Below, piece by piece: positions 1-64,000 of a stretch of 64,000 bases of DNA. Within the stretch, counting starts at the first letter, position 1, and every line of letters starts with the position of its first letter. The position numbers were made by a program, and so were the translations under genes. The stretch lies in NCBI GenBank assembly GCA_017409845.1, contig JAFQRY010000026.1:116055-180054 (forward strand). Direction: 5' to 3'. This DNA is from Clostridia bacterium (GTDB lineage: Bacteria; Bacillota; Clostridia; Oscillospirales; Acutalibacteraceae). The notes under the pieces were generated by a model. It was not told where the DNA came from. It worked only from the letters and a program-made list of their open reading frames with translations, and did not search any database.

Positions 1-837
1 AACGACTGGAATGTTTACCGTATTGCCGCAGATAAGCAGGCAACAATGTCAGTCTGTATGGAAAATGATATCCCTGCACCAAAGACCCTGACCGATGTTG
101 AAACGGTTTCGGATATTCTGAATTCAGATATTAATTATCCGATTGTCATGAAGCCAAAAACAGGCTACGGTGCCATCGGTTTTAAAAAAATCAACGATAA
201 GGATGAACTGGAAAATTTATTAAGAGAAAACGGTAAAAAGATTTCTCAATATGTTTTTCAGGAATATATTCCGCAGACATTACTTCAGTATGAATGTGCA
301 ATGTTTATTGATAACAACAATGAAATGAAAACAGCAACTGTTTTCAGCAAAAACAGGTGGTTTCCTGTTGAAGGCGGGTCAAGCACTCTCAATATAACTG
401 TTGACCGACCCGATATTGTTGAAAGCTGTAAGGCTTTGCTTCAGAAAATCAACTGGAGAGGTGCCGCAGATATTGATCTTATTGATGACCCGAGAGACGG
501 TAAGGCAAAGATTATGGAGATCAATCCCCGTGTTTCCGGAAGCGTTAAAATTGTTTTCGAGTCGGGAGTTGACCAGGCAAGACAGATGCTTGAGCTTCTC
601 AGCGGTGATGAGGTTTCTTTGCAGACCGCATACAAAAAAGATCAGCGGCTCAGATGCACTCAGACTGATGTTTTGTGGTTTCTGAAATCATCTGACAGAT
701 TCAGAGCAAAGCCCTCATGGTTCAGCATAAAAAACACAAAGGACCATACTTTTTACATCGATGACCCGTTGCCGTGGCTTGCTTTTTCTGTTTCGGGTCT
801 GCTTAAATTCAAACAGGAAATGGGTAAAAGACAATGA
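1..837 (+). CDS. ATP-grasp domain protein (5' end outside window)
   Basis: ATP-dependent carboxylate-amine/thiol ligase fold, CarB/D-Ala-ligase-like. The reading frame is open from base 1, and the residues before the first internal Met (ending AADKQATM) look like the family's DK-x(n)-M segment, so the gene begins upstream and 1-837 is partial. Visible motifs are PIVMKPKTGYGAIG (ATP-binding lysine and glycine-rich loop), FQEYI, and the metal-binding MEINPRVSGS. The last base pairs overlap the next gene in ATGA, implying translational coupling. Position at the start of the polysaccharide locus suggests modification of a surface-sugar precursor, but the substrate cannot be read from sequence. 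Confidence 0.8.
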   Translation, partial: NDWNVYRIAADKQATMSVCMENDIPAPKTLTDVETVSDILNSDINYPIVMKPKTGYGAIGFKKINDKDELENLLRENGKKISQYVFQEYIPQTLLQYECAMFIDNNNEMKTATVFSKNRWFPVEGGSSTLNITVDRPDIVESCKALLQKINWRGAADIDLIDDPRDGKAKIMEINPRVSGSVKIVFESGVDQARQMLELLSGDEVSLQTAYKKDQRLRCTQTDVLWFLKSSDRFRAKPSWFSIKNTKDHTFYIDDPLPWLAFSVSGLLKFKQEMGKRQ

Positions 838-1373
838 GCGGTAAAGTGAACTCTATTGACGAAAAAAAGCTTTCTCTTCTTTGGAGGGACGAAAACAAAT
901 CGTTATATGAATACAGTCCGACTCCTTTTTCTTTGCTGTATCATGATTTTGAAAAAATGACCTTCCCGAGAAGAATAAGGCTTCTTATGGAGTATTTTGC
1001 AAAGGGCAGTTATAAAGTTTATTATCTCTCAGTTGACGGAAATCTCGTTGCTCATTGCGTAGTTGCTTACGGTAACAGAAGACTGAAAAGATCTTCTGAA
1101 AATGATATAGTGCTCGGTCCTTATTATGTTGCCCCTCATTTCCGTGGAAAGGGTTATGCAAAGGATATCATAAGATTGACTCTTTCTAACACTACCATGA
1201 GCTACCGATATGCCTATGACTATATCAATAAATCCAATATTCCCTCTGCGAAAGCAACTCTTGCATGCGGATTTGAAAAATGCGGGGAGCTTGATATTGA
1301 AGGCTTTCTGCATAATCTTGTTGAACGAGAGGGCGGGGAGTACGATATTTTCAGATTCACTCCCGATAAATAA
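834..1373 (+). CDS. GNAT-family N-acetyltransferase
   Basis: About 179 aa. The central part has the GNAT acetyl-CoA signature: VLGPYYVAPHFRGKGYAKD (beta4, then R/Q-x-x-G-x-G/A) around residues 90-110, followed by the C-terminal NKSNIPSAKATLACGFEKCG pattern typical of the family. It overlaps the ATP-grasp gene by 4 nt and sits 22 nt upstream of a GT4 glycosyltransferase. A role in acetylating a sugar or amino-sugar intermediate of the exopolysaccharide is plausible from context only. The acceptor is unknown. Confidence 0.78.
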   Translation: MSGKVNSIDEKKLSLLWRDENKSLYEYSPTPFSLLYHDFEKMTFPRRIRLLMEYFAKGSYKVYYLSVDGNLVAHCVVAYGNRRLKRSSENDIVLGPYYVAPHFRGKGYAKDIIRLTLSNTTMSYRYAYDYINKSNIPSAKATLACGFEKCGELDIEGFLHNLVEREGGEYDIFRFTPDK

Positions 1374-1395
1374 AAAGATTTAATGGAATGTTTAT

Positions 1396-2571
1396 ATGAA
1401 TATATTGTTTTTCAGTCAGTATTATCATCCCGAGCAATTCCTTATCAATGATATTACTCCCGAAATTGTGAAAAGGGGTCACAAGGTAACCGTTGTAACC
1501 GGACTTCCGAATTATCCCTCGGGTGTTATTGAAAAAGGATATAAAAAAATCCGACACGAAAATGTCAACGGTGTTGATATTATCAGGTGTCCGATTGTTC
1601 CGAGAGGAAAGAATAAAATTCAACTTTTTATTAACTATTTTTCTTTTATGTTTTCGGCAATCAGAGAATCGAAACGCATTAATGATGATTATGATATTGT
1701 TGTTTCGTATCAGCTTACTCCGATTTTTCAGGTATATCCTGCAATCAGATTCGCAAAAAGAAAAAATCTGAAGCTTCTTATGTATAATCTCGACCTCGCA
1801 CCGATGAGCGGAAGCAAATTCGGTGAAAACAAAGCCTTTCTGTTTTCTCTCTATGCGAAATTTTCCAAATGGGCGATGAACAACTGTGACCGAATTGCAG
1901 TAACATCGGAATCTTTTATCGAGTATAACAACAGAGTCAATTCAGTACCGCCCGAAAAGATGATTTATCTTCCTCAGCATGCTCCGGATTTTCTTCTGAA
2001 TTCGGAAATGCAGTCCGAAGATAACGGAATTGCCGACTTCATGTTTGCGGGCAACATTGCAGGCGGTACCGGTCTTGACACAATTGTTGAAGCAGCTGCA
2101 AAACTGAGAGAAGATTCAGTTTTCAGAATTCATATTGTCGGTGACGGTTCTTATCTCCCGGCTCTCAAAGAAAAGGTTTTATCCTTGGGTCTTTCGGATT
2201 ATTTTATTTTTCACGGAAGATATCCCGCAGCGGAGATGCCCGAAAAATATAAGCTTGCAGATGCATTACTTATAACCCTGCGTGAAGGACAGATTACGGT
2301 TCCGGCAAAGCTGCAGACCTATATGACAACCGGAAAGCCTGTTTTCGGTGCCATGGACGGTTCCGGAAAAGATATTATCAATAAAACCGGATGCGGTATC
2401 TGTGCTGATGCAGGAGACAGTGATTCGTTATGCAGAAACATGAAGGATTTCATAAATAATCCTGACGCATACAAAAATTGCGGAGAAAAGGGTCTCGTTT
2501 ATTTTAAACAGAATTTCACTCTCGGAATATTCATAGACAGGTTTATGAAAATTTTATCAGAGATGAAATAG
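1396..2571 (+). CDS. GT4-family glycosyltransferase
   Basis: 391 aa retaining glycosyltransferase of GT-B fold. The N-terminal Rossmann domain opens with ILFFSQYYHPEQFLINDI and GHKVTVVTGLPNYPSG, typical of WcaI/WbuB-like enzymes. The C-terminal nucleotide-sugar domain contains FMFAGNIAGGTGLDTIVEA (about residue 215), HIVGDGSY and FHGRYPAAEMPEKYKLADAL, where the usual EX7E region is diverged. No signal peptide, so it should act on the cytoplasmic face. It probably adds a sugar to an undecaprenyl-linked repeat unit in the adjoining Wzx/Wzy-type pathway; donor and acceptor are unknown. Confidence 0.88.
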   Translation: MNILFFSQYYHPEQFLINDITPEIVKRGHKVTVVTGLPNYPSGVIEKGYKKIRHENVNGVDIIRCPIVPRGKNKIQLFINYFSFMFSAIRESKRINDDYDIVVSYQLTPIFQVYPAIRFAKRKNLKLLMYNLDLAPMSGSKFGENKAFLFSLYAKFSKWAMNNCDRIAVTSESFIEYNNRVNSVPPEKMIYLPQHAPDFLLNSEMQSEDNGIADFMFAGNIAGGTGLDTIVEAAAKLREDSVFRIHIVGDGSYLPALKEKVLSLGLSDYFIFHGRYPAAEMPEKYKLADALLITLREGQITVPAKLQTYMTTGKPVFGAMDGSGKDIINKTGCGICADAGDSDSLCRNMKDFINNPDAYKNCGEKGLVYFKQNFTLGIFIDRFMKILSEMK

Positions 2572-2598
2572 ATATACTTTATATATAATGTATATATT

Positions 2599-2626
2599 TT
2601 GACACAAAGGTCAATGTGTATAAATA
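2599..2626 (+). promoter_or_regulatory. Predicted SigA-type promoter for the surface glycosidase gene
   Basis: TTGACA at 2599-2604, 16-nt spacer, TAAATA at 2621-2626, 22 nt before the ATG at 2648. The ribosome-binding site AAAAGGAG lies at 2633-2640. Confidence 0.5.
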
Positions 2627-2647
2627 ATCTGAAAAGGAGCAAAGGTC

Positions 2648-5600
2648 ATGAAAAAAATCACGAAAATCCTGGCAATCGTGTTGTCACTCGTCATGCTTCT
2701 CGGTATTGTGCCTCATTCACTGGCAGCTGAAGCAAGCAGCCTTATGACAACGGCATCAAAAAAGGTTTCGGCACTCGCCCCTGGTGTAACGGAAACCGAA
2801 GTTGTTTCGTATGACAAAAACGGCGACAGAGTTGTTTATTATGTTGTTAATGCGAACATTGCCAGCAACCCGGATGTTAAGGTCAAGGCTAACTACCATG
2901 ACAACGACAACACAGGTGTATGGGGCAAGGCGACAGTTGTTGAACAGGCAAATGCCGCCAAGGAAAAGCGTGGTTACAATGTTGTTGCAACCACAAACGC
3001 TGCTTACTATAATGTTTCCACCGGCCAGCCGACAGGTGCGTTCGTTATGGAAGGCGTTAACATCAACGGCGACAGCATGGGTAACTCCTATGAATTCTTT
3101 GCCATCATGAAAGACGGCAGCGCAATGATCGGCAAGAAAGGTACCTTCAGCCAGTATTCTGCAAATATTGTTGAAGCTGTTGCAGGTCATCTTCTTCTTG
3201 TATGGGACGGAGCAGTTGTCAGCGGACTTAATAATGTTGACAAATATCCCCGTTCAACTGTAGGTATCAAGGAAAACGGTGATGTTGTTCTTATGCTTGC
3301 AGACGGTAATCAGAAGCCTTATTCGGCAGGACTTACTTTTGCTGAGCAGGCTCAGATTATGCTTGATCTCGGTTGCGTAACTGCTATTGAACTTGATGGC
3401 GGCGGCTCCGCAACATATGCTGCAAAGCCCGAAGGAACTGATGAAATCGTTGTCCGTAACTCCTGCTGTGACGGTACCGTTCGTTCCGTTTCAAACACAC
3501 TTATGGTTATTTCAACGGCAGTTGCAGACGGTACGTTTGACCATGCAAGCGTTAATTCTGCTTATCAGTATTATGTACCCTATTCAGAGGTTGCTTTTGA
3601 TATAGTCGGTGCTGATAAGGCAGGCGGTCCCGCAGATATTCCTGCAGAAGGTGTATCCTGGAAGCTTTCAGATGATTCGTTCGGTACTGTTACAGACGGT
3701 GTGTTTACTTCAAACGGAAAGATCGGTGAAGTAACAGTTGAAATGATTTATAACGGTGCAACTGTCGGTTCGGCAACAATAAATGTTGTTAATCCTGAAG
3801 TAATTGCTTTTGATGCAACAGAAAAGAGCATTCCTTACGGAAAGACCGCTGCAATGAGCATCACCGCTACATACGGCCTCAACAATGAAGTGTTCATGGG
3901 CATTGATGCACTTGAAATTACACTTTCAGATAATGATGCCGCTACCATTAACGGTGCCATGTTTACCGCAGCTCCCGAAAGCTCTGGAAAAACAGGAGTT
4001 ACCGTTACTGCTGCATATAAGTATGCAGATATCGAAACAACATCGGTAACATATAAGTTCGGTAAGGAGTCGAGTGTTCTCTTTGACTTTGAAGGCGATG
4101 ACGGTTCTCTCTGGACAACCGATTTTGATACCGCAAAGGCAGCTCTTGAAGGCAAGCCTATGATAGATATTCCCAATTCGAGCAACGGTATTGAATCCGG
4201 TCTTCGCATGGATTCGTATATCAGTAATGATTACTCAAAGACAGGTGACAGTTCACTCGCAGTCAATATCGACTATACCCAGTCTGAATCCTTTGGTAAC
4301 TGGATGTATATGTATCTTTACTATCTTGGTGAGCCTGTTGTTTACCGTGATGTTGAAAACGGTGTTCTCGGCACAAGACTCGGCATGTGGATGTATATTC
4401 CTGAAGAAGCTGTCGGTATGTGTGCCCGTCTTTGCTATGCATTTGATAACAACGGCACCATGAACGGCAACTATCTTTATATGACATATCAGTATGTTGC
4501 CAAGGGCTTCTCAAAGATAACAAGTGCAACCATTCCCGAAGCAGGATGGGCATATGTATATGTTGATTTCTTTGATACCAATACAGTTGGTTGCGGCAGC
4601 GACTATTTCTCATCTCTTGAACCCGGTGCAGCAACAAACAATAAGGGCGCAAATTCAGACTATTATCCTGCATTCATTCAGTTCATCGCATCCTCGTCAC
4701 ACACAGGTTGCGAAGATATGACTTTTTATATTGACGACATTACTCTTGACTACGGTGATGTTGCTCCCGACAGAGATGCTCCCTTAGTAAGCGATACAAA
4801 GGTTTATTCGGCAGATGGTCTTACAAGCGCAGTTATTGACAATAAAAATGTTCTTGCGTTTAACCAGATTACTGTCAGTGCAAATGTTGCAGAGGATTAT
4901 TCACACGCTGCAGCAAACGCAACAGGTCTTGATCTTTCAACCGCTCAGGTTTATGTAGACGGTCAGAAGGTAGCAACCAATGTTGTTAACGGAGTTATGT
5001 CATCTGATGTCATAACTCTCCCTGATGGCGTTCACGATATCGCATTTGAAATTGCCGATAACACAGGCAACTACACAAGAATCACAAAACAGATCACCGT
5101 AAGTGCAGGAACTGATTATCCTGTTGTTGCTCTTGACGGTCAGGCTTCAACTGACGGCAATATCCTTTGCGGTTCAATCTATAATTTGCTTCTGAATGTT
5201 GATCAGATTGAAAAGATTCAGAGCATAACAACAACTATCCATCTTGGCAGTGCTCACGAATTTGAAACCGACGGAATTACAGTTCCTGCAGGCTTTACTG
5301 CGTCAGCCGATGTTGATGAAGCTGCAAGTATTCTTACTCTCAAGGTTGAGCGTACAGGCGATAACGACCTCACAGGTCCTGCAACTCTTGCTGTAATTCC
5401 CGCACGTATGTGGGCATGGGATGCAGAGGAAACAGGCATTTCCGCTAAAGATCAGTGGGAAGCAAAGAATGGCGGCGCAGCTTGTTCACCCGTTCTTAAG
5501 TTTGAATATAAGATCAAATCAGGCTCGGTTGAATATGTTGACGGATACGCTGTTGATGAAAACGGCTATGTTCCCGGCTTCTCAAATATGAATGCTTCTC

Positions 5601-7690
5601 TTACAACAGAGCTTAATACAGGTATCGGAAACCTTAAGTCAGCAGGTAAATACTGGCATGTCCATTCTGACTATTCAGATACATGGACAACATCCAACAA
5701 GGCGGCAACTTGTGATGAAGCAGGTTACAGCGGCCGTGTTACCTGCGGTAAGTGTAACTCCGTAATCGATTGGGGTACCGCAATTCCCGCAACAGGTCAT
5801 AAATATGAATTCAAAGACGGCATTCTCTGCTGTGTAAATAATGATTGTGATTCGCTCTTCACAGGTAACTATGAAGGTGTTGAATATGTTGACGGTTCAG
5901 TTGTTGCAGACGGTTGGAACGGCGATGTATACTTCAAGGATGGCGTTAAGCTTACCGGTATGCAGCTTATCGACGGATATTACTACTGCTTTGACGAAAA
6001 CGGTGTTTGTGCAGAACAGCTTAAATTTACAGGTCTCTTTGAGCTTGACGGTGCAACCTATTACGCTATCAACGGAGAGCCTGTAAAGAACCGTTGGATT
6101 CAGGTAGACGATGCGTGGTATTGCTTCAGAAATGACTATAAGGCATATACCGGCGACTGTGAAATCAGCGGCAGACTTTATCATTTCGGCGAAACAGGTG
6201 CTATCACCGAAGGTCAGTGGTTTGATGTTGACGGCTATCACCGTTATTATATAGGACCCAATTACTACCGCAGCCATTGGGGTCTTACAATCAAGGAAAT
6301 CGATGGCGTAGAATACGGCTTTGATGAAAACGGCGATACCGTTAAGGGTTATTGCTACAATATTCTTGCAGCCGGTGACACAAAGAAGCTTTATCTCTTT
6401 GATGAAAACGGTGTAAGACAGACTGTTCCCACAGAACCCACAATCATTGTTCTCGAAGGTGAATACCGTTATATCGACGGCGGCGAGCTTCAGGCAAACA
6501 CAGGTCTTGTTTGCGTAGACGACAGTTACTACTATGTAAAGGGTAACGGTAGTCTTGTAACAGGCAACTATTATATCAGTGAAGCAAAGAGCAACGGTCT
6601 CGGTTATGTTGGATATTATGATTTCGATGAAAATTGCAAGATGATAATGAAAGACGGCATTGTTAACGGTCATTATTATCTGAACGGAATCATGCAGACA
6701 AATCTCGGTCTTATCTGTATTGACGGCGACTACTACTACGTAAAGGGTAACGGTAATCTTGCAACAGGCAACTACTATGTCAGCGAAGAAAAGAGCAACG
6801 GCCTCGGCTTTGTAGGTTACTTTGATTTCGATGAAACAGGTAAGCTTATCAAGAACGGTATCATTGACGGTCATTATTACATCGACGGTGTTCTTCAGTC
6901 TAACCTCGGTCTTGTTTGCGTCAATGGTGACTATTACTATGTAAAGGGCAACAGCAATCTTGCAACAGGCCGCTACTACATCAGCGAAAAGAAGAGCAAC
7001 GGCTTCGGCTATATCGGTTACTACGATTTTGACGAAAACGGAAAGCTTATTCTCAAGGACGGCATCGTTGACGGCAACTACTATGTCGGCGGCGTTATGC
7101 AGACTAATCTCGGCATCGTAATTGTTGGCGAAGATTACTACTACGTAAAAGGCAACGGTAATCTTGCAACAGGCCGTTACTATGTAAGCGAAGCAAAGAC
7201 AAACGGTTATTTTGCAGCAGGCTACTACGAGTTTGACGAAACAGGTAAAATGATTATTAGCACCAAGGAAGGAATTGTTGACGGTCACTACTATGTTAAC
7301 GGCATTGCACAGTCAAATCTCGGTATCGTTGAAGTAAACGGTGATTACTACTATGTAAAGGGTAACACCAGTCTTGCAACAGGCCGCTATTATGTAAGCG
7401 AAAAGAAGGCTAACGGTTACTTTGCGGCAGGTTACTATGAATTTGACGAAACAGGTAAGATGATTGTTGATGAAATAGTCAAGGAAGGTATCATTGACGG
7501 TCATTACTACATCAACGGTGTTGCACAGTCAAATCTCGGTATCGTTGAAGTAAACGGTGATTACTATTATGTCAAGGGTAACACCAACCTTGCAACAGGC
7601 CGTTACTATGTAAGCGAAGCGAAGACCAACGGCTACTTTGCAGCAGGTTACTATGAATTTGATGATGCGGGCAAGATGATTGTCGCATAA
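2648..7690 (+). CDS. Secreted phosphodiester glycosidase-domain surface protein with C-terminal repeats
   Basis: 1680 aa. The signal peptide is MKKITKILAIVLSLVMLLGI with likely cleavage near SLAAEA. Residues about 90-290 match the phosphodiester glycosidase (NAGPA/DUF2233) fold: TNAAYYNVSTGQPTGAFV, RSTVGIKENGDVVLMLADG and the ELDGGGSATYA active-site segment. Bacterial Ig-like regions follow (about 320-470), then a carbohydrate-binding-like beta-sandwich ending in FYIDDITLDYG, a further Ig-like/cohesin-like stretch, and a cysteine module (CDEAG, CGKC, PATGH). The tail carries GYYYCFDENG-type glucan/choline-binding-like motifs and six 67-72 aa repeats. Known relatives cleave sugar-phosphodiester bonds; the repeats may bind wall or polysaccharide. 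Its place between glycosyltransferases suggests trimming or remodelling of the locus's own polymer (inference). Confidence 0.85.
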   Translation: MKKITKILAIVLSLVMLLGIVPHSLAAEASSLMTTASKKVSALAPGVTETEVVSYDKNGDRVVYYVVNANIASNPDVKVKANYHDNDNTGVWGKATVVEQANAAKEKRGYNVVATTNAAYYNVSTGQPTGAFVMEGVNINGDSMGNSYEFFAIMKDGSAMIGKKGTFSQYSANIVEAVAGHLLLVWDGAVVSGLNNVDKYPRSTVGIKENGDVVLMLADGNQKPYSAGLTFAEQAQIMLDLGCVTAIELDGGGSATYAAKPEGTDEIVVRNSCCDGTVRSVSNTLMVISTAVADGTFDHASVNSAYQYYVPYSEVAFDIVGADKAGGPADIPAEGVSWKLSDDSFGTVTDGVFTSNGKIGEVTVEMIYNGATVGSATINVVNPEVIAFDATEKSIPYGKTAAMSITATYGLNNEVFMGIDALEITLSDNDAATINGAMFTAAPESSGKTGVTVTAAYKYADIETTSVTYKFGKESSVLFDFEGDDGSLWTTDFDTAKAALEGKPMIDIPNSSNGIESGLRMDSYISNDYSKTGDSSLAVNIDYTQSESFGNWMYMYLYYLGEPVVYRDVENGVLGTRLGMWMYIPEEAVGMCARLCYAFDNNGTMNGNYLYMTYQYVAKGFSKITSATIPEAGWAYVYVDFFDTNTVGCGSDYFSSLEPGAATNNKGANSDYYPAFIQFIASSSHTGCEDMTFYIDDITLDYGDVAPDRDAPLVSDTKVYSADGLTSAVIDNKNVLAFNQITVSANVAEDYSHAAANATGLDLSTAQVYVDGQKVATNVVNGVMSSDVITLPDGVHDIAFEIADNTGNYTRITKQITVSAGTDYPVVALDGQASTDGNILCGSIYNLLLNVDQIEKIQSITTTIHLGSAHEFETDGITVPAGFTASADVDEAASILTLKVERTGDNDLTGPATLAVIPARMWAWDAEETGISAKDQWEAKNGGAACSPVLKFEYKIKSGSVEYVDGYAVDENGYVPGFSNMNASLTTELNTGIGNLKSAGKYWHVHSDYSDTWTTSNKAATCDEAGYSGRVTCGKCNSVIDWGTAIPATGHKYEFKDGILCCVNNDCDSLFTGNYEGVEYVDGSVVADGWNGDVYFKDGVKLTGMQLIDGYYYCFDENGVCAEQLKFTGLFELDGATYYAINGEPVKNRWIQVDDAWYCFRNDYKAYTGDCEISGRLYHFGETGAITEGQWFDVDGYHRYYIGPNYYRSHWGLTIKEIDGVEYGFDENGDTVKGYCYNILAAGDTKKLYLFDENGVRQTVPTEPTIIVLEGEYRYIDGGELQANTGLVCVDDSYYYVKGNGSLVTGNYYISEAKSNGLGYVGYYDFDENCKMIMKDGIVNGHYYLNGIMQTNLGLICIDGDYYYVKGNGNLATGNYYVSEEKSNGLGFVGYFDFDETGKLIKNGIIDGHYYIDGVLQSNLGLVCVNGDYYYVKGNSNLATGRYYISEKKSNGFGYIGYYDFDENGKLILKDGIVDGNYYVGGVMQTNLGIVIVGEDYYYVKGNGNLATGRYYVSEAKTNGYFAAGYYEFDETGKMIISTKEGIVDGHYYVNGIAQSNLGIVEVNGDYYYVKGNTSLATGRYYVSEKKANGYFAAGYYEFDETGKMIVDEIVKEGIIDGHYYINGVAQSNLGIVEVNGDYYYVKGNTNLATGRYYVSEAKTNGYFAAGYYEFDDAGKMIVA
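6464..7687 (+). repeat. Six tandem 67-72 aa coding repeats
   Basis: Units begin near 6464, 6671, 6872, 7076, 7286 and 7502. Each reads as HYY-NG-QSNLG, then GDYYYVKGN, LATG-YY-SE-K-NG, and GYY-FDE-GKMI. The last two units are close to identical at DNA level in several stretches, so the array could vary in copy number by recombination. The motif style (paired aromatic residues and glycines) resembles cell-wall/choline-binding repeats but is not a textbook copy. Confidence 0.9.
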
Positions 7691-7705
7691 TTTCTGAGTC
7701 CTTAT

Positions 7706-7738
7706 CGGGGAATCGGTTGATTTTCAATCGGTTCCCCG
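7706..7738 (+). terminator. Hairpin after the repeat protein
   Basis: CGGGGAA pairs with TTCCCCG around an inner TTGA/TCAA stem separated by an internal loop. No strong T-run follows, so termination may be partial and the downstream glycosyltransferase may be read through. Confidence 0.45.
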
Positions 7739-7783
7739 GTTGAATCGAAAAATTTATTCAGCAAAAAGAAGGCAGGTATCTTT

Positions 7784-8563
7784 ATGTGCATACCTAAGGT
7801 TATTCATCTCTGCTGGTTCGGCAGAGGAGATTTTCCAAAGCTTGCGAAAATGTGTATTGAAAGCTGGAAGAAATATCTTCCTGATTATGAAATAAAGCTC
7901 TGGAACGAAGATAACTATGATGTCAATAAATGCAGCTATACTAAAAAAGCATATAAAGAACGCAGATGGGCTTTTGTGAGTGATTATGCACGCCTTGACA
8001 TTCTTTATAATCACGGCGGAATATATATGGATACCGATCTGGAAATAATTAAAGATTTTACCGACCTGCTTGAGGAAAAAAGATTTGTCAGCTCTTATAT
8101 TGAGGGCGGACTTATAACTGCAGGCTTCATTGCCTGCGAAAAAAATCATCCGTTTATAAAAAAGATAATTGATTTCTATGATGGGGAATCAAAAAAAATT
8201 GAGAATAATCAGCAGATTGATTATATAATGAATCCTCTGATTTTTACCGAAGCCGCAATCAGAGAATATGGTTTCAGTTTAACCGACAACAGCTTTGAAA
8301 ATGATGTAATAACCGTTTATCCTATAGATTATTTTATGGCATATAAAAAGGTGACGTTCGGAACATCTTATGCTCATTGGCGTTACCGTATAACCAAAAA
8401 CACTTGTGCACTTCATCATGATATGTCATCATGGCACAAGCGAAAAAAGCTCACGAAGCTTATCAAATCGACTATAAGGCTGGTATTACCGCAGAATATA
8501 TATATATCAATGAAAATCAAAAAGAATCTTGAAGAAATTGAAAAACGCAAAATGAATAATTGA
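7784..8563 (+). CDS. GT32-like (DXD) glycosyltransferase
   Basis: 259 aa. It begins IPKVIHLCWFGRG and has AFVSDYARLDILYNHGGIYM followed by DTD, the nucleotide-sugar/metal DXD motif of the Gly_transf_sug (OCH1-like, GT32) family used by many capsular glycosyltransferases. No signal peptide or long hydrophobic segment, so it is cytoplasmic or peripherally membrane-bound. The RBS AGAAGGCAGG precedes the ATG. It should add a hexose or similar to the lipid-linked repeat unit; sugar specificity is not readable. Confidence 0.88.
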   Translation: MCIPKVIHLCWFGRGDFPKLAKMCIESWKKYLPDYEIKLWNEDNYDVNKCSYTKKAYKERRWAFVSDYARLDILYNHGGIYMDTDLEIIKDFTDLLEEKRFVSSYIEGGLITAGFIACEKNHPFIKKIIDFYDGESKKIENNQQIDYIMNPLIFTEAAIREYGFSLTDNSFENDVITVYPIDYFMAYKKVTFGTSYAHWRYRITKNTCALHHDMSSWHKRKKLTKLIKSTIRLVLPQNIYISMKIKKNLEEIEKRKMNN

Positions 8564-8590
8564 TTTTCATTTTTATTTTTGGAGAAATCT

Positions 8591-9988
8591 ATGAATCAAA
8601 TCAGAATTGTAAGCAGTCGCAAATCCTTGCACGACATAATAGTTGTTTTGTTTCTTTCTTTTGTTGCAGCTATGCCATTCTGGGCTTTCGGTGCACACGG
8701 GAAGGACGAAATCTGCATTTTGTCTTTTGTTTTCAACAGCATTGTTTTTATTGCGGGTATGACATCGTCATATAAGAAATATTCGATATCCATGGAGCTT
8801 GTTTATTGGGTTTTTATGTATTTCTTTATGTATTTTGCACCGCTTATTCAATATTTGACCTCTGTTTATCCGTGGAGGGGTTCGCTTACGGATAATGATG
8901 TGCTTATAACAAATCTTGTTATTTTTCTTTTTAATATTGTTTTTATTATCTCTATGATGACGGCAAGAAGAGTTAAAATTAAAAGTATAACCAATGCAAA
9001 CGTAACCAAGTTTCTTTGCAGTAATTTTGAATTCGGAAAGAAATTTAAAATTCTTGTAACTGTTGTTGCTGTTTTGATGGCAGTTTTTTCTTTTTCAAGA
9101 ACTGGTCTTGCAGGAATTGCCGTTTCGAGAGTTCAGGCAACTCAGGTTTTCTATTTGGGAAGCAATTCTGCAATCAAAATGATTGTTGAATCTGTTATTC
9201 CCGCATTTCTTGCCTATATTGTTGCAGAAGCAGCACAGAGCACAATTGCCAAAAAAGAAAATCCAATCAGATTTATAATTCTTTTTGCAGCATTGCTTAT
9301 TTGTTTTTTTCCGACCTCGCTTCCCAGATACAAGACCGTTACGATTTACGGAACCGTTTTCCTCGTTTTGTTTCCGAAGCTCAGAAAAGGTGCAAAATTT
9401 TTCTGGCTTTTCATTATTGCAATGTTCTTCATGTTTCCATTGATGAACAGTTTCAGACATATTCTTTCGATGGAGAGCTTTCGTTCTGTTTTTGAAAACG
9501 GTTTTATGTCTGTTTATGTTGAAGCTGACTATGATGCATACAGAATGCTCAGTTCAGCGATTAAATATGTAAGCAGATTCGGCATAAAATGGGGTTTCCA
9601 GCTTCTTGGTGTTTTTCTTTTCTTTGTACCGAGTGCTGTCTGGGGAGGCAAACCCGGCGGCAGCGGAGCGATGCTTATCCGCTCTGAATTCGGAAATGAT
9701 GTTGCTTCAAATGTTTCATGTCCGTTCATAGGCGAAGGATATCTTAATTTCGGTATTCCCGGTGTAATATTTTTTGCTGTTTTTCTCGGTGTCGCAATAT
9801 GCAAAATGGATATGGGTTATTGGCGCACCAATAAAGATAAGGAATACATTGCATTTTCACCCTATCTTTTCATGATGTTCATGATTCTTTTTATGCTTCG
9901 TGGAGACCTGCTGAGCAGCTTCGCATATATCTGCGGCTTTGTCGCAACAGGCTATATGATAAATGTAGCTGCGAAATATATTTCATAA
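8591..9988 (+). CDS. Oligosaccharide repeat-unit polymerase (Wzy-like)
   Basis: 465-aa polytopic membrane protein with roughly ten or more hydrophobic segments and a large loop around residues 290-350 containing KPGGSGAMLIRSEFGND. Length, topology and place between glycosyltransferase and flippase genes fit an O-antigen/EPS polymerase, a family with little sequence conservation. The start is set at ATG 8591 because GGAG at 8581-8584 lies 6 nt upstream; an in-frame TTG at 8579 has no RBS. It would join undecaprenyl-linked repeat units outside the membrane, with chain length set by the Wzz-like protein at 17804. Confidence 0.78.
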   Translation: MNQIRIVSSRKSLHDIIVVLFLSFVAAMPFWAFGAHGKDEICILSFVFNSIVFIAGMTSSYKKYSISMELVYWVFMYFFMYFAPLIQYLTSVYPWRGSLTDNDVLITNLVIFLFNIVFIISMMTARRVKIKSITNANVTKFLCSNFEFGKKFKILVTVVAVLMAVFSFSRTGLAGIAVSRVQATQVFYLGSNSAIKMIVESVIPAFLAYIVAEAAQSTIAKKENPIRFIILFAALLICFFPTSLPRYKTVTIYGTVFLVLFPKLRKGAKFFWLFIIAMFFMFPLMNSFRHILSMESFRSVFENGFMSVYVEADYDAYRMLSSAIKYVSRFGIKWGFQLLGVFLFFVPSAVWGGKPGGSGAMLIRSEFGNDVASNVSCPFIGEGYLNFGIPGVIFFAVFLGVAICKMDMGYWRTNKDKEYIAFSPYLFMMFMILFMLRGDLLSSFAYICGFVATGYMINVAAKYIS

Positions 9989-10006
9989 TTAACAGAGAGA
10001 TTTTTT

Positions 10007-11452
10007 ATGTCAGAATCTTTGAAAGAAAAGTCAATAAATTCTTTTGTGTGGAAGACAGCGCAATCGGTCTGTACCCTCGGTATGACCTTTGTGATTCAGC
10101 TTGTGCTTGCAAGAATACTTGCTCCCGAGGATTTCGGAGTTATAGCAATCACAACGGTTTTTATGACTCTTGCAAATACCGTTATCGAAACAAGCTTTTC
10201 TTCGTCGGTCATTCAGCGAGATTCACTTGATAATAAGCTCACGTCATCGATTTTTTTCGCAAATCTTGTTCTTTCTCTGGCAGTATATGCGGTTTTGTTT
10301 TTTGTTGCTCCCGCCATTTCCGGATTCTATAAAGAACCGATACTCGTTTCCGTTTTGCGTGTTCAAGGCTTGCGAGTTGTTATTTCGGGACTTTATTCCG
10401 TACCTCAGGCTTTTCTCAACCGTAAGATGAAATTCAGACAGCTTTTTTTCTGCAGTCTTGCAGGTTCGGTTGCTCAGGCTGTTACGGGTCTTGCAATGGC
10501 TTATGCGGATATGGGGGTCTGGGCACTTGTTGTTTCAACTCTTGCGAGCAGTATTGTAGCGGGTGTTCTTATGATAATAATTGAACCGTGGAAGCCCGAT
10601 TTGTTTTTCTCGTTCAGACTTGTCAAGGATGCTCTTTCATTCAGCTCAAACGTGCTTGCGATAAGGGTTGTGAGAAAGCTTTTTTATAATATCCGAGTGC
10701 TTGCAATAGGTAAGGTATATGATACTCAGATTCTCGGCTTTTTTAACAAAGGCTTTCAGTTCCCTTCAACCGCAATGACGGTTGTTGACGGTTCGCTGAC
10801 CTCTGTTGCTTTTACATCGCTTTCTAAGCTTCAGAATGATAAAGAAAAGCTTCTCTCATCGCTCAGACAGTATGTTCGCATTCTTATGTTTATATGCACT
10901 CCGATGATGGTCGGAATGGCACTTGTTGCAGAACCGATGGTAGTTGTTCTTCTGACCGAGAAGTGGCTCGACTGTGTTCCGTTTGTTCAGATAGTTTGTT
11001 TTACTCAGCTTCTTGTTCCTCTTAATGTTAAAACAACTGCCTTTGAGGCTCTTGGTGACAGCGGCACATCAATGATACTTCATGTTTCATCTGTCATTCT
11101 TTCGCTGGTGCTTCTTGTTGCTGCAATACCTTTTTCGGCACATATTATGGTGCTCAGTGGATTTGTCAGCAGCCTGATATTACATATTGCGGTAAGTGCA
11201 GCTGCAAGCAAAAAGCTTGATTATAAAATTTTTGATCAGATTAAGGATGCATTGTGCGGAATGATTCCCACGGTTGCAATGGCAGCTGCCGTTATCGGGG
11301 CAGGCTTCATTGACTGCGGAGTTTTTGCGAAGCTTTGCATTCAGATTATCTTTGGAGTAGCTGCGTTTGTTGTTGTTGCTTTTATCAGCAAAAATAAAGT
11401 CTTTTATTCAATTCTTGATATTGCAAAAAAGAAGATATTGAGGAGAAAATAA
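10007..11452 (+). CDS. Wzx-type lipopolysaccharide/EPS flippase
   Basis: 481 aa with about 12-14 hydrophobic segments. The N-terminus, KSINSFVWKTAQSVCTLGMT then LARILAPEDFGVIAITTVF, is the hallmark of polysaccharide transport (PST/MOP superfamily) flippases. It should move undecaprenyl-PP-linked repeat units across the membrane for the Wzy-like polymerase. The stop codon overlaps the ATG of the next gene at 11452 by one base (TAATG), so the downstream kinase-like protein is co-translated with it. Confidence 0.9.
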   Translation: MSESLKEKSINSFVWKTAQSVCTLGMTFVIQLVLARILAPEDFGVIAITTVFMTLANTVIETSFSSSVIQRDSLDNKLTSSIFFANLVLSLAVYAVLFFVAPAISGFYKEPILVSVLRVQGLRVVISGLYSVPQAFLNRKMKFRQLFFCSLAGSVAQAVTGLAMAYADMGVWALVVSTLASSIVAGVLMIIIEPWKPDLFFSFRLVKDALSFSSNVLAIRVVRKLFYNIRVLAIGKVYDTQILGFFNKGFQFPSTAMTVVDGSLTSVAFTSLSKLQNDKEKLLSSLRQYVRILMFICTPMMVGMALVAEPMVVVLLTEKWLDCVPFVQIVCFTQLLVPLNVKTTAFEALGDSGTSMILHVSSVILSLVLLVAAIPFSAHIMVLSGFVSSLILHIAVSAAASKKLDYKIFDQIKDALCGMIPTVAMAAAVIGAGFIDCGVFAKLCIQIIFGVAAFVVVAFISKNKVFYSILDIAKKKILRRK

Positions 11453-12714
11453 TGTCATTAAAAAAGCAGATAAAAAAGAAGCTCATTCCTGTGGCTTGTA
11501 AAATATTACTTGCACCCAAAACCTTTTCGGTTCCCGATAAAAATATCAGAGTAATCCGTTGCGACAGAGAAAACGCTGTCATGATGTCGAATACAAGCAA
11601 TAATGTTATCCGTCTCAGAGTTGACGGCAAAACGGTCTATTTCAGAGAATGTAAGCTTCGTAAGAATATTGAGGAATACGTTGCGGATGAGTTTGATTAT
11701 TACTACGGTCATATTCATCCCGAGCTTCTGAAAGATAAAGAATTTATCGTTAATGCTCTTTCCGATAAAAACAATCTGAATAAATTTGTTAATATGGGAA
11801 TGACAAATGATGTTTCGTCAGGTGCATATCAATTCTGTATGGGCAACGGAGGAGCATATATAGGTCTTGACGGTATGACATATGAGCAGGACGAAAGAAT
11901 CAGGGAACTTGTTCAGTTTGTCTGGGGTAATCTGTTTGCTTATACACTTAATAACGGTGTTGAAAACGGCTGTTATCAGACTTATAATGCTGTCAGGAGT
12001 ATTGCATTTTCCAGAGTATCAAGGCTTCTCGGTCTTTGTCATATGATACCTGAAACAGAATATACACTTCTTTATATCGGTGATGAAGCTTCACTTTTCG
12101 GAACGGTTATGGACAGCGCTCCGGGCATTTGTATGGAAAAATCCGCTGCTGAGGAAAGAATAAACGTCTGTTCGCCCGAATTGCAGAGAGAACTCAATAA
12201 TCTTAATCTTCTTGATGTTCTTTGCTTTGAAAAGGATCACCGTGCAGGGAATTATAACGTTCTTATTAAAAACGGTAAAGCCGTTTCGGTTTGTGCTTTC
12301 GATAATGATTCGCCGAATTCTTTCGGTATGGGCGGCATATCATTTAAAACATATATCGGCTGCTCTCCGTGGGCAGTCGAAGGAAAAATCAACAGACCCT
12401 TTGTTGATAAGGAACTGGCAAAATCGGTTATGAATCTCAACGAAAAGGATTTGTGTGCTGCTGTCGGAGATTTGTTTAATGCTTATCAGATTTTTGCACT
12501 TAAACGAAGGCTTAAAGCGATAAAAAGAATTCTTTCGGAGGTTCCCGAAGAAAAACTTCTTACCCGTAATCAGTGGAATGAAGATACGCTCAGAACGGAG
12601 CTTTCCGGGAATTACGGGGATACTTATCTTTCGAAATTTTTGCAGGAACAGCAGATAATGCATCAGCCGTGGATAAAAGAAAAAGTTTTAAACACTGTGG
12701 CAGAAGATAATTGA
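11452..12714 (+). CDS. Kinase-like protein of the polysaccharide locus, function unknown
   Basis: 420 aa, no signal peptide. Not confidently placed in a named family. The region at residues 254-292 reads like the catalytic loop and metal-binding motif of atypical kinases (PI3/4K, Fam20, HipA type): D262-H-R-A-G-N267, then 17 residues later FDND (D284, D286) followed by SFGMGG. An N-terminal stretch, KTVYFRECKLRKNIEEYVAD, could supply the ATP-binding lysine and a pairing glutamate. The C-terminal third is helical and charged. Translationally coupled to the flippase, so it may phosphorylate a sugar, lipid-linked intermediate or surface-assembly protein (inference). It could also be a catalytically inactive relative. 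Confidence 0.5.
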   Translation: MSLKKQIKKKLIPVACKILLAPKTFSVPDKNIRVIRCDRENAVMMSNTSNNVIRLRVDGKTVYFRECKLRKNIEEYVADEFDYYYGHIHPELLKDKEFIVNALSDKNNLNKFVNMGMTNDVSSGAYQFCMGNGGAYIGLDGMTYEQDERIRELVQFVWGNLFAYTLNNGVENGCYQTYNAVRSIAFSRVSRLLGLCHMIPETEYTLLYIGDEASLFGTVMDSAPGICMEKSAAEERINVCSPELQRELNNLNLLDVLCFEKDHRAGNYNVLIKNGKAVSVCAFDNDSPNSFGMGGISFKTYIGCSPWAVEGKINRPFVDKELAKSVMNLNEKDLCAAVGDLFNAYQIFALKRRLKAIKRILSEVPEEKLLTRNQWNEDTLRTELSGNYGDTYLSKFLQEQQIMHQPWIKEKVLNTVAEDN

Positions 12715-12763
12715 ATTATCTTTGTTTGATAATAAAAACCTCAACACAAAAGGGAGAGAAATT

Positions 12764-13363
12764 ATGAAGAAATCCGTTAAACTCACAATTGCAGTTATTA
12801 CTATTCTTGTTGTGATTGCAGGCGTTGTAACGTTTTTTGCTCTGAAACCCGCCGATGAAATCGGTCAGCCTGTCGATGCCTCCCGGATTTATACAGACCC
12901 GACCGAAATGCCGCTTCCGTGGGAAAACGGCGGCAAAAATACCGATAAATATACATGGGAAGAATATCAGAGATTGCCGGATTCTCAGAAGGATGCTTTT
13001 TATGAAAGCTTTTCAAGTGCAAAGGAATTCGATGAATGGATGAATAATGCCAAGGCAGCTGAGCTTCCCTGGAACAGCGGCGGCAAAGAAGCTGAGGACT
13101 ATACATGGGATGAATATCTTGCACTTTCAGATTCTGATAAGGAATTGTTTTTTGAGAGTTTTGAAAGCTCCGAAGCGTTTGATGAATGGATGATAAAAGC
13201 ACGAAACGATGCTCTTCCGTGGAATAACGGAGGTAAACACCCTGCGGAATACACATGGGAAGAATACGAAAAGCTTGACGGATATCAGCAGGAAGCTTTC
13301 TATGAAAGCTTTGAAAATGATGCCGATTTTGAAGCGTGGCTTAATGCCAATCAGCCGGAGTGA
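12764..13363 (+). CDS. Membrane-anchored protein with three 50-aa repeats
   Basis: 199 aa. The ATG at 12764 follows AGGGAGA; an upstream in-frame TTG at 12722 lacks an RBS. An N-terminal hydrophobic segment (VKLTIAVITILVVIAGVVTF) is a signal anchor, leaving an outside tail. That tail is three repeats starting at residues 51, 101 and 151, each LPW-x2-GGK-x4-YTW-EEY, then AFYESF and a final FDEW-type motif. The repeats are acidic and tryptophan-rich and contain no cysteine. Last gene of the + strand EPS block. I do not recognise a function; assembly scaffold or polymer-binding roles are only possibilities. Confidence 0.8.
   Translation: MKKSVKLTIAVITILVVIAGVVTFFALKPADEIGQPVDASRIYTDPTEMPLPWENGGKNTDKYTWEEYQRLPDSQKDAFYESFSSAKEFDEWMNNAKAAELPWNSGGKEAEDYTWDEYLALSDSDKELFFESFESSEAFDEWMIKARNDALPWNNGGKHPAEYTWEEYEKLDGYQQEAFYESFENDADFEAWLNANQPE
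12914..13360 (+). repeat. Three tandem 150-bp coding repeats
   Basis: Units begin at 12914, 13064 and 13214, exactly 150 bp apart, with the last shortened by one codon. Conserved positions are LPW, NGGK or SGGK, YTW-E/D-EY, FYESF or FFESF, and a closing EW or AW. The DNA has diverged more than the protein, so the repeat is kept by selection rather than recently duplicated. Confidence 0.9.
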
Positions 13364-13581
13364 TAATAATATGAAAATATTTGCATGATTTTTTTACTGA
13401 ATTCAAGCTGCACTTGTCGGTTGTTTTGCAGACGGCGGATACGGAAAAAGCAAAAGTGCAGGGGAGACTTATTTTAACTGTTTCACTAAAACGGCTATAA
13501 GGATTATGGTTTACCTCTTATTCAGCAAAAAAACGGCTCAGATGAAATATTGTTTTTTGAGTTCAGCGGTAAAAAAAGAAG

Positions 13582-13605
13582 CGGTGATTAAGGCATCACC
13601 GTTTC
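13582..13605 (+). terminator. Short hairpin CGGTGAT/ATCACCG
   Basis: Seven-base stem at 13582-13588 and 13595-13601 with a six-base loop, then TTT. Weak T-run; likely a first terminator for + strand EPS transcripts. Confidence 0.45.
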
Positions 13606-13619
13606 CGATTATATTGAAT

Positions 13620-13664
13620 AAAACGACGGCGGTAATTTCAACAATTACTGCCGTCGTTTTATTA
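13620..13664. terminator. Bidirectional intrinsic terminator
   Basis: AAACGACGGCGGTAATT pairs with AATTACTGCCGTCGTTT around a short TCAAC-type loop. A-run and T-run flank both sides, so it can stop both the + strand EPS block and the minus-strand Wzz-to-LCP operon, which converge here. Confidence 0.85.
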
Positions 13665-13667
13665 TCA

Positions 13668-14684
13668 CTATTCTTTTATTTCGTCATAAAAAAGATTGAT
13701 GATGAGATCTTTGAGCTTTTCGTTATCAGCATGAAATTCAACATATTCTTTGGTGTCATCTGTTATACCTTCAGGTGTGATGATTTCATTTATTTTATAG
13801 TCTGAAAGCCTCTCAGCGGTTTCCGATAAAACGGTTATTGAACAGTCGGTAACGGTGTAGTCGGTAATTGCATTGTATGCATTGAGAACAAGCTCATCAT
13901 CTGATTGATATGCAATTTTGATTTTTTCAGCAAATGCTGCCATATACTGACGCTGTCTTACCATTCTTGACGTGTTGGTCATGTCACCGACACTGCCTCT
14001 GCCTCTGACATAAGTCAGTGCTTGCTTTCCGTTAAGCAGAATGGTTTCGCCTTGAATAAGGGAGGGGTCAAGCTCAGAAAAATCGTCAAGAATTTCAAGC
14101 TCAACACCGCCAACAACATCGTTAAGAGCCGAAACAGCATCCATATTCATTGAAAGATAATTGTCTATTTCAATCTGATAAAGAAAGTTTGAAACAGCTT
14201 TGACGGTGTTTTTGCAGCTTTGCTCAAGTCCGTTTCCATAGGTGTGTGCAAGTGCGATCTGACCTGTAATTGTTCCGGCTTTTTCACCTGTAACACCAAG
14301 CACGTTGATTTCCGTAATCGTGTCTCGGTTTATCTGAAGAACAGTACATGTTTTATTGTTGTTGTCAAATATAAGCAAGGCTAAAAAGTCTGCCTTATTC
14401 TGGTTGTTATATGCTGTGCTTTCGTAAATCTTACCCTGACTGTCGGTGCCGATAAGCAAAACGGTATCAACGTAATCTTTTGGTTTATATTTTTTGTTGT
14501 TGTGATATATGTAGTTTTTTTCTTGATATGAGGTAGCAGGAACGGAAGAAATTATATTCGCATCCGCTTTTTTCACAAAATAATCCTCAACTTTTGACAT
14601 TCCGAAAAAGATGCCGCCGAGAGCTATTATTGCAGAAAAAAGCGCTGCGAGGAGTTTAAAAGTGGAACTTTTCATACTCTTCAT
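13668..14684 (-). CDS. LytR-CpsA-Psr (LCP) family glycopolymer ligase
   Basis: 338 aa: short cytoplasmic N-terminus, one transmembrane helix (LLAALFSAIIALGGIFFG), then an extracellular LCP domain. Family signatures visible are VLLIGTDSQGK, the INRDT motif, LSMNMDAVSALNDVVGGV and TYVRGRGSVGDMTNTSRMVR followed by RQR, which supply the arginines and aspartates that hold the polyprenyl pyrophosphate. LCP proteins transfer undecaprenyl-linked glycopolymers to peptidoglycan. As the last gene of the EPS regulation operon it probably attaches the locus's polymer to the wall. RBS AAGG lies 9 nt before the ATG at 14684. Confidence 0.93.
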   Translation of the reverse strand: MKSMKSSTFKLLAALFSAIIALGGIFFGMSKVEDYFVKKADANIISSVPATSYQEKNYIYHNNKKYKPKDYVDTVLLIGTDSQGKIYESTAYNNQNKADFLALLIFDNNNKTCTVLQINRDTITEINVLGVTGEKAGTITGQIALAHTYGNGLEQSCKNTVKAVSNFLYQIEIDNYLSMNMDAVSALNDVVGGVELEILDDFSELDPSLIQGETILLNGKQALTYVRGRGSVGDMTNTSRMVRQRQYMAAFAEKIKIAYQSDDELVLNAYNAITDYTVTDCSITVLSETAERLSDYKINEIITPEGITDDTKEYVEFHADNEKLKDLIINLFYDEIKE

Positions 14685-14722
14685 AGCGCTTCACCTTTTT
14701 GATTTAATGATTTAAAACCGGA

Positions 14723-15448
14723 TTATTTTGCCCTTGCACGCTTCTTTGAAGCAATAATCATGCATACAGAACCCATGCCGAAGACAGCAGCGAGAGCCCA
14801 GAGAGCGGCTGTGCTGATGTCAGATGTAGCGGGGGATTCAACAGCACCGTCATTTTCTGTGAGGAATATAACGGGGCAAAGCTTATCAAAGATAACCGTA
14901 ACTGTGCCGTCGGGATTAATGGTTACGGATTCAACAAATTCCCAACCTGACTCGTCAGAGCAACGGGTAAGAGCCATGATTTTTTCGTGCAGCTCAGCAC
15001 CGATATCAAATCTTACCTGAAGTTTTTTACCTTCCTTGAAGATATCTTTATATGTGCCTACAAGAGTTACATCAAAGAAATCGCGGACTATCATTCCGAC
15101 AGGGATAAGCTCATGGAGCTCCCGAAGACTTCTTGCACTGAGGATTTCCTCGTAAGAAGCTTCGAAGTAAACAACATCCACTCTGCCGTCAGCGGTGTTT
15201 TTTTCAGAATAAGCTGTAACGATAATCTGACCGTCGGGATTTTTATAGGTTACAAGGTGAATACCTTCGATAACCTCATTGTATCCGTCGAGAATAAGAG
15301 CATCAAAAGAAACACCGTTGAAAAGCTGAGGAACAACTTCAGGATGGTCCTTTGAAGGAACGCTGGGTCTGAATTCAGCAGCAAAAGCCGAAAGGCTGAA
15401 ACTGAGAATCATCACAACTGAAAGTATAATGGAAATTGCTTTTTTCAT
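14723..15448 (-). CDS. Secreted, probably sortase-anchored surface protein
   Basis: 241 aa. ATG 15448 is preferred because GGAG lies 9 nt upstream; earlier in-frame ATGs (15454, 15457) sit too close to it. Signal peptide with AFA-AEF cleavage. The mature part has no recognised domain; it is beta-rich and about 180 residues long. The C-terminus has the three-part form of a sortase substrate: SPATSD at about residue 205, a 24-residue hydrophobic stretch, and a KKRARAK tail. The gene is 33 nt downstream of a class B sortase, which is the likely processing enzyme. The motif departs from LPXTG and NPQTN and resembles the (S/P)PXTG sites of clostridial SrtB with Ser in place of Gly. Confidence 0.75.
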   Translation of the reverse strand: MKKAISIILSVVMILSFSLSAFAAEFRPSVPSKDHPEVVPQLFNGVSFDALILDGYNEVIEGIHLVTYKNPDGQIIVTAYSEKNTADGRVDVVYFEASYEEILSARSLRELHELIPVGMIVRDFFDVTLVGTYKDIFKEGKKLQVRFDIGAELHEKIMALTRCSDESGWEFVESVTINPDGTVTVIFDKLCPVIFLTENDGAVESPATSDISTAALWALAAVFGMGSVCMIIASKKRARAK

Positions 15449-15481
15449 AAACATCATCTCCGGTTTAAAATATTTTTTTTA

Positions 15482-16237
15482 TTAAAATTTTTCTTCTTCG
15501 CAAACTGCCATAACAACATATCTGCGTGAATAATCATTTTCAAAGCAGGTTGAAAGCATCAGAACCCTGTCACCGTGATTGATAATAATGTCTTCATCAA
15601 AAACAGTCATTAAAGATCGGGTTTCACGGATATCGCTGAAATACTTTTCAAAAACCAAAGCATTATTAAAATTATGATAATATAAAATATGTGAATTGTC
15701 AAGCGGAACTGCACAAAAAACACGGTAAGTGAGCATTTTTTCGGGAGTATATACCATTATTTTGTTATTCTTATTAAAGGTTTCGGGATTTGTGTAAATC
15801 TCCTGGAGCTTTCCGAACATTTCACCCGAGCTCAGATGGTGACCGTAAATAATCGTAACAGGGTCATTAAAGTCCGGTTTATTATAGTCTTCAATAAACA
15901 GTGAACCCTTACGGTCATATTTTCCGTATATGTTTCTTCTCAGATAATATGAGTTGTCACCTTCGCGAAAAACAACGGGATAGTTTATATCAGTGCCGTC
16001 AATGCTGAGCCATGAAAAAACATCCGGTGCTTCTTTATGGATTTCTTCAAAATCTATGGGACTTTTATAGATTTCTTTATTTTCGGTTTCCTTTGTTGAC
16101 GGGAAGATTATCTGAGTCGGTGCGGCGACGGTGGGAGTATCGGGTTCCTTTTGCAGAAAAAGAGCAAAAGCTGCACAGATGATGCAAAGTAAGCCGAGAA
16201 TGATACCGGCTGCAGTCAGGATTTTATTCTTTTTCAT
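15482..16237 (-). CDS. srtB: Class B sortase
   Basis: 251 aa. N-terminal membrane anchor (residues about 6-28) and an extracellular transpeptidase domain. Class B features are DVFSWLSIDGTDINYPVVF, YYLRRNIYGKYDRKGSLF, the catalytic His in YGHH (133/134), Cys231 in LSTC and Arg238/239 in RRYVVMA. Cuts sorting signals and joins proteins to the wall or to other acceptors. Its start overlaps the phosphatase stop by 4 nt, so it is translationally coupled to polysaccharide regulators. The only visible candidate substrate is the adjacent 14723-15448 protein. Confidence 0.92.
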   Translation of the reverse strand: MKKNKILTAAGIILGLLCIICAAFALFLQKEPDTPTVAAPTQIIFPSTKETENKEIYKSPIDFEEIHKEAPDVFSWLSIDGTDINYPVVFREGDNSYYLRRNIYGKYDRKGSLFIEDYNKPDFNDPVTIIYGHHLSSGEMFGKLQEIYTNPETFNKNNKIMVYTPEKMLTYRVFCAVPLDNSHILYYHNFNNALVFEKYFSDIRETRSLMTVFDEDIIINHGDRVLMLSTCFENDYSRRYVVMAVCEEEKF

Positions 16238-16962
16238 ATAAACAATGCCTCCGCAACAGAGGAATTATCAGCGAAAACAATTGTTTCATTTTCGGAAATT
16301 CTTTTAAGTGCATCATTTCCGAGCTTTACTTCAATAACCTTGTATGCTTCACCGAGATTCGGTCGGCGTGTTACAACATTGTGACAGTCTGAGCCGAGAA
16401 GGTGAATTTTGTTTTTTGACATCAAAGATAATGCGAGCCTCGAAGTTCTTTTATCTGTAAAAAAACTTGCGTTTGCCTGAATAAGAACGGGCAGACCACT
16501 GAGTTTATCAATGATTTTTTTGTCATGAAGCAGCTTTATGTATCGGTCCACATGAGCGATAAGCGGTATCAGTCCGGTTTTTTCGTGAATTGCGGAAAGT
16601 TCTGAAAGCATTCTCCCTGACCATCTGCACATCGGCATTTCAACCATAACAAGGGAAGTACCTTCAATTTTTAACTCGGAAAGCTCGGGGCAGTCGCTCA
16701 TACCTTCAAAATAACTAACCTCTGCTCCGGGTATGATTCCGGGAAGAGCACGGTTTGCAGCCGCATCAGACAACCTTCTGAAAGAATGCAATCTTGCCTC
16801 GAGAAATCTTTCGGGATTTGTATCGGAGGCATAGAAATGCGGAGTTGCAACCATGCAATCAACTCCCTGCTGTTTTGACAGGGTGAGTAATTCAAGCGAT
16901 TCATTTGTGCTTGCACTTCCGTCGTCTATTTTCGGAAGTATATGAGAATGAAAATCAATCAT
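16234..16962 (-). CDS. cpsB: PHP-type tyrosine phosphatase (CpsB/CapC/Wzh family)
   Basis: 242 aa metal-dependent phosphotyrosine phosphatase. The start is MIDFHSHILPKIDDGS at 16962, preceded by AAAGGAAT; an open frame extends further upstream, but only as a shifted reading of the kinase's GKY repeats. Metal-ligand motifs: DFHSH, DDGS, VATPHFYASD, AHVDRY and LGSDCHN, all typical of CpsB. It overlaps the kinase gene by 8 nt. It should dephosphorylate the tyrosine cluster of that kinase, controlling polysaccharide assembly as in Streptococcus cps systems (family knowledge). Confidence 0.93.
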   Translation of the reverse strand: MIDFHSHILPKIDDGSASTNESLELLTLSKQQGVDCMVATPHFYASDTNPERFLEARLHSFRRLSDAAANRALPGIIPGAEVSYFEGMSDCPELSELKIEGTSLVMVEMPMCRWSGRMLSELSAIHEKTGLIPLIAHVDRYIKLLHDKKIIDKLSGLPVLIQANASFFTDKRTSRLALSLMSKNKIHLLGSDCHNVVTRRPNLGEAYKVIEVKLGNDALKRISENETIVFADNSSVAEALFI

Positions 16963-17782
16963 TTTGATTCCTTTTTTCGTAGCTGTCAGGTGTGTTGTAG
17001 TCGCTGCCGTAGTATTTCGAGTAATACCTGCTGTACTTGCCGTATTTACCGTATTTGCCGTATTTGCCGTATTTACCGTATGAGCCGCTTCCGTCGGTGG
17101 CACCGTTATAAACAAAACCGATAATGTTTGCTTCAACAAATTCAAGTTGCTTTATTGCATCCTTGAGAGTGTCGGTTCTGCAATAATCCTGACGGACAAC
17201 AACAATCATGCCGTCAGTAACCTTGGAAACTATAAGTGCATCCGAAACGGCACAAACGGGAGGCAGATCAATAAAAATATAATCATAGTGTTGCTTGAGG
17301 GAAGCAAGAAGTGATGACATTCTTTTTGAGCCGAGAAGCTCTGCGGGGTTGGGAGGCAGGTCTCCGGCAGGGATGATATCGAATCCGATATTACTGTTTG
17401 CACATGTGTATCTCTGGAAGGTTTCTGTTACTTTATCAAGACCCACAAGCAGATTGGAAAGTCCGGTTCCTTTGTTCAGTTCAAGCTTTTTGCTGATTGA
17501 AGGGATTCTCATATCGGCATCAATCAGAAGAACTCTTTTTCCGTTGAGAGCCATTGTGTATGCGGTATTGATAGCGGTAACGCTTTTTCCTTCACCTCTG
17601 AGAGCACTTGTAATTCCGACAACCCGGCATGTGGAATTATCTGCAAAAGAGAAAAGAATGTTGGTTCTGAGACGCTTGTAAGCCTCGGATGAAGCAAAAT
17701 TCATGTTTTCGCATATTGCGGTGCCGTCAAGCGTGTTTCCCGAAGCAGCGTGATTTGCTTTATTCTTTTTGAATACACTCAT
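16955..17782 (-). CDS. cpsD: Bacterial tyrosine kinase (CpsD/CapB family)
   Basis: 275 aa cytoplasmic BY-kinase. Walker A is in GITSALRGEGKSVTA, Walker A' in VLLIDADMRIPSISKKL, and Walker B in DYIFIDLPPVCAVSDA. The C-terminus is an unusually regular tyrosine cluster: five successive GKY triplets, then SRYYSKYYGSDY. BY-kinases need a membrane activator, supplied here by the Wzz-like protein 22 nt upstream. Autophosphorylation of the tail controls assembly of the co-polymerase and polymer length (family knowledge). The tail DNA is a 9-bp tandem repeat. Confidence 0.95.
   Translation of the reverse strand: MSVFKKNKANHAASGNTLDGTAICENMNFASSEAYKRLRTNILFSFADNSTCRVVGITSALRGEGKSVTAINTAYTMALNGKRVLLIDADMRIPSISKKLELNKGTGLSNLLVGLDKVTETFQRYTCANSNIGFDIIPAGDLPPNPAELLGSKRMSSLLASLKQHYDYIFIDLPPVCAVSDALIVSKVTDGMIVVVRQDYCRTDTLKDAIKQLEFVEANIIGFVYNGATDGSGSYGKYGKYGKYGKYGKYSRYYSKYYGSDYNTPDSYEKRNQND
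17032..17081 (-). repeat. 9-bp tandem repeat encoding GKY triplets in the kinase tail
   Basis: About five copies of a GGTAAATAC/GGCAAATAC-type unit on the minus strand. The array codes the tyrosine-rich phosphorylation tail. Gain or loss of units would change the number of tyrosines without breaking the frame. Confidence 0.85.
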
Positions 17783-17803
17783 TTTTCTTCTCCTTTCCGC
17801 AGA

Positions 17804-18541
17804 TCAGTTTTCCGAATATGAACTGTATGACGAAGATGATTTTGAACTCTTCATGTTGGGTATGGCAGCAAGAATGGGGTAGGGGTATGTCTGGCTGAGA
17901 TATTGCTCTTCTCTGACAAATACATCGAAGAATTCTTTAAGAACGATAATTGCAACGCTGAGAAAAATACCGAGGATTATTCCGATAAATGTATTTTTTG
18001 CGTAGCTCGGTCCTGAACGAGATGTAGGAATGATTGCGTAATCAACAACTCTCACCGAACTGCCGTCAACAATTTCTGCAATACGCTTGGGAAGGAGCGT
18101 TGCAATTGCATTTGCAATTTTTTCAGACTCTGCAGGGTCGGTGCTTGTGACAACAACCTCAAAGATTTCAGTTGAATTGACGGGAGCTGCCGAAATCATG
18201 CTCTGAAGCTCGGCGTAGTTTCTGTCAAGCTCTGCATATTCAATTATTTCGTTGAGAGAGGTACGGGCTTTTAAAATAACAATATATGTATTTACAAGCT
18301 CCTGAGCGGCGCTTAAGGATGAGGTTGAAATATTGAAGCTTGTGTTGCCGACCGAGAAATTGCTGTTATTGACATAAAGCAGAGTTCTTGCTTCATAGGT
18401 CGGTTCAATAAATACATATGTCATTCCGAAGGTTGCAACTCCGAAAATAATTGCCGCAAGAATAACGGCCCATATTTTTTGCAAAACAGCCTTGGCAAGT
18501 CTGAGAATATCTATTTCAATTGTTTCGTCGGTTTTTCTCAT
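17804..18541 (-). CDS. Wzz-like polysaccharide co-polymerase / kinase activator (CapA/CpsC)
   Basis: 245 aa with two membrane helices: AVLQKIWAVILAAIIFGVAT near residue 20 and NTFIGIILGIFLSVAIIVLK near residue 185. Between them is a Wzz domain (TYEARTLLYVNN, then helical coiled region, RIVDY-type end). The C-terminal cytoplasmic tail ends in a Ser/Tyr-rich stretch. This is the Firmicute split architecture, with the activator separate from the kinase. It sets polymer chain length and activates the CpsD kinase. First gene of the minus-strand operon, with its promoter at 18581-18609. Confidence 0.92.
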   Translation of the reverse strand: MRKTDETIEIDILRLAKAVLQKIWAVILAAIIFGVATFGMTYVFIEPTYEARTLLYVNNSNFSVGNTSFNISTSSLSAAQELVNTYIVILKARTSLNEIIEYAELDRNYAELQSMISAAPVNSTEIFEVVVTSTDPAESEKIANAIATLLPKRIAEIVDGSSVRVVDYAIIPTSRSGPSYAKNTFIGIILGIFLSVAIIVLKEFFDVFVREEQYLSQTYPYPILAAIPNMKSSKSSSSYSSYSEN

Positions 18542-18580
18542 TATTATTTCACATCCTATAAGTAAACATTATTCTTAGTA

Positions 18581-18609
18581 ATTATAATATATATTTATTT
18601 AAAAATCAA
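18581..18609 (-). promoter_or_regulatory. Predicted SigA promoter of the EPS regulation operon
   Basis: Reading the minus strand: TTGATT (18609-18604), 17-nt spacer, TATAAT (18586-18581), about 40 nt before the Wzz-like start. It is back to back with the glycosidase promoter at 18673-18702. Confidence 0.65.
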
Positions 18610-18672
18610 CACTTTTCAAATAAAAGATTAACTAAGATTCAAGTTAATATTGACCGAGGAATTGTGATAATG

Positions 18673-18702
18673 TTGACATTGCTTTGATTTTAATTATATA
18701 AT
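18673..18702 (+). promoter_or_regulatory. Predicted SigA promoter of the GH39-like gene
   Basis: TTGACA at 18673-18678, 18-nt spacer, TATAAT at 18697-18702. RBS GAAAGGCGG is just before the ATG at 18726. Confidence 0.75.
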
Positions 18703-18725
18703 ATCAAGAGAAAGGCGGTGCGGAG

Positions 18726-21242
18726 ATGCAAAAAATACTGAGTCTGATTATAAGCTTTATTACAGCGATAAGTCTTGCAAGCGAAGGATTACCCTATTTT
18801 TTTGAACCGACGCTTGAAATTGATGCCTCGATAAGCGAAGGCGAAATATCAAGCAGAGCAACGGGATTCCTTTACGGCCTCGCGCAAAACGGAGTTCCTG
18901 ATGAAGCGATGGTTGAAAGTATTGATATATCAAGCGTATCTCAAAAGGTTATCGGTGGATTACAGCATCCTATAGGTGATGTTGACGATGTTGCACCCGC
19001 ACTTGACAATTGCGATTACATTACTGTTTATCTTCAGGATTGTTTTGATACATGGTATTACTGTCACGATGAGATATGGGATATGCGTAAGTCGGGAACC
19101 TATGATTGCGTTTCTTTTGTTGATAACCGCTTCCTTCCGCTTGTCAGAGAAAAGGTGACATTGCTTTCTCAGAAGGATTATTCCGACAGACTTGTTTACT
19201 GTCCTTATAATGAAACCGATAATGCCGTCTGGTTCGGAACTCTTTCCGATGACGGAACATGGCTTATGTTTGATGATGCGGCAAAGCAAAGGTTTTATGA
19301 TGCGTGGAAGGTAACATATAATCTTATTCGTACCGTTGATTCTGATGCAGTTATCGGCGGTCCGGGTTACTGTGATTATGACAGCTTTGAAATCCGTGAT
19401 TTCCTTGAATATTGCAAAAATAATAATTGCCTGCCCGATGTTATGATTTATCACGAACTCGGTGAAAACTCTTCTCTTTATTGGCAGGAACATATTGATG
19501 ATTACAGGTCAATCGAAAAAGAACTCGCTCTCAGCGAAATGCCGGTAATCGTTACCGAATACGGCACAATGCAGGAATGCGGTGCACCTGCCGATATGCT
19601 GAAATATGTTGTGAATATTGAAAAATCGGGAGCATATGCCAATGCCGCATACTGGCGTCTTGCTAACAATTTATGTGATACTGCGGCAGATAATAACAGC
19701 CCCAATTCCAATTGGTGGCTATTCCGTTGGTATGCGGATATGGAAGGCTACAGACTTCAGACAAAGATTATAGACATACTTCACTCGGATTTTGCAAATG
19801 TTATCAAATATAACTATAAGCGTTTTCATTACAAGGGATTTACCGGTATTTCATCTCTTGATTCCGAAAAAAATAGGATTGATATTCTTTGCGGAGGCTG
19901 TGATTATCCGGGTAACATCAGCATTCTCAATCTTGATGAAGCCGGGTTTGACGGTAAGGTTAATGTAAAAATTGAATGTGTTTATTATGAAGGTCTGAGC
20001 GGTATTGTTTCATCACCCGTGATCGTCAGGGAATACACTGATAAAGCTGTTTTCGGAAAGCTTAAAATCACTCTTGATGATATTGATCCTACCGCCGTTT
20101 ACCATGTTACGGTGTCAAAAAATGACGGTACGGATAAAAACTACAGAAACACACGCCTGCCTTTCCGTTGTGAATTTGAAAAGGGTGTTCTCACAGGTGG
20201 AGCCTATACTTATGACAGTGCTTATGCAACAACGGGGCAGCAAAACGGAATGGTGGGAGGTCTTGAAAACATCGGTGATTCCGTTACCGTCAGTTTTGAT
20301 ATTCCCGAAAGCGGTTACTATGATATGTCGCTCATCTTCGGTAATTCAAACGACGGAAAAACTCCCGATGACCGTGCAGACAGCTATGCGAGGATGACCC
20401 TTGACGGTGAATCCTCTGTTATATCGTTTCCGAACACGATAAAGAGTGAATATACCGATAAGCTGACTTTGCTTCGATATCTTGAAAAAGGTCAGCATAC
20501 ACTTACGCTTGCCCATGAAAAAGGAACCTTTGTTGTTGACAGCCTTCTGATAAAACCGCATCCTGATGAAAATACAATCACCGTGTTACCCGATGCAGAC
20601 AGAAGCATAAACGGAGTGAAATCCTTTCTTGCGGTTGCACCTGATGACGGATTTTATGAAATGAATATCGGTATATCTGCTGAATTGGAAATTGACGGAG
20701 CAGACTATGAAACAAGTGGTGAGAATACACTTATATATCTTCGCAGAGGTTTGAATTATATTGATATTAAAACTGATAAGGATGTTTCTTGTGTAATTTA
20801 CAAGACTGAAAATACCGGATTTTCTGTTTCTGTTTCTCCTGATGAAATGATTTTATCGGACGGTGCAGTTTTGACTGAAAGAAAAAACGGTGTATACGTT
20901 GACGGCATTTCTTCCCTTGGCGGTTGCACACAATTTACGGTCAACGCCCCTGAGAAGGGTGGCTACAGAATGACACTGTCTTATGCAAACAATGACGAAG
21001 GCGGTGTTCACAGCTATAATGTAGACCTTATAGAACGATACATTACCGTTGAAGTTAACGGAAGGAGCTCAATTCTTTGGTGCCGTAATACATACAGCTG
21101 GGATACGGTTAAAACGGTTACAATGAATGTTGAGCTTGAAGCAGGAGAGAATGTAATAATATTCTCAAATGACGGCTCGAATAAATTCAACAACCGCGAG
21201 TCTTATGCACCTCATATTTACGGCATCACTATCAACAGATAA
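18726..21242 (+). CDS. Secreted glycoside hydrolase (clan GH-A, GH39-like) with carbohydrate-binding modules
   Basis: 838 aa. N-terminal hydrophobic segment (KILSLIISFITAISLASEG) looks like a signal peptide, although cleavage is unclear. Residues about 45-380 form a TIM-barrel-like domain. CPYNETDN (E163) matches the NE acid/base motif of GH-A and VTEYGTMQ (E278) the nucleophile strand; GGPGYCDYDS and YWRLANN fit GH39/beta-xylosidase-like enzymes. A beta-sandwich follows, then two CBM6/35-like modules: SGYYDMSLIFGNSN with a DGES strand, and GGYRMTLSYANND with a final ENVIIFSNDG. Monocistronic, between a strong promoter and terminator, and divergent from the EPS operon. Substrate unknown; own or host polysaccharide are both possible. 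Confidence 0.78.
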   Translation: MQKILSLIISFITAISLASEGLPYFFEPTLEIDASISEGEISSRATGFLYGLAQNGVPDEAMVESIDISSVSQKVIGGLQHPIGDVDDVAPALDNCDYITVYLQDCFDTWYYCHDEIWDMRKSGTYDCVSFVDNRFLPLVREKVTLLSQKDYSDRLVYCPYNETDNAVWFGTLSDDGTWLMFDDAAKQRFYDAWKVTYNLIRTVDSDAVIGGPGYCDYDSFEIRDFLEYCKNNNCLPDVMIYHELGENSSLYWQEHIDDYRSIEKELALSEMPVIVTEYGTMQECGAPADMLKYVVNIEKSGAYANAAYWRLANNLCDTAADNNSPNSNWWLFRWYADMEGYRLQTKIIDILHSDFANVIKYNYKRFHYKGFTGISSLDSEKNRIDILCGGCDYPGNISILNLDEAGFDGKVNVKIECVYYEGLSGIVSSPVIVREYTDKAVFGKLKITLDDIDPTAVYHVTVSKNDGTDKNYRNTRLPFRCEFEKGVLTGGAYTYDSAYATTGQQNGMVGGLENIGDSVTVSFDIPESGYYDMSLIFGNSNDGKTPDDRADSYARMTLDGESSVISFPNTIKSEYTDKLTLLRYLEKGQHTLTLAHEKGTFVVDSLLIKPHPDENTITVLPDADRSINGVKSFLAVAPDDGFYEMNIGISAELEIDGADYETSGENTLIYLRRGLNYIDIKTDKDVSCVIYKTENTGFSVSVSPDEMILSDGAVLTERKNGVYVDGISSLGGCTQFTVNAPEKGGYRMTLSYANNDEGGVHSYNVDLIERYITVEVNGRSSILWCRNTYSWDTVKTVTMNVELEAGENVIIFSNDGSNKFNNRESYAPHIYGITINR

Positions 21243-21246
21243 ATTT

Positions 21247-21290
21247 AAACAGGCTGTAAAAACGCAAGTTTTTTACAGCCTGTTGTTATT
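21247..21290. terminator. Strong bidirectional terminator
   Basis: AACAGGCTGTAAAAA (21248-21262) pairs with TTTTTTACAGCCTGTT (21269-21284) around CGCAAG. Placed between convergent genes, with T-rich sequence on both strands. Confidence 0.9.
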
Positions 21291-21893
21291 TTATTCTGTT
21301 TCAGAAATCATATCTATCCCTTTTTGCAGAGTTATTGTATCAATTGCTCCCTGTGCCTGTGCAATAAGAAGTCCGTTTGAATCAATGAAATAAGTGACGG
21401 GTATGGAATATGTGTAATATTTACTTCCGGCATCCTCGTTTATATCGTAAAATACAGGGAATTCATAATTCTGACTATTGATAAATGAATGTGCCTGCTC
21501 AAAATCTTCACCGTTATATCCGTTGGTGAGATTTACCATCATAAACTGAATCTCGTTACCTTGTTGTTTGTAAACTTCATCGAAATGAGGCATTTCCATT
21601 TTACACGGGGAACACCAGCTTGCCCAGAAATTAAGAACAACGGGTTTTCCTCTGAAATCGGACAGTTTGTGTTCATTTCCGTCTGCATCAATAACCGTAA
21701 AATCAGGTGCGGGTTTATGTTGATCTTCGGTTGTTTTTTCGACGGAATAGTCCTGCGTTTCTTGCGTAACGGCAGATGTTGTGAATACATCGGGTCTGTA
21801 TTCTTCGCTTAGTTTATCATATGCCACATAGGCACCGATAATAATGACTGCAAATACAAGAATACCTGCAATGAGTTTAATTTTGTTGTTCAT
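21291..21893 (-). CDS. TlpA/ResA-like membrane thioredoxin
   Basis: 200 aa. ATG 21893 has GAGG 8 nt upstream; a GTG at 21902 is the other option. One N-terminal membrane helix (IKLIAGILVFAVIIIGAYVA), then an extracytoplasmic thioredoxin domain: DFTVIDADGNEHKLSDFRGK, NFWASWCSPCKMEMPHF (redox CSPC) and IPVTYFIDSNG (cis-Pro). It reduces or isomerises disulfides outside the membrane, fed by electrons from the CcdA protein encoded 10 nt upstream. Targets are not evident; no cytochrome c genes are seen here. Confidence 0.92.
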   Translation of the reverse strand: MNNKIKLIAGILVFAVIIIGAYVAYDKLSEEYRPDVFTTSAVTQETQDYSVEKTTEDQHKPAPDFTVIDADGNEHKLSDFRGKPVVLNFWASWCSPCKMEMPHFDEVYKQQGNEIQFMMVNLTNGYNGEDFEQAHSFINSQNYEFPVFYDINEDAGSKYYTYSIPVTYFIDSNGLLIAQAQGAIDTITLQKGIDMISETE

Positions 21894-21903
21894 AGATTTC
21901 ACC

Positions 21904-22566
21904 TCAACTTAAAATACCGAGCAGTCTGCCGAGAAGTCCTGTCATCATGGCGATTCCGACAATAATGAGCAGACATCCGCAAATCAAATTAATTGTTTTG
22001 TAGTTTTTCTTAATGAAAGTGAAAGCTTTTTTCAGCTTATCAATAAGAATTGCACTTGCAACAAAAGGAATTCCGAGACCCATTGAATAACATAGAAGCA
22101 TTATGATTCCCGTAACCGTCTGACCTTGCTGAGAAGCAAGCATCAATGCAGACCCGAGAAATGCTCCGACGCACGGTGTCCAGCCGACAGAGAAAACAAC
22201 ACCGAAAAGCACTGAAGAGAAAAATCCGAGCTCTTTTCCTGCAAAAGGATTGTTGATTCCTTTAAAAATATTAATTTTAAAAACCCCGATATAGTTAAGA
22301 CCGAAGAGTATAACAATCAAACCTGATACGAAATTTACAGCGGTCTGATATTCCTTAAGAAATCCGCCGATTGTGCCTGCAAGAGCACCCAAAATCACGA
22401 AAACAAGCGTAAAGCCCGAAACAAAACCGAGTGAATTTTTTAATGTTTTTGATGTTGCTCTTTCACTTCCGCCTGCAAAATAAGAAACATAAATCGGTAA
22501 CATAGGCAAGAGGCACGGTGAAATAAAAGTTATAATTCCTTCTAAAAACGAAACAAAATATTGCAT
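21904..22566 (-). CDS. ccdA: CcdA-family thiol-disulfide transmembrane protein
   Basis: 220 aa, six hydrophobic segments. The two cysteines that carry electrons across the membrane are in FISPCLLPMLPIYVSY (helix 1) and FSVGWTPCVGAFLGSAL (helix 4). Length and motifs match stand-alone CcdA. It passes reducing power from cytoplasmic thioredoxin to the TlpA-like partner immediately downstream. Confidence 0.93.
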   Translation of the reverse strand: MQYFVSFLEGIITFISPCLLPMLPIYVSYFAGGSERATSKTLKNSLGFVSGFTLVFVILGALAGTIGGFLKEYQTAVNFVSGLIVILFGLNYIGVFKINIFKGINNPFAGKELGFFSSVLFGVVFSVGWTPCVGAFLGSALMLASQQGQTVTGIIMLLCYSMGLGIPFVASAILIDKLKKAFTFIKKNYKTINLICGCLLIIVGIAMMTGLLGRLLGILS

Positions 22567-22616
22567 ATTGTACCTTCCGTAAAATAATAATTGTATTTTT
22601 GCCTTTTATCAGAAAA

Positions 22617-23453
22617 TTATGATCTTTTTGTCAGCTTTCCCGCAACAAAGCAGATTATAAATGCTGCAATATCTGCCGCTACAATTGTTGAACCGACGGG
22701 CGTACCATAAAGAATAGCAATGAATATTCCCGTAACGGCACATATAACGGCTGTAACGGCTGAACTAATGATAACGGAGAAAAAGCTTTTGAATAATCTC
22801 ATTGCGGAAAGGGCTGGAAAGATAACAAGTGCAGAAATAAGAAGTGCACCGACAAGGTTCATAGCAAGCACAATTACAATCGCGGTAACAACAGCAATGA
22901 GGGTATTGTATGCTTTTGTGTTTGTGCCTGTTGCGGATGCAAAGTTTTCATCGAATGTGACGGTGAAAATTCTGTGGTAAAAAAAGATATAGACAAGCAG
23001 AACGATAACCGTCAGCACAATACAGAGTATAACATCCGTTTTTGAAAGTGTGAGTATTGATGTTGAACCGAAAAGCGTTGTGCACACATCGCCGCTGACA
23101 TTGGAAGAAGCGGAAAAAATATTCAGCAGAAGATAGCCGATTGCAAGAGCACCGACAGAGATCATTGCTATCGCTGCATCACCTTTGATTTTTGCACTGC
23201 TGTTGATTCCGAGAAGTATAATTGCTGCAATAACTGTAACGGGAAGAGCAACCGTCATCGGAGCAAGATTCATGACAGTTGCAATTGCAAGTGCCCCGAA
23301 AGCAACATGAGAAAGTCCGTCTCCGATCATTGAATATCGCTTAAGAACGAGGCTGACTCCGAGAAGAGCGGCACAAAGAGAAATCAGAACTCCTGCAATA
23401 AGAGCATATCTGACAAACGGATAGCTGAAATATGTTGTTAGTGTTTCAATCAT
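22617..23453 (-). CDS. znuB: ABC-3 family metal transporter permease (ZnuB-like)
   Basis: 278 aa, about eight membrane helices. Family features include GDGLSHVAFGALAIATVMN and SALVIFPALSAMRLFKSF near the C-terminus. The start is set at ATG 23453 because GGAGG is 8 nt upstream, inside the end of the ATPase gene; ATG 23459 is too close to it. It forms the membrane channel for Zn(II), possibly Mn(II), taken from the binding protein encoded at 24159-25121. Confidence 0.9.
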   Translation of the reverse strand: MIETLTTYFSYPFVRYALIAGVLISLCAALLGVSLVLKRYSMIGDGLSHVAFGALAIATVMNLAPMTVALPVTVIAAIILLGINSSAKIKGDAAIAMISVGALAIGYLLLNIFSASSNVSGDVCTTLFGSTSILTLSKTDVILCIVLTVIVLLVYIFFYHRIFTVTFDENFASATGTNTKAYNTLIAVVTAIVIVLAMNLVGALLISALVIFPALSAMRLFKSFFSVIISSAVTAVICAVTGIFIAILYGTPVGSTIVAADIAAFIICFVAGKLTKRS

Positions 23454-24159
23454 GGTCATGCCCTCCGTCGCAGATAAAGCAGTGACAGCCGTCGCTGTTT
23501 TTGTAATCTTCTTTTGTGCCGAAAAATAACGGCTTGTTACCTATATGAAGGATGTGTGAAGCAAACTCGATGGCGGCATGAATATCGTGCGAAACCATAA
23601 TAACGGTAATTCCCGATTGGTTTATATCGGAAATCAGTCTGTAAAGATTTTTGGTAACAACGGGGTCAAGACCTGCAACGGGCTCGTCAAGAACAAGCAT
23701 TTTTTTGCTTGCACAAAGAGCACGGGCGAGCAAGACTCTCTGCTGCTGTCCGCCCGAAAGCTCTCTGTAGCATTTTTTTGAAAGGTCCGTAATTCCGAGC
23801 TTTTCCATTATTTCATATGCTCTTGTTTTCTGTTGTTTTGAATAGAAAGGACGGAGTCCGCATGAATTCAGAAAACCCGATAGTACAACCTCTTTTACAG
23901 ATGCGGGAAAATCCTTCTGAACCTCTGTCTGCTGAGGAAGATATCCGATTTCGTTTTGTTTAAGACCGTCCGAAAACTCAATTTTACCCGAAAGAACTTT
24001 TTTCTGACCGAGCAGAGTTTTCATCAGAGTACTTTTTCCTGACCCGTTCTCTCCGACGATGCAAAGATAATCACCTTTTTCAACGATAAAATTCAGGTCG
24101 CTGACTATTGATTTTCCTTCGTATCCGAGAGAAACGCCTTTTACATTTATCAGAGCCAT
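23446..24159 (-). CDS. znuC: Metal ABC transporter ATPase (ZnuC-like)
   Basis: 237 aa. Walker A GENGSGKST, Q-loop YLPQQTEV, signature LSGGQQQRVLLARALC, Walker B KMLVLDEPVAGLD and H-loop VMVSHD are all present. The C-terminus ends in a His/Cys tail (CHCFICDGGHDHD) that may bind zinc. It starts one base inside the end of the binding-protein gene and overlaps the permease gene, so the three genes are one translational unit. Confidence 0.94.
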   Translation of the reverse strand: MALINVKGVSLGYEGKSIVSDLNFIVEKGDYLCIVGENGSGKSTLMKTLLGQKKVLSGKIEFSDGLKQNEIGYLPQQTEVQKDFPASVKEVVLSGFLNSCGLRPFYSKQQKTRAYEIMEKLGITDLSKKCYRELSGGQQQRVLLARALCASKKMLVLDEPVAGLDPVVTKNLYRLISDINQSGITVIMVSHDIHAAIEFASHILHIGNKPLFFGTKEDYKNSDGCHCFICDGGHDHD

Positions 24160-25121
24160 CAGTTGAGTGCCTCCCGAAGTATTTCAAGATTTGATTTCAT
24201 AATTCCCATGTAGCTTGTTCCTCTTGATATATCTGCCGAAGAAACAGATTGGCAGGAATCAAGAGAACGGATTGATGCACCCGTTGCGTCGCTTACTGTT
24301 TTAGCAAGTGAGCCGTCGGAACCGTCTATGGTAAGAATAACAGGAAGTGCAAGCTCCTTTGTTTTATCTATGAGAAAAGCCATTGTTTCAAAGCTTGCTT
24401 CGCTTTCCGAAGAGCAGCCTGCAAAGGCAGCAAAACAAGTGATGCTGTAATCCGCCGACAGATAACGGAAAGGGAACCTGTCTGCAAATAAAAGAGTTTT
24501 TCTTGCAGAGGATTCAATCAGTGCGGAATATTCCGAATCAAGTGCCGATAAATCTGAAATGTAATTTTTTGAGTTGATAAAATATTCTTCAGCATTTTCG
24601 GGGTAAACATTGCATATTGTTTCACAGAGCTTTTCTGTTATTGTTACGGCATTTTTCAACGAAAGCCAGATGTGTTCATCTTCACTGATGTGATCGCCTT
24701 TATGTATGCCGCTGTGTTCATGCTCATGTTTATCCTGCTGCATTCCGACGAGATATTCCTCTTTCAGAGTATCAACAAGATCCATCGTTGCAATTGTTGT
24801 GAGGTCGGGATTGTTTGCGGATTCAAGCACTCCTTCAACCCAATCATCTGAAGCTCCGCCGCCGTAAATGAATATATCGGCAGAACCGATTAAAATTATA
24901 TCCTGTGCCGTCGGCTCATAGCTGTGAAGGTCGGCACCGTCATCAAGAAGAAGCGTGAGTCCTTCCTCGGTGCCGATAATGTTTTTAACAAAATCATATT
25001 GCGGGAAAGCGGTGCAGACGATATTTATACCGCTTGTTGTATTGTTTGTTTCCGTTCCGCAGGAGCAGAAGGTCAGAGCGGTAACTATAACCGCCAGCAA
25101 AATCGAAACAGCTTTTTTCAT
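24159..25121 (-). CDS. znuA: Zinc-type ABC transporter substrate-binding lipoprotein (ZnuA-like)
   Basis: 320 aa. Lipoprotein signal ending LTFCSC, so likely lipid-anchored at Cys20 or Cys22. Cluster A-I fold with VCTAFPQYDFVKNIIG and LLLDDGADLHSYEPTAQDI (metal-ligand His). The loop QDKHEHEHSGIHKGDH followed by EDEHIWLSLKNA is histidine-rich, as in ZnuA/AdcA, which favours zinc over manganese. FADRFPFRYLSADY matches the second-lobe His position, where F/R replace the usual HxAF motif. Expression is probably controlled by the Fur-family gene 6 nt upstream. Confidence 0.9.
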   Translation of the reverse strand: MKKAVSILLAVIVTALTFCSCGTETNNTTSGINIVCTAFPQYDFVKNIIGTEEGLTLLLDDGADLHSYEPTAQDIILIGSADIFIYGGGASDDWVEGVLESANNPDLTTIATMDLVDTLKEEYLVGMQQDKHEHEHSGIHKGDHISEDEHIWLSLKNAVTITEKLCETICNVYPENAEEYFINSKNYISDLSALDSEYSALIESSARKTLLFADRFPFRYLSADYSITCFAAFAGCSSESEASFETMAFLIDKTKELALPVILTIDGSDGSLAKTVSDATGASIRSLDSCQSVSSADISRGTSYMGIMKSNLEILREALN

Positions 25122-25127
25122 TGTATT

Positions 25128-25523
25128 TTACTCCTTGCAGGTATTACATTTTCCGAGCAGCACCGTGTGACTGTCAATTTCAAAATTTGTTGAGCTTTTT
25201 ATATCGTTCTGAATTGTGGAGGTTATTCCGCTGTCAAGATGATAAATTTTTCCGCAGCCGGTGCACTTCATGTGAAGATGTCCTTCACATTTTTCGGTGT
25301 TGATGTATTGATAAACAAAGCTTCTGCCCGTATTCTTTGCGGAGCGTTTGACAATTCCGTCAACGCAAAGCTTGGTCACCAGACGGTATGCAGTGCTCTG
25401 GCTTATGCCTGAATCACCGATTGAATTCAGAATTTCTTCGATTGTAAATGCTTTGTCTCTGTTCTTTTGCAAAAAGTCGATAAGTATTTTTCGTTGTTGT
25501 GTGTGATAAACTCTCATTGTCAT
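25128..25523 (-). CDS. Fur-family metal-responsive repressor (Zur-like)
   Basis: About 131 aa. N-terminal winged helix (TIEEILNSIGDSGISQSTAYRLVTKL region) and a dimer/metal domain with CEGHLHMKCTGCGKIYHL and CNTC, giving the structural CxxC pairs and His-rich regulatory site. Genetic linkage to znuACB-type genes supports Zur rather than PerR or Fur. ATG 25523 has GAGG 5 nt upstream; ATG 25517 and GTG 25529 are alternatives. First gene of the operon, so it is probably self-regulated. Confidence 0.88.
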   Translation of the reverse strand: MTMRVYHTQQRKILIDFLQKNRDKAFTIEEILNSIGDSGISQSTAYRLVTKLCVDGIVKRSAKNTGRSFVYQYINTEKCEGHLHMKCTGCGKIYHLDSGITSTIQNDIKSSTNFEIDSHTVLLGKCNTCKE

Positions 25524-25556
25524 ATTCACCTCAGATTTGAGAATAACTCTTAATTT

Positions 25557-25584
25557 ATTATACGCATCTGAGAATTAAAGTCAA
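25557..25584 (-). promoter_or_regulatory. Promoter of the Fur-family/zinc uptake operon with operator-like repeats
   Basis: Minus strand: TTGACT (25584-25579), 16-nt spacer, TATAAT (25562-25557). The spacer contains TTAATTCTCA and a similar GTTATTCTCA lies just after the -10. These two direct repeats bracket the -10 and could be repressor half-sites. Confidence 0.55.
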
Positions 25585-25600
25585 TAAAAATATTATTTGG

Positions 25601-25629
25601 TTGACTTTGGAAAACAAAAATAGTAAAAT
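25601..25629 (+). promoter_or_regulatory. Predicted promoter of the secreted metallophosphoesterase gene
   Basis: TTGACT at 25601-25606, 17-nt spacer, TAAAAT at 25624-25629. Its -35 lies 17 nt from that of the divergent zinc operon. Confidence 0.6.
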
Positions 25630-25664
25630 AAAATGCGAAAAAACTTTGAACGGAGGATTCCAAA

Positions 25665-26846
25665 ATGAAAAAACGCATCATTTCCGCAGCACTTGCTCTC
25701 GTGCTTATAATCGGAGCATGTTTTTCCGTAAGTGCCGCAGAAGCACAGTCACCTCTTAAATTTGACGAAAACGGTGAGTTTAAAATCATGCATCTCTGTG
25801 ACTGTCAGGACGGCTATCCTGCAGACACAAGAATGCTTAAGTTTATTGACTCATCAATCAAAACTTATCAGCCCGATATCGTTGTTCTCGGCGGCGATAA
25901 TGTTGTTGCCGATCACGATTACAAGGAGGCGGGTATCGCCGAGCTTGTAAAGATTTTTGTTGATAACAAAACATATTTTACTCTTGTTTTCGGCAACCAT
26001 GATCATCAGCAGGGTTATACAGATGATGAACAGCTTGCCATGTATCAGAAATACGGCGGAGAATACTGCCTTGCATATGATGCAGTTCCTGAGCTTACGG
26101 GTACCGCAACTCATGCACTCCCCGTTCTTGGTTCAAAGAGCGGAAAAACTGAGTTTATGCTCTATATGTTTGACTCAAACCAGTATGTTTCCGTTAATGA
26201 TTTTGAAGATGAATACGATTGTGTTCACGAAGATCAGATAGAATGGTATAAAAACACAAGTAAGGCTGTTGAGGCACAGGAGGGTAAAAAGATTCCTGCT
26301 CTCGCTTTCCAGCATATTGTTGTCGGCGAAGTATATGATGCTCTTTTCTTCGAGTCGGCTGTTGATTTAGGTGTACTTACACCCAAATTTAACGGAAAAA
26401 TTTATTCCTTCCTTCCCAAAACAGATAATTTCACCGGTTTCCTCTTTGAATTCCCTTGCCCCGGATATTACAACCACGGTCAATTTGATGCAATGGTTGA
26501 AAGAGGAGATGTTCTCGGTATTTTCTCGGGACACGACCACATTAACACATATGAAACCGAGCTTGACGGAATCAAGATTATCAATACCGGCGGTTCAACC
26601 TTTAATTCATACGGCAACGACATGACAAGAGGCGTGCGTATGATTACCGTTAAGGAAAATGACACATGGAATTTCGAGTCGGAAATGGTAAGCATCAGCG
26701 GCTATGCACTTGAAAACGAAGATTTTGCAAATGATGCCGGTATCGTTGCTTTCGGTGCTGTTCTTTCAGAGGCATTCGGCGAGCTTCTGCTTGCTCTCGG
26801 CAAATTCTCCGGAATATTTGCTGGAATTCTCGGCTTTGTAATGTAA
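25665..26846 (+). CDS. Secreted calcineurin-like metallophosphoesterase
   Basis: 393 aa. Signal peptide with SVSAAEA cleavage. Dimetal phosphoesterase motifs in order: HLCDCQDGY (D-x-D/H variant, with C before D), VVLGGDNVV, FGNHDH, FQHI and GHDHINTY. Related to Icc/DUF4073-type secreted phosphoesterases, which hydrolyse phosphomonoesters or diesters; the substrate is unknown. The C-terminus is hydrophobic (ELLLALGKFSGIFAGILGFV) and may hold the protein at the membrane. RBS GGAGG precedes the ATG. Monocistronic, ending at the 26861 terminator. Confidence 0.88.
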   Translation: MKKRIISAALALVLIIGACFSVSAAEAQSPLKFDENGEFKIMHLCDCQDGYPADTRMLKFIDSSIKTYQPDIVVLGGDNVVADHDYKEAGIAELVKIFVDNKTYFTLVFGNHDHQQGYTDDEQLAMYQKYGGEYCLAYDAVPELTGTATHALPVLGSKSGKTEFMLYMFDSNQYVSVNDFEDEYDCVHEDQIEWYKNTSKAVEAQEGKKIPALAFQHIVVGEVYDALFFESAVDLGVLTPKFNGKIYSFLPKTDNFTGFLFEFPCPGYYNHGQFDAMVERGDVLGIFSGHDHINTYETELDGIKIINTGGSTFNSYGNDMTRGVRMITVKENDTWNFESEMVSISGYALENEDFANDAGIVAFGAVLSEAFGELLLALGKFSGIFAGILGFVM

Positions 26847-26860
26847 TAACTATGATAATA

Positions 26861-26897
26861 AAAAAACAGTAGCTCTTTCGGGAGTTACTGTTTTTTC
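26861..26897 (+). terminator. Intrinsic terminator
   Basis: AAAAAACAGTAGCTC pairs with GGAGTTACTGTTTTTT around a TTTCG loop. Ends the phosphoesterase transcript. Confidence 0.92.
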
Positions 26898-26925
26898 TTT
26901 GGTTATAATATCCGTGGGTGATATT

Positions 26926-27525
26926 ATGATTTATATTATTGCGCTGTCGTTGATTTCGTATCTTATCGGAAGTATTAATACGGCTGTTATATTTTCAAAA
27001 AAGCTTTATAATTCGGATATAAGAAATATAGGAAGCGGAAATGCAGGTGCAACAAATATTTTCCGAACCTTTGGGAAAAAAGCAGGTGCCGTTGTGTTTT
27101 TTCTTGATTTTTCAAAAGGTCTTATTGCGGTTGCAGCAGCAAAATGCTTTGTTTTGATGCTTGATGCACCCTATGAATGCATTTTCTTTTCGGGCTTTTT
27201 TGCTCAGCTTGGCCATACTTTTCCTGTATTTTTCAGATTCAGGGGAGGAAAGGGAGTTGCAACGGCAGCGGGTGCCGCTCTCGGGATAATGCCTTTTGCG
27301 GCATTGCTTTTGTTTGCGGTTTTTTCAGTTGTTGTTTTGCTTAGTCGAACGGTTTCGCTTGCATCTGCATTGTGTGCCGTGCTTTATCCTCTTCTTGCGT
27401 ATTTCTTATACGGCAAAAATGAAGAAATGTTTTTTGCTTACGCGGCTGCTTGTTCGGTTATGATTGCAGTTAAGCATATTCCGAATATTATCCGGATTCT
27501 CGACGGCAATGAAAATAAAATCTGA
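26926..27525 (+). CDS. plsY: Glycerol-3-phosphate acyltransferase PlsY
   Basis: 199 aa, five membrane helices. PlsY motifs: YLIGSINTAVIFSK with NIGSGNAGATNIFR (motif 1), GHTFPVFFRFRGGKGVATAA (motif 2) and AVKHIPNIIRI (motif 3). Uses acyl-phosphate to acylate glycerol-3-phosphate, the first step of membrane phospholipid synthesis. ATG 26926 follows GGGTGAT; an upstream TTG at 26899 lies within the terminator tail and is rejected. Converges on sigE with 8 nt between stops and no clear terminator. Confidence 0.95.
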   Translation: MIYIIALSLISYLIGSINTAVIFSKKLYNSDIRNIGSGNAGATNIFRTFGKKAGAVVFFLDFSKGLIAVAAAKCFVLMLDAPYECIFFSGFFAQLGHTFPVFFRFRGGKGVATAAGAALGIMPFAALLLFAVFSVVVLLSRTVSLASALCAVLYPLLAYFLYGKNEEMFFAYAAACSVMIAVKHIPNIIRILDGNENKI

Positions 27526-27533
27526 TTATCTTT

Positions 27534-28229
27534 TTATACTTCTTTTTTGATTTTTTCAATTATTCTCTTTTCAAGCCTCGAGATATAGCTCTGAGATATT
27601 CCGAGAGCATCCGCAACTTCCTTCTGGGTGTATTCCCTGCCGCCGCCGATGCCGAAACGCATGGTCATTATCATGCGTTCTCTTTTGTTGAGTGAATTGA
27701 CGGCTTTATAAAGTCGGTTGCGTTCATCTTCAGCTTCAACATCTCTGTAAATATCATCAGGTTCGCTTCCGAGAACATCTGAAAGTAACAGCTCATTGCC
27801 GTCCCAGTCGGTATTGAGCGGCTCATAATATGAAACCTCTGCTTTTAACGGGTTTGTTTTTCTGAGATACATCAGAATTTCGTTTTCGATACACCGTGAT
27901 GCATAGGTGGCCAGTTTGATATTTTTTGCTGTTCTGAATGTGTTGACTGCTTTTATCAGTCCGAGCGTTCCGATTGAAATCAGATCTTCAACAGGAATTC
28001 CAGTGTTTTCAAATTTTTTTGCGATATAAACAACAAGCCTCAGATTATGAACAATAAGCTCTTCTCTTGCGTTCTTATCGCCTTTTTCCAGCTTATAAAG
28101 GCATTCGAGCTCGCGTTCATTTGTTAAAGGTGCGGGAAGTGTTTCGGGGCCGTTTATGTAATCTATTTCTATTTCGTAAAGCTTTGAAAATAGTCTGAGG
28201 AAAAAATTCTTAATAAGTTTTATTGTCAT
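27534..28229 (-). CDS. sigE: Sporulation sigma factor SigE (mother cell)
   Basis: 231 aa sigma-70. N-terminal pro-region ([15 protein letters not shown]) as in pro-SigE, then region 2 ([37 protein letters not shown]), region 3 remnant and region 4 ([33 protein letters not shown]). Directs early mother-cell gene expression after asymmetric division. Its inactive precursor is cleaved by SpoIIGA, whose gene overlaps this one by 4 nt upstream. The usual downstream sigG is absent; the gene instead converges with plsY. Confidence 0.97.
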
Positions 28230-29098
28230 ACTGTCATAATACCCCCTTTTAATTTAGTTTCAATTGTTTCGAGAAACGGAATTCCGAAGAGTGCGGAATA
28301 TTCTCCCGAAACAATTTTTTTGTTTGTGACAGCAATATAAATTTCATTGCTTTCATACCATTTTCCGTCAATGAATATTTCTGTTTTATCCGGCAGAAAG
28401 GCAGGAAGTGCTCCCGAATCGGCGATTGTTGAAAACGGTATAAGTCGGAAGTTTTTCATTCCGGTAATATCATTATCGCATATTTTACTTATAAATTCTT
28501 TTTCGGCGATAATCACCGGTTTTCCGGAAAAGCAATCGCAAAGTGTGTTACCGGAATCAAAAAGAGCTTTTCCTTCAGCGTATTTTCCGTTGTATGTAAT
28601 CTTAATTGAATATATGCTTTTCAAAGGTTTTTTGCTTTTTGTAAAACGCGATATGATACTCAGGGTGAAATAACAGATTATTGCACCGCCGGTCAGTGTG
28701 AAAATACTGATATCAAAATAAACAATGCCGTTTTTGTATATTGCAGAGTCGGGAAAAAGAGTTGTGCATAACGCAAACATAATTCCGGCAAATCCGAAAT
28801 TGACAAGAAAAAAAGCGGATATATCTTTGATAAAAGATTTTATGTTTCCGGATCCGAATGCAATAAAAACCATGAGAGAAAGCAGAATGATTTTTATCAT
28901 TATGTTGGCAATAAGCGGAATATTTTCGATGAATATCATCAATGAAAAGAGACTGCCGAGCAAAGACGAAGCGAGAAGACGAAGGGCTTTGAATGTGTGA
29001 CCGGTTATCATTGCACATGCTCTCAGAAGCAGATAATTCACAATCAGATTAATAATGATAAGAATGTCAGCGTATATTACGGTTTTCAGCTTTATCAC
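28226..29098 (-). CDS. spoIIGA: Sigma-E processing peptidase SpoIIGA
   Basis: About 290 aa. N-terminal half has five hydrophobic helices ([20 protein letters not shown] onward); the C-terminal half is an aspartic-protease-like domain with [20 protein letters not shown], where DSGN carries the catalytic Asp. Dimeric membrane protease that cleaves the SigE pro-region after a forespore signal. No ATG is available: GTG 29098 is assumed, but CTG 29089 follows GGGGTGAT and would align better with Bacillus SpoIIGA. Confidence 0.93.
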
Positions 29099-29114
29099 CC
29101 CATGTTCAATTGTG

Positions 29115-29149
29115 ATTATAACTCTGTGCGGTCAATGGATTTTGTCGTT
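29115..29149 (-). promoter_or_regulatory. Possible Spo0A-controlled promoter of spoIIGA-sigE
   Basis: Minus strand TATAAT at 29120-29115. No well-spaced -35 is seen; 22 nt upstream lies TTTGTCGTT (read on the + strand at 29141-29149), a 0A-box-like sequence (consensus TTTGTCGAA). B. subtilis spoIIG also has a 22-nt spacer with a 0A box at the -35. Tentative. Confidence 0.35.
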
Positions 29150-29176
29150 TTGAGTAAGAAAATTCAAACTTTTCTA

Positions 29177-29205
29177 TTGAACATATCTCAATAAAGGTAT
29201 ATAAT
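29177..29205 (+). promoter_or_regulatory. Predicted SigA promoter of the PHP-domain gene
   Basis: TTGAAC at 29177-29182, 17-nt spacer, TATAAT at 29200-29205. RBS AGGAGG precedes the ATG at 29233. Confidence 0.65.
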
Positions 29206-29232
29206 TATAAACCGACAGGAGGAAGGCATAAA

Positions 29233-29904
29233 ATGAAAAAATATCTTTTTGATACACATGTTCACACTAAAGAATCAAGCTCGTGCGGCAGAGTGAGTGC
29301 TGCCGACATTGTTGCAAGATATAAAAATCTCGGATATGACGGAATCATTATTACCGACCATGTTCATGCAAGCCAGTTCAGCAAGCACGGAACAACTTAT
29401 AAAGAGCAGGCAGAGAAATATCTTGAAGGCTACAGAGCGGCGAAGGCTTTTGAGGACGATAATTTTCATGTTATTCAGGGAATGGAAATAAGATTTCTTG
29501 AAAATGACAACGATTATCTTCTCTACGGCTTTGATGAAGATTTTATTTTCTCCGACGATTTTGCACATTATGAAACACTTGAGGAATTCAGACCCGTCGT
29601 TGAAAAAAACGGCCTCATTCTTTTTCAGGCACATCCCTTCAGATGCAATATGACGGTTATTGATCAGTCGCTCCTTGACGGCGTTGAGGTATATAACGGC
29701 CACGGTGACCATAATTCGAGCAACGATATTGCCTATAAGTGGGCTCAGAAATATTCCCACAGAATGCTTTCGGGTTCGGATTTTCACGGAAACGATACCA
29801 TGGAGCCCGGCGGTGTGTTTTTTGATGAATATGTAAAAAATTCAAAAGAAGTTGCCGAAGCTCTGAGAAACGGAAAGTATTCTCTTAAGATTTTCACGGA
29901 ATAA
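29233..29904 (+). CDS. PHP-domain phosphoesterase
   Basis: 223 aa. Metal-binding PHP motifs in order: FDTHVHTKESSSCG, GYDGIIITDH, IQGMEIRF, FQAHPFR, GVEVYNGH and LSGSDFHGND. Belongs to the stand-alone PHP family (YciV/TrpH-like) acting on phosphoesters of nucleotides or sugars; the substrate cannot be assigned. Cytoplasmic. Its own promoter precedes it and no partner gene is obvious. Confidence 0.88.
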   Translation: MKKYLFDTHVHTKESSSCGRVSAADIVARYKNLGYDGIIITDHVHASQFSKHGTTYKEQAEKYLEGYRAAKAFEDDNFHVIQGMEIRFLENDNDYLLYGFDEDFIFSDDFAHYETLEEFRPVVEKNGLILFQAHPFRCNMTVIDQSLLDGVEVYNGHGDHNSSNDIAYKWAQKYSHRMLSGSDFHGNDTMEPGGVFFDEYVKNSKEVAEALRNGKYSLKIFTE

Positions 29905-29957
29905 AAGTCCGTTCCTTGCTTCGGCATGAACGGATAATAGTATGTTTAATATTTTTC

Positions 29958-29986
29958 TTGTAAAACTTCTCATTATATGATATACT
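29958..29986 (+). promoter_or_regulatory. Predicted promoter of the aldo/keto reductase operon
   Basis: TTGTAA at 29958-29963, 17-nt spacer, TATACT at 29981-29986, 36 nt before the start of the first gene. Confidence 0.6.
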
Positions 29987-30022
29987 ATATAAAATCTTTT
30001 AACAGATTCAAGGAGAAAATAA

Positions 30023-31135
30023 ATGAAATACAGAGAGCTCGGAAAAACCGGAGTTGAAGTTTCGGCACTTGGCTTCGGATGTATGAGATTTCCCGTTGTT
30101 GACGGTGACGGAGATAAAATAGATGAAGCGAAAGCGATAGAAATGATTCGTCACGGAATAGATAACGGAATTAATTATCTTGATACCGCCTATTTTTATC
30201 ATGGCGGCAACAGCGAAAGACTTGTAGGCAAAGCACTAAAAGACGGTTACCGCAATATTGCATATCTTGCAACCAAGCTTCCACTCGGTGAGATTAAATG
30301 CGAAGATGATGTAGAAAGAATTTTCAACGAACAGCTCGAGAAGCTTGTTGTTGACTATATTGACTTCTATCTTCTTCATGCTGTCAATAACGATTCGTGG
30401 GAAAACCGTGTTATTAAATTTGATATTCTGCCCAAGCTTGAAAAGCTTAAGGCGGAAGGAAAAATAAAGCATCTCGGTTTTTCGTTCCATGACGATCTCT
30501 GGGTATTCAAAAAAATAATTGATGCATATGAAGGCTTTGAATTCTGCCAGATACAGTTCAACTATATTGATGTTGATTATCAGGCGGGCATCGAAGGTCT
30601 TGAATATGCCGCATCAAAGGGTCTGGGTGTAATTGTTATGGAGCCTCTCCTTGGCGGAAAGCTTGCTTCTCCCAACGAAAAGGTTACTTCTAAGCTTTCA
30701 GGTGATAAAACACCCGTTGAATGGGCTCTTGATTTTATCTGGAACAGACCCGAGGTTTCAATGCTTTTGAGCGGAATGGGTTCAATGCAGATGGTTGACG
30801 ATAACATTTCCTATGCCGATAAATCGGCACCCGGTATGCTTACCGAAAACGAGCTTGAAATGCTTGCGGATGCCAAGAAGGCATATGATGAAATGAATCT
30901 TGTTCCATGCACAGGCTGTGAATACTGCATGCCCTGTCCCGAGGGTGTTATGATTCCCAAGGTGTTTTCTGCATTTAACAATATTGCAAACGGCGGCAGA
31001 AGACTTGTAAAAGAAGTTTTTCCCGGTATTGAAGAAAATGCTTCTCTTTGTAAAAAATGCGGCAAGTGTGAAAAAGCATGTCCGCAGCATATAGAAATTA
31101 TCGAAACCTTGAGAAAGGTCAGAAATCAGTTTTGA
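30023..31135 (+). CDS. Aldo/keto reductase with C-terminal 4Fe-4S domain
   Basis: 370 aa. N-terminal AKR TIM barrel: YRELGKTGVEVSALGFGCMR, GINYLDTAYFYHGG (catalytic Asp/Tyr), then Lys in ATKLPLG and His in FYLLHAV. The C-terminus adds cysteine clusters CTGCEYCMPCP and CKKCGKCEKACP for iron-sulfur centres. This architecture is common in anaerobic Clostridia and is thought to use ferredoxin-like electron transfer instead of, or besides, NAD(P)H. First gene of a four-gene operon ending near 34521. Substrate unknown. Confidence 0.93.
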   Translation: MKYRELGKTGVEVSALGFGCMRFPVVDGDGDKIDEAKAIEMIRHGIDNGINYLDTAYFYHGGNSERLVGKALKDGYRNIAYLATKLPLGEIKCEDDVERIFNEQLEKLVVDYIDFYLLHAVNNDSWENRVIKFDILPKLEKLKAEGKIKHLGFSFHDDLWVFKKIIDAYEGFEFCQIQFNYIDVDYQAGIEGLEYAASKGLGVIVMEPLLGGKLASPNEKVTSKLSGDKTPVEWALDFIWNRPEVSMLLSGMGSMQMVDDNISYADKSAPGMLTENELEMLADAKKAYDEMNLVPCTGCEYCMPCPEGVMIPKVFSAFNNIANGGRRLVKEVFPGIEENASLCKKCGKCEKACPQHIEIIETLRKVRNQF

Positions 31136-31147
31136 GGTGATACAAAA

Positions 31148-31777
31148 ATGAAAATTCTTTTTCAGGGGGATTCAATAACCGATGCGGGCAGAGACCGCTC
31201 CGATTATCATAATCTCGGCGAGGGATATCCCTTTTATGCAGCTCAATACATAAAGGAAGATAACCCCGATATTGATTTTGAGTTTATAAATCTCGGTATC
31301 AGCGGAAATCAGACGAAGGATCTTGTTGACAGACTTCAGAGCGATTTTATTGATATTCAGCCTGATATCGTTTCAATCCTTATCGGTATTAACGACACAT
31401 GGCACAGGGCACTTTTACGCAAATGGCTCAGCAATGACGTTTTTGAAGCCAATTACAGAAAAATCCTTTCGGAAATCAAAGAAAAAACAAATGCAAAAAT
31501 TATCATGCTTGAGCCGTTTCTTCTTTATGCTCCGGATAAGGAGTTTTTCAGAAAAGATCTTAACCCTAAAATTGATATAATCAGAAAGCTTGCAAAGGAG
31601 TTTGCGGATTTTTATATTCCGCTCGACGGCCTGTTTGCTTCTGCAAGCATAGGAATTGAAGATCTGCATTGGTCCGAAGACGGTGTTCATCCGAATGCAA
31701 ACGGAGCTGAGTTTATCGGTGATATATATGCAGATGTAATCAAGCTTATTATTGAAGAAGCAGGGTCACACGAATAA
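31148..31777 (+). CDS. SGNH/GDSL-family hydrolase
   Basis: 209 aa. The four SGNH blocks are GDSITDAG (Ser), NLGISGNQTKDL (Gly), LIGINDTW (Asn) and WSEDGVHPNANG (Asp-x-x-His). No signal peptide, so an intracellular esterase or acetyl-esterase is likely. RBS GAGGTGAT; 12 nt after the reductase, and its stop overlaps the next ATG by one base. In this operon it could deacylate a product imported by the following permease (inference). Confidence 0.92.
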   Translation: MKILFQGDSITDAGRDRSDYHNLGEGYPFYAAQYIKEDNPDIDFEFINLGISGNQTKDLVDRLQSDFIDIQPDIVSILIGINDTWHRALLRKWLSNDVFEANYRKILSEIKEKTNAKIIMLEPFLLYAPDKEFFRKDLNPKIDIIRKLAKEFADFYIPLDGLFASASIGIEDLHWSEDGVHPNANGAEFIGDIYADVIKLIIEEAGSHE

Positions 31778-32850
31778 TGAAAACAATTAAAAATATCTTT
31801 AATTATATTTTTGTTGACGGACTTTCCGGAATGGCACTCGGACTCTTTGCAACGCTTATTATCGGAACCATTCTTGAACAAATCGGGAATTTTCTTCCGG
31901 ATAATATCGGAGTATATTTTATTTATGTTTCTTCTGTTGCAAAGTCTCTTACGGGTGCGGGAATAGGCGTCGGAATGGCTTTCAAATATAAGTCATCACC
32001 TCTGACGGGCGTTTCAGCCGCAGTTGCAGGTATGGTCGGTGCATTTGCATCAAAGCTTCTTGCAGGTGCCGCAATAACCGGTTCGGGCATGCTTTATTCC
32101 GGTCCGGGAGATCCTCTTGCCGCATTTATCGGTGCATTCTTTGCGATTATTGCAGGTAAGCTTGTAAGCGGAAAAACTAAGCTTGATATTCTTGTTACTC
32201 CCGCTGTTTCGATTGTTGCAGGCTGTGCGGCAGGATTCTTTATCGGGCCGCCTGTATCAAAAATTACAACATATATCGGCGAAATTATAACCTGGGGAAT
32301 GGAACGTCAGCCTATAGTTATGGGCATAGTTGTTTCTGTTGTTATGGGTATTTGTCTTACTCTTCCCATCAGTTCTGCAGCAATAGCAATCATTCTTAAT
32401 CTTTCGGGTATTGCAGGCGGTGCCGCTGTTGTCGGATGCTGTGCGAATATGGTTGGTTTTGCCGTTGCGAGTTACAGAGAAAACAAGCTCGGAGGTCTTC
32501 TTGCTCAGGGTATCGGAACATCAATGCTTCAGATGCCGAATATAGTAAAGCATCCTCAGATATGGGTGCCAGCGATTGTTGCAAGTGCCGTTCTCGGTCC
32601 GATATCATCCGCCGTACTGAAAATGACATGCTATGCTTCGGGTTCGGGCATGGGCACATCCGGTCTTGTTGGTCCGATAATGACTTATTCATCAATGGTT
32701 GATGCAGGTGTTGATTCTGAAATTGTTATTATTGAAATCGTTGTTATGCATTTTATTGCTCCGGCAATTATTGCTTTTGCGGTTTCTGAATTCATGCGCA
32801 GAAAAAAGCTTATAAGCTTCGGTGATATGGAGCTTAAGAATATTGATTAA
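31777..32850 (+). CDS. PTS IIC-like membrane permease (PTS_EIIC_2 type)
   Basis: 357 aa, about nine to ten hydrophobic segments, glycine-rich: GLSGMALGLFATLIIGTILE, GVGMAFKYKSSPLTGVSAAV and GTSGLVGPIMTY. Matches stand-alone PTS IIC-like proteins of Firmicutes. No IIA or IIB domain is fused or encoded nearby, so phosphotransfer is not assured; it may transport by another mechanism or use a IIB from elsewhere. Coupled to the SGNH hydrolase and followed after 15 nt by a ceramidase-like secreted enzyme. Confidence 0.85.
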   Translation: MKTIKNIFNYIFVDGLSGMALGLFATLIIGTILEQIGNFLPDNIGVYFIYVSSVAKSLTGAGIGVGMAFKYKSSPLTGVSAAVAGMVGAFASKLLAGAAITGSGMLYSGPGDPLAAFIGAFFAIIAGKLVSGKTKLDILVTPAVSIVAGCAAGFFIGPPVSKITTYIGEIITWGMERQPIVMGIVVSVVMGICLTLPISSAAIAIILNLSGIAGGAAVVGCCANMVGFAVASYRENKLGGLLAQGIGTSMLQMPNIVKHPQIWVPAIVASAVLGPISSAVLKMTCYASGSGMGTSGLVGPIMTYSSMVDAGVDSEIVIIEIVVMHFIAPAIIAFAVSEFMRRKKLISFGDMELKNID

Positions 32851-32865
32851 ATACGGAGGTTTATT

Positions 32866-34470
32866 ATGGCAAAGAAATTAACTTCACTCATTCTTGCATT
32901 TGCGGTTATATTTACTGCGTTTGCAATCCCCGCATCCGCAGATGACGGCACATCAGATATCGAAAGAGGATTTTACCGTTTTGTTGACGGCCTTCTTGAT
33001 ACCATTGTTACCGGCATTGCATCTCTTATCGTTGAACCCAACAGCTTTGTTGCCAAGGATGAATATGAGTCAAAGAACTTCTATGAGGGTCTTTCACCTG
33101 AGGAATTCCTTGATGTTCCTGCTGAAAATGCACAGTGGAGCCTCGGCTATTCAAGTGCTTCAATTCTTACCGGCAAAGAGCTTGAAGAAGGCAATGACCA
33201 CTATGTCGGCGGCAGCCTTTCCGTTACTAAGAAGCTCGCAACAGCTCAGTACGATGATCAGAAAATCAGAACAGTTGCAATTTCTGACGGCAGAGGAATC
33301 AGCATTTTTGCTGCTGTTGATACCTTCGGACTTGCAAATAATGAAGTAAGAGTTATCAGAGAAAAGTTCCAGGCTTATGCAGATTCAAAGAATCTTGACA
33401 TTACAAGCATCAACATCTCTGCTCTTCATCAGCACAGCTGTGTAGATACTTTTGGTCTTAACGGCGATATTATCAATGCACTTTTCACTTCTTCCTTCAG
33501 AAACCTTTTCGGTATGGAGCTTCCCAGCGGTAAAAATAAGGGATATATGGAAAACCTCTATAAGGTATCTGTTCAGTCAATGATTGATGCTGTTGAAGAT
33601 ATGGAAGCAGGTAACCTTTATTACGGAAACGCAGACATGGCCGAGCTTATCCGTGACAAGCGTGATCCCAAAGTTTTCGACGGTAATCTTAACAGACTTC
33701 GTTTTGATCCCGCTGATGAAAATTCAGAGGAAACATGGATTGTCAATCTTCCGGTTCACTGTGTAGGTCACGGCGCATCGGGTACTGTTCTTACTGCTGA
33801 CTATCCCTATTACATGGAAAAATATATCAATGAAAATGCAGGCGCAAATTTCATGATGATTCTCGGTGCTGAGCTTGCGATTACTTCAGAATATCCCGTG
33901 GATATTTACAGAGATCCCGAAATCACTGCAGAATACGGCGACGGTTATGCAGGTCTTATCACATTCGGTCAGCTTCTCGGTGAAATTGCATGTTCGGTAT
34001 CAAACGAAGAGATGGTTGCTCCCATTCTCAATATCAGACATGCAGAAGTTTTTGTTCCTGTTGATAACAGCATCTTTAAGCTTGCTGCAAGAGGCGGACT
34101 TCTTACCAACACCGTTGTTAAAAACGGACTTGCATATGAAGCTGCATCCGAGCTCGGTTATGCGGAATTCGGTACCAATCTTGCTATTGCAATTATTCCC
34201 GGTGAGCTTGCAGCTGAAATCGCTTACGGCGGTGCAATCGGTGCTGAGGATTCATGGGACGGTACTGAATGGAATTACAGTGCATTTGTTGACTGCACAG
34301 ACAGAAAGCTTCTTGTGTTCGGAATTACAAATGATCAGATCGGTTACATGATGACAGACAATGACTGGCGTTCATATCTTACAGAAAACGAGGAAATCGT
34401 TTCAACCGGACCCAAAGCAGGTGCATACATTGCAGATGCATATCTTACTCTTTTTGATGAAATCAACTGA
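32866..34470 (+). CDS. Secreted neutral ceramidase-like hydrolase
   Basis: 534 aa. Signal peptide ending IPASADD. Similar to the N-terminal domain of neutral/alkaline non-lysosomal ceramidases: VRVIREKF region, ISALHQHSCVDTFG in place of the family's zinc-binding THTHSGP segment, then VHCVGHGASGTVLTADYPYY and MILGAELAI. Shorter than classical ceramidases (about 650-700 aa), with no clear C-terminal Ig domain. May hydrolyse an amide-linked lipid or act as a relaxed-specificity amidase; catalytic Ser not identified with certainty. Last gene of its operon. Confidence 0.72.
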   Translation: MAKKLTSLILAFAVIFTAFAIPASADDGTSDIERGFYRFVDGLLDTIVTGIASLIVEPNSFVAKDEYESKNFYEGLSPEEFLDVPAENAQWSLGYSSASILTGKELEEGNDHYVGGSLSVTKKLATAQYDDQKIRTVAISDGRGISIFAAVDTFGLANNEVRVIREKFQAYADSKNLDITSINISALHQHSCVDTFGLNGDIINALFTSSFRNLFGMELPSGKNKGYMENLYKVSVQSMIDAVEDMEAGNLYYGNADMAELIRDKRDPKVFDGNLNRLRFDPADENSEETWIVNLPVHCVGHGASGTVLTADYPYYMEKYINENAGANFMMILGAELAITSEYPVDIYRDPEITAEYGDGYAGLITFGQLLGEIACSVSNEEMVAPILNIRHAEVFVPVDNSIFKLAARGGLLTNTVVKNGLAYEAASELGYAEFGTNLAIAIIPGELAAEIAYGGAIGAEDSWDGTEWNYSAFVDCTDRKLLVFGITNDQIGYMMTDNDWRSYLTENEEIVSTGPKAGAYIADAYLTLFDEIN

Positions 34471-34481
34471 TTGAATTTCTC

Positions 34482-34521
34482 CTTTTACCCCACGGATTAC
34501 TCTGTGGGGTAAAGGTGTATT
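34482..34521 (+). terminator. Intrinsic terminator after the ceramidase-like gene
   Basis: TTTTACCCCAC (34483-34493) pairs with GTGGGGTAAA (34504-34513), then a T-rich tail. Confidence 0.75.
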
Positions 34522-34562
34522 TTAATTAATTACAGTATTATTTTATTTACGGCGGTGATTTT

Positions 34563-35774
34563 TTGGGCAAGAAAAGCACAATTAAATATGCTCTGAAAGA
34601 AACCGATTTTCTGCTTTATCTCCTTTGTGTTCTGACATCGGCATTCGGTGCACTCATGGTTTACAGTGCAACAAGAAATGATGCGATAAATTCGGGCGAG
34701 TTTATAAGCCGCGATTGTCTGGCAATGATTGTTGCGGCAGGTGCAGGTATTATAATCTGTCTTTTCATATCGCTTCTTGATTATGATGCTGTTGTCGGTT
34801 TATGGCCGCTTGTGGGCGGTGCGTGTCTGCTTCTTTTGCTGCTGCTTTTCCCTTTCGGTGAAGGAACGCAGGACAGACCTGATGCAAGGTGCTGGCTTCC
34901 GATTATCAAGTCGGGAGATTTTGCGGTTAATTTTCAGCCCTCGGAGCTTGCAAAAATTGGCTTTATTGTAACTTTTACGGCTCATGTCAACGCTGTAAAG
35001 GATAACATTAACAGCATCAAAAATATTCTTCTTCTTGCACTTCATGCACTTGTTCCCATCGGCATAATTATTATTACTGATGACCTCGGATCGGCAATGA
35101 TTTTTGCTTTTATGTTTGTAGGTATGATGTATGTTGCCGGTGTCAAGATACGGTATTTTGCCGTTGCTATCGGAATGATTGTTGCTGTTATGCCTCTTTT
35201 GTGGACCAAGTTCCTTGCATCTTTCCATAAGCGAAGAATCCTTGCGATTTATTTTCCGTCTGCGTTGAGTGAGGATGTTTACAAAAACATTATTTATCAG
35301 CAGCAGAGAGGCGTAAACGCCATAGGTTCGGGTATGTTCTGGGGTGACGGTCTGTTCAAGGGCACCTATACACAGTCTGCTGCAGGTGTTCCCGTAAATG
35401 AAAGCGACATGGTTTTTACCGTTGTAGGAGAAGAGCTGGGATTTATTGGCTGTATTGCTCTTCTTGCCGTTTTTGCTTTTATCATCCTGCGAATTGTTTC
35501 GGTGGGTAAAATGTCCAGAAATTTAACCGGAAGTCTTCTTTGCTTCGGAACTGCATTTATGCTTGCTTCTCAGGTTATTATCAATATCGGTATGTGTCTG
35601 ATGCTTCTTCCCAGTATCGGCATAACTCTGCCGTTTATGAGTGCGGGCGGCTCATCAAACCTTTGTGTATATTTTGCTGTCGGACTTGTAATGAGCGTTT
35701 ATCGGTTTAACTGCAACCGTGAGCCGATAAATTTCAGATTGACCCGTATCAGCACGCCGTTTGCCGAAACCTGA
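34563..35774 (+). CDS. FtsW/RodA/SpoVE-family peptidoglycan glycosyltransferase
   Basis: 403 aa, about ten membrane helices. SEDS-family motifs: FQPSELAKIGFIVTF, DDLGSAMIFAFMFVGMMY (catalytic Asp region), GLFKGTYTQSAAGVPVNESD followed by MVFTVVGEELGFIG, and LPFMSAGGSSNLCVYFAVGL. It polymerises lipid II together with a class B PBP. TTG start at 34563, supported by GGCGGTGA 6-8 nt upstream. No divisome or elongasome gene is next to it, so RodA, FtsW and SpoVE roles cannot be separated here. Confidence 0.92.
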   Translation: MGKKSTIKYALKETDFLLYLLCVLTSAFGALMVYSATRNDAINSGEFISRDCLAMIVAAGAGIIICLFISLLDYDAVVGLWPLVGGACLLLLLLLFPFGEGTQDRPDARCWLPIIKSGDFAVNFQPSELAKIGFIVTFTAHVNAVKDNINSIKNILLLALHALVPIGIIIITDDLGSAMIFAFMFVGMMYVAGVKIRYFAVAIGMIVAVMPLLWTKFLASFHKRRILAIYFPSALSEDVYKNIIYQQQRGVNAIGSGMFWGDGLFKGTYTQSAAGVPVNESDMVFTVVGEELGFIGCIALLAVFAFIILRIVSVGKMSRNLTGSLLCFGTAFMLASQVIINIGMCLMLLPSIGITLPFMSAGGSSNLCVYFAVGLVMSVYRFNCNREPINFRLTRISTPFAET

Positions 35775-35787
35775 TAAAAATTTATAA

Positions 35788-35818
35788 GGACTGTCTCGTT
35801 TGAGGCAGTCTTTTTTAT
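35788..35818 (+). terminator. Intrinsic terminator
   Basis: GACTGTCTC (35789-35797) pairs with GAGGCAGTC (35802-35810) around GTTT, then TTTTTTATT. Confidence 0.88.
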
Positions 35819-35851
35819 TACAATATCTTGACTGAATATTGGTTAATATGC

Positions 35852-35880
35852 TTGACAAATCACCAAATGTGGTATAAAAT
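35852..35880 (+). promoter_or_regulatory. Predicted promoter of the sigma-like membrane protein
   Basis: TTGACA at 35852-35857, 17-nt spacer, TAAAAT at 35875-35880. Confidence 0.65.
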
Positions 35881-35958
35881 CATTATAACTGTAATAATAG
35901 GTTAATATTGATTAAAAATATATTTATGATTGGAGTGGATTTCCAGGTGAGCGAAACT

Positions 35959-38103
35959 ATGGTTCAGTATGTTGCAGCCGCATGTAACGGTGATACCGAT
36001 GCAATGGCGAAGCTTTATTCAAAAACCCTTAAGGCATCATTCTTTCTTGCCGATACACTTACCGCCGGTGACGGTTCTGCCTCAGAGATAACAAAGAAAG
36101 CATATGCAAGAGCCTTCTGTACTATTGATAAACTCAAAAGACCCGAAGCCTTTGAAATCTGGATGAAGCAGAATGTTGCTCTTGTATACAAAGAAACACA
36201 GAAGTTTGTTTTTGGTGATGCAGAAGCAGGAGCTGAAGATGTTTCTTCCGATTTTCTTCCTGAAAGCGTTCTTTCAGACAGAGAGGCTTGTGTAAAAATT
36301 CTTGAAGCTGTTGCAGCTTTAAAGCCTGTTCTCAGAACTGCAATTGTTCTTCATTACAATAACGGAATGCCTGTTCCCGCACTTGCAAAGTTTCTTGGTG
36401 TTTCCGAGAGCACTGCAAATGCACTTCTCGGAAAGGCAAGAGCTGAAATTCTTGCTTTTTGCTCAATTTCGTCACGCGAATCCGAGCAGACGAAAGCACT
36501 TCCCGTTTTAACAAGAATCTTTCAGTTTAAGGCTGTAGATACAGCAATTGATAATACAGCCGTCAGAGATATTTTTATATATGCAATTGATGCATATGAG
36601 GCTTCAAAGCCTGCAGCACCGATTGTTCCTCCGGCAGAAGAGGTAACTGAAGCTCCTGCTGAGAACAGTGCTCCTTCTGTTAACGAAGAAGCAGCACCCG
36701 AAGCGGCTGAAGAAACAGCTGAAGCTTCGACTGAGCCTTCAAATATTATTTCTTTCAAGCAGAAAATCAATGAAATTCTTGATAACGGAAGTGCTTCCGA
36801 AGAAAAAGAGTTTTCCGTTGAAACAGAGACTGAAAAAGAAGAAGAAATTGATATCCCGACTTTTACCGTTTCGGATACACCTTCTTCTGTTTCCGATGAA
36901 ACCCTTAACAACTTTGCTCCTACTGCACCCGTGATGACTGAATCACCGAAGCAGCCCGAAAAGAAGTCAAAGCCCGCATTCAAAATGCCGAATATCAAGG
37001 CAAATCCTAAAATTCTCGGTATTGCCGGTGCTCTTCTTGTTGTTCTTATCATTGTTATTGCAGTTGCTGCAGGCAGAGGTGATGAACCCGACGTAAGCAC
37101 TCCCGATGCAGGTAATGTTGCACAGACAACTCAGGCTCAGGCAGTCAATGCCGAAGGATATAAGTGGGTTGAAGGCGGATTTTCGGAATGTGAAGAAGTA
37201 GTTTATCTTGATGAAAACTGCTGCTATTTCAAATCAAAGACAACCGGAAAATACGGACTTATGGATTATCAGGGTAATGTTATCCTTCAGCCCTATTATG
37301 ATGGCTTTGACCGCTGCAGCAGCGGCAGAGATTATTCTGAAAGAGACAGCTATCACAGTCTTGTAAAATACGGCAACGAATCATACGAGTTTACTATTGA
37401 AAACGGTGTAGTTACTCTTTCACAAACTCCTCATTCGGCTCATTCAATTGATACGGATTCCATGGGTGATGTATCATATGATGAACGCGACCGTTATTTT
37501 GAAGGATATGCGGCTGCAAGAAAAGATGATAAGTGGGGCTATGTTAGACAGGAAGATGACAAGAGAGTTATCAAGTATGAATATGAAGCGGTAAATGAGC
37601 TTCAGCTTGGTGCAGCTGCAGCATGTGATTTCTGTCGCCCCGTTACAAACGGACTCATTGCTGTCAAGAAAGACGGTAAGATGGGTATCATCAACTTAAA
37701 AAATAAAGAAGTTGTTCCTTTTAATTATGATAATATCATGCCCGGTAAAGACGGCGTGTTTATTGCAAGCAAGGATGGCGTGATGGGTGTTATTCTTGTA
37801 GGTGATGCAGTCGCAAGTTTCAAGGGTGTAAATATCAATGTTATTGAGCAGGAATCAACAGATATTGCTGAAAATCCGGATGAAGCAATTCTCGGAAAAT
37901 ACAAGGTAACATCTGATGACGGTGCAAATATCAGAGATGCTGCAAATGCAAATGCTAACCTTGTCGGTGAACTTGATTCCGGCGATGTTGTTATCGGATA
38001 TTCGGTAAAAACCGCCAAAAACGGCAAAGAATGGCTCGGAATTAAGCACGAAGGTAAAATTGCCTGGGTTTCAATGCTCAATCTTGAACTTGTTGAAGAA
38101 TAA
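35959..38103 (+). CDS. ECF-sigma-like / transmembrane / WG-repeat / SH3b fusion protein
   Basis: 714 aa from ATG 35959, which has AGGTGA 8 nt upstream; GTG 35947 and TTG 35908 are alternatives. Residues 1-75 resemble sigma region 2 (ACNGDTDAMAKLYSKTLK, AYARAFCTIDKL, FEIWMKQNV). Residues about 110-165 resemble region 4 with its helix-turn-helix (LKPVLRTAIVLHYNNGMPVP, LGVSESTANALLGKARAEI). An Ala/Glu/Pro-rich linker follows. A transmembrane helix lies at about 351-373 (ILGIAGALLVVLIIVIAVAA). Outside are three or four WG-type repeats (GKYGLMDYQGNVILQPYYDG, DKWGYVRQ, GKMGIINLKN) and a C-terminal SH3b domain (GANIRDAANANANLVGEL). It could couple an outside wall signal to transcription. Monocistronic, own promoter. 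Confidence 0.8.
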   Translation: MVQYVAAACNGDTDAMAKLYSKTLKASFFLADTLTAGDGSASEITKKAYARAFCTIDKLKRPEAFEIWMKQNVALVYKETQKFVFGDAEAGAEDVSSDFLPESVLSDREACVKILEAVAALKPVLRTAIVLHYNNGMPVPALAKFLGVSESTANALLGKARAEILAFCSISSRESEQTKALPVLTRIFQFKAVDTAIDNTAVRDIFIYAIDAYEASKPAAPIVPPAEEVTEAPAENSAPSVNEEAAPEAAEETAEASTEPSNIISFKQKINEILDNGSASEEKEFSVETETEKEEEIDIPTFTVSDTPSSVSDETLNNFAPTAPVMTESPKQPEKKSKPAFKMPNIKANPKILGIAGALLVVLIIVIAVAAGRGDEPDVSTPDAGNVAQTTQAQAVNAEGYKWVEGGFSECEEVVYLDENCCYFKSKTTGKYGLMDYQGNVILQPYYDGFDRCSSGRDYSERDSYHSLVKYGNESYEFTIENGVVTLSQTPHSAHSIDTDSMGDVSYDERDRYFEGYAAARKDDKWGYVRQEDDKRVIKYEYEAVNELQLGAAAACDFCRPVTNGLIAVKKDGKMGIINLKNKEVVPFNYDNIMPGKDGVFIASKDGVMGVILVGDAVASFKGVNINVIEQESTDIAENPDEAILGKYKVTSDDGANIRDAANANANLVGELDSGDVVIGYSVKTAKNGKEWLGIKHEGKIAWVSMLNLELVEE

Positions 38104-38116
38104 TCAATTGATCCTG

Positions 38117-38147
38117 TCCGCAACCGTCATTTAAGGACGGTTGCGGA
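38117..38147 (+). terminator. Hairpin after the sigma-like gene
   Basis: CCGCAACCGTC pairs with GACGGTTGCGG around ATTTAAG. GC-rich 11-base stem, but only a weak T-run follows. Confidence 0.65.
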
Positions 38148-38150
38148 ATC

Positions 38151-38178
38151 TTGACAATCACTTTGAAAGTGATATAAT
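38151..38178 (+). promoter_or_regulatory. Predicted SigA promoter of the alaS leader
   Basis: TTGACA at 38151-38156, 16-nt spacer, TATAAT at 38173-38178. Places transcription start just before the T-box leader. Confidence 0.8.
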
Positions 38179-38185
38179 ATCAATA

Positions 38186-38432
38186 TAAATATTTGAAGCC
38201 GTGACGGGGAAGAATTCTTCGCTTGCTTTACAGAGAGAAAACCGAGCTGCTGAAACGGTTTTCAGGCAAAAAAGCGGATTAAGGCCGCCCCTGAGCTCTG
38301 CCGTGATGAACGGCGGCGTTGCCTGCGTTAAAGGTTTTGAGTGGTGCGTTGCACAATTTGGGTGGTACCGCGGTTTTGAGCCGTCCCATTACCGAATTGT
38401 TGAATTGCACCTTTTTTTATTTTTTTGTAAAT
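38186..38432 (+). promoter_or_regulatory. T-box riboswitch of alaS
   Basis: About 250-nt leader between promoter and gene. It contains the stem I AGAGAG element (ACAGAGAGAAAACCG followed by GCTGCTGAAACGG), the T-box antiterminator sequence GGGTGGTACCGCGG at 38360-38373, and a terminator arm, CCGAATTGTTGAATTGCACC, followed by a long T-run at about 38411-38428. Uncharged tRNA-Ala is expected to pair with the specifier loop and the T-box, favouring readthrough. The exact specifier codon was not fixed by eye. The leader has an open frame in phase with alaS but should not be translated. Confidence 0.93.
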
Positions 38433-38470
38433 TTTTCGGAGCTTTAAGCTCCACAGGAGGATATTTAATT

Positions 38471-41098
38471 ATGAAATGGATGGGTTTAAATGAATTAAGA
38501 GAGAAATATCTCTCGTTTTTTGAGTCAAAAGAGCATCTGAGATTACCCAGTTTCTCACTTGTTCCCCAGGGTGATAAGAGTATTCTGCTTATCAATGCGG
38601 GTATGACTCCGATGAAAAAGTATTTTACGGGTGAGGTCACTCCTCCCAGAAAAAGAGTTACTACCTGTCAGAAGTGTATCCGTACACCTGATATCGAGAA
38701 TGTAGGTAAAACCGCACGTCACGGCACATATTTCGAAATGCTCGGCAACTTCTCATTCGGTGATTATTTCAAGCGTGAAGCAACCGCCTGGGCATGGGAG
38801 TTCTTTACAAAGGTTCTTGAAATTCCCGAGGAGCTTCTTTATGTAAGTGTTTATCTTGAGGATGATGAAGCATATGATATCTGGACAAAGGAAGTCGGTG
38901 TTGATCCTTCTCATATGGTTCGTTTCGGCAAAGAAGATAATTTCTGGGAGCACGGTGCAGGTCCCTGCGGTCCTTGCTCGGAAATATATTTTGACAGAGG
39001 TCCCTCAAAGGGATGCGGCAGCCCCGACTGTAAAGTCGGCTGTGAATGTGACAGATTTATTGAAGTCTGGAATCTCGTATTTACTCAGTTTGAAAATGAC
39101 GGTAAAAACAACTATACCCGTCTTGCAAATCCCAACATTGATACAGGTATGGGTCTTGAAAGACTTGCATGTGTCATGCAGGATGTTGACAATCTTTTTG
39201 AAGTTGATACCGTGCGTAATATTATGAAGCACATCATGGAAATTGCTAAGCTCAATTACCATGATGATGAAAAAAAGGATATTTCACTTCGCGTTATTAC
39301 TGACCATATCAGAAGCACAACCTTTATGGTAGGTGACGGTGTTCTTCCCTCAAACAGCGGCAGAGGCTATGTTCTCAGAAGACTTCTCAGAAGAGCTGCA
39401 CGCCACGGTAGACTTATCGGCATTGACAGACCCTTCCTTGCAGAGGTTTGCGATACTGTTATTGCAGAAAATGCTAATGCATATCCCAACCTTGTTGAGA
39501 AGAGCGATTATATCAAAAAAGTTATTTCAACTGAAGAAGAAAGCTTCTATAAAACAATTGACTCGGGTCTTGGTCTTCTCAATGATATGATGGAAAAAGC
39601 TGAAAACGGCATTCTTTCCGGTGATGATGCTTTCAGGCTTCAGGATACCTACGGCTTCCCCATTGACCTTACAAAAGAAATTGCAAACGAAAGAAATATT
39701 ACAGTTGATGAGGAAAGATTCCGTCAGCTTGTTGAAGAAGCAAGACTTAAGGCAAAGAGTGCAAAAAGAAATGCAGCAGACTCTGACTGGAGAAACAGTG
39801 GCGTTTCATTTAAAGATATAGCAAAAACCGAATTTACAGGTTATACGGAAAACGGTACCGAAGGTATTGTGCTTGCTCTTGTTTCCGACGGAGAAAGAAA
39901 AGATTTTATAAATGACGGTGACAGTGCAATTGTAGTTCTTGATAAAACTTCCTTCTATGCTGAAAGCGGCGGTCAGACAGGTGATGTCGGTGTTATCAGA
40001 ATCGGCGAATCTGTTTTTGAGGTTACAAACACAACCAAGGATCCCGACGGAGCATATCTTCATCACGGCACTCTTACGGGCGACGGTATAAAAGTCGGTG
40101 ATGCAGCTGTTACGGTTTATGACGAAGCATCAAGAGCTTCAACCAGAAGAAATCATACCGCAGCTCATCTTCTTCAGGCTGCACTTCGCGAAATACTCGG
40201 TTCACATGTTGAGCAGGCGGGTCAGCTTGTAAATGATACCGCGATGAGATTTGACTTCACACATTTTTCGGCACTTACTTCAGAAGAGCTTGAAAAGGTT
40301 GAAAACAGAGTTAATGAAGTTATTCTTTCCGCACTTCCTGTAACAAGCACGGAGATGCCTATTGAAGAAGCAAAAAAAGCAGGTGCAATGGCTCTTTTCG
40401 GCGAAAAATACGGCGATATCGTGCGTGTTGTAAAAGCAGGAGATTTTTCAACAGAGCTTTGCGGCGGTACTCATGTTGACAATTCAGGCAAGCTCGGTCT
40501 TTTCAAGATTATCTCTGAATCATCCGTTGCTGCAGGTGTACGCAGAATAGAGGCTGTTACAGGATTCGGTGTACTTGAATATATTGCAAAAAATAACGCA
40601 CTTATCAATGCAACAGCTGCAACCATGAAGCTTGCAAATGTGAGCGATCTTGATAAAAAAGCCAATGCTCTTATGAATGATCTTAAGGCAAAGGATAAGG
40701 AAATTGAACAGCTTCGTGCAGAGCTTTCACAGCTCAAAACAGGTGACCTTATGAGCAATGCAGTTGATGTAAACGGTATCTGCCTTGTTACAACAACTGT
40801 TGAAGGTGTTAATCCCGGTGACCTTCGCTCTATGTGCGATAAGGTTAAGGAAAATGAAAATGCTGTTGCTGTTATATGCGGTATTAACGGTGCAAGTGCC
40901 AACTTTGCTTGTGCATGCGGTAAAGAAGCAGTTGCAAAGGGGGCACATGCAGGTAATATCGTAAGAGAGGTTTCAAAGCTTGCAGGAGGCTCAGGCGGCG
41001 GAAGACCCGACAGTGCAATGGCAGGTACAAAGGATGTTTCAAATATCGGTGCAGCTATGGAGGCTGTTTCCGGAATTCTTAAGGGAATGCTTAAATAA
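38471..41098 (+). CDS. alaS: Alanyl-tRNA synthetase
   Basis: 875 aa, normal length for the family. Start is ATG 38471 after ACAGGAGG, downstream of the T-box. The class II catalytic core opens MGLNELREKYLSFFESKEHL with motif 2 near TPPRKRVTTCQKCIR and the NIDTGMGLERL motif 3 region. The editing domain has HTAAHLLQAAL and CGGTHVDNSG (zinc/editing site). A C-terminal coiled coil and DHHA1 domain end in GGSGGGRPDSAMAGTKD. Charges tRNA-Ala and clears mischarged Ser/Gly. Expression is set by the T-box. Confidence 0.98.
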   Translation: MKWMGLNELREKYLSFFESKEHLRLPSFSLVPQGDKSILLINAGMTPMKKYFTGEVTPPRKRVTTCQKCIRTPDIENVGKTARHGTYFEMLGNFSFGDYFKREATAWAWEFFTKVLEIPEELLYVSVYLEDDEAYDIWTKEVGVDPSHMVRFGKEDNFWEHGAGPCGPCSEIYFDRGPSKGCGSPDCKVGCECDRFIEVWNLVFTQFENDGKNNYTRLANPNIDTGMGLERLACVMQDVDNLFEVDTVRNIMKHIMEIAKLNYHDDEKKDISLRVITDHIRSTTFMVGDGVLPSNSGRGYVLRRLLRRAARHGRLIGIDRPFLAEVCDTVIAENANAYPNLVEKSDYIKKVISTEEESFYKTIDSGLGLLNDMMEKAENGILSGDDAFRLQDTYGFPIDLTKEIANERNITVDEERFRQLVEEARLKAKSAKRNAADSDWRNSGVSFKDIAKTEFTGYTENGTEGIVLALVSDGERKDFINDGDSAIVVLDKTSFYAESGGQTGDVGVIRIGESVFEVTNTTKDPDGAYLHHGTLTGDGIKVGDAAVTVYDEASRASTRRNHTAAHLLQAALREILGSHVEQAGQLVNDTAMRFDFTHFSALTSEELEKVENRVNEVILSALPVTSTEMPIEEAKKAGAMALFGEKYGDIVRVVKAGDFSTELCGGTHVDNSGKLGLFKIISESSVAAGVRRIEAVTGFGVLEYIAKNNALINATAATMKLANVSDLDKKANALMNDLKAKDKEIEQLRAELSQLKTGDLMSNAVDVNGICLVTTTVEGVNPGDLRSMCDKVKENENAVAVICGINGASANFACACGKEAVAKGAHAGNIVREVSKLAGGSGGGRPDSAMAGTKDVSNIGAAMEAVSGILKGMLK

Positions 41099-41115
41099 TT
41101 GACAGGAGAATAATT

Positions 41116-41451
41116 ATGGATTGTCTTTTTTGTAAAATAATTAACGGTGATATTCCTTCATCAAAGGTTTATGAGGATGATAAAGTCCTTGCTTTCAACG
41201 ATATTGAACCCCAGGCACCCGTGCATATTCTTATAATTCCCAAAGAGCATATTGCTTCCGCGGCAGAAATCAATGCAGGTAACAGCGGTCTTGTTGCTCA
41301 TGTTTTTGAGGTTGCCGCAAAGATTGCAAAAGAAAAGAATCTTGACGGATTCAGAATTGTCAATAATTGCGGTGACAGTGCGGGTCAGACCGTAAAACAC
41401 ATTCATTTTCATCTTATGAGCGGCCGTGAGTTTACATGGCCTGCAGGTTGA
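41116..41451 (+). CDS. HIT-family nucleotide hydrolase (HinT-like)
   Basis: 111 aa. DCLFCKIINGDIPSSKVYED at the N-terminus and the histidine triad HIHFHLMSG at the C-terminus are typical of HinT proteins, which hydrolyse AMP-lysine/phosphoramidates. RBS AGGAGAA; 17 nt after alaS and probably co-transcribed with it. The link to aminoacyl-AMP chemistry fits its position after a tRNA synthetase (family knowledge). Confidence 0.95.
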   Translation: MDCLFCKIINGDIPSSKVYEDDKVLAFNDIEPQAPVHILIIPKEHIASAAEINAGNSGLVAHVFEVAAKIAKEKNLDGFRIVNNCGDSAGQTVKHIHFHLMSGREFTWPAG

Positions 41452-41464
41452 TGGAGGTGTTACT

Positions 41465-42004
41465 GTGTCTGAATATTACAGAGTTGATATTGCAGGTCTC
41501 AAAAGAGACCTGCTCAGATGCCCGATAAGTGAAAAGCTTGATATTGCTGCCTTTATTCTTTTCGGTGATGTTGAAGTGACGGTTCATTCGGCAACAAAGC
41601 TTCTTGAAAGACTTCCTGAGTTTGATTATATTGTTACTCCCGAAGCGAAGAGCATTCCTCTTGCTTATGAAATGTCAAGGCAGAGCGGAAAAAAATATTT
41701 TGTAGCACGAAAAAAAGCAAAGCTTTATATGAAGGATGCTGTTTCGGTCAGCGTTCGTTCGATAACTACTGATGCAGAGCAGACGCTTATTCTTGATGGT
41801 GTTGAAGGTGAACAGATAAGAGGCAAGCGTGTGGTTATTCTTGATGATGTTATCAGCACCGGTGAATCTCTCAAAGCGGTTGAGGCCCTTTGTGCAAAGT
41901 TTGATGCTGATGTTGTTGCAAAAGCCGCTGTTCTTGCAGAAGGTGATGCGGCGGAAAGAACGGATATAACATTTCTTGGCGTAATCCCTCTTATTGAAAA
42001 ATAA
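41465..42004 (+). CDS. Adenine phosphoribosyltransferase-like protein
   Basis: 179 aa. GTG 41465 is chosen because GGAGGT is 6 nt upstream; the open frame also extends into the HIT gene without an RBS. PRPP-binding motif VVILDDVISTGESLKAVEAL and the upstream DYIVTPEAKSIPLAYEM with ARKKAKLYMKDA match type I phosphoribosyltransferases of the Apt group. Probably salvages a purine base to its nucleotide. The base is not assigned. Confidence 0.88.
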   Translation: MSEYYRVDIAGLKRDLLRCPISEKLDIAAFILFGDVEVTVHSATKLLERLPEFDYIVTPEAKSIPLAYEMSRQSGKKYFVARKKAKLYMKDAVSVSVRSITTDAEQTLILDGVEGEQIRGKRVVILDDVISTGESLKAVEALCAKFDADVVAKAAVLAEGDAAERTDITFLGVIPLIEK

Positions 42005-42022
42005 TCATTTTGTGGTGGTTTT

Positions 42023-44239
42023 ATGCCCCGTCCCTTTGCCGTAATAGGTTTTACGGTGTTTTTCATAATTTCATTATTTTTTAATTATGATACCGGAGCG
42101 ATAACGGCTGCACTTTGTGTATTTGCTGTCGCTCTGGTAATAAGTGTTTTTATTACTGAAGCGAGAAAAAACAGAGTTTTTCCCTGTGCGTTTGCAACGG
42201 GAGTAATAGCCTGCCTGCTTTTGCTTTCGGAGCTTAATTTTAATTATATTCCTGCAGTTGATTATGCCGGAAAAACGTGCAAAACCACCCTTCTTCTCAC
42301 AGATTATCCTGAACAAAATTACGGAAATTATTATTATGATGCTGAGGCACTGACTGTTGACGGAGAAAAATCAGGGGTAAAGCTCAGAGTTGTGTTTTCA
42401 TCATTACCTGATGCAGAACCATATGACATTGTAGAGGGGAATTTCACTTTTTATGTTCTCGGAGCAACAAGCGAAGAGTTTCTTGCGTCAAACAAAGCAA
42501 AGGGAGTTTTTATCGGAGCATATCCGCATGAAGGGGAGTATTCCGTTAAAAACATCCCCGAATCCGAAAAGCCCTTTTCAAAAACGGTGGTTGATATCCG
42601 CAAAGTGATAAAAAATGCTGTCCACCGTGCTGTGCCGGGAGAAAGTGGTGCACTTGCAACCGCACTTCTTATCGGTGACAGAAACGATCTTTCATCCGGA
42701 TTACTCAGTGATTTTCGATTATCCGGAATGACTCACATAATTTGTGTTTCCGGTTTCCACTTGTCTTTGTGTGCCCATTTCATTCTCGGATTACTTAAAA
42801 AGATGAAAATCGGCGAACGCATTTCGAGCAGTATAACCGCCTTTGCAGTAGCAGGATTCATGCTGATTGCAGGTATGACCTATTCGGTGGTTCGTTCCGG
42901 AATAATGATGCTTCTTTATCTACTCTCAAATATATTACATAAAAAGCGTGATTCCCTTAATTCTCTGGGCTTCGCTCTTACTGTGATTGCTCTTTTCAAT
43001 CCGTTTGCCATGGGCTCTGTCGGCCTTCAGCTTTCCGCTCTTTCAACGCTCGGGCTTATTATGTATTCACAATATGTAAAGCCGAAAATTGATGAGCGTT
43101 TCAAAAAATCCGACAATATTTTTATTACGGATATATTACATTCTTTTATCGGTGCAGTTATGATACCCGTAAGTGCAACCGCATTTACCGTTCCCGTTCT
43201 GATGAAAATATATTATGAATTCAATTTTGCGGTTTATGCATCAAATATGCTTGCGGTTCCGATTGCTTCTTTGTGTATTATCTTTTCCGCTGCAGCAGCA
43301 GTGTGCGGAACCGTTTTCGGAGAAAATTTTGATTTCCCGGGAAATCTTGCGGATTTTCTATGTAGCTTGCTGATCAGAATTTCACGCTTTTTTGCGGATT
43401 TTGATTTGCTTACTTTCAGAGCAGACAGTGATACGGCAGCTGTAATTGTTTGCGGAGTATTGATGCTTTGCTTTATGTCTTTGTTTATGGCATATTTCGG
43501 AAAGAAACTTCCGGGACTGACATGTGCTCTGTGCGCCGTTATTTTTACATTCGGACTTATGTTTTCTTCCGTTTCAAGAGAGTCCGAAACAAGGCTAAAT
43601 ATTCTTGATGTCGGTAACGGAACCGCTGTTCTTGCATCAAAAAACGGTGAAAACATTCTTATAGGTTGTGGAGGAACCGAGTTTTTCGGCAGTAAAACCA
43701 TTGCGGATACTATTCAGAAATACGGAAATTCTGTTGATTGTATGATAGTTCCTTCTTCTGATGAATATTCATCGTCTTATCTTATTGATACTCTTTTGTT
43801 TACTAAACCCGAAACACTTTATTACGGAACTCTGCCTCATGGAAGCATGCATCTTCTTGCAGAAAGCAGAGTGTTTGAATTGAATAAACAAATTGAAAGT
43901 GATAATTTCAACTGTGTTTATTATCCGACAGATAATTCCGGATGTATTTATCTTCAAACTGTTGATATGTCAGCACTTGTGTGCTTTGATGCAGTTTTTG
44001 ATTATTCTGCATTACCTGATGAGTGTAAAAATGCCGATATTGTTATAACAAGAAACGATTATCCGGAAAATCTTGAGAATAAAAAATGCAGTTTAATGAT
44101 AGTTAATTCTGAAAATGACAGAGGCATTATCCTTCAGGATGAGCTTTCTGATTCCGGAGTCAGATGCGTTGCGACCGCGGGCTGTGGAGATATTCTTATC
44201 CGTGCAGAAAACGGTTACATCAGTGCAAACAGAAATTGA
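42023..44239 (+). CDS. comEC: ComEC/Rec2-family DNA uptake channel with degenerate nuclease domain
   Basis: 738 aa. N-terminal helices and an OB-like domain, then the Competence domain with ALLIGDRNDLSSGLLSDFRL and MTHIICVSGFHLSLCAHFI. The C-terminus from about residue 525 has the metallo-beta-lactamase start LNILDVGNGTAVLASKNGEN, but where the family has the HxHxDH metal site this protein has SSDEYSSSYL (about 578-587). The nuclease function is therefore probably lost. It imports single-stranded DNA in competent relatives; comEA/comG genes are not in this window. Next to holA, as in many Firmicutes. Confidence 0.9.
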   Translation: MPRPFAVIGFTVFFIISLFFNYDTGAITAALCVFAVALVISVFITEARKNRVFPCAFATGVIACLLLLSELNFNYIPAVDYAGKTCKTTLLLTDYPEQNYGNYYYDAEALTVDGEKSGVKLRVVFSSLPDAEPYDIVEGNFTFYVLGATSEEFLASNKAKGVFIGAYPHEGEYSVKNIPESEKPFSKTVVDIRKVIKNAVHRAVPGESGALATALLIGDRNDLSSGLLSDFRLSGMTHIICVSGFHLSLCAHFILGLLKKMKIGERISSSITAFAVAGFMLIAGMTYSVVRSGIMMLLYLLSNILHKKRDSLNSLGFALTVIALFNPFAMGSVGLQLSALSTLGLIMYSQYVKPKIDERFKKSDNIFITDILHSFIGAVMIPVSATAFTVPVLMKIYYEFNFAVYASNMLAVPIASLCIIFSAAAAVCGTVFGENFDFPGNLADFLCSLLIRISRFFADFDLLTFRADSDTAAVIVCGVLMLCFMSLFMAYFGKKLPGLTCALCAVIFTFGLMFSSVSRESETRLNILDVGNGTAVLASKNGENILIGCGGTEFFGSKTIADTIQKYGNSVDCMIVPSSDEYSSSYLIDTLLFTKPETLYYGTLPHGSMHLLAESRVFELNKQIESDNFNCVYYPTDNSGCIYLQTVDMSALVCFDAVFDYSALPDECKNADIVITRNDYPENLENKKCSLMIVNSENDRGIILQDELSDSGVRCVATAGCGDILIRAENGYISANRN

Positions 44240-44257
44240 AAAGAAAGGATAGTTTTT

Positions 44258-45283
44258 ATGCCGGTTTTAAATGAATCTTCTTTAAAAGAAAAGCTGAAAG
44301 AAAATCCTGTCGGTGTTTATGTTATTTACGGCGAAGAAAGCTACCTTAAAAAAATATATATTAATAAAATCATAAAAAAGACGGTTGACGAATCCTTTGC
44401 AGATTTTAATTTTCATACTTTTGACGGAAAGGATTGCACTCTCTCGGATGTCTACGAGTGTGCGGAGGCTGTTCCTATGATGGCAGAAACCAAATGTGTT
44501 CTTGTCAAGGACTTTCCTCTTGATTTACTTGACGACAACGGATTTGAACAGCTTGAGCGTGTGCTTTCTGATAATCCGGATGACTGTGCGTTGATTTTTT
44601 CGTTTACGGCACATGAACCCAAGGGTGCAAAATGGAATAAAGCTGTAAAGCTGTTTGATAAATTCGGTTATGCCGTGAAGCTTGACAGAAAAACTCCTGC
44701 AGAGCTGATAAAATTAATCGAAAGCGGTGCAAAAAAAAGGAACAAGCCATTTGCCAAGGGAGTTGCTTCATATCTTATTTCGTGTGTAGGCAGTGATCTA
44801 AACACACTTCTCAATGAAATGGAAAAAGTATGTGCCTATGCGTCCGGTGAAGAGGTTACAAAGACGGATGTTGATTCGGTGTGTATCAAAAGTCTGGATG
44901 CAAAGGTTTTTGATATGATTAAAGATCTGATTTCAGGCCGATTTGACAGTGCTTTCAGAAAGCTTTCACTTCTTTTTGAGCAAAGAGAAGATGAATTTCA
45001 GATTCTTGGTGCACTTATTGCACAGTATTCCGATATTTATCGGGCAAAGGCTGCGGTAAAATCCGGTAATCGTGCGGAGGATGTTGCAAAATATTATAAT
45101 TATGCAGGAAAAGAATTCAGACTTACCAATGCCGCAAGAAACGGTTCTTCGCTTTCGTTTGCGGATATTGCTGAGTGTATGGAAATTCTTTCGTGGGCGG
45201 ATACAACTCTTAAAAGCTCCGCACTTGATAAAAGACTTGTACTTGAACAGACAGTAGTTAAACTTGCGAGGGTAGTCAGATAA
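44258..45283 (+). CDS. holA: DNA polymerase III delta subunit
   Basis: 341 aa. Residues 15-25 (VYVIYGEESYLKKIYI) start the AAA+-like domain I, followed by TKCVLVKDFPLDLL and CALIFSFTAHEPKG; the C-terminal helical collar has FQILGALIAQYSDIYRAK and LVLEQTVVKLA. The delta subunit opens the sliding clamp in the clamp loader. RBS AAAGGA. Gene order comEC-holA is common in Firmicutes. Confidence 0.95.
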   Translation: MPVLNESSLKEKLKENPVGVYVIYGEESYLKKIYINKIIKKTVDESFADFNFHTFDGKDCTLSDVYECAEAVPMMAETKCVLVKDFPLDLLDDNGFEQLERVLSDNPDDCALIFSFTAHEPKGAKWNKAVKLFDKFGYAVKLDRKTPAELIKLIESGAKKRNKPFAKGVASYLISCVGSDLNTLLNEMEKVCAYASGEEVTKTDVDSVCIKSLDAKVFDMIKDLISGRFDSAFRKLSLLFEQREDEFQILGALIAQYSDIYRAKAAVKSGNRAEDVAKYYNYAGKEFRLTNAARNGSSLSFADIAECMEILSWADTTLKSSALDKRLVLEQTVVKLARVVR

Positions 45284-45284
45284 C

Positions 45285-45893
45285 ATGATTAAGATAAAAC
45301 AAGCGGTTATCGTAGAAGGAAAATACGATAAAATAAAGCTTTCAAATATGATTGATGCACCTATTATTCAGACCGACGGCTTCGGCATTTTTAAGGATAA
45401 AGAGTTGCAGCTTATGATTCGTAAGCTTGCAGAGAAGCGCGGAATACTTGTGTTGACAGACAGCGATTCTGCTGGTTTTAAAATCCGGTCTTTTATTGGT
45501 TCAACAGTTGATCAAAAAAATATTTTTCATGCATATATTCCCGATATTTTCGGAAAAGAAAGCCGTAAAACCGAGCCCTCAAAGGAAGGAAAGCTTGGCG
45601 TTGAAGGTGTTTCCGAAGAAATAATTATGCAGGCACTTTCCAATGCCGGAGTTCTTTGTGAATCATCGCCCGAGCCCGAAAGACCCATTACAAAGCTTGA
45701 TTTATATGAACTTGGTTTCACCGGCGGTGAAGACAGCTCCAAAAAAAGAGCTGCCATGCTCAGATATTATTCTTTTCCGGAAAGACTATCGGCGAATTCA
45801 CTTATCAAAGTTCTCAATTGTGTAACAACATATGAAAGATTTCTTGAAGATGTCAAAGAAATTGAAAGGGAGATGAAAGAATGCTCAGAATAG
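45285..45893 (+). CDS. rnmV: Ribonuclease M5
   Basis: 202 aa. TOPRIM domain: [20 protein letters not shown] (catalytic Glu11), [18 protein letters not shown] (DxD), then the family's [19 protein letters not shown] segment. The C-terminal half is the short helical extension. Matures 5S rRNA precursors in Gram-positive bacteria. One base after holA's stop; overlaps ispF by 13 nt. Confidence 0.93.
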
Positions 45894-46354
45894 GTCACGG
45901 ATATGATGTTCACAAGCTTACCGAAAACAGAAAGCTGATTATCGGCGGTGTTGAAATTCCTTATGAAAAAGGTTTGCTCGGTCATTCTGATGCTGATGTG
46001 CTTCTTCATGCAATCAGTGATGCGCTTCTCGGGGCAGCGGCACTCGGAGATATCGGATGTCTTTTTCCCGATAATGATGAAAAATACAAAGGTGCAGACA
46101 GTCTTGTTTTGCTTACAGAGGTTGTTCGTGTTGTTAATGAAAAGGGGTATTCAGTTGTTAACATTGATGCAACACTTCTTGCACAGAAGCCGAAAATGCG
46201 TCCATATATCAATGAAATGAGAGCGAATATCGCGTCTGCTTGCGGTGTAGAGCTTGATTTTGTGAGTGTAAAAGCAACAACTGAAGAGGGCCTCGGATTT
46301 ACCGGAAGCGGTGACGGAATGGCTGCACATGCTGTGTGCCTTATTGAAAATTAA
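45881..46354 (+). CDS. ispF: 2-C-methyl-D-erythritol 2,4-cyclodiphosphate synthase
   Basis: 157 aa, standard length. [11 protein letters not shown] (zinc ligands Asp8/His10), [20 protein letters not shown] (third ligand and active-site loop) and [19 protein letters not shown] are diagnostic. Fifth step of the MEP isoprenoid pathway. Start lies inside the end of rnmV, preceded by GGGAGATGAA. Confidence 0.98.
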
Positions 46355-46380
46355 TTTTTTGTTAAATTTGCAGTATTTAT

Positions 46381-46409
46381 TTGAATCCTGAGATTCTTTA
46401 TGTTATTAT
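46381..46409 (+). promoter_or_regulatory. Possible promoter of cdaA-cdaR
   Basis: TTGAAT at 46381-46386, 17-nt spacer, TATTAT at 46404-46409. RBS AGGAAGGTAGG at about 46425. Confidence 0.5.
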
Positions 46410-46444
46410 TTTTTTGCAGTTATTAGGAAGGTAGGTCGTAATTT

Positions 46445-47320
46445 ATGACCGCATTAGAAAATGTAATGGATTTTTTCTCAAAAATCCCGTCGCTTAAATT
46501 TGGAATAACGGATTTTCTTGATATTTGTCTTATAACATTTCTGATTTACAACGGAATCAAGCTTATCCGTGAAACCCGTGCGTTTCAGCTTGTGAAAGGT
46601 CTTATTTTACTTGGTGCAGCATTTGTCGTTATTTCTGCTCTTGAAATGCAGGCAAGCTCGTTTGTTCTGAGTATTGTATTTCAAAACATAATTATTGTTC
46701 TTATTGTCCTTTTTCAGCAAGAAATCCGCCAGGTTCTTGAAAAAGTCGGTAACAGTCGTTTTTCGGGACTTATCGGTTTTCTTAAGGGTAACAATTCTGA
46801 AAGAAAAGCAGTGCTCAGCGAGTCAATAATCGAAATTGCAAAGGCTGTTTTCCGTATGAGCAATACCAAGACGGGCTCACTTATTGTCATGGAAAAAGAA
46901 ACTCTTCTCGGCGATGTCATAAAAACCGGTAAGATTGTTGATGCACAGATAACACATGAGCTTATCGGTAATATTTTCTTCCCGAAATCTCCCTTGCATG
47001 ACGGAGCGGCAGTTGTCAGAGAGGGCAGGCTTCATTCCGCCGGATGCGTTCTTCCTCTTACAAGAGAAAATGTTGCCAGTGACCTCGGAACAAGGCACAG
47101 AGCGGCTATAGGAATTAGTGAGCAGAGTGATGCAATGGTTATTGTTTCGTCTGAGGAAACAGGTATCGTTTCGGTTGCTTTTAAAGGAACGCTGACCAGA
47201 GGTCTCACCGAATCAGAACTGCGCGAAATGCTGATGAACTACCTTGTTGAAGATTCCTCCGAAGAAGGAAACAGCGACGGAAACATATTCACTAAATTAT
47301 TCAAGGGTATAAAGAAATGA
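46445..47320 (+). CDS. cdaA: Diadenylate cyclase CdaA
   Basis: 291 aa. Three N-terminal membrane helices, a short coiled region, then the DAC domain with DGAAVVREGRLHSAGC (D186-G-A) and LGTRHRAAIGISEQSDA (R217-H-R219), the two conserved catalytic motifs. Makes cyclic di-AMP from two ATP, controlling potassium and osmotic balance and wall integrity. Overlaps its regulator gene by 4 nt. The usual third gene, glmM, is replaced here by folC. Confidence 0.97.
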   Translation: MTALENVMDFFSKIPSLKFGITDFLDICLITFLIYNGIKLIRETRAFQLVKGLILLGAAFVVISALEMQASSFVLSIVFQNIIIVLIVLFQQEIRQVLEKVGNSRFSGLIGFLKGNNSERKAVLSESIIEIAKAVFRMSNTKTGSLIVMEKETLLGDVIKTGKIVDAQITHELIGNIFFPKSPLHDGAAVVREGRLHSAGCVLPLTRENVASDLGTRHRAAIGISEQSDAMVIVSSEETGIVSVAFKGTLTRGLTESELREMLMNYLVEDSSEEGNSDGNIFTKLFKGIKK

Positions 47321-48579
47321 AGAAGAAATTTAAACTCAGTGATCTTTTTTATAATAACAGGTTTCTTTTGGTTTTTTCCGTTATTGTTGCAGTCGGTTTC
47401 TGGCTTTTCGCTTCGATTGAATTTGCTGCCGTAATTACCGAAACCAAAACCAACATTCCCGTTCAGATTGACTATAAAAAAATTGAAGAGAATTTTGGGC
47501 TCAAGCCTTTCGGCGAAACTGATTTTACTGTTGATGTTACTGTCAGCGGTCAGAAATATGTTGTTGATGCAGATGATATTGTTGATGATATCGTTGTAAC
47601 AACTTCAACCGTTGTAAGTTCTCCGGGCACCCAGACATTGAAGCTTGATGTTTCAACAAAAAGTGAAAGACCCGGCTATAACATTATTGAGCTTTCCGAT
47701 GATGAAATCGAAGTATATTTTGACTATCCGAAAACAAAAGAATTTCTTGTTGAAGCTGAAATAGATATCAGCGAGAGCTCAGTTGCAGACGGATATCATC
47801 TCGGTGATTATATTTTTCAGGAAGCGGATAAAGTCAGTGTCTCGGGTCCTGAAATTCAGGTCAATAAAATTGAAAAAGTAGTTGCGAGTGCTGTTGTTGA
47901 CGGTTTACTGACCGAAAATACAACTGTTGATGCTGCACTTTCGGTTATTACCAAAGACGGTTCAGGAGTAAACTACATTAAATTCAACCGCCAGTCAGAA
48001 TCTATTCAGATTACTCTTCCGGTATATAAAATTTCAACGCTTCCCGTTGAATGCAGCTTTGTCAATATTCCTTCGGAATACATCAATGAATTCCCGTTTG
48101 AAGTTAAAATAGAGCCTTCAACGGCTGTTTTCGGTATTCCCGAAAAGAAGCTTGAGGGTATTGACGGAATTGATATTTACACTATTGATTTTTCCGAACT
48201 TCGTCCCGGAGTCAATACCTTTGATGTTCCCGCTTCAGATATTTCGGGTGTTGTTATGCTTGACGGAACTGAAAGATTCACCGTTACCGTTGACACCGGA
48301 AATGTTGTTTCATCAATTCTTGAAGTACCGCTGAATATAGAATTCAATAATCTGCCGAGCGGAATGACAGCTGAACTTGTTAATCTCAGTTTTACTCATA
48401 TGACAGTTTGCGGACCGAAGGAATCTCTTGATAAGCTTACAAAAGACAGCATGGTTCTTGTTGCAAATCTTGAAAATACCGATGATTCCGCAAAGGGCGA
48501 GATAGCGGTTCCCGTTACATTGTCAAGCGGTGACTGCTGGTCATACGGCAGTTATATTGCAACGGTAAGATTATCATAA
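47317..48579 (+). CDS. cdaR: CdaA regulatory protein CdaR (YbbR domains)
   Basis: 420 aa. One N-terminal helix (FLLVFSVIVAVGFWLFASIE) and an extracellular part with about four YbbR repeats (patterns such as VDVTVSGQKYVVD, VSVSGPEIQVNKIEKVVA and MTVCGPKESLDKL). Binds CdaA at the membrane and tunes c-di-AMP synthesis. Translationally coupled to cdaA. Confidence 0.94.
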   Translation: MKKKFKLSDLFYNNRFLLVFSVIVAVGFWLFASIEFAAVITETKTNIPVQIDYKKIEENFGLKPFGETDFTVDVTVSGQKYVVDADDIVDDIVVTTSTVVSSPGTQTLKLDVSTKSERPGYNIIELSDDEIEVYFDYPKTKEFLVEAEIDISESSVADGYHLGDYIFQEADKVSVSGPEIQVNKIEKVVASAVVDGLLTENTTVDAALSVITKDGSGVNYIKFNRQSESIQITLPVYKISTLPVECSFVNIPSEYINEFPFEVKIEPSTAVFGIPEKKLEGIDGIDIYTIDFSELRPGVNTFDVPASDISGVVMLDGTERFTVTVDTGNVVSSILEVPLNIEFNNLPSGMTAELVNLSFTHMTVCGPKESLDKLTKDSMVLVANLENTDDSAKGEIAVPVTLSSGDCWSYGSYIATVRLS

Positions 48580-48617
48580 ATCATTAACTTACCATCTCCA
48601 TTTTTACAGGTGATGTT

Positions 48618-49895
48618 ATGAATTGTAACGAAGCAATCGAATATATTCACTCTTTGCAAAAATTCGGTATAAAGCCCGGAATGGAACGTATAAAAGCATT
48701 ATGCGATGCACTCGGGAATCCTCAGGAAAAGCTGAAGGTTATCCATGTTGCGGGAACAAACGGCAAGGGTTCAACCTCGACCATGATTTCCAATATCCTC
48801 AGAAAAAGCGGTTATAACACGGGACTTTTCATTTCTCCTTATGTAACTGATTTCAGAGAACGCATTCAGTATAACGGTAACATGATTGAGAAAAGTGAGC
48901 TTTCAGATTGCGTTGAAAGGGTTAAAGAAGCGATTGATGTTCTTTTGCTGAATGATATTCAGCCCACCGAGTTTGAGGCGGTGACAGCTGCTGCATTTCT
49001 TTATTTTGAAAAAAAGAAATGCGATTTTGTGGTGCTGGAAGTCGGTCTCGGCGGAAGGCTTGATTCAACTAATATTATAAATGCTCCTTATGTCAGCGTT
49101 ATAACAAGTATTTCGCTTGATCATATCGCAATTCTCGGTGATACGATAGAAAAAATTGCTTATGAAAAATGCGGAATTATAAAATTCGGTGCTGAAACCG
49201 TTATTTACCCGTTTCAGGATGAGAAGGCAATGGAAATTATCAAAAAAACCTGCAGGGATAAACACAACTCTCTCAGGATTCCTGATGTTTCTGAACTTTC
49301 TGTTGAAGATGAGGATATGAACGGAACGCAGGTTGAATATTGCGGTTTATCCTATAAATTACCTCTTGCAGGCAAGCATATGGTTTATAATTCGTGCACG
49401 GCAATTGAGGCGATAAGGTCTCTCGAAAGGTTCAATATTTGTATTTCCGATGAGGTAATCAAATCGGGAATTGAGATGACCGTTATGCCTGCGAGAATGG
49501 AGCTTCTGAGAAAAAAGCCTTTAATTATTCTTGACGGAGGTCATAATGAAGGGTGTGCAAATGCACTTTCCTCTTTTATAGAAAAACATCTGTCTGATAA
49601 AAGAATTGTTATGCTTTCTTCTCTTATGGCGGACAAAGATTATTTTTCATATATTAAATCGGTAGCTTGTTATGCCGATACATTCATTGCAACAAAAGCT
49701 GATGTTCCCAGAGCACTTCCGAGCGATGAACTTATGAAATCCGCAAGTATGTTTTGCAAAAACTGTTATGATATTTCCGACCCGGTAAAGGCTGTCAAAG
49801 CCGCCGTGAATATTACGCAGCCGGAGGATGCACTGGTTGTATGCGGCTCTTTTTATCTTGCAGGTGAAATCAGAAATTATCTTCTTAATTTATAA
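48618..49895 (+). CDS. folC: Folylpolyglutamate/dihydrofolate synthase
   Basis: 425 aa. Mur-ligase fold: P-loop VIHVAGTNGKGSTSTMISNI, then ISPYVTDFRERIQYNG, EVGLGGRLDSTNII, ISLDHIAILGDTIEKIAYEK and the C-terminal ILDGGHNEGCANAL. Adds glutamate to folates. 38 nt after cdaR; ends before the 49928 terminator. Confidence 0.97.
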   Translation: MNCNEAIEYIHSLQKFGIKPGMERIKALCDALGNPQEKLKVIHVAGTNGKGSTSTMISNILRKSGYNTGLFISPYVTDFRERIQYNGNMIEKSELSDCVERVKEAIDVLLLNDIQPTEFEAVTAAAFLYFEKKKCDFVVLEVGLGGRLDSTNIINAPYVSVITSISLDHIAILGDTIEKIAYEKCGIIKFGAETVIYPFQDEKAMEIIKKTCRDKHNSLRIPDVSELSVEDEDMNGTQVEYCGLSYKLPLAGKHMVYNSCTAIEAIRSLERFNICISDEVIKSGIEMTVMPARMELLRKKPLIILDGGHNEGCANALSSFIEKHLSDKRIVMLSSLMADKDYFSYIKSVACYADTFIATKADVPRALPSDELMKSASMFCKNCYDISDPVKAVKAAVNITQPEDALVVCGSFYLAGEIRNYLLNL

Positions 49896-49927
49896 AAAAT
49901 CAAAAATTCAACATTATTTTTATTATC

Positions 49928-49960
49928 AATCCCTTATCCTATGGATGAGGGATTTTTTTA
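49928..49960 (+). terminator. Terminator-like hairpin just before spoIIAA
   Basis: Twelve-base stem, AATCCCTTATCC with GGATGAGGGATT, three-base loop, then seven Ts. Only about 18 nt separate it from the spoIIAA ATG, with the RBS AAAGGAGAG in between. Confidence 0.88.
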
Positions 49961-49977
49961 TGTAAAGGAGAGTTGAA

Positions 49978-50289
49978 ATGGCAATAAAAATAAACTCATC
50001 ACCCGTCAGACTTACGGTTTTTCTCAGCGGTGAAATTGATCATCATAATGCTGCTGCCCTCAGACTTGAAGCGGACGAGGCGATACAAACTTCATCAGCA
50101 AAAAATATCAGATTTGATTTTGCGGATGTGACATTTATGGACAGTTCGGGAATAGGTTTTATTCTCGGAAGATACAGACTTGCCGAAAGTTTTGGAGCAA
50201 ATATTGAGGTTGTTAATCTTTCAGGCAGACTGTATTCAATGATGAGACTTGCAGGGCTTGAAAAACTGGTAACATTAAAAACAAAATGA
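49978..50289 (+). CDS. spoIIAA: Anti-sigma F factor antagonist SpoIIAA
   Basis: 103 aa STAS protein. VTFMDSSGIGFILGRY carries the Ser phosphorylated by SpoIIAB. In the unphosphorylated form it binds SpoIIAB and frees SigF in the forespore. First gene of spoIIA, with RBS AAAGGAGAG. Confidence 0.97.
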   Translation: MAIKINSSPVRLTVFLSGEIDHHNAAALRLEADEAIQTSSAKNIRFDFADVTFMDSSGIGFILGRYRLAESFGANIEVVNLSGRLYSMMRLAGLEKLVTLKTK

Positions 50290-50302
50290 AAGGATGATGA
50301 AG

Positions 50303-50752
50303 ATGAAAGCTGTTAATGAAATGAAACTCCAGATTGAAAGCCGTTCTGTAAACGAGGCGTTTGCAAGGGCGGCGGTTGCGGCTTTTGCAGCTCAGCTTGA
50401 CCCGAATATAGAAGACTTATCTGATATAAGGACGGCAGTAAGCGAGGCTGTGACAAATTGTATAGTTCATGCTTATCCGGATTCGGTCGGTAAAATATAC
50501 ATATGGGCAGGAATATATGAAAACGGACTTTTTAAAGTCAGAATCAAGGATAAGGGCTGCGGTATTGCCGATATCAGACAAGCAATGGAGCCGCTGTTCA
50601 CAACGCTTGGCGGAGAAAGGGCCGGGCTCGGTTTTGCGGTAATGGAAAGCTTCTGTGACAAAATCAAAGTAACATCAAAAATTGAAAAAGGAACGGTTGT
50701 TACTCTTGAAAAAATTTTTTCGGGACGGAGTGCAACCGATGACCGTGTCTGA
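50303..50752 (+). CDS. spoIIAB: Anti-sigma F factor / serine kinase SpoIIAB
   Basis: 149 aa GHKL kinase: N-box AVSEAVTNCIVHAYPD, G1 box DKGCGIADIRQAM, and GERAGLGFAVMESF. ATG 50303 is chosen from three close ATGs because AAAGGA ends 8 nt before it. Phosphorylates SpoIIAA and holds SigF inactive. Overlaps sigF by 14 nt. Confidence 0.97.
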   Translation: MKAVNEMKLQIESRSVNEAFARAAVAAFAAQLDPNIEDLSDIRTAVSEAVTNCIVHAYPDSVGKIYIWAGIYENGLFKVRIKDKGCGIADIRQAMEPLFTTLGGERAGLGFAVMESFCDKIKVTSKIEKGTVVTLEKIFSGRSATDDRV

Positions 50753-51404
50753 ATCCAAAAGAAACGAAACTGTTGAAAATAATCTCGGACTCGTTCATTC
50801 ATGTGCAAACAGATTCAAAGGCAGGGGAGTGGAATATGATGATTTGTTTCAGGCGGGTTGCGTTGGACTGATAAAAGCCGCAGATAACTTTGATGAAACA
50901 AAGGGGTTTTCTTTTTCCACTTATGCCGTTCCGGTTATACTCGGAGAAATTAAAAGAATATTCCGTGACGGAGGACCGGTTAAAATCGGCAGAACCGTCA
51001 AGGAAAAATCAAGAATGGCGGTTAAAATCCGTGATATGTTATCATCGGAGCTTGGACGGGATCCTACGATCTTTGAGCTTGCGGATAAAATAAAAATTGA
51101 GCCGGAAGAAGCTGCGATGCTTCTTAATGCAGCAATGCCTGTTGTTTCTCTTACTGCGGGTGAAGAAGGCGAGAGTCAGATTGATATTCCGGTTGATTCG
51201 CCCGAAAATGAAATAAATGATTTTCTTGCGCTGAGACAGGTGCTGCAATCCCTTGACGAACATGACAGAAAAATGATTGAATTAAGATATTATTCGGGTA
51301 TGACTCAGTCAAAAACCGCACTGAAACTCGGAATGACTCAGGTTCAGGTTTCAAGGCGTGAAAAGGTAGTGCTTGAAATTATAAGAAAAAAATTGAATAC
51401 ATAG
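50739..51404 (+). CDS. sigF: Forespore sigma factor SigF
   Basis: 221 aa. ATG 50739 has GGAG 8 nt upstream and lies within the end of spoIIAB. Sigma region 2 (NNLGLVHSCANRFKGRGVEY, DLFQAGCVGLIKAADNFDET), region 3 and region 4 (LGMTQVQVSRREKVVLEI). Directs early forespore transcription, held by SpoIIAB until septation. Confidence 0.97.
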   Translation: MTVSESKRNETVENNLGLVHSCANRFKGRGVEYDDLFQAGCVGLIKAADNFDETKGFSFSTYAVPVILGEIKRIFRDGGPVKIGRTVKEKSRMAVKIRDMLSSELGRDPTIFELADKIKIEPEEAAMLLNAAMPVVSLTAGEEGESQIDIPVDSPENEINDFLALRQVLQSLDEHDRKMIELRYYSGMTQSKTALKLGMTQVQVSRREKVVLEIIRKKLNT

Positions 51405-51406
51405 CA

Positions 51407-51435
51407 TTGACAAAGCGGTATATTAAGTTTAAACT
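51407..51435 (+). promoter_or_regulatory. Predicted promoter of the DapA-family gene
   Basis: TTGACA at 51407-51412, 17-nt spacer, TAAACT at 51430-51435, directly after the sigF stop. Confidence 0.55.
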
Positions 51436-51487
51436 AATAGCAGCAGATAAAACTGCCTCTTAAACTATTTTCAGGAGTGAAAAAAAT

Positions 51488-52411
51488 ATGATAAAAAACA
51501 TTCCCGACGGCGTATATCCGACTATGGTAACTCCGTTTACCTCCGATAATAAAATTGATTATAACGGAGTTCTGCAGATTCTTGAATGGTATTCCGAAAA
51601 CGGAGTTGACGGTGTTTTTGCAATTTGTCAGTCAAGTGAAATTTTCTTTCTCTCATTTGAAGAAAGACTTGAGCTTCTCAAATTTATAATGAAAAATAAA
51701 CCGTCAGATATGAGTATTATTGCATCCGGTCATACTGCAGACGAGCTTGACCGTCAGATTTATGAAGCAAACGCTTTTATAAATGAAGGTATTGATGCAT
51801 ATGTTTTTATTGCTAACCGTTTTGCCAAGGAAAATGAAGATGATTCAGTATTTCTTAAGAATTACGAAAAGATGGTTTCGTCAATTCCCGAAATCGGTCT
51901 CGGAATATATGAGTGTCCTTATCCTTATAAACGCATTATGAGCCCTGAAACTCTCAGACAGTGTGCTCTTGACGGAAGACTGAAATTCTTAAAGGACACC
52001 TGTTGCCAGATTGAAATGATAAAAGATAAGCTTAAAGCTGTTGAAGGTCTCGGACTTAAGATTTATAATGCAAACTCAGCAACTCTTCTTGAGTCTCTCA
52101 GAGCAGGCTGTGCAGGTTTTTCAGGTGTTATGGCAAACTTCCATCCTGAAATTTATTCATGGCTTTGCAAAAACTACAAATCTGAACCTGAAAAAGCAGA
52201 AAAGGTACAGGCATTTCTTGCTTTTGCTTCAATTGCTGAGTGTCAGATGTATCCCATAAATGCAAAATATCATCTTGGCCTTTGCGGAATTGACATCGGA
52301 TATAACTGCAGAGTTAAGGATGCATCTTTATTTGTTGAAGGAAGAATTAAAGAAATTAACCAGATGTATACTGTTGAAAAGATGTTTAAAGAGATGTTTA
52401 ATATTTATTAA
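51488..52411 (+). CDS. DapA/NanA-family class I aldolase
   Basis: 307 aa TIM barrel. GVYPTMVTPFTSDNKIDYNG is the family start; Schiff-base Lys169 is in FLKDTCC and catalytic Tyr141 in GLGIYECPYPYK. The usual GTTGE loop is replaced by ICQSSE, so it is neither a standard DHDPS nor a classical N-acetylneuraminate lyase. It could act on a sugar acid or a related 2-keto acid. A sialidase-like gene lies 6 kb downstream, but a link is speculative. Confidence 0.85.
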   Translation: MIKNIPDGVYPTMVTPFTSDNKIDYNGVLQILEWYSENGVDGVFAICQSSEIFFLSFEERLELLKFIMKNKPSDMSIIASGHTADELDRQIYEANAFINEGIDAYVFIANRFAKENEDDSVFLKNYEKMVSSIPEIGLGIYECPYPYKRIMSPETLRQCALDGRLKFLKDTCCQIEMIKDKLKAVEGLGLKIYNANSATLLESLRAGCAGFSGVMANFHPEIYSWLCKNYKSEPEKAEKVQAFLAFASIAECQMYPINAKYHLGLCGIDIGYNCRVKDASLFVEGRIKEINQMYTVEKMFKEMFNIY

Positions 52412-52448
52412 TTGGTTCAAAAATATACATTTTGTCTGAAAAAAGCTA

Positions 52449-52477
52449 TTGATTTATAGTAATTATTATGTTAACAT
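52449..52477 (+). promoter_or_regulatory. Weak promoter candidate of the SDR gene
   Basis: TTGATT at 52449-52454, 17-nt spacer, TAACAT at 52472-52477. The -10 is poor. Confidence 0.3.
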
Positions 52478-52525
52478 TATATTGTAGCATTTTGACAAAA
52501 TTTATTTTTTTTGGAGGAATTCAAA

Positions 52526-54073
52526 ATGGCACAGAAAAAGACGGTATTCCTTACCGGTGCTTCGGGCACAATGGGTTGGGAAGGCTTTCAGCAGCTTTAT
52601 GCTAAGAAGAATCAGTTCAACATTGTTGTTCTTCTTCGTGACAGCGATAAGAACAGAAAGAAGTTTGCTCCCTACATGAACGACCCCTCTGTTAAAATTG
52701 TCTGGGGCGACCTTAAGAAGTATGAAAGCGTTCTTGAGTGTGTAAACGGTGCTGATTATGTTCTTCATGTCGGCGGTATGGTTTCGCCCTCAGCTGACTA
52801 TTATCCCATAAACACAATCAAGACCAATGTAGGTGCTGCAAAAAATATTGTTAAGGCTGTCAAGGCTCAGCCTGATCCCGATGCAGTTAAGGTTGTTTAT
52901 ATCGGTACTGTTGCAGAAACAGGCGAAAGAGATGATCCTATCCATTGGGCACGTACAGGCGACCCCATTAAAATCAGCGTATATGACCATTATGCAACTT
53001 CAAAGGTTCTTGCTGAAGCTGTTTTTGCTGAGTCAGGTCTCAAGCATTGGGTATCACTCCGTCAGTCAGGTATTCTTTATCCTGAAATCGTTAAGAATAT
53101 GGAACCCATTATGTATCATGTTGTTATCAACGGTGTTCTTGAATGGGCAACAGTTGAAGACTCAGGCCGCCTTCTTGTAAATGTTTGCGGTGATGATATT
53201 CCTGAAGAGTTCTGGAGAAGATTCTATAATATCGGTTCAGGTCCTCAGTACAGAATCACTAACTTTGAATTTGAAAAGCTCCTTCTCGGTAAATACGGTC
53301 TCGGTCTCGGCGATCCCAGAAAGCTCTTTGATCCTGATTGGTTTATCACAAGAAACTTCCACGGTCAGTGGTATCTTGACTCGGATGTACTTGAAAAATA
53401 TTGTCATTTCCGTGCTAATATGCCTATTGAAGACTATTTCAAGAGTGTTATGAACAGAGTTGAATGGTTCTATAAGCTTGCAAAGCTTGCAAAGCCCTTC
53501 GCATTTGCTGTTAAGCCCTTTATGAAGAAGATTGCTCAGACACCTGTTTACGGTACTCTCTGGTGGAAGGCTAATAATGTTACTCCCAGAATCAATGCTT
53601 ATGTCGGTTCAATGGAGAAATGGAATGCAATCGGTAACGATTGGAGCAAGGTTAAGGTTTATCGTCCCGATGATAACCCCAAGAATGCTCGTGTTCTTGA
53701 TCACGGTTATGACGAAACAAAGGATTTCGATTCACTTACTCTTGAAGACCTCAAGAAGGCAGCTGCTTTCAGAGGCGGCGAATGCCTTGCAACCGAAATC
53801 GTTGATATGTATACTCCTGTTCTCTGGAAGTGTGCACACGGCCACGAATTTATGATGTCACCCAACCTTGTTCTTCGCGGCGGTCATTGGTGTAACGAAG
53901 AGCTTCCCTCAACCCTTGAAAAGGCTGAGCAGAAGAAGTTCCGTTGGGCTTATGATGATGAAGCAAAGGTTAACCCCTTCTTTGCTCAGGTTTGGTATCC
54001 TCTCCATGATAAGAGCGAAAATAATGTTTATACCGAAGAAATCTATAAGGATTTCAAGGAATATAAAAACTGA
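52526..54073 (+). CDS. NAD(P)-dependent epimerase/dehydratase with zinc-ribbon-like tail
   Basis: 515 aa. ATG 52526 follows GGAGG by 8 nt; a TTG at 52511 is rejected. Residues 1-300 are an extended SDR: VFLTGASGTMGWEGFQ (NAD loop), VLHVGGMVSPSADY, VVYIGTVAETGERDD and catalytic YDHYATSKVLAEA. The C-terminal 190 aa are unusual and include LWKCAHGHEFMMSP then LRGGHWC, resembling the WxC-x-H-GHxF zinc-ribbon of DUF4379-type proteins, though the final CxxC is not intact. Monocistronic, ending at the 54087 terminator. Substrate unknown. Confidence 0.82.
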   Translation: MAQKKTVFLTGASGTMGWEGFQQLYAKKNQFNIVVLLRDSDKNRKKFAPYMNDPSVKIVWGDLKKYESVLECVNGADYVLHVGGMVSPSADYYPINTIKTNVGAAKNIVKAVKAQPDPDAVKVVYIGTVAETGERDDPIHWARTGDPIKISVYDHYATSKVLAEAVFAESGLKHWVSLRQSGILYPEIVKNMEPIMYHVVINGVLEWATVEDSGRLLVNVCGDDIPEEFWRRFYNIGSGPQYRITNFEFEKLLLGKYGLGLGDPRKLFDPDWFITRNFHGQWYLDSDVLEKYCHFRANMPIEDYFKSVMNRVEWFYKLAKLAKPFAFAVKPFMKKIAQTPVYGTLWWKANNVTPRINAYVGSMEKWNAIGNDWSKVKVYRPDDNPKNARVLDHGYDETKDFDSLTLEDLKKAAAFRGGECLATEIVDMYTPVLWKCAHGHEFMMSPNLVLRGGHWCNEELPSTLEKAEQKKFRWAYDDEAKVNPFFAQVWYPLHDKSENNVYTEEIYKDFKEYKN

Positions 54074-54086
54074 TAACGGTTTTATT

Positions 54087-54119
54087 GCGGTATCTCCTCC
54101 GGGAGATACCGTTTTTTTT
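54087..54119 (+). terminator. Intrinsic terminator
   Basis: CGGTATCTC pairs with GAGATACCG around a CTCCGG-type loop, then eight Ts. Confidence 0.93.
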
Positions 54120-54129
54120 ATAAAATTTA

Positions 54130-54158
54130 TTGTATCTTTTTAATTAATATGGTAAAAT
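54130..54158 (+). promoter_or_regulatory. Predicted promoter of the glycan operon
   Basis: TTGTAT at 54130-54135, 17-nt spacer, TAAAAT at 54153-54158; RBS AAGGGG before the ATG at 54192. Confidence 0.55.
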
Positions 54159-54191
54159 ATATAAGAATATATTTTAAGGGGTATTATTACC

Positions 54192-56144
54192 ATGAAAATA
54201 AAAAGAAAGGCATTGATATTTTTTCTTTGTCTTATGTTTGCATTGTTACCGGCTTGTAAAAATAACGGCGGTTTTTCTTCTGTCGGTTCGGAATTGAAAA
54301 TAGGAGTCAGCGGTCTCAGCGGCAATTATAACCCTTTTTATGCGGAGGGAGAGGCAGATAAAGAGATTATCTCTCAGATGTTCCGCACTATTCAGATCAA
54401 AGGAACGGATAATACTCTTATAAATCACAGCGGAAGTATTTCATATGAATTTATCGGGGAAAAACAAGTTAAATATACAGTTTCTATTGATGACGGAATG
54501 ACTTTTTCCGACGGCACGCATATAACGATTGATGATGTTATTTTCTTTTATCATTTTATTGCTGATGCAACATATGACGGTATATATAAAAACTGGCATC
54601 TTAATGATATTGAGGGTCTGAAGGAATACTACTATGATGATGAGAATTATGAAGAGTCATTAATCAATATTGAAAATACAGTAGCAGAAAAATATACATT
54701 ATCAACAATTTCACTTGAGGATTATACTGACTATCTTGTCAAAACAAAGCTTGACGGCAAGTATGAATCTGCCGATTCCAAAACAGCATCGGGACAGTCA
54801 TGGAAGGAATACATTGCCTCTCTCGGATATGAAAGAGAAATCAAAGAGCTTGGTGAAAAGCCTGATGAAGATGCATGGCTCAGGCTTGCGGCAACCGCAG
54901 AAGCAGAAAAAAATCCCGGTGCATATAATCCCGAGCAATGGTACAGAGAGTATCTCTTTGAGAACTATCTCAAATCAAATTATCTTGACGGTGCGGATGT
55001 AACTCAAATTTCGGGTATAAAGAAGATTAATGATTATACTTGCTCGATTCTTTTTAATTCAAGAAATATCAATGCGATTTCTCAGATTAATGCTATGATT
55101 ATTCCTAAAAGTGTGTATTCTGCCGAATATGTCAAGGGCTCATCGGAAACCGTAAAAGAGATGACCTGGTTTGCAGTCGGTTCAGGTCCGTACATTATTG
55201 CGGAAAACTCTGAAAATGAAGTGAAAATGACTTATAATGAGTTTTATTCTGATGATAAAGCGGGGTTCAGAAATCTTAAGTATATTGATTTGGATACAAA
55301 AGGGTATGATCCTATAGAAGGCGTAGTATCCGGTAAAATTGATGTTGTCAGAACAAGTGCCGATTCAAATTCTGTAAATTCACTTAAGGATGCACCGATT
55401 CGTTATTTTATCGGTAACTGTAACTTTTATGTTTCAGTATTTTTCAACACCCGTTCGCTTGATATTGATACCAGAAGAGCATTGATGGGATTGTGTAATC
55501 CGACGGAATATATTGAAGGTGCTGTCGGTTCATATTATACCGGTCTGACAAGCCCGTTCAGCGTTCGTTTTGAAGAATATCCTTCAGAAATAACCGAGCC
55601 ATATTATACCGAACAAACCTATACTATTTACCGAGAACTTAAGGATTCTCCGGTGAAAAAAATAACGGCGTATTATTGCGGTGATAAAAATGATAAAGAA
55701 TATTCTTTTCTTGAGTTCTATAAAAATAAGCTTTCAGAAAAAGGAATCTCGCTTGATCTGATTATTGCGGATGAAGAAAATTATAATGCTGCAATTTATT
55801 CGGGCAAAGCTGATTTATGGGTTGAAAGAGTATATGACGGTCCGACAATTGACAAATTTGAATATTTCAATTCTCTCGGAACGCTTAATAAAACGGGAAT
55901 CAATCTTCCGCAGATTAACACTCTGACCTCATCAATCCGTTCTTCCGTTGGTTTTACGAATAAAACCGGCATGACAGAGGAGCTCTTGAAGCTTGTTATG
56001 CAGGAGGCTGTTGAATATCCGCTTTATCAGCTTCAGGAGATAACAGTTTATAACACGGATACAATTGCAGAAGATTCTTTTGAAGAAATAAATGAGGCAG
56101 ACGGTTTTACTTATTTAATCCCGAAGCTCAGGCCTGAAAAATAA
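54192..56144 (+). CDS. Family 5 solute-binding lipoprotein (oligopeptide/oligosaccharide ABC transporter)
   Basis: 650 aa. Lipoprotein signal ending LLPAC (Cys22). SBP_bac_5 features: SGNYNPFYAEGEADKEIISQ, the YTVSIDDGMTFSDGTHITID motif, GSGPYIIAENSENEVKMTYN and the VFFNTRSLDIDTRRALMGL segment. Binds a peptide or oligosaccharide outside the cell. No permease or ATPase gene is adjacent, so it must use a transporter encoded elsewhere. Directly upstream (10-18 nt) of an alpha-galactosidase and a sialidase-like protein, which favours a glycan ligand (inference). Confidence 0.88.
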   Translation: MKIKRKALIFFLCLMFALLPACKNNGGFSSVGSELKIGVSGLSGNYNPFYAEGEADKEIISQMFRTIQIKGTDNTLINHSGSISYEFIGEKQVKYTVSIDDGMTFSDGTHITIDDVIFFYHFIADATYDGIYKNWHLNDIEGLKEYYYDDENYEESLINIENTVAEKYTLSTISLEDYTDYLVKTKLDGKYESADSKTASGQSWKEYIASLGYEREIKELGEKPDEDAWLRLAATAEAEKNPGAYNPEQWYREYLFENYLKSNYLDGADVTQISGIKKINDYTCSILFNSRNINAISQINAMIIPKSVYSAEYVKGSSETVKEMTWFAVGSGPYIIAENSENEVKMTYNEFYSDDKAGFRNLKYIDLDTKGYDPIEGVVSGKIDVVRTSADSNSVNSLKDAPIRYFIGNCNFYVSVFFNTRSLDIDTRRALMGLCNPTEYIEGAVGSYYTGLTSPFSVRFEEYPSEITEPYYTEQTYTIYRELKDSPVKKITAYYCGDKNDKEYSFLEFYKNKLSEKGISLDLIIADEENYNAAIYSGKADLWVERVYDGPTIDKFEYFNSLGTLNKTGINLPQINTLTSSIRSSVGFTNKTGMTEELLKLVMQEAVEYPLYQLQEITVYNTDTIAEDSFEEINEADGFTYLIPKLRPEK

Positions 56145-56162
56145 TCGGAAAGGATGGATGTT

Positions 56163-57842
56163 ATGTCAAAATTGATTTCCGCCGCATTGCTTGCCTCCGG
56201 TGCAGCAATTGCACTGAAAAAGCTTAAGGTTAATCCTTTTAAGCTTTCTTATCCGGTTGATACCGTTTATGATAACGGCGTTGCACTTACTCCTCCCATG
56301 GGATGGTCAAGCTGGAACACATTCCGTAACAGAATAAATGAAGATCTTATTTATGAAACGGGTAAGGCACTTAAAGACAGCGGTCTTGCTGATTGCGGAT
56401 ATGTTTATCTTAACATTGATGATTGCTGGCAGTCATCAATGCGTGATTCCGCAGGCAAACTTCAGAGCGATTTTGTTTCTTTTCCGAACGGTATAAAAAA
56501 TCTCTGTGAAAGGGTCAATGCTCTTGGTCTGAAGCTCGGAATTTACAGCTCAAACGGTACTTTAACCTGCGAAGAGCTTCCGGCAAGTCTCGGAAATGAA
56601 GCTTTGGATGCCGATACTTTTGCAGAGTGGGGAATTGAATATTTCAAATATGATTTTTGCCATAATGTTCCCATTCCGTCAAGAGCTCCCAAAATTGAAA
56701 AAATAACGGTTTCCAGAATCGGTTCATCAGAGGATAATGTTTATCTTGCTTCTGATGCTGTTCTCAGCGGTGATGCGAAGCTCGTGACTGAATCTGCTCT
56801 GACAACGGGCATGTATATTGACGGATTATCATCCAACGGCGGATCTTGTGAATTCAACAACATAATCGCTGACGAAGACGGAGAATATATTCTTACCTTT
56901 TGTGTTTTCAAAAAGAGTAACAGCAATAAGTATCTTGAAATTATTGTAAATGATACAGATTGTTATAATACTGTTTTTCCTCCTTCAAAAGGTTTTACTC
57001 CTGAAGGAAGACATCAGGTTATTATCAAGCTGAAAAAAGGCATAAACACTTTGAAATTATATAATCCGATTGCTTCCAGGCAGGACAGTACGGCAATTCA
57101 ATACACCAATATGGGTAATGAGCTCAGACGTGCAACAAAAGAATATGCCGAAAAAAATAACTGTCCCGAAAAACCGATTGTATATTCAATCTGTGAGTGG
57201 GGTAAAAACTTCCCGTGGAGATGGGGCAGAAAAGCAGGCAATCTCTGGAGAACAACGCCCGATATCCGTCCTTCATGGGCTTCGGTTGTCGGTATTTACG
57301 AATTCAATGTTCTTCTTTACAGATATGCAGGTGTTGGCTCATGGAATGATCCTGACATGCTTGAGGTAGGCAACGGAAGCCTGAGTTATGAAGAAAACAA
57401 GAGCCATTTCACTCTTTGGTGCATGATGGCAGCTCCGCTTATACTTGGTAACGATATCCGAAAATTCATTAAGGCAGACGGTACAGTTGATGATGAGAAT
57501 CCCGCATATAAAATTGTTTCAAACAAGGAACTGATTGCTGTTGACCAGGATTCTCTCGGCGTGCAGTGTCGCAGAATAAGAACAAACGGTGCAGAGGATA
57601 TTCTTTTAAAACCTCTTGAGAATGATGAATTTGCTGTTTGTTTCTTTAACAAAGCAAGCTCTCCTTCAAGAATGGAGGTTTCGTTCAGTGAAATCATTTC
57701 AAAGCCGTTCATTGCAACCGAGTCTTCCGAAGAGTATATATGCCGTGACCTTTGGAGCGGTAAAGAAAAAACTTTCAGCAATAAAATAGAAGCAAGTGTT
57801 CCTGCACACGGAATAAGAATTTTCAGAGTGAGGGTTAAATAA
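56163..57842 (+). CDS. GH27 alpha-galactosidase with an inserted beta-sandwich domain
   Basis: 559 aa; ATG 56163 has AAAGG 9 nt upstream. GH27 signatures: LTPPMGWSSWNTF, LNIDDCWQ, LGIYSSNGTLTC, KYDFCHN (nucleophile Asp164), YSICEWGKNFPWRWG, and WNDPDMLEVGNGSLS (acid/base, D396/D398). A segment of about 140 residues between KYDFC and ELRRATKEYAEKN reads as a carbohydrate-binding-like domain (GGSCEFNNI, GEYILTFCVFKK, LKKGINTLKLYNP). The N-terminus is hydrophobic but has no clear cleavage site, so location is uncertain. Removes terminal alpha-galactose. Two nt separate its stop from the next ATG. Confidence 0.9.
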   Translation: MSKLISAALLASGAAIALKKLKVNPFKLSYPVDTVYDNGVALTPPMGWSSWNTFRNRINEDLIYETGKALKDSGLADCGYVYLNIDDCWQSSMRDSAGKLQSDFVSFPNGIKNLCERVNALGLKLGIYSSNGTLTCEELPASLGNEALDADTFAEWGIEYFKYDFCHNVPIPSRAPKIEKITVSRIGSSEDNVYLASDAVLSGDAKLVTESALTTGMYIDGLSSNGGSCEFNNIIADEDGEYILTFCVFKKSNSNKYLEIIVNDTDCYNTVFPPSKGFTPEGRHQVIIKLKKGINTLKLYNPIASRQDSTAIQYTNMGNELRRATKEYAEKNNCPEKPIVYSICEWGKNFPWRWGRKAGNLWRTTPDIRPSWASVVGIYEFNVLLYRYAGVGSWNDPDMLEVGNGSLSYEENKSHFTLWCMMAAPLILGNDIRKFIKADGTVDDENPAYKIVSNKELIAVDQDSLGVQCRRIRTNGAEDILLKPLENDEFAVCFFNKASSPSRMEVSFSEIISKPFIATESSEEYICRDLWSGKEKTFSNKIEASVPAHGIRIFRVRVK

Positions 57843-57843
57843 A

Positions 57844-59109
57844 ATGATATTCGATTTATTTTCAAAAAAATATAAAAACGGAGCGGGGGATTATACCATT
57901 CCCTGTATCAGACTTGATGAAAAGCCTGCAAATCTGCCTGAAGAACTGAATTATCTTTATGATTTTCAGATTGTTGACAATTCACTTGATTATCTCGGTC
58001 ATCCCGATTCCGTACTTTTTAAGGACGGCAGCTTTATGACTGTTTATCCTTCCGGTCACGGTAAAGGTGCTATCCGCGGAAAAATCAGTATTGACGGAGG
58101 TCTTACATACAGCAAGGATATTGATAATCAGCCGAAAAGCTGGGAAAATTCAAGAGAAACGCCTACTGTTTACCGACTTGAATTTTCTGACGGTACTCCG
58201 GATAAAATTCTCCTTGTTGCCGGAAATCCTGATTGGCATGACGGAAAAGGTTCAATAGGTGGTTTTAATTTTTCTCTTTCCGATGATGAAGGAAAAACAT
58301 GGAGTGAGTTTGAATCCGTCTACACCAAAAAGCAGGGATATAATTATATTCCAATCGTTGCCATGGCATCCCTTACAAGACTTAAAGAAAACGGAAAATT
58401 TGTTGATAAGTGGATGGCTTTCTTCCATGACAGAAAGTTCATCAATTATAAAACCATACTTTCTTTCGATAATGGGAAAGCTGTGTGGAGTAAGCCGGAG
58501 CCTTATTTTTCCGCACACAGAAGCATTGAGAAAAAAGCACATATGTGTGAGGTTGAAGTAGTCCGTTCTGACGAAGGAAAAGGTGATGAGCTTTGTCTTA
58601 TTGCGAGATGCAATAATAAAAACTATAATTCCATTCTTTCATTTTCAAAAGACGAAGGAAAAACATGGTCTGAGCCTGTTTTTGTTCCTTCTTCGCTTAA
58701 CGGTGAAAGACACAAGGCAGACTACACCAAAGACGGCAGATTATTTATCACATTCCGTTCAATAGAAAGAGACAAGGAAAAGAAAGAAAAGAATTTTTCA
58801 GGTTCTGCATGTTGGTTCAGCGAGGGATGGGTTGCCTGGGTAGGAACATACGAGGACCTCAAAAACGGCAGAGAAGGTCAATACAGAATAAAGCTTGCCC
58901 ATACCTACCTCAAGGATCAGACAAAAGTTGAACTTTCTGCCAACGGTGATACCGGATATTGCGGCAATGTGGTTCTTGATGACGATACAATTGTAACCTC
59001 AACCTACGGTGCATTTGGTGAAAAATTAAAAGACGGCACATATAAAACCTATGTTGTTTCCAAAAGAATAAAGCTTTCGGATATTGATAAGCTTGCAAAA
59101 ATAATATAA
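57844..59109 (+). CDS. Sialidase-like beta-propeller (BNR/Asp-box) enzyme
   Basis: 421 aa. Asp-box repeats SIDGGLTYS, SDDEGKTWSE and SKDEGKTWSE fit a six-bladed propeller. An Arg early in the protein (KGAIRGKIS), CEVEVVR and ITFRSIER could form part of the arginine cluster, but the usual FRIP motif is not seen. No signal peptide. Could hydrolyse sialic acid or another glycoside, or act as a non-sialidase propeller hydrolase. Same transcript as the alpha-galactosidase. Confidence 0.75.
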   Translation: MIFDLFSKKYKNGAGDYTIPCIRLDEKPANLPEELNYLYDFQIVDNSLDYLGHPDSVLFKDGSFMTVYPSGHGKGAIRGKISIDGGLTYSKDIDNQPKSWENSRETPTVYRLEFSDGTPDKILLVAGNPDWHDGKGSIGGFNFSLSDDEGKTWSEFESVYTKKQGYNYIPIVAMASLTRLKENGKFVDKWMAFFHDRKFINYKTILSFDNGKAVWSKPEPYFSAHRSIEKKAHMCEVEVVRSDEGKGDELCLIARCNNKNYNSILSFSKDEGKTWSEPVFVPSSLNGERHKADYTKDGRLFITFRSIERDKEKKEKNFSGSACWFSEGWVAWVGTYEDLKNGREGQYRIKLAHTYLKDQTKVELSANGDTGYCGNVVLDDDTIVTSTYGAFGEKLKDGTYKTYVVSKRIKLSDIDKLAKII

Positions 59110-59112
59110 AAA

Positions 59113-59151
59113 ATAAGACGCGTTCACAGATCCGGTGAATGCGTCTTGCTT
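59113..59151 (+). terminator. Intrinsic terminator of the glycan operon
   Basis: AAGACGCGTTCAC (59115-59127) pairs with GTGAATGCGTCTT (59135-59147), one G-T pair, short T-rich tail. Confidence 0.8.
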
Positions 59152-59197
59152 TATCATGTTATTGTGAAAAATATTATACATGCAGCTTTATGAAGTG

Positions 59198-59225
59198 TTG
59201 ACACGGTAAATATTAGTGATATAAT
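59198..59225 (+). promoter_or_regulatory. Predicted SigA promoter of the MATE gene
   Basis: TTGACA at 59198-59203, 16-nt spacer, TATAAT at 59220-59225. Confidence 0.75.
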
Positions 59226-59253
59226 AAAAATAATATTTTTGTGGAGGGATTGT

Positions 59254-60621
59254 GTGTCTAAACGGTATTCTCTTGACATGACAAACGGTCCGTTTCTGAA
59301 AAAAATTCTTATTTTTTCTGTGCCTCTTATGCTTACCGGTCTTCTCCAGATTGCCTATAACACTGCAGACGTAGTAGTTGTGGGTAGATTTGTCGGAAAA
59401 GAAGCACTTGCGGCAGTTGGTTCAACGGGTTCTCTTGTCAATTTGTTTCTGAATGTTTTTCTTGGTCTATCTATGGGCTCCGGTGTTATGGTTGCCCGTC
59501 ATATCGGAGAAAAGGACGAAAAGAATGTTCACGATTGTGTTCATACGGCGATTCTGCTCAGTGTTATTTGCGGTGTTTTTGTAGGCTTTCTCGGCTTTTT
59601 CGGTTCTTCCGGAATGCTCAGGCTGATGAATGCTCCTGAGGATGTAATTGATCTTGCTTCATTATATCTTAAAATATATTTTTTAGGCTCTCCCGGACTT
59701 CTTGCGTATAATTTCGGGGCATCAATCGTCAGGTCCACGGGTGATACCAAACGACCGCTTTATATTCTGACCTTTTCCGGACTCATCAATGTTGTTCTTA
59801 ATCTTATACTTGTAATAGTATTTCATTTCGGAGTGAGCGGTGTTGCAATCGCAACAATAGTTTCGCAGTATATTTCTGCTTTTCTTGTTTTGCTTTATCT
59901 TTCAAAAATGCCGAATGCCTGCAGACTGAAGCTTTCTGAGCTTGGGTTCAATAAAACCGAATTGAAAGGAATTCTTCGTCTCGGATTGCCTGCGGGAATT
60001 CAGAATTCATTGTTTTCGGTGTCTAATGTTGTTATTCAGTCAACCGTAAATTCCTTTGGTTCGGTTGCAATGGCAGGAATTGCTGCGGGCTCGAATTTTG
60101 ATTCTTATGTTTATACCTGCACAAATGCAGTTGCACAAACAACAATGACTTTTTCTTCGCAGAATATGGGTGCAAGAAAGTACAAGAATATCGGCAGGAT
60201 TTACCGGAATTGTCTTATATTGACTACGGTTATAGGCATTGTTATGGGCGGTGCAGGATGTATTTTTGCAGAACAGATTGTTGGTCTGTTTTCGGATGAT
60301 CCTGCTGTTGTAGCAATCGGTGCAGACAGATTGCTTCTTGTTATGCCGTTTTATTTTTTCTGTTCACTTATGGATGTTGCCGCGTGTCAGATAAGAGGAA
60401 TCGGCAAATCGGTTGAACCCATGATTGTTTCTTTGATCGGTGCGTGCGGAATCAGAATATTCTGGATTTATTTTATTTTGCCGATTAACAAAACTTTGAC
60501 TAATCTGTATTGGGCTTATCCCGTTTCGTGGGCAGTAACATTTTTTGCGTTGTTCATTATGTATTTTGTTATTGTCGGAAATATGAAACGCAGGGGTAAA
60601 TTCAATGATGAAGTATTTTAA
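59254..60621 (+). CDS. MATE-family efflux transporter
   Basis: 455 aa, 12 hydrophobic segments. MATE motifs: LIFSVPLMLTGLLQIAYNTA then DVVVVGRFVGKEALAAVGST, and the second-half repeat GLPAGIQNSLFSVSNVVIQS. GTG 59254 is the start, since GGAGG lies 6 nt upstream; an in-frame TTG at 59239 is within the RBS region. Exports drugs or metabolites with Na+ or H+. 15 nt before the phosphoesterase. Confidence 0.93.
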   Translation: MSKRYSLDMTNGPFLKKILIFSVPLMLTGLLQIAYNTADVVVVGRFVGKEALAAVGSTGSLVNLFLNVFLGLSMGSGVMVARHIGEKDEKNVHDCVHTAILLSVICGVFVGFLGFFGSSGMLRLMNAPEDVIDLASLYLKIYFLGSPGLLAYNFGASIVRSTGDTKRPLYILTFSGLINVVLNLILVIVFHFGVSGVAIATIVSQYISAFLVLLYLSKMPNACRLKLSELGFNKTELKGILRLGLPAGIQNSLFSVSNVVIQSTVNSFGSVAMAGIAAGSNFDSYVYTCTNAVAQTTMTFSSQNMGARKYKNIGRIYRNCLILTTVIGIVMGGAGCIFAEQIVGLFSDDPAVVAIGADRLLLVMPFYFFCSLMDVAACQIRGIGKSVEPMIVSLIGACGIRIFWIYFILPINKTLTNLYWAYPVSWAVTFFALFIMYFVIVGNMKRRGKFNDEVF

Positions 60622-60636
60622 AAAGGGGATATAAAA

Positions 60637-61620
60637 ATGATTACAATTATCAAAAATTTCGTTGCGGTTATAATGTCTTTTCTTAATATTTTTGCATCTC
60701 CGTTCTTAGGCGATTTTACTGCACCTTTTGAACCGCTTGAGCCTGCAGACTGTAAGCTTAATATGGCTGTAATTTCGGATATTCATATGACAGATGAGTT
60801 ATATCGTTCATTAACGCTTGAGTTTGGTCTTACAGACATGCAGAATTCACTTTATCCCATTGATGCTCTTGTTGCAACGGGAGACCTTACTGACCATGGC
60901 GAGCTTCAGGAGTGGGAAATGCTTAAAAACACATTTGCAAAATACAGTCCTGCAAAAAATATTATTCTTGCTCAGGGAAATCACGATACATGGACAGAGG
61001 ATGACGGATATAATCTTGCAAAGGATTATTTCATTAAGTACAACAATGAAATAACCGGAAATGAAACAGAGCATGAATATTATTCGGAAAAAATCAACGG
61101 ATATACTTTTATTGTTCTTGCAAGTGAAGATGACAGGACCTCAATGTATATGAGCGAAGAACAGCTTATATGGCTTGAAGAAGAAATGGAAAAAGCTTCC
61201 GAAGGCAATCTTCCGATTTTTGTTGTAAGTCATTGGCCTCTTAACCAGTCTCACGGGCTTCCCGAAACATGGGGTGATGATGAGCCTGAGCCGGATGACG
61301 GCGGAATCGGAGATCAGTCCGCACGGGTTGAAGAAATTCTTAAAAAATATGATAATGTGTTCATGCTTTCAGGCCATATTCATAACGGTTTTGTTAAAGA
61401 GGGTCAGGAAGCTGTTTACGGATATAATACCGTTGAATCCGACGGCTCGTTCCACAGCATCAATCTTTCTCAGTTTATGTATCCGACGATCAGAGGCAGG
61501 GTTGCAAACGGTACCGGTCTTATGATTGAGGTTTATGATAACAGAGTTGTTATCAGACCCAGAAGCTTTACCGCAGGCGTATGGTATACGGACTATAATG
61601 TTACAATTCCTCTTGCGTAA
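60637..61620 (+). CDS. Calcineurin-like metallophosphoesterase
   Basis: 327 aa. Motifs in order: AVISDIHM, VATGDLTDHG, LAQGNHDTW, VVSHWP and MLSGHIHNGF, a complete dimetal set. An N-terminal hydrophobic stretch (IIKNFVAVIMSFLNIFASPF) suggests export or anchoring. RBS AAGGGGAT. Substrate unknown. Followed after 9 nt by a beta-helix protein. Confidence 0.9.
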   Translation: MITIIKNFVAVIMSFLNIFASPFLGDFTAPFEPLEPADCKLNMAVISDIHMTDELYRSLTLEFGLTDMQNSLYPIDALVATGDLTDHGELQEWEMLKNTFAKYSPAKNIILAQGNHDTWTEDDGYNLAKDYFIKYNNEITGNETEHEYYSEKINGYTFIVLASEDDRTSMYMSEEQLIWLEEEMEKASEGNLPIFVVSHWPLNQSHGLPETWGDDEPEPDDGGIGDQSARVEEILKKYDNVFMLSGHIHNGFVKEGQEAVYGYNTVESDGSFHSINLSQFMYPTIRGRVANGTGLMIEVYDNRVVIRPRSFTAGVWYTDYNVTIPLA

Positions 61621-61629
61621 GGTGATTCT

Positions 61630-62838
61630 ATGAAAAAGACGATAGCTTTAATTGTTTCTTTATTGACAGTTGCTTGTATTGTGATTTCTTTGAATACAAA
61701 TGATGTTGAATCATCTGAAATTCCTGTTTTCAAAGAGAATAACAGTATTGATATGATTTCTACAATTGAATCGGATATCCGCTTTGCCGAGCAGGCTGCT
61801 CTGAGAGCTGCAACATCATCGGATGCATTGAACTCAGGATATCTTGTTGTTACGGATTATCTTAAGGCAGACGGAAAAAATGATGTTTCAGATATAATTC
61901 AGGATTTGATTGATAATAATCCAAACCGTACGATATATTTCCCGGACGGTGTATATCTTATAGGTAAGTCGATTTTTACTCCTGCCGACCCGAAAAAGAG
62001 TGTTGATCTTCAGCTTTCAAATTATGCTGTAATCCGTGCTTCTCAGGATTTCAGCGGTGAAGCACTTATCCGTCTCGGCGGTAAGGATGCTGCGAATGAT
62101 ACACATACAGCAGGCAGCAATTATTCACTTACAGGCGGAGTTATTGACGCTTGCGGCAAATCAAACGGTGTCAGTATTGACAGCGGCAGAGAAACCGTAA
62201 TCAGCAAAACTTCAATCAAGAATGCTGTCATCGGAATTCATGTTAAATACGGTGCAAACAGCGGCTCATCTGATGCGGATATAAGTGATGTGAATATTAT
62301 CGGAACGGGTTCGACAGATTCAGTAGGTATTCTTGTTGAAGGGTTTGATAATACTTTTACCAATATCAGGATAGGAAATGTTTTTATCGGGGTTCATCTT
62401 AAGTCAGCATCAAATTCTCTCAGAAATATTCATCCGCTCTATTATTCGGATTACACAGATTATGAAAACAGTTGCGGTTTTTTTGATGAATGCGGAAGCA
62501 ACATCTATGATTTTTGCTACAGTGACCAGTTTTGTGTCGGCTTCAGAACGGTAAACGGAGTATCAAGCATCTATGATAACTGCTTCTGTTTCTGGTATTC
62601 AGCGACCGGCGGAAGGGAAATTGCTTTCAAAGCAGACGGCGGTTTCAATTCCGTTTCATCCAATTTCCGTTGCGGATTCAGGGGCGATACCGAAAACTCA
62701 GTTCTTGTAACCGATAAAAATAAAGGAAGAGGAATTTTCGATAATCTTCTTTACTACAGCAATGATGTTTCGGATTTTGCTCATAAGAAATATACTGAAG
62801 GCACATTTTTAAACATTATAAACAGACTTTTTTCATAA
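61630..62838 (+). CDS. Secreted right-handed beta-helix (pectate-lyase-fold) protein
   Basis: 402 aa. Signal peptide (KKTIALIVSLLTVACIVISL). After a short linker the protein starts like phage/pectinase-type beta-helices: KADGKNDVSDIIQDLIDNNP, TIYFPDGVYLIGKSIF, then SLTGGVIDACGKSNGVSI and successive short beta-strand turns. No catalytic residues can be assigned. May bind or cut a polysaccharide, consistent with other surface-glycan genes in the window. Confidence 0.75.
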   Translation: MKKTIALIVSLLTVACIVISLNTNDVESSEIPVFKENNSIDMISTIESDIRFAEQAALRAATSSDALNSGYLVVTDYLKADGKNDVSDIIQDLIDNNPNRTIYFPDGVYLIGKSIFTPADPKKSVDLQLSNYAVIRASQDFSGEALIRLGGKDAANDTHTAGSNYSLTGGVIDACGKSNGVSIDSGRETVISKTSIKNAVIGIHVKYGANSGSSDADISDVNIIGTGSTDSVGILVEGFDNTFTNIRIGNVFIGVHLKSASNSLRNIHPLYYSDYTDYENSCGFFDECGSNIYDFCYSDQFCVGFRTVNGVSSIYDNCFCFWYSATGGREIAFKADGGFNSVSSNFRCGFRGDTENSVLVTDKNKGRGIFDNLLYYSNDVSDFAHKKYTEGTFLNIINRLFS

Positions 62839-62839
62839 A

Positions 62840-62884
62840 AAAGGACTTGCAATGCACAAACAAATCTGCATTGCAAGTCTTGCT
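62840..62884. terminator. Bidirectional intrinsic terminator
   Basis: GACTTGCAATGCA (62844-62856) pairs with TGCATTGCAAGTC (62867-62879). The minus strand has a run of six Ts after it, the + strand a weaker tail. Confidence 0.88.
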
Positions 62885-62885
62885 T

Positions 62886-63239
62886 TTATTTCAGCCTGCT
62901 GTTCCATTCTGTTTCTTTGAATCCTATCAATGCAAAATCATCAGAAACAAGAAGCGGTCTTTTAACAAGCATTCCGTCACTTGAAAGAAGTGAAAGCATT
63001 TCTTCTTCATTCATGGAGTGAAGCTTATTTTTCAATTCCATGGATTTGTAAAGAAGTCCGCTTGTGTTAAAAAGCTTTTTCAAAGGCTGACCGCTGAGAA
63101 CATGAATCAGACCAAGCTCTTCATATGTGGGTTTATTATCTTTGATATTACGCATCTCATATTGGATTTTATTGTCATCAAGCCATTTTTTTGCTTTCTG
63201 ACATGTTGTGCATTTCGGATAGCATATAAATTTTAACAT
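62886..63239 (-). CDS. ArsC/Spx/MgsR-family protein
   Basis: 117 aa. ATG 63239 is used because GAGG lies 8 nt upstream; a GTG at 63248 overlaps the RBS. Thioredoxin-like: ICYPKCTTCQKAKKWLDDN, IKDNKPTYEELGLI, then DGMLVKRPLLVSDDFALIGF. CTTC gives a redox CxxC as in Spx, and KRP is shared with the arsenate reductase family. Could be a stress regulator binding RNA polymerase or a glutaredoxin-coupled reductase. Confidence 0.88.
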   Translation of the reverse strand: MLKFICYPKCTTCQKAKKWLDDNKIQYEMRNIKDNKPTYEELGLIHVLSGQPLKKLFNTSGLLYKSMELKNKLHSMNEEEMLSLLSSDGMLVKRPLLVSDDFALIGFKETEWNSRLK

Positions 63240-63261
63240 AATCTTCACCTCGCATATAATT

Positions 63262-63753
63262 TTAATTCACAATTTTATTATTGTCAACCGATGCGGCAAT
63301 TTTGTCAGCAATATATCCTTTTTCTTTTTGTGCATACAAAGGCAGACTGTTTTTTATGAGTATGTTTTTGAGCTCAAGTTTCCAGAGAATCGAAAGCTGT
63401 CTTCGTCTGCTGACTTTGAAATTTGACTTTGCTTTTCTGACAACATTGACTTTATCCTCTAATATACATATGATTCCCCAGAAATCAGGCACTTTTTCCT
63501 GTGCACTTTGCAGATGCTTATGGCTTACAACAATATAGTTGTAATCAAAGAATCGGTTATACTGAATTATCTGTTCATTAAGTCTGTTGTAATTGTCAAG
63601 GTCGCTTTTGATTTCATATCCCGTAAGATTATCGCTGACAACCATAACATCGCAGATTGAGTTGCCGATGCTTTTCTCCTGATAAATTCTGATTTCATCA
63701 TTTAAGGATTGCAGATAGGCAATCAGAATTTTTCGAATGCTCTTGTCGTTCAT
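63262..63753 (-). CDS. sce7726-like nuclease-fold protein
   Basis: 163 aa. GNSICDVMVVSDNLTGYEIK followed by SDLDNYNRLNEQIIQYNRFF resembles the sce7726 family, with a possible D...ExK catalytic core typical of restriction-endonuclease-like folds. YNYIVVSHKHLQSAQEKVP is the next conserved block. Such genes occur in accessory regions; the role is unknown. Divergent from the regulator at 63861. Confidence 0.75.
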   Translation of the reverse strand: MNDKSIRKILIAYLQSLNDEIRIYQEKSIGNSICDVMVVSDNLTGYEIKSDLDNYNRLNEQIIQYNRFFDYNYIVVSHKHLQSAQEKVPDFWGIICILEDKVNVVRKAKSNFKVSRRRQLSILWKLELKNILIKNSLPLYAQKEKGYIADKIAASVDNNKIVN

Positions 63754-63812
63754 GTTCTCGCCTCCGTAATTAATTTAGCGGAAACGGTGCACTGAAAATG
63801 TCCCATATAATA

Positions 63813-63841
63813 TTGCATAATGGTGTCAATGATGATAGAAT
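63813..63841 (+). promoter_or_regulatory. Predicted promoter of the partial regulator gene
   Basis: TTGCAT at 63813-63818, 17-nt spacer, TAGAAT at 63836-63841. A minus-strand TTGACA (63828-63823) overlaps it and may serve the sce7726-like gene. Confidence 0.5.
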
Positions 63842-63860
63842 AAACACAGAGGTGACAAAT

Positions 63861-64000
63861 ATGGACTCAATGCAGCCGAAAAAATTGCTCATAATCAACA
63901 TTCTTGATATTCTCAAGAAATATACCGATGAAGATCACCGCCTGAGTCAGAAAGAGATTGCGGAAATTCTCGAAACGGAATATGAAATGAAGGCAGACCG
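63861..64000 (+). CDS. N-terminal part of a probable WYL-type transcriptional regulator (cut by window end)
   Basis: 46 codons from ATG 63861, with RBS GAGGTGA 8-10 nt upstream; the gene continues past the window. The peptide PKKLLIINILDILKKYTDED then LSQKEIAEILE is a winged-helix DNA-binding start like that of WYL-domain regulators in Clostridia. The effector domain is not visible. Confidence 0.7.
   Translation, partial: MDSMQPKKLLIINILDILKKYTDEDHRLSQKEIAEILETEYEMKAD

Follow-up and report, generated by a model that had tools for sequence, protein, structure and literature searches.

A Membrane Protein of Gut Clostridia With a Conserved but Degenerate Sigma Domain: A Possible Pseudo-Sigma Receptor

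Main Finding

In the DNA of a Clostridia bacterium, which is a gut bacterium, we found a membrane protein whose inner part has the fold of an ECF sigma factor and is very probably no longer an active sigma; we refer to it as a pseudo-sigma protein. The stretch analyzed, hereafter the window, comprises 64,000 nt (assembly GCA_017409845.1, contig JAFQRY010000026.1, positions 116,055 to 180,054). The explanation that we favor, evenly poised between right and wrong when taken as a whole, is that of a membrane receptor carrying a retired ECF sigma inside the cell. Our computations support three of its steps: the ancestor of the protein was a sigma factor anchored in the membrane and bearing the same WG ectodomain; the sigma2-sigma4 fold has been retained under strong selection; and residues conserved in the relatives have been lost at the sites of contact with core RNA polymerase and promoter DNA. 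Such a protein would no longer start transcription itself. Its WG/SH3b part would lie outside, in the wall, and probably binds the cell wall, and the tethered sigma-like domain may, by analogy with PhyR, bind a protein that recognizes sigmas. The likeliest partner would be an anti-sigma factor, as PhyR binds NepR, and an outside signal would alter the amount of free partner.

Domain Organization

In this protein, an ECF-type fold of sigma2 and sigma4 domains is joined through a transmembrane helix to an outside region of WG repeats and an SH3b fold (Table 1). This order of domains (sigma regions 2 and 4, linker, one transmembrane helix, WG, SH3b) had been read from the sequence in a first-pass annotation, and Pfam, fold matches and the structural model all agree with it. 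The membrane topology proposed there likewise fits the predicted features; the transmembrane helix is flanked by a Lys-rich segment on its N-terminal side and by an acidic one on its C-terminal side. In the two helices beyond sigma4, P186 and F210 are invariant in the 36 rows of our alignment. Within the ectodomain (residues 405-630), C457, C563, R516, D515, H470, and D561 are invariant in 36 rows, including that of L144, an intact relative described below. The two cysteines and the polar residues suggest a possible ligand pocket or disulphide.

Table 1. Features of the pseudo-sigma gene and its upstream region (window positions).
Feature	Position	Strand	Basis
Terminator-like hairpin (stem of 12 pairs with a T run behind it) following the FtsW/RodA/SpoVE-type gene upstream	35786..35813	+	Consensus scan
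SigmaA-type promoter, TTGACA-17-TAAAAT	35852..35880	+	Consensus scan
Pseudo-sigma membrane protein, 718 aa, start GTG at 35947	35947..38103	+	
Sigma2-like domain, residues 1-87	35947..36207	+	Fold match to SigW, E. coli sigmaE, others
Lys50-Lys51, replacing the Gln-Glu core-binding pair of sigma region 2.2	36094..36099	+	
Sigma4-like domain, residues 107-175	36265..36471	+	Pfam Sigma70_r4_2; fold match
Recognition helix, Asn158 and Leu160 replacing Lys and Arg, net charge 0	36403..36447	+	
Two conserved helices beyond sigma4, residues 187-198 and 203-220	36505..36606	+	pLDDT >90
Linker, variable, mostly disordered, residues 221-353	36607..37005	+	pLDDT <50 over most
Single predicted transmembrane helix, residues 354-374	37006..37068	+	Hydropathy 3.2; helix in model
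WG-repeat ectodomain, propeller-like, residues 405-630	37159..37836	+	
SH3b domain, residues 647-716	37885..38094	+	

Loss of Core-Binding and Promoter-Reading Residues

We compared 41 distinct members of the pseudo-sigma family with 63 other, non-pseudo sigma rows. Asp403, Gln406, and Glu407 are given in E. coli sigma70 numbering, and the last two we take to be the core-binding pair of region 2.2. At the Gln406 equivalent, the family has K in 37 members, S in 2, R in 1, and Q in 1; at the Glu407 equivalent it has K in 31, N in 7, and Q in 3, with no acidic residue in any of the 41. The corresponding figures for the 63 other sigma rows are 58 with Q and 54 with an acid. Asp403 is still represented by an acidic residue in 40 of the 41 members, and the full set of region 2.2 core-binding residues (D..Q-E/D) is not found in the family.

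The positions that read the promoter have changed as well. Equivalents of N79 (region 2.4), K158, and R160 are N, K, and R in 52, 54, and 57 of the 63 non-pseudo rows, respectively, whereas K158 and R160, which lie in the -35 recognition helix, have no equivalent in any of the 41 members. The net charge of this helix ranges from -2 to +1 in the family vs. +1 to +6 in the 63 rows, and a positively charged recognition helix is not a feature of the family. The helix-turn-helix (HTH) scaffold of the sigma4-like domain is kept in 36 of 36 rows.

A narrower comparison used 54 relatives, a mix of membrane-fused and soluble sigmas, namely the 63 rows minus nine divergent ones (mostly soluble sigmas), with pseudo-sigma rows and L205_125 also left out. 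From these relatives to the family, Q50 falls from 98% to 2% (the 98% being inflated by the exclusion, compared with 58/63, as four of the nine dropped rows lack Gln406), N79 from 85% to 2%, K158 from 89% to 0, and R160 from 93% to 0; the remaining positions conserved and then lost are I76, Q129, and a gap artefact at position 1. No single residue decides the matter, because 9 of the 63 other sigma rows have a non-acidic residue at position 407, and 5 lack Gln406 although their recognition helix carries +1 to +6. What distinguishes the family is these changes taken together. A literature search on changes in sigma core-binding residues returned nothing relevant.

Selection on the Segments

We estimated dN/dS (Nei-Gojobori) for six pairs over seven segments, with some synonymous values saturated. 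The sigma2 domain, at 0.034-0.083, was the lowest of the seven segments in four of the six pairs, tied with SH3b in one, and was slightly above WG in one. Values for sigma4 were 0.082-0.238 in the six pairs, and the WG part, at 0.036-0.103, is under the same constraint as the sigma part. Where computable, the linker gave 0.10-0.43 and the transmembrane helix 0.19-0.55, which places the latter among the segments under least constraint. In the 41 members, the residues that took the place of the lost ones are conserved in their turn (K50 90%, N158 85%, C58 98%), and no stop codon lies inside the sigma domain among the 44 matches listed. The loss of sigma residues together with this strict conservation suggests that the domain has turned into something else.

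Intact Relatives and Evolutionary Origin

Five sigma-fused proteins encoded in the source genome retain both Gln406 and a positively charged recognition helix; in each of them a single membrane segment is predicted, of only moderate hydropathy (1.63-1.86). The genome also encodes a second membrane pseudo-sigma, of 931 aa, on contig 5 (L082:179-2974; membrane segment 2.98), in which the region 2.2 residues and the helix charge are both lost; its ectodomain gave no Pfam hit at E up to 0.01.

Outside the genus, a protein from a Clostridiaceae metagenome bin (L144) combines a sigma part, a transmembrane segment, and a WG ectodomain homologous to that of the pseudo-sigma protein (43% identical over 232 residues); no SH3_3 hit was obtained in it. 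Its sigma domains are intact (Sigma70_r2 2e-11, Sigma70_r4_2 1.5e-11). In a tree, L144, the pseudo-sigma family, and two other pseudo-sigmas were grouped at 99/98; when the trait columns were removed, this group was weaker (93/65) and own_C5 fell outside it. Both trees were computed without L205_125, a chance ORF, and the one free of trait columns also without ten more divergent rows. Because L144 has the same plan, keeps intact sigma residues and groups with the family, the loss of these residues in the pseudo-sigma family is most likely a derived state.

Conversion of a sigma into a pseudo-sigma appears to have taken place more than once, separately in other sigma-fused membrane proteins of the bacterial family. 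The full tree needs four state changes, and the tree without trait columns needs five, three of them forced. With the trait columns removed, the AU test rejected a single shared origin of all pseudo-sigmas (p 0.005); in this test the group was named after the data had been seen, and several pseudo-sigma rows sit on long branches. The number of separate losses is unsure on these two grounds and because own_C5 moved when the trait columns were removed.

The other pseudo-sigmas differ in their outside parts. Two pseudo-sigmas that are related to each other, L208:5949-8615 and L209:6789-9209, have long linkers of Gln/Pro-rich repeats; both also have BspA-type repeats, which in L209 lie outside. 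Near the contig 5 pseudo-sigma lies a gene at L082:4792-6063, and a similar gene (by eye) is also close in L208 and L209. The ectodomain of the anti-sigma RsiV consists of PdaC and DUF3298, and L206:6214-8313 has DUF3298 and a below-cut-off PdaC match outside. L206 therefore carries a degenerate sigma domain where an RsiV-like ectodomain would predict an anti-sigma domain. This likeness to RsiV belongs to L206, another pseudo-sigma, whereas the protein described here has WG and SH3b instead.

Distribution, Promoter, and Gene Neighborhood

With a model of the N-terminal part, the gene was found in 42 of 45 same-genus genomes, including all 15 of good quality. Each of the 42 has one strong copy (256-362 bits), and two have an additional weaker match (108-113 bits). 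In a sample of 200 genomes of the bacterial family, only the three that belong to the same genus exceeded 300 bits, and the matches outside the genus were other sigma proteins, many of them long. Searches for plasmid-borne homologs gave only distant matches, annotated as sigma factors (four records). Among the named relatives, which are Clostridia assembled from metagenomes, many come from the gut of a ruminant or another herbivore. In one metagenome contig (L112:5980-8404), the pseudo-sigma gene is broken into two frames, through either an assembly error or a real change.

The promoter upstream of the gene is kept in 39 of 41 loci (at least 10 of 12 matches) vs. 4.7 expected from shuffles. 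Given this conserved motif and the preceding hairpin, which follows a gene with the Pfam domain FTSW_RODA_SPOVE, the pseudo-sigma gene has a promoter of its own, as the first-pass annotation had held, and this promoter is of the sigmaA type. The annotation had also seen no partner gene, and across the family loci we too found no conserved ECF, anti-sigma or other partner gene beside the pseudo-sigma gene.

The next conserved gene is alaS in all 35 loci with downstream sequence (identified by NCBIfam on the source contig); it follows directly in 32, and in the other 3 there is an intervening ORF or a broken frame. In the window, a T-box leader (RF00230, 93.1 bits) lies at 38192-38391, directly upstream of alaS. 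On the other side, 8 of the 42 loci have a sigE homolog immediately ahead of the pseudo-sigma gene and a spoIIGA homolog ahead of sigE; in the L114 locus, sigE is in two pieces. In the window, sigE and spoIIGA are found at 27534-29098 on the minus strand, ~7 kb upstream of the pseudo-sigma gene; this is a local inversion relative to the eight loci where they directly precede it on the same strand. Positions 32866-34470 encode a protein of 534 aa that begins like a signal peptide and gave no Pfam hit; in several relatives it belongs to the gene row upstream of the pseudo-sigma gene.

Predicted Structure and Candidate Partners

In the AlphaFold model the sigma fold is intact (pTM 0.87). Its sigma2-sigma4 arrangement superposes on anti-sigma-bound SigW with an rmsd of 3.4 A over 149 residues, on SigG1 with its fused extension at 2.6 A over 135 residues, and on PhyR-NepR at 4.1 A over 126 residues; it differs by 21-27 A from the open, RNAP-bound ECF sigmas where both domains aligned. 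The fit to two further sigmas bound to an anti-sigma was poor (SigK 8.5 A, BldN 12.2 A). The predicted arrangement is closed, as in anti-sigma-bound SigW, SigG1, and PhyR-NepR, though it gives no clean signal, and such compactness may be a habit of AlphaFold for isolated ECF sigmas.

Searches of the genome with the anti-sigma profiles zf-HC2 and RsgI_N gave no hit. For six of the eight soluble ECF genes that we inspected, the next gene encodes a protein with one hydrophobic stretch (by eye), a candidate anti-sigma; none of these candidates is linked to the pseudo-sigma gene.

Comparison With Known Systems

PhyR has a sigma fold without core and promoter contacts and serves as a decoy for the anti-sigma NepR, according to the accessible text of two sources (PMC8103513; PMC8999054). 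It is an alphaproteobacterial response regulator, an anti-anti-sigma that generally shares one locus with nepR and ecfG, in the accessible text of the first (PMC8103513). The pseudo-sigma protein resembles it in having an ECF fold with degenerate core- and DNA-contacting regions. It differs in being tethered to the membrane with a wall-facing ectodomain, in occurring in Clostridia, and in having no anti-sigma gene seen beside it. There is also no receiver domain among its Pfam hits and no adjoining nepR or ecfG; its neighbors are alaS and, in 8 of 42 loci, sigE.

Sigma factors fused to membrane parts have been described as ECF48, ECF52, ECF53, and IutY (ECF243), which like our protein carry the sigma domain, a transmembrane helix, and an outside part in one chain (PMC8999054, accessible text). 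They are described as sigmas activated by proteolysis, or expected to be so, whereas the pseudo-sigma family has lost the sigma residues. For ECF262, exemplified by a protein from Ruminococcus albus, the accessible text of the same source notes only that the group has a regulatory extension (PMC8999054); that the intact relatives belong to ECF262 is a lead. The SigW/RsiW pair (PDB 5wuq) differs in being split over two proteins, a free-standing sigma and the anti-sigma that holds it.

Alternative Explanations

That the inner domain is a protein-binding mimic of a sigma is a tentative proposal, plausible rather than probable, drawn by analogy with PhyR. Its main rival, which we hold to be unlikely, is a membrane-anchored DNA-binding regulator, in which the sigma4-like HTH would bind an operator without core polymerase under the control of the ectodomain. 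Since the HTH scaffold is kept in every row, the domain may bind DNA to some extent; it is also under strong conservation, and one-protein membrane regulators are known in other families. Set against this, none of the 41 members has the recognition-helix Lys and Arg and the helix charge is low, which makes DNA binding in the manner of a sigma doubtful and weakens such a role; sigma2, needless for a regulator of this kind, is among the most constrained segments; and a signal could hardly pass directly through so long a disordered linker. The fallback offered by the first-pass annotation, a sigma-derived DNA-binding membrane regulator, comes closer to our results than its primary reading, and is weakened by the same missing Lys and Arg.

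That primary reading, an active one-protein sensor and sigma factor perhaps freed by intramembrane cleavage, would require unusual core contacts, and we consider it improbable. The sigma fold is complete, intact sigmas with a predicted transmembrane segment exist as relatives in the same genome and across the order, and long sigma-bearing frames occur across the class too; IutY and ECF52 offer precedents as fused membrane sigmas in the accessible text of PMC8999054. The reading was rejected on the residues of the 41 members, in which Q-E has mostly become K-K and the recognition Lys and Arg mostly Asn and Leu: throughout the family, the residues that contact core and those that read the promoter have gone. 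The annotation had itself named loss of the core-binding residues across homologs as its ground for refutation, and such a loss is what the 41 members show. As the genome keeps many sigmas with normal residues, the polymerase can hardly have co-adapted to the K-K pair, and the transmembrane helix is among the least constrained segments. What stands of the earlier interpretation is the domain assignment, the promoter and the absence of a partner gene; its active sigma factor does not.

Decay of a sigma domain that persists only because the ectodomain attached to it is useful, which would account for the lost functional residues and for the long branches of some other pseudo-sigma rows, is already largely refuted and highly improbable, as the low dN/dS of both sigma domains rejects decay, the 44 matches listed have no stop inside the domain, and the replacements K50 and N158 are conserved.

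Significance

Our literature search, which covered few subscription papers, found no description of membrane pseudo-sigmas or of such transmembrane signaling. Fused membrane sigmas and the PhyR type of mimic are each known, and a wall-facing receptor with a dead, conserved sigma would join both. L144, intact and with the same ectodomain, forms with the pseudo-sigma protein a natural before/after pair, so that the fate of a former sigma domain becomes directly testable. These proteins are also a warning for annotation, as profile hits alone would call them sigma factors.

It is conceivable, if rather speculative, that membrane sigmas of the Clostridia repeatedly became transmembrane pseudo-sigma receptors, in which a dead sigma titrates sigma-binding proteins behind varied sensors. 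With the same reserve, these sensors might include WG with SH3b, BspA repeats, PdaC/DUF3298, and others, in a membrane counterpart of PhyR. If true, such repeated conversion would represent a mode of signaling across the membrane of which our literature search found no description.
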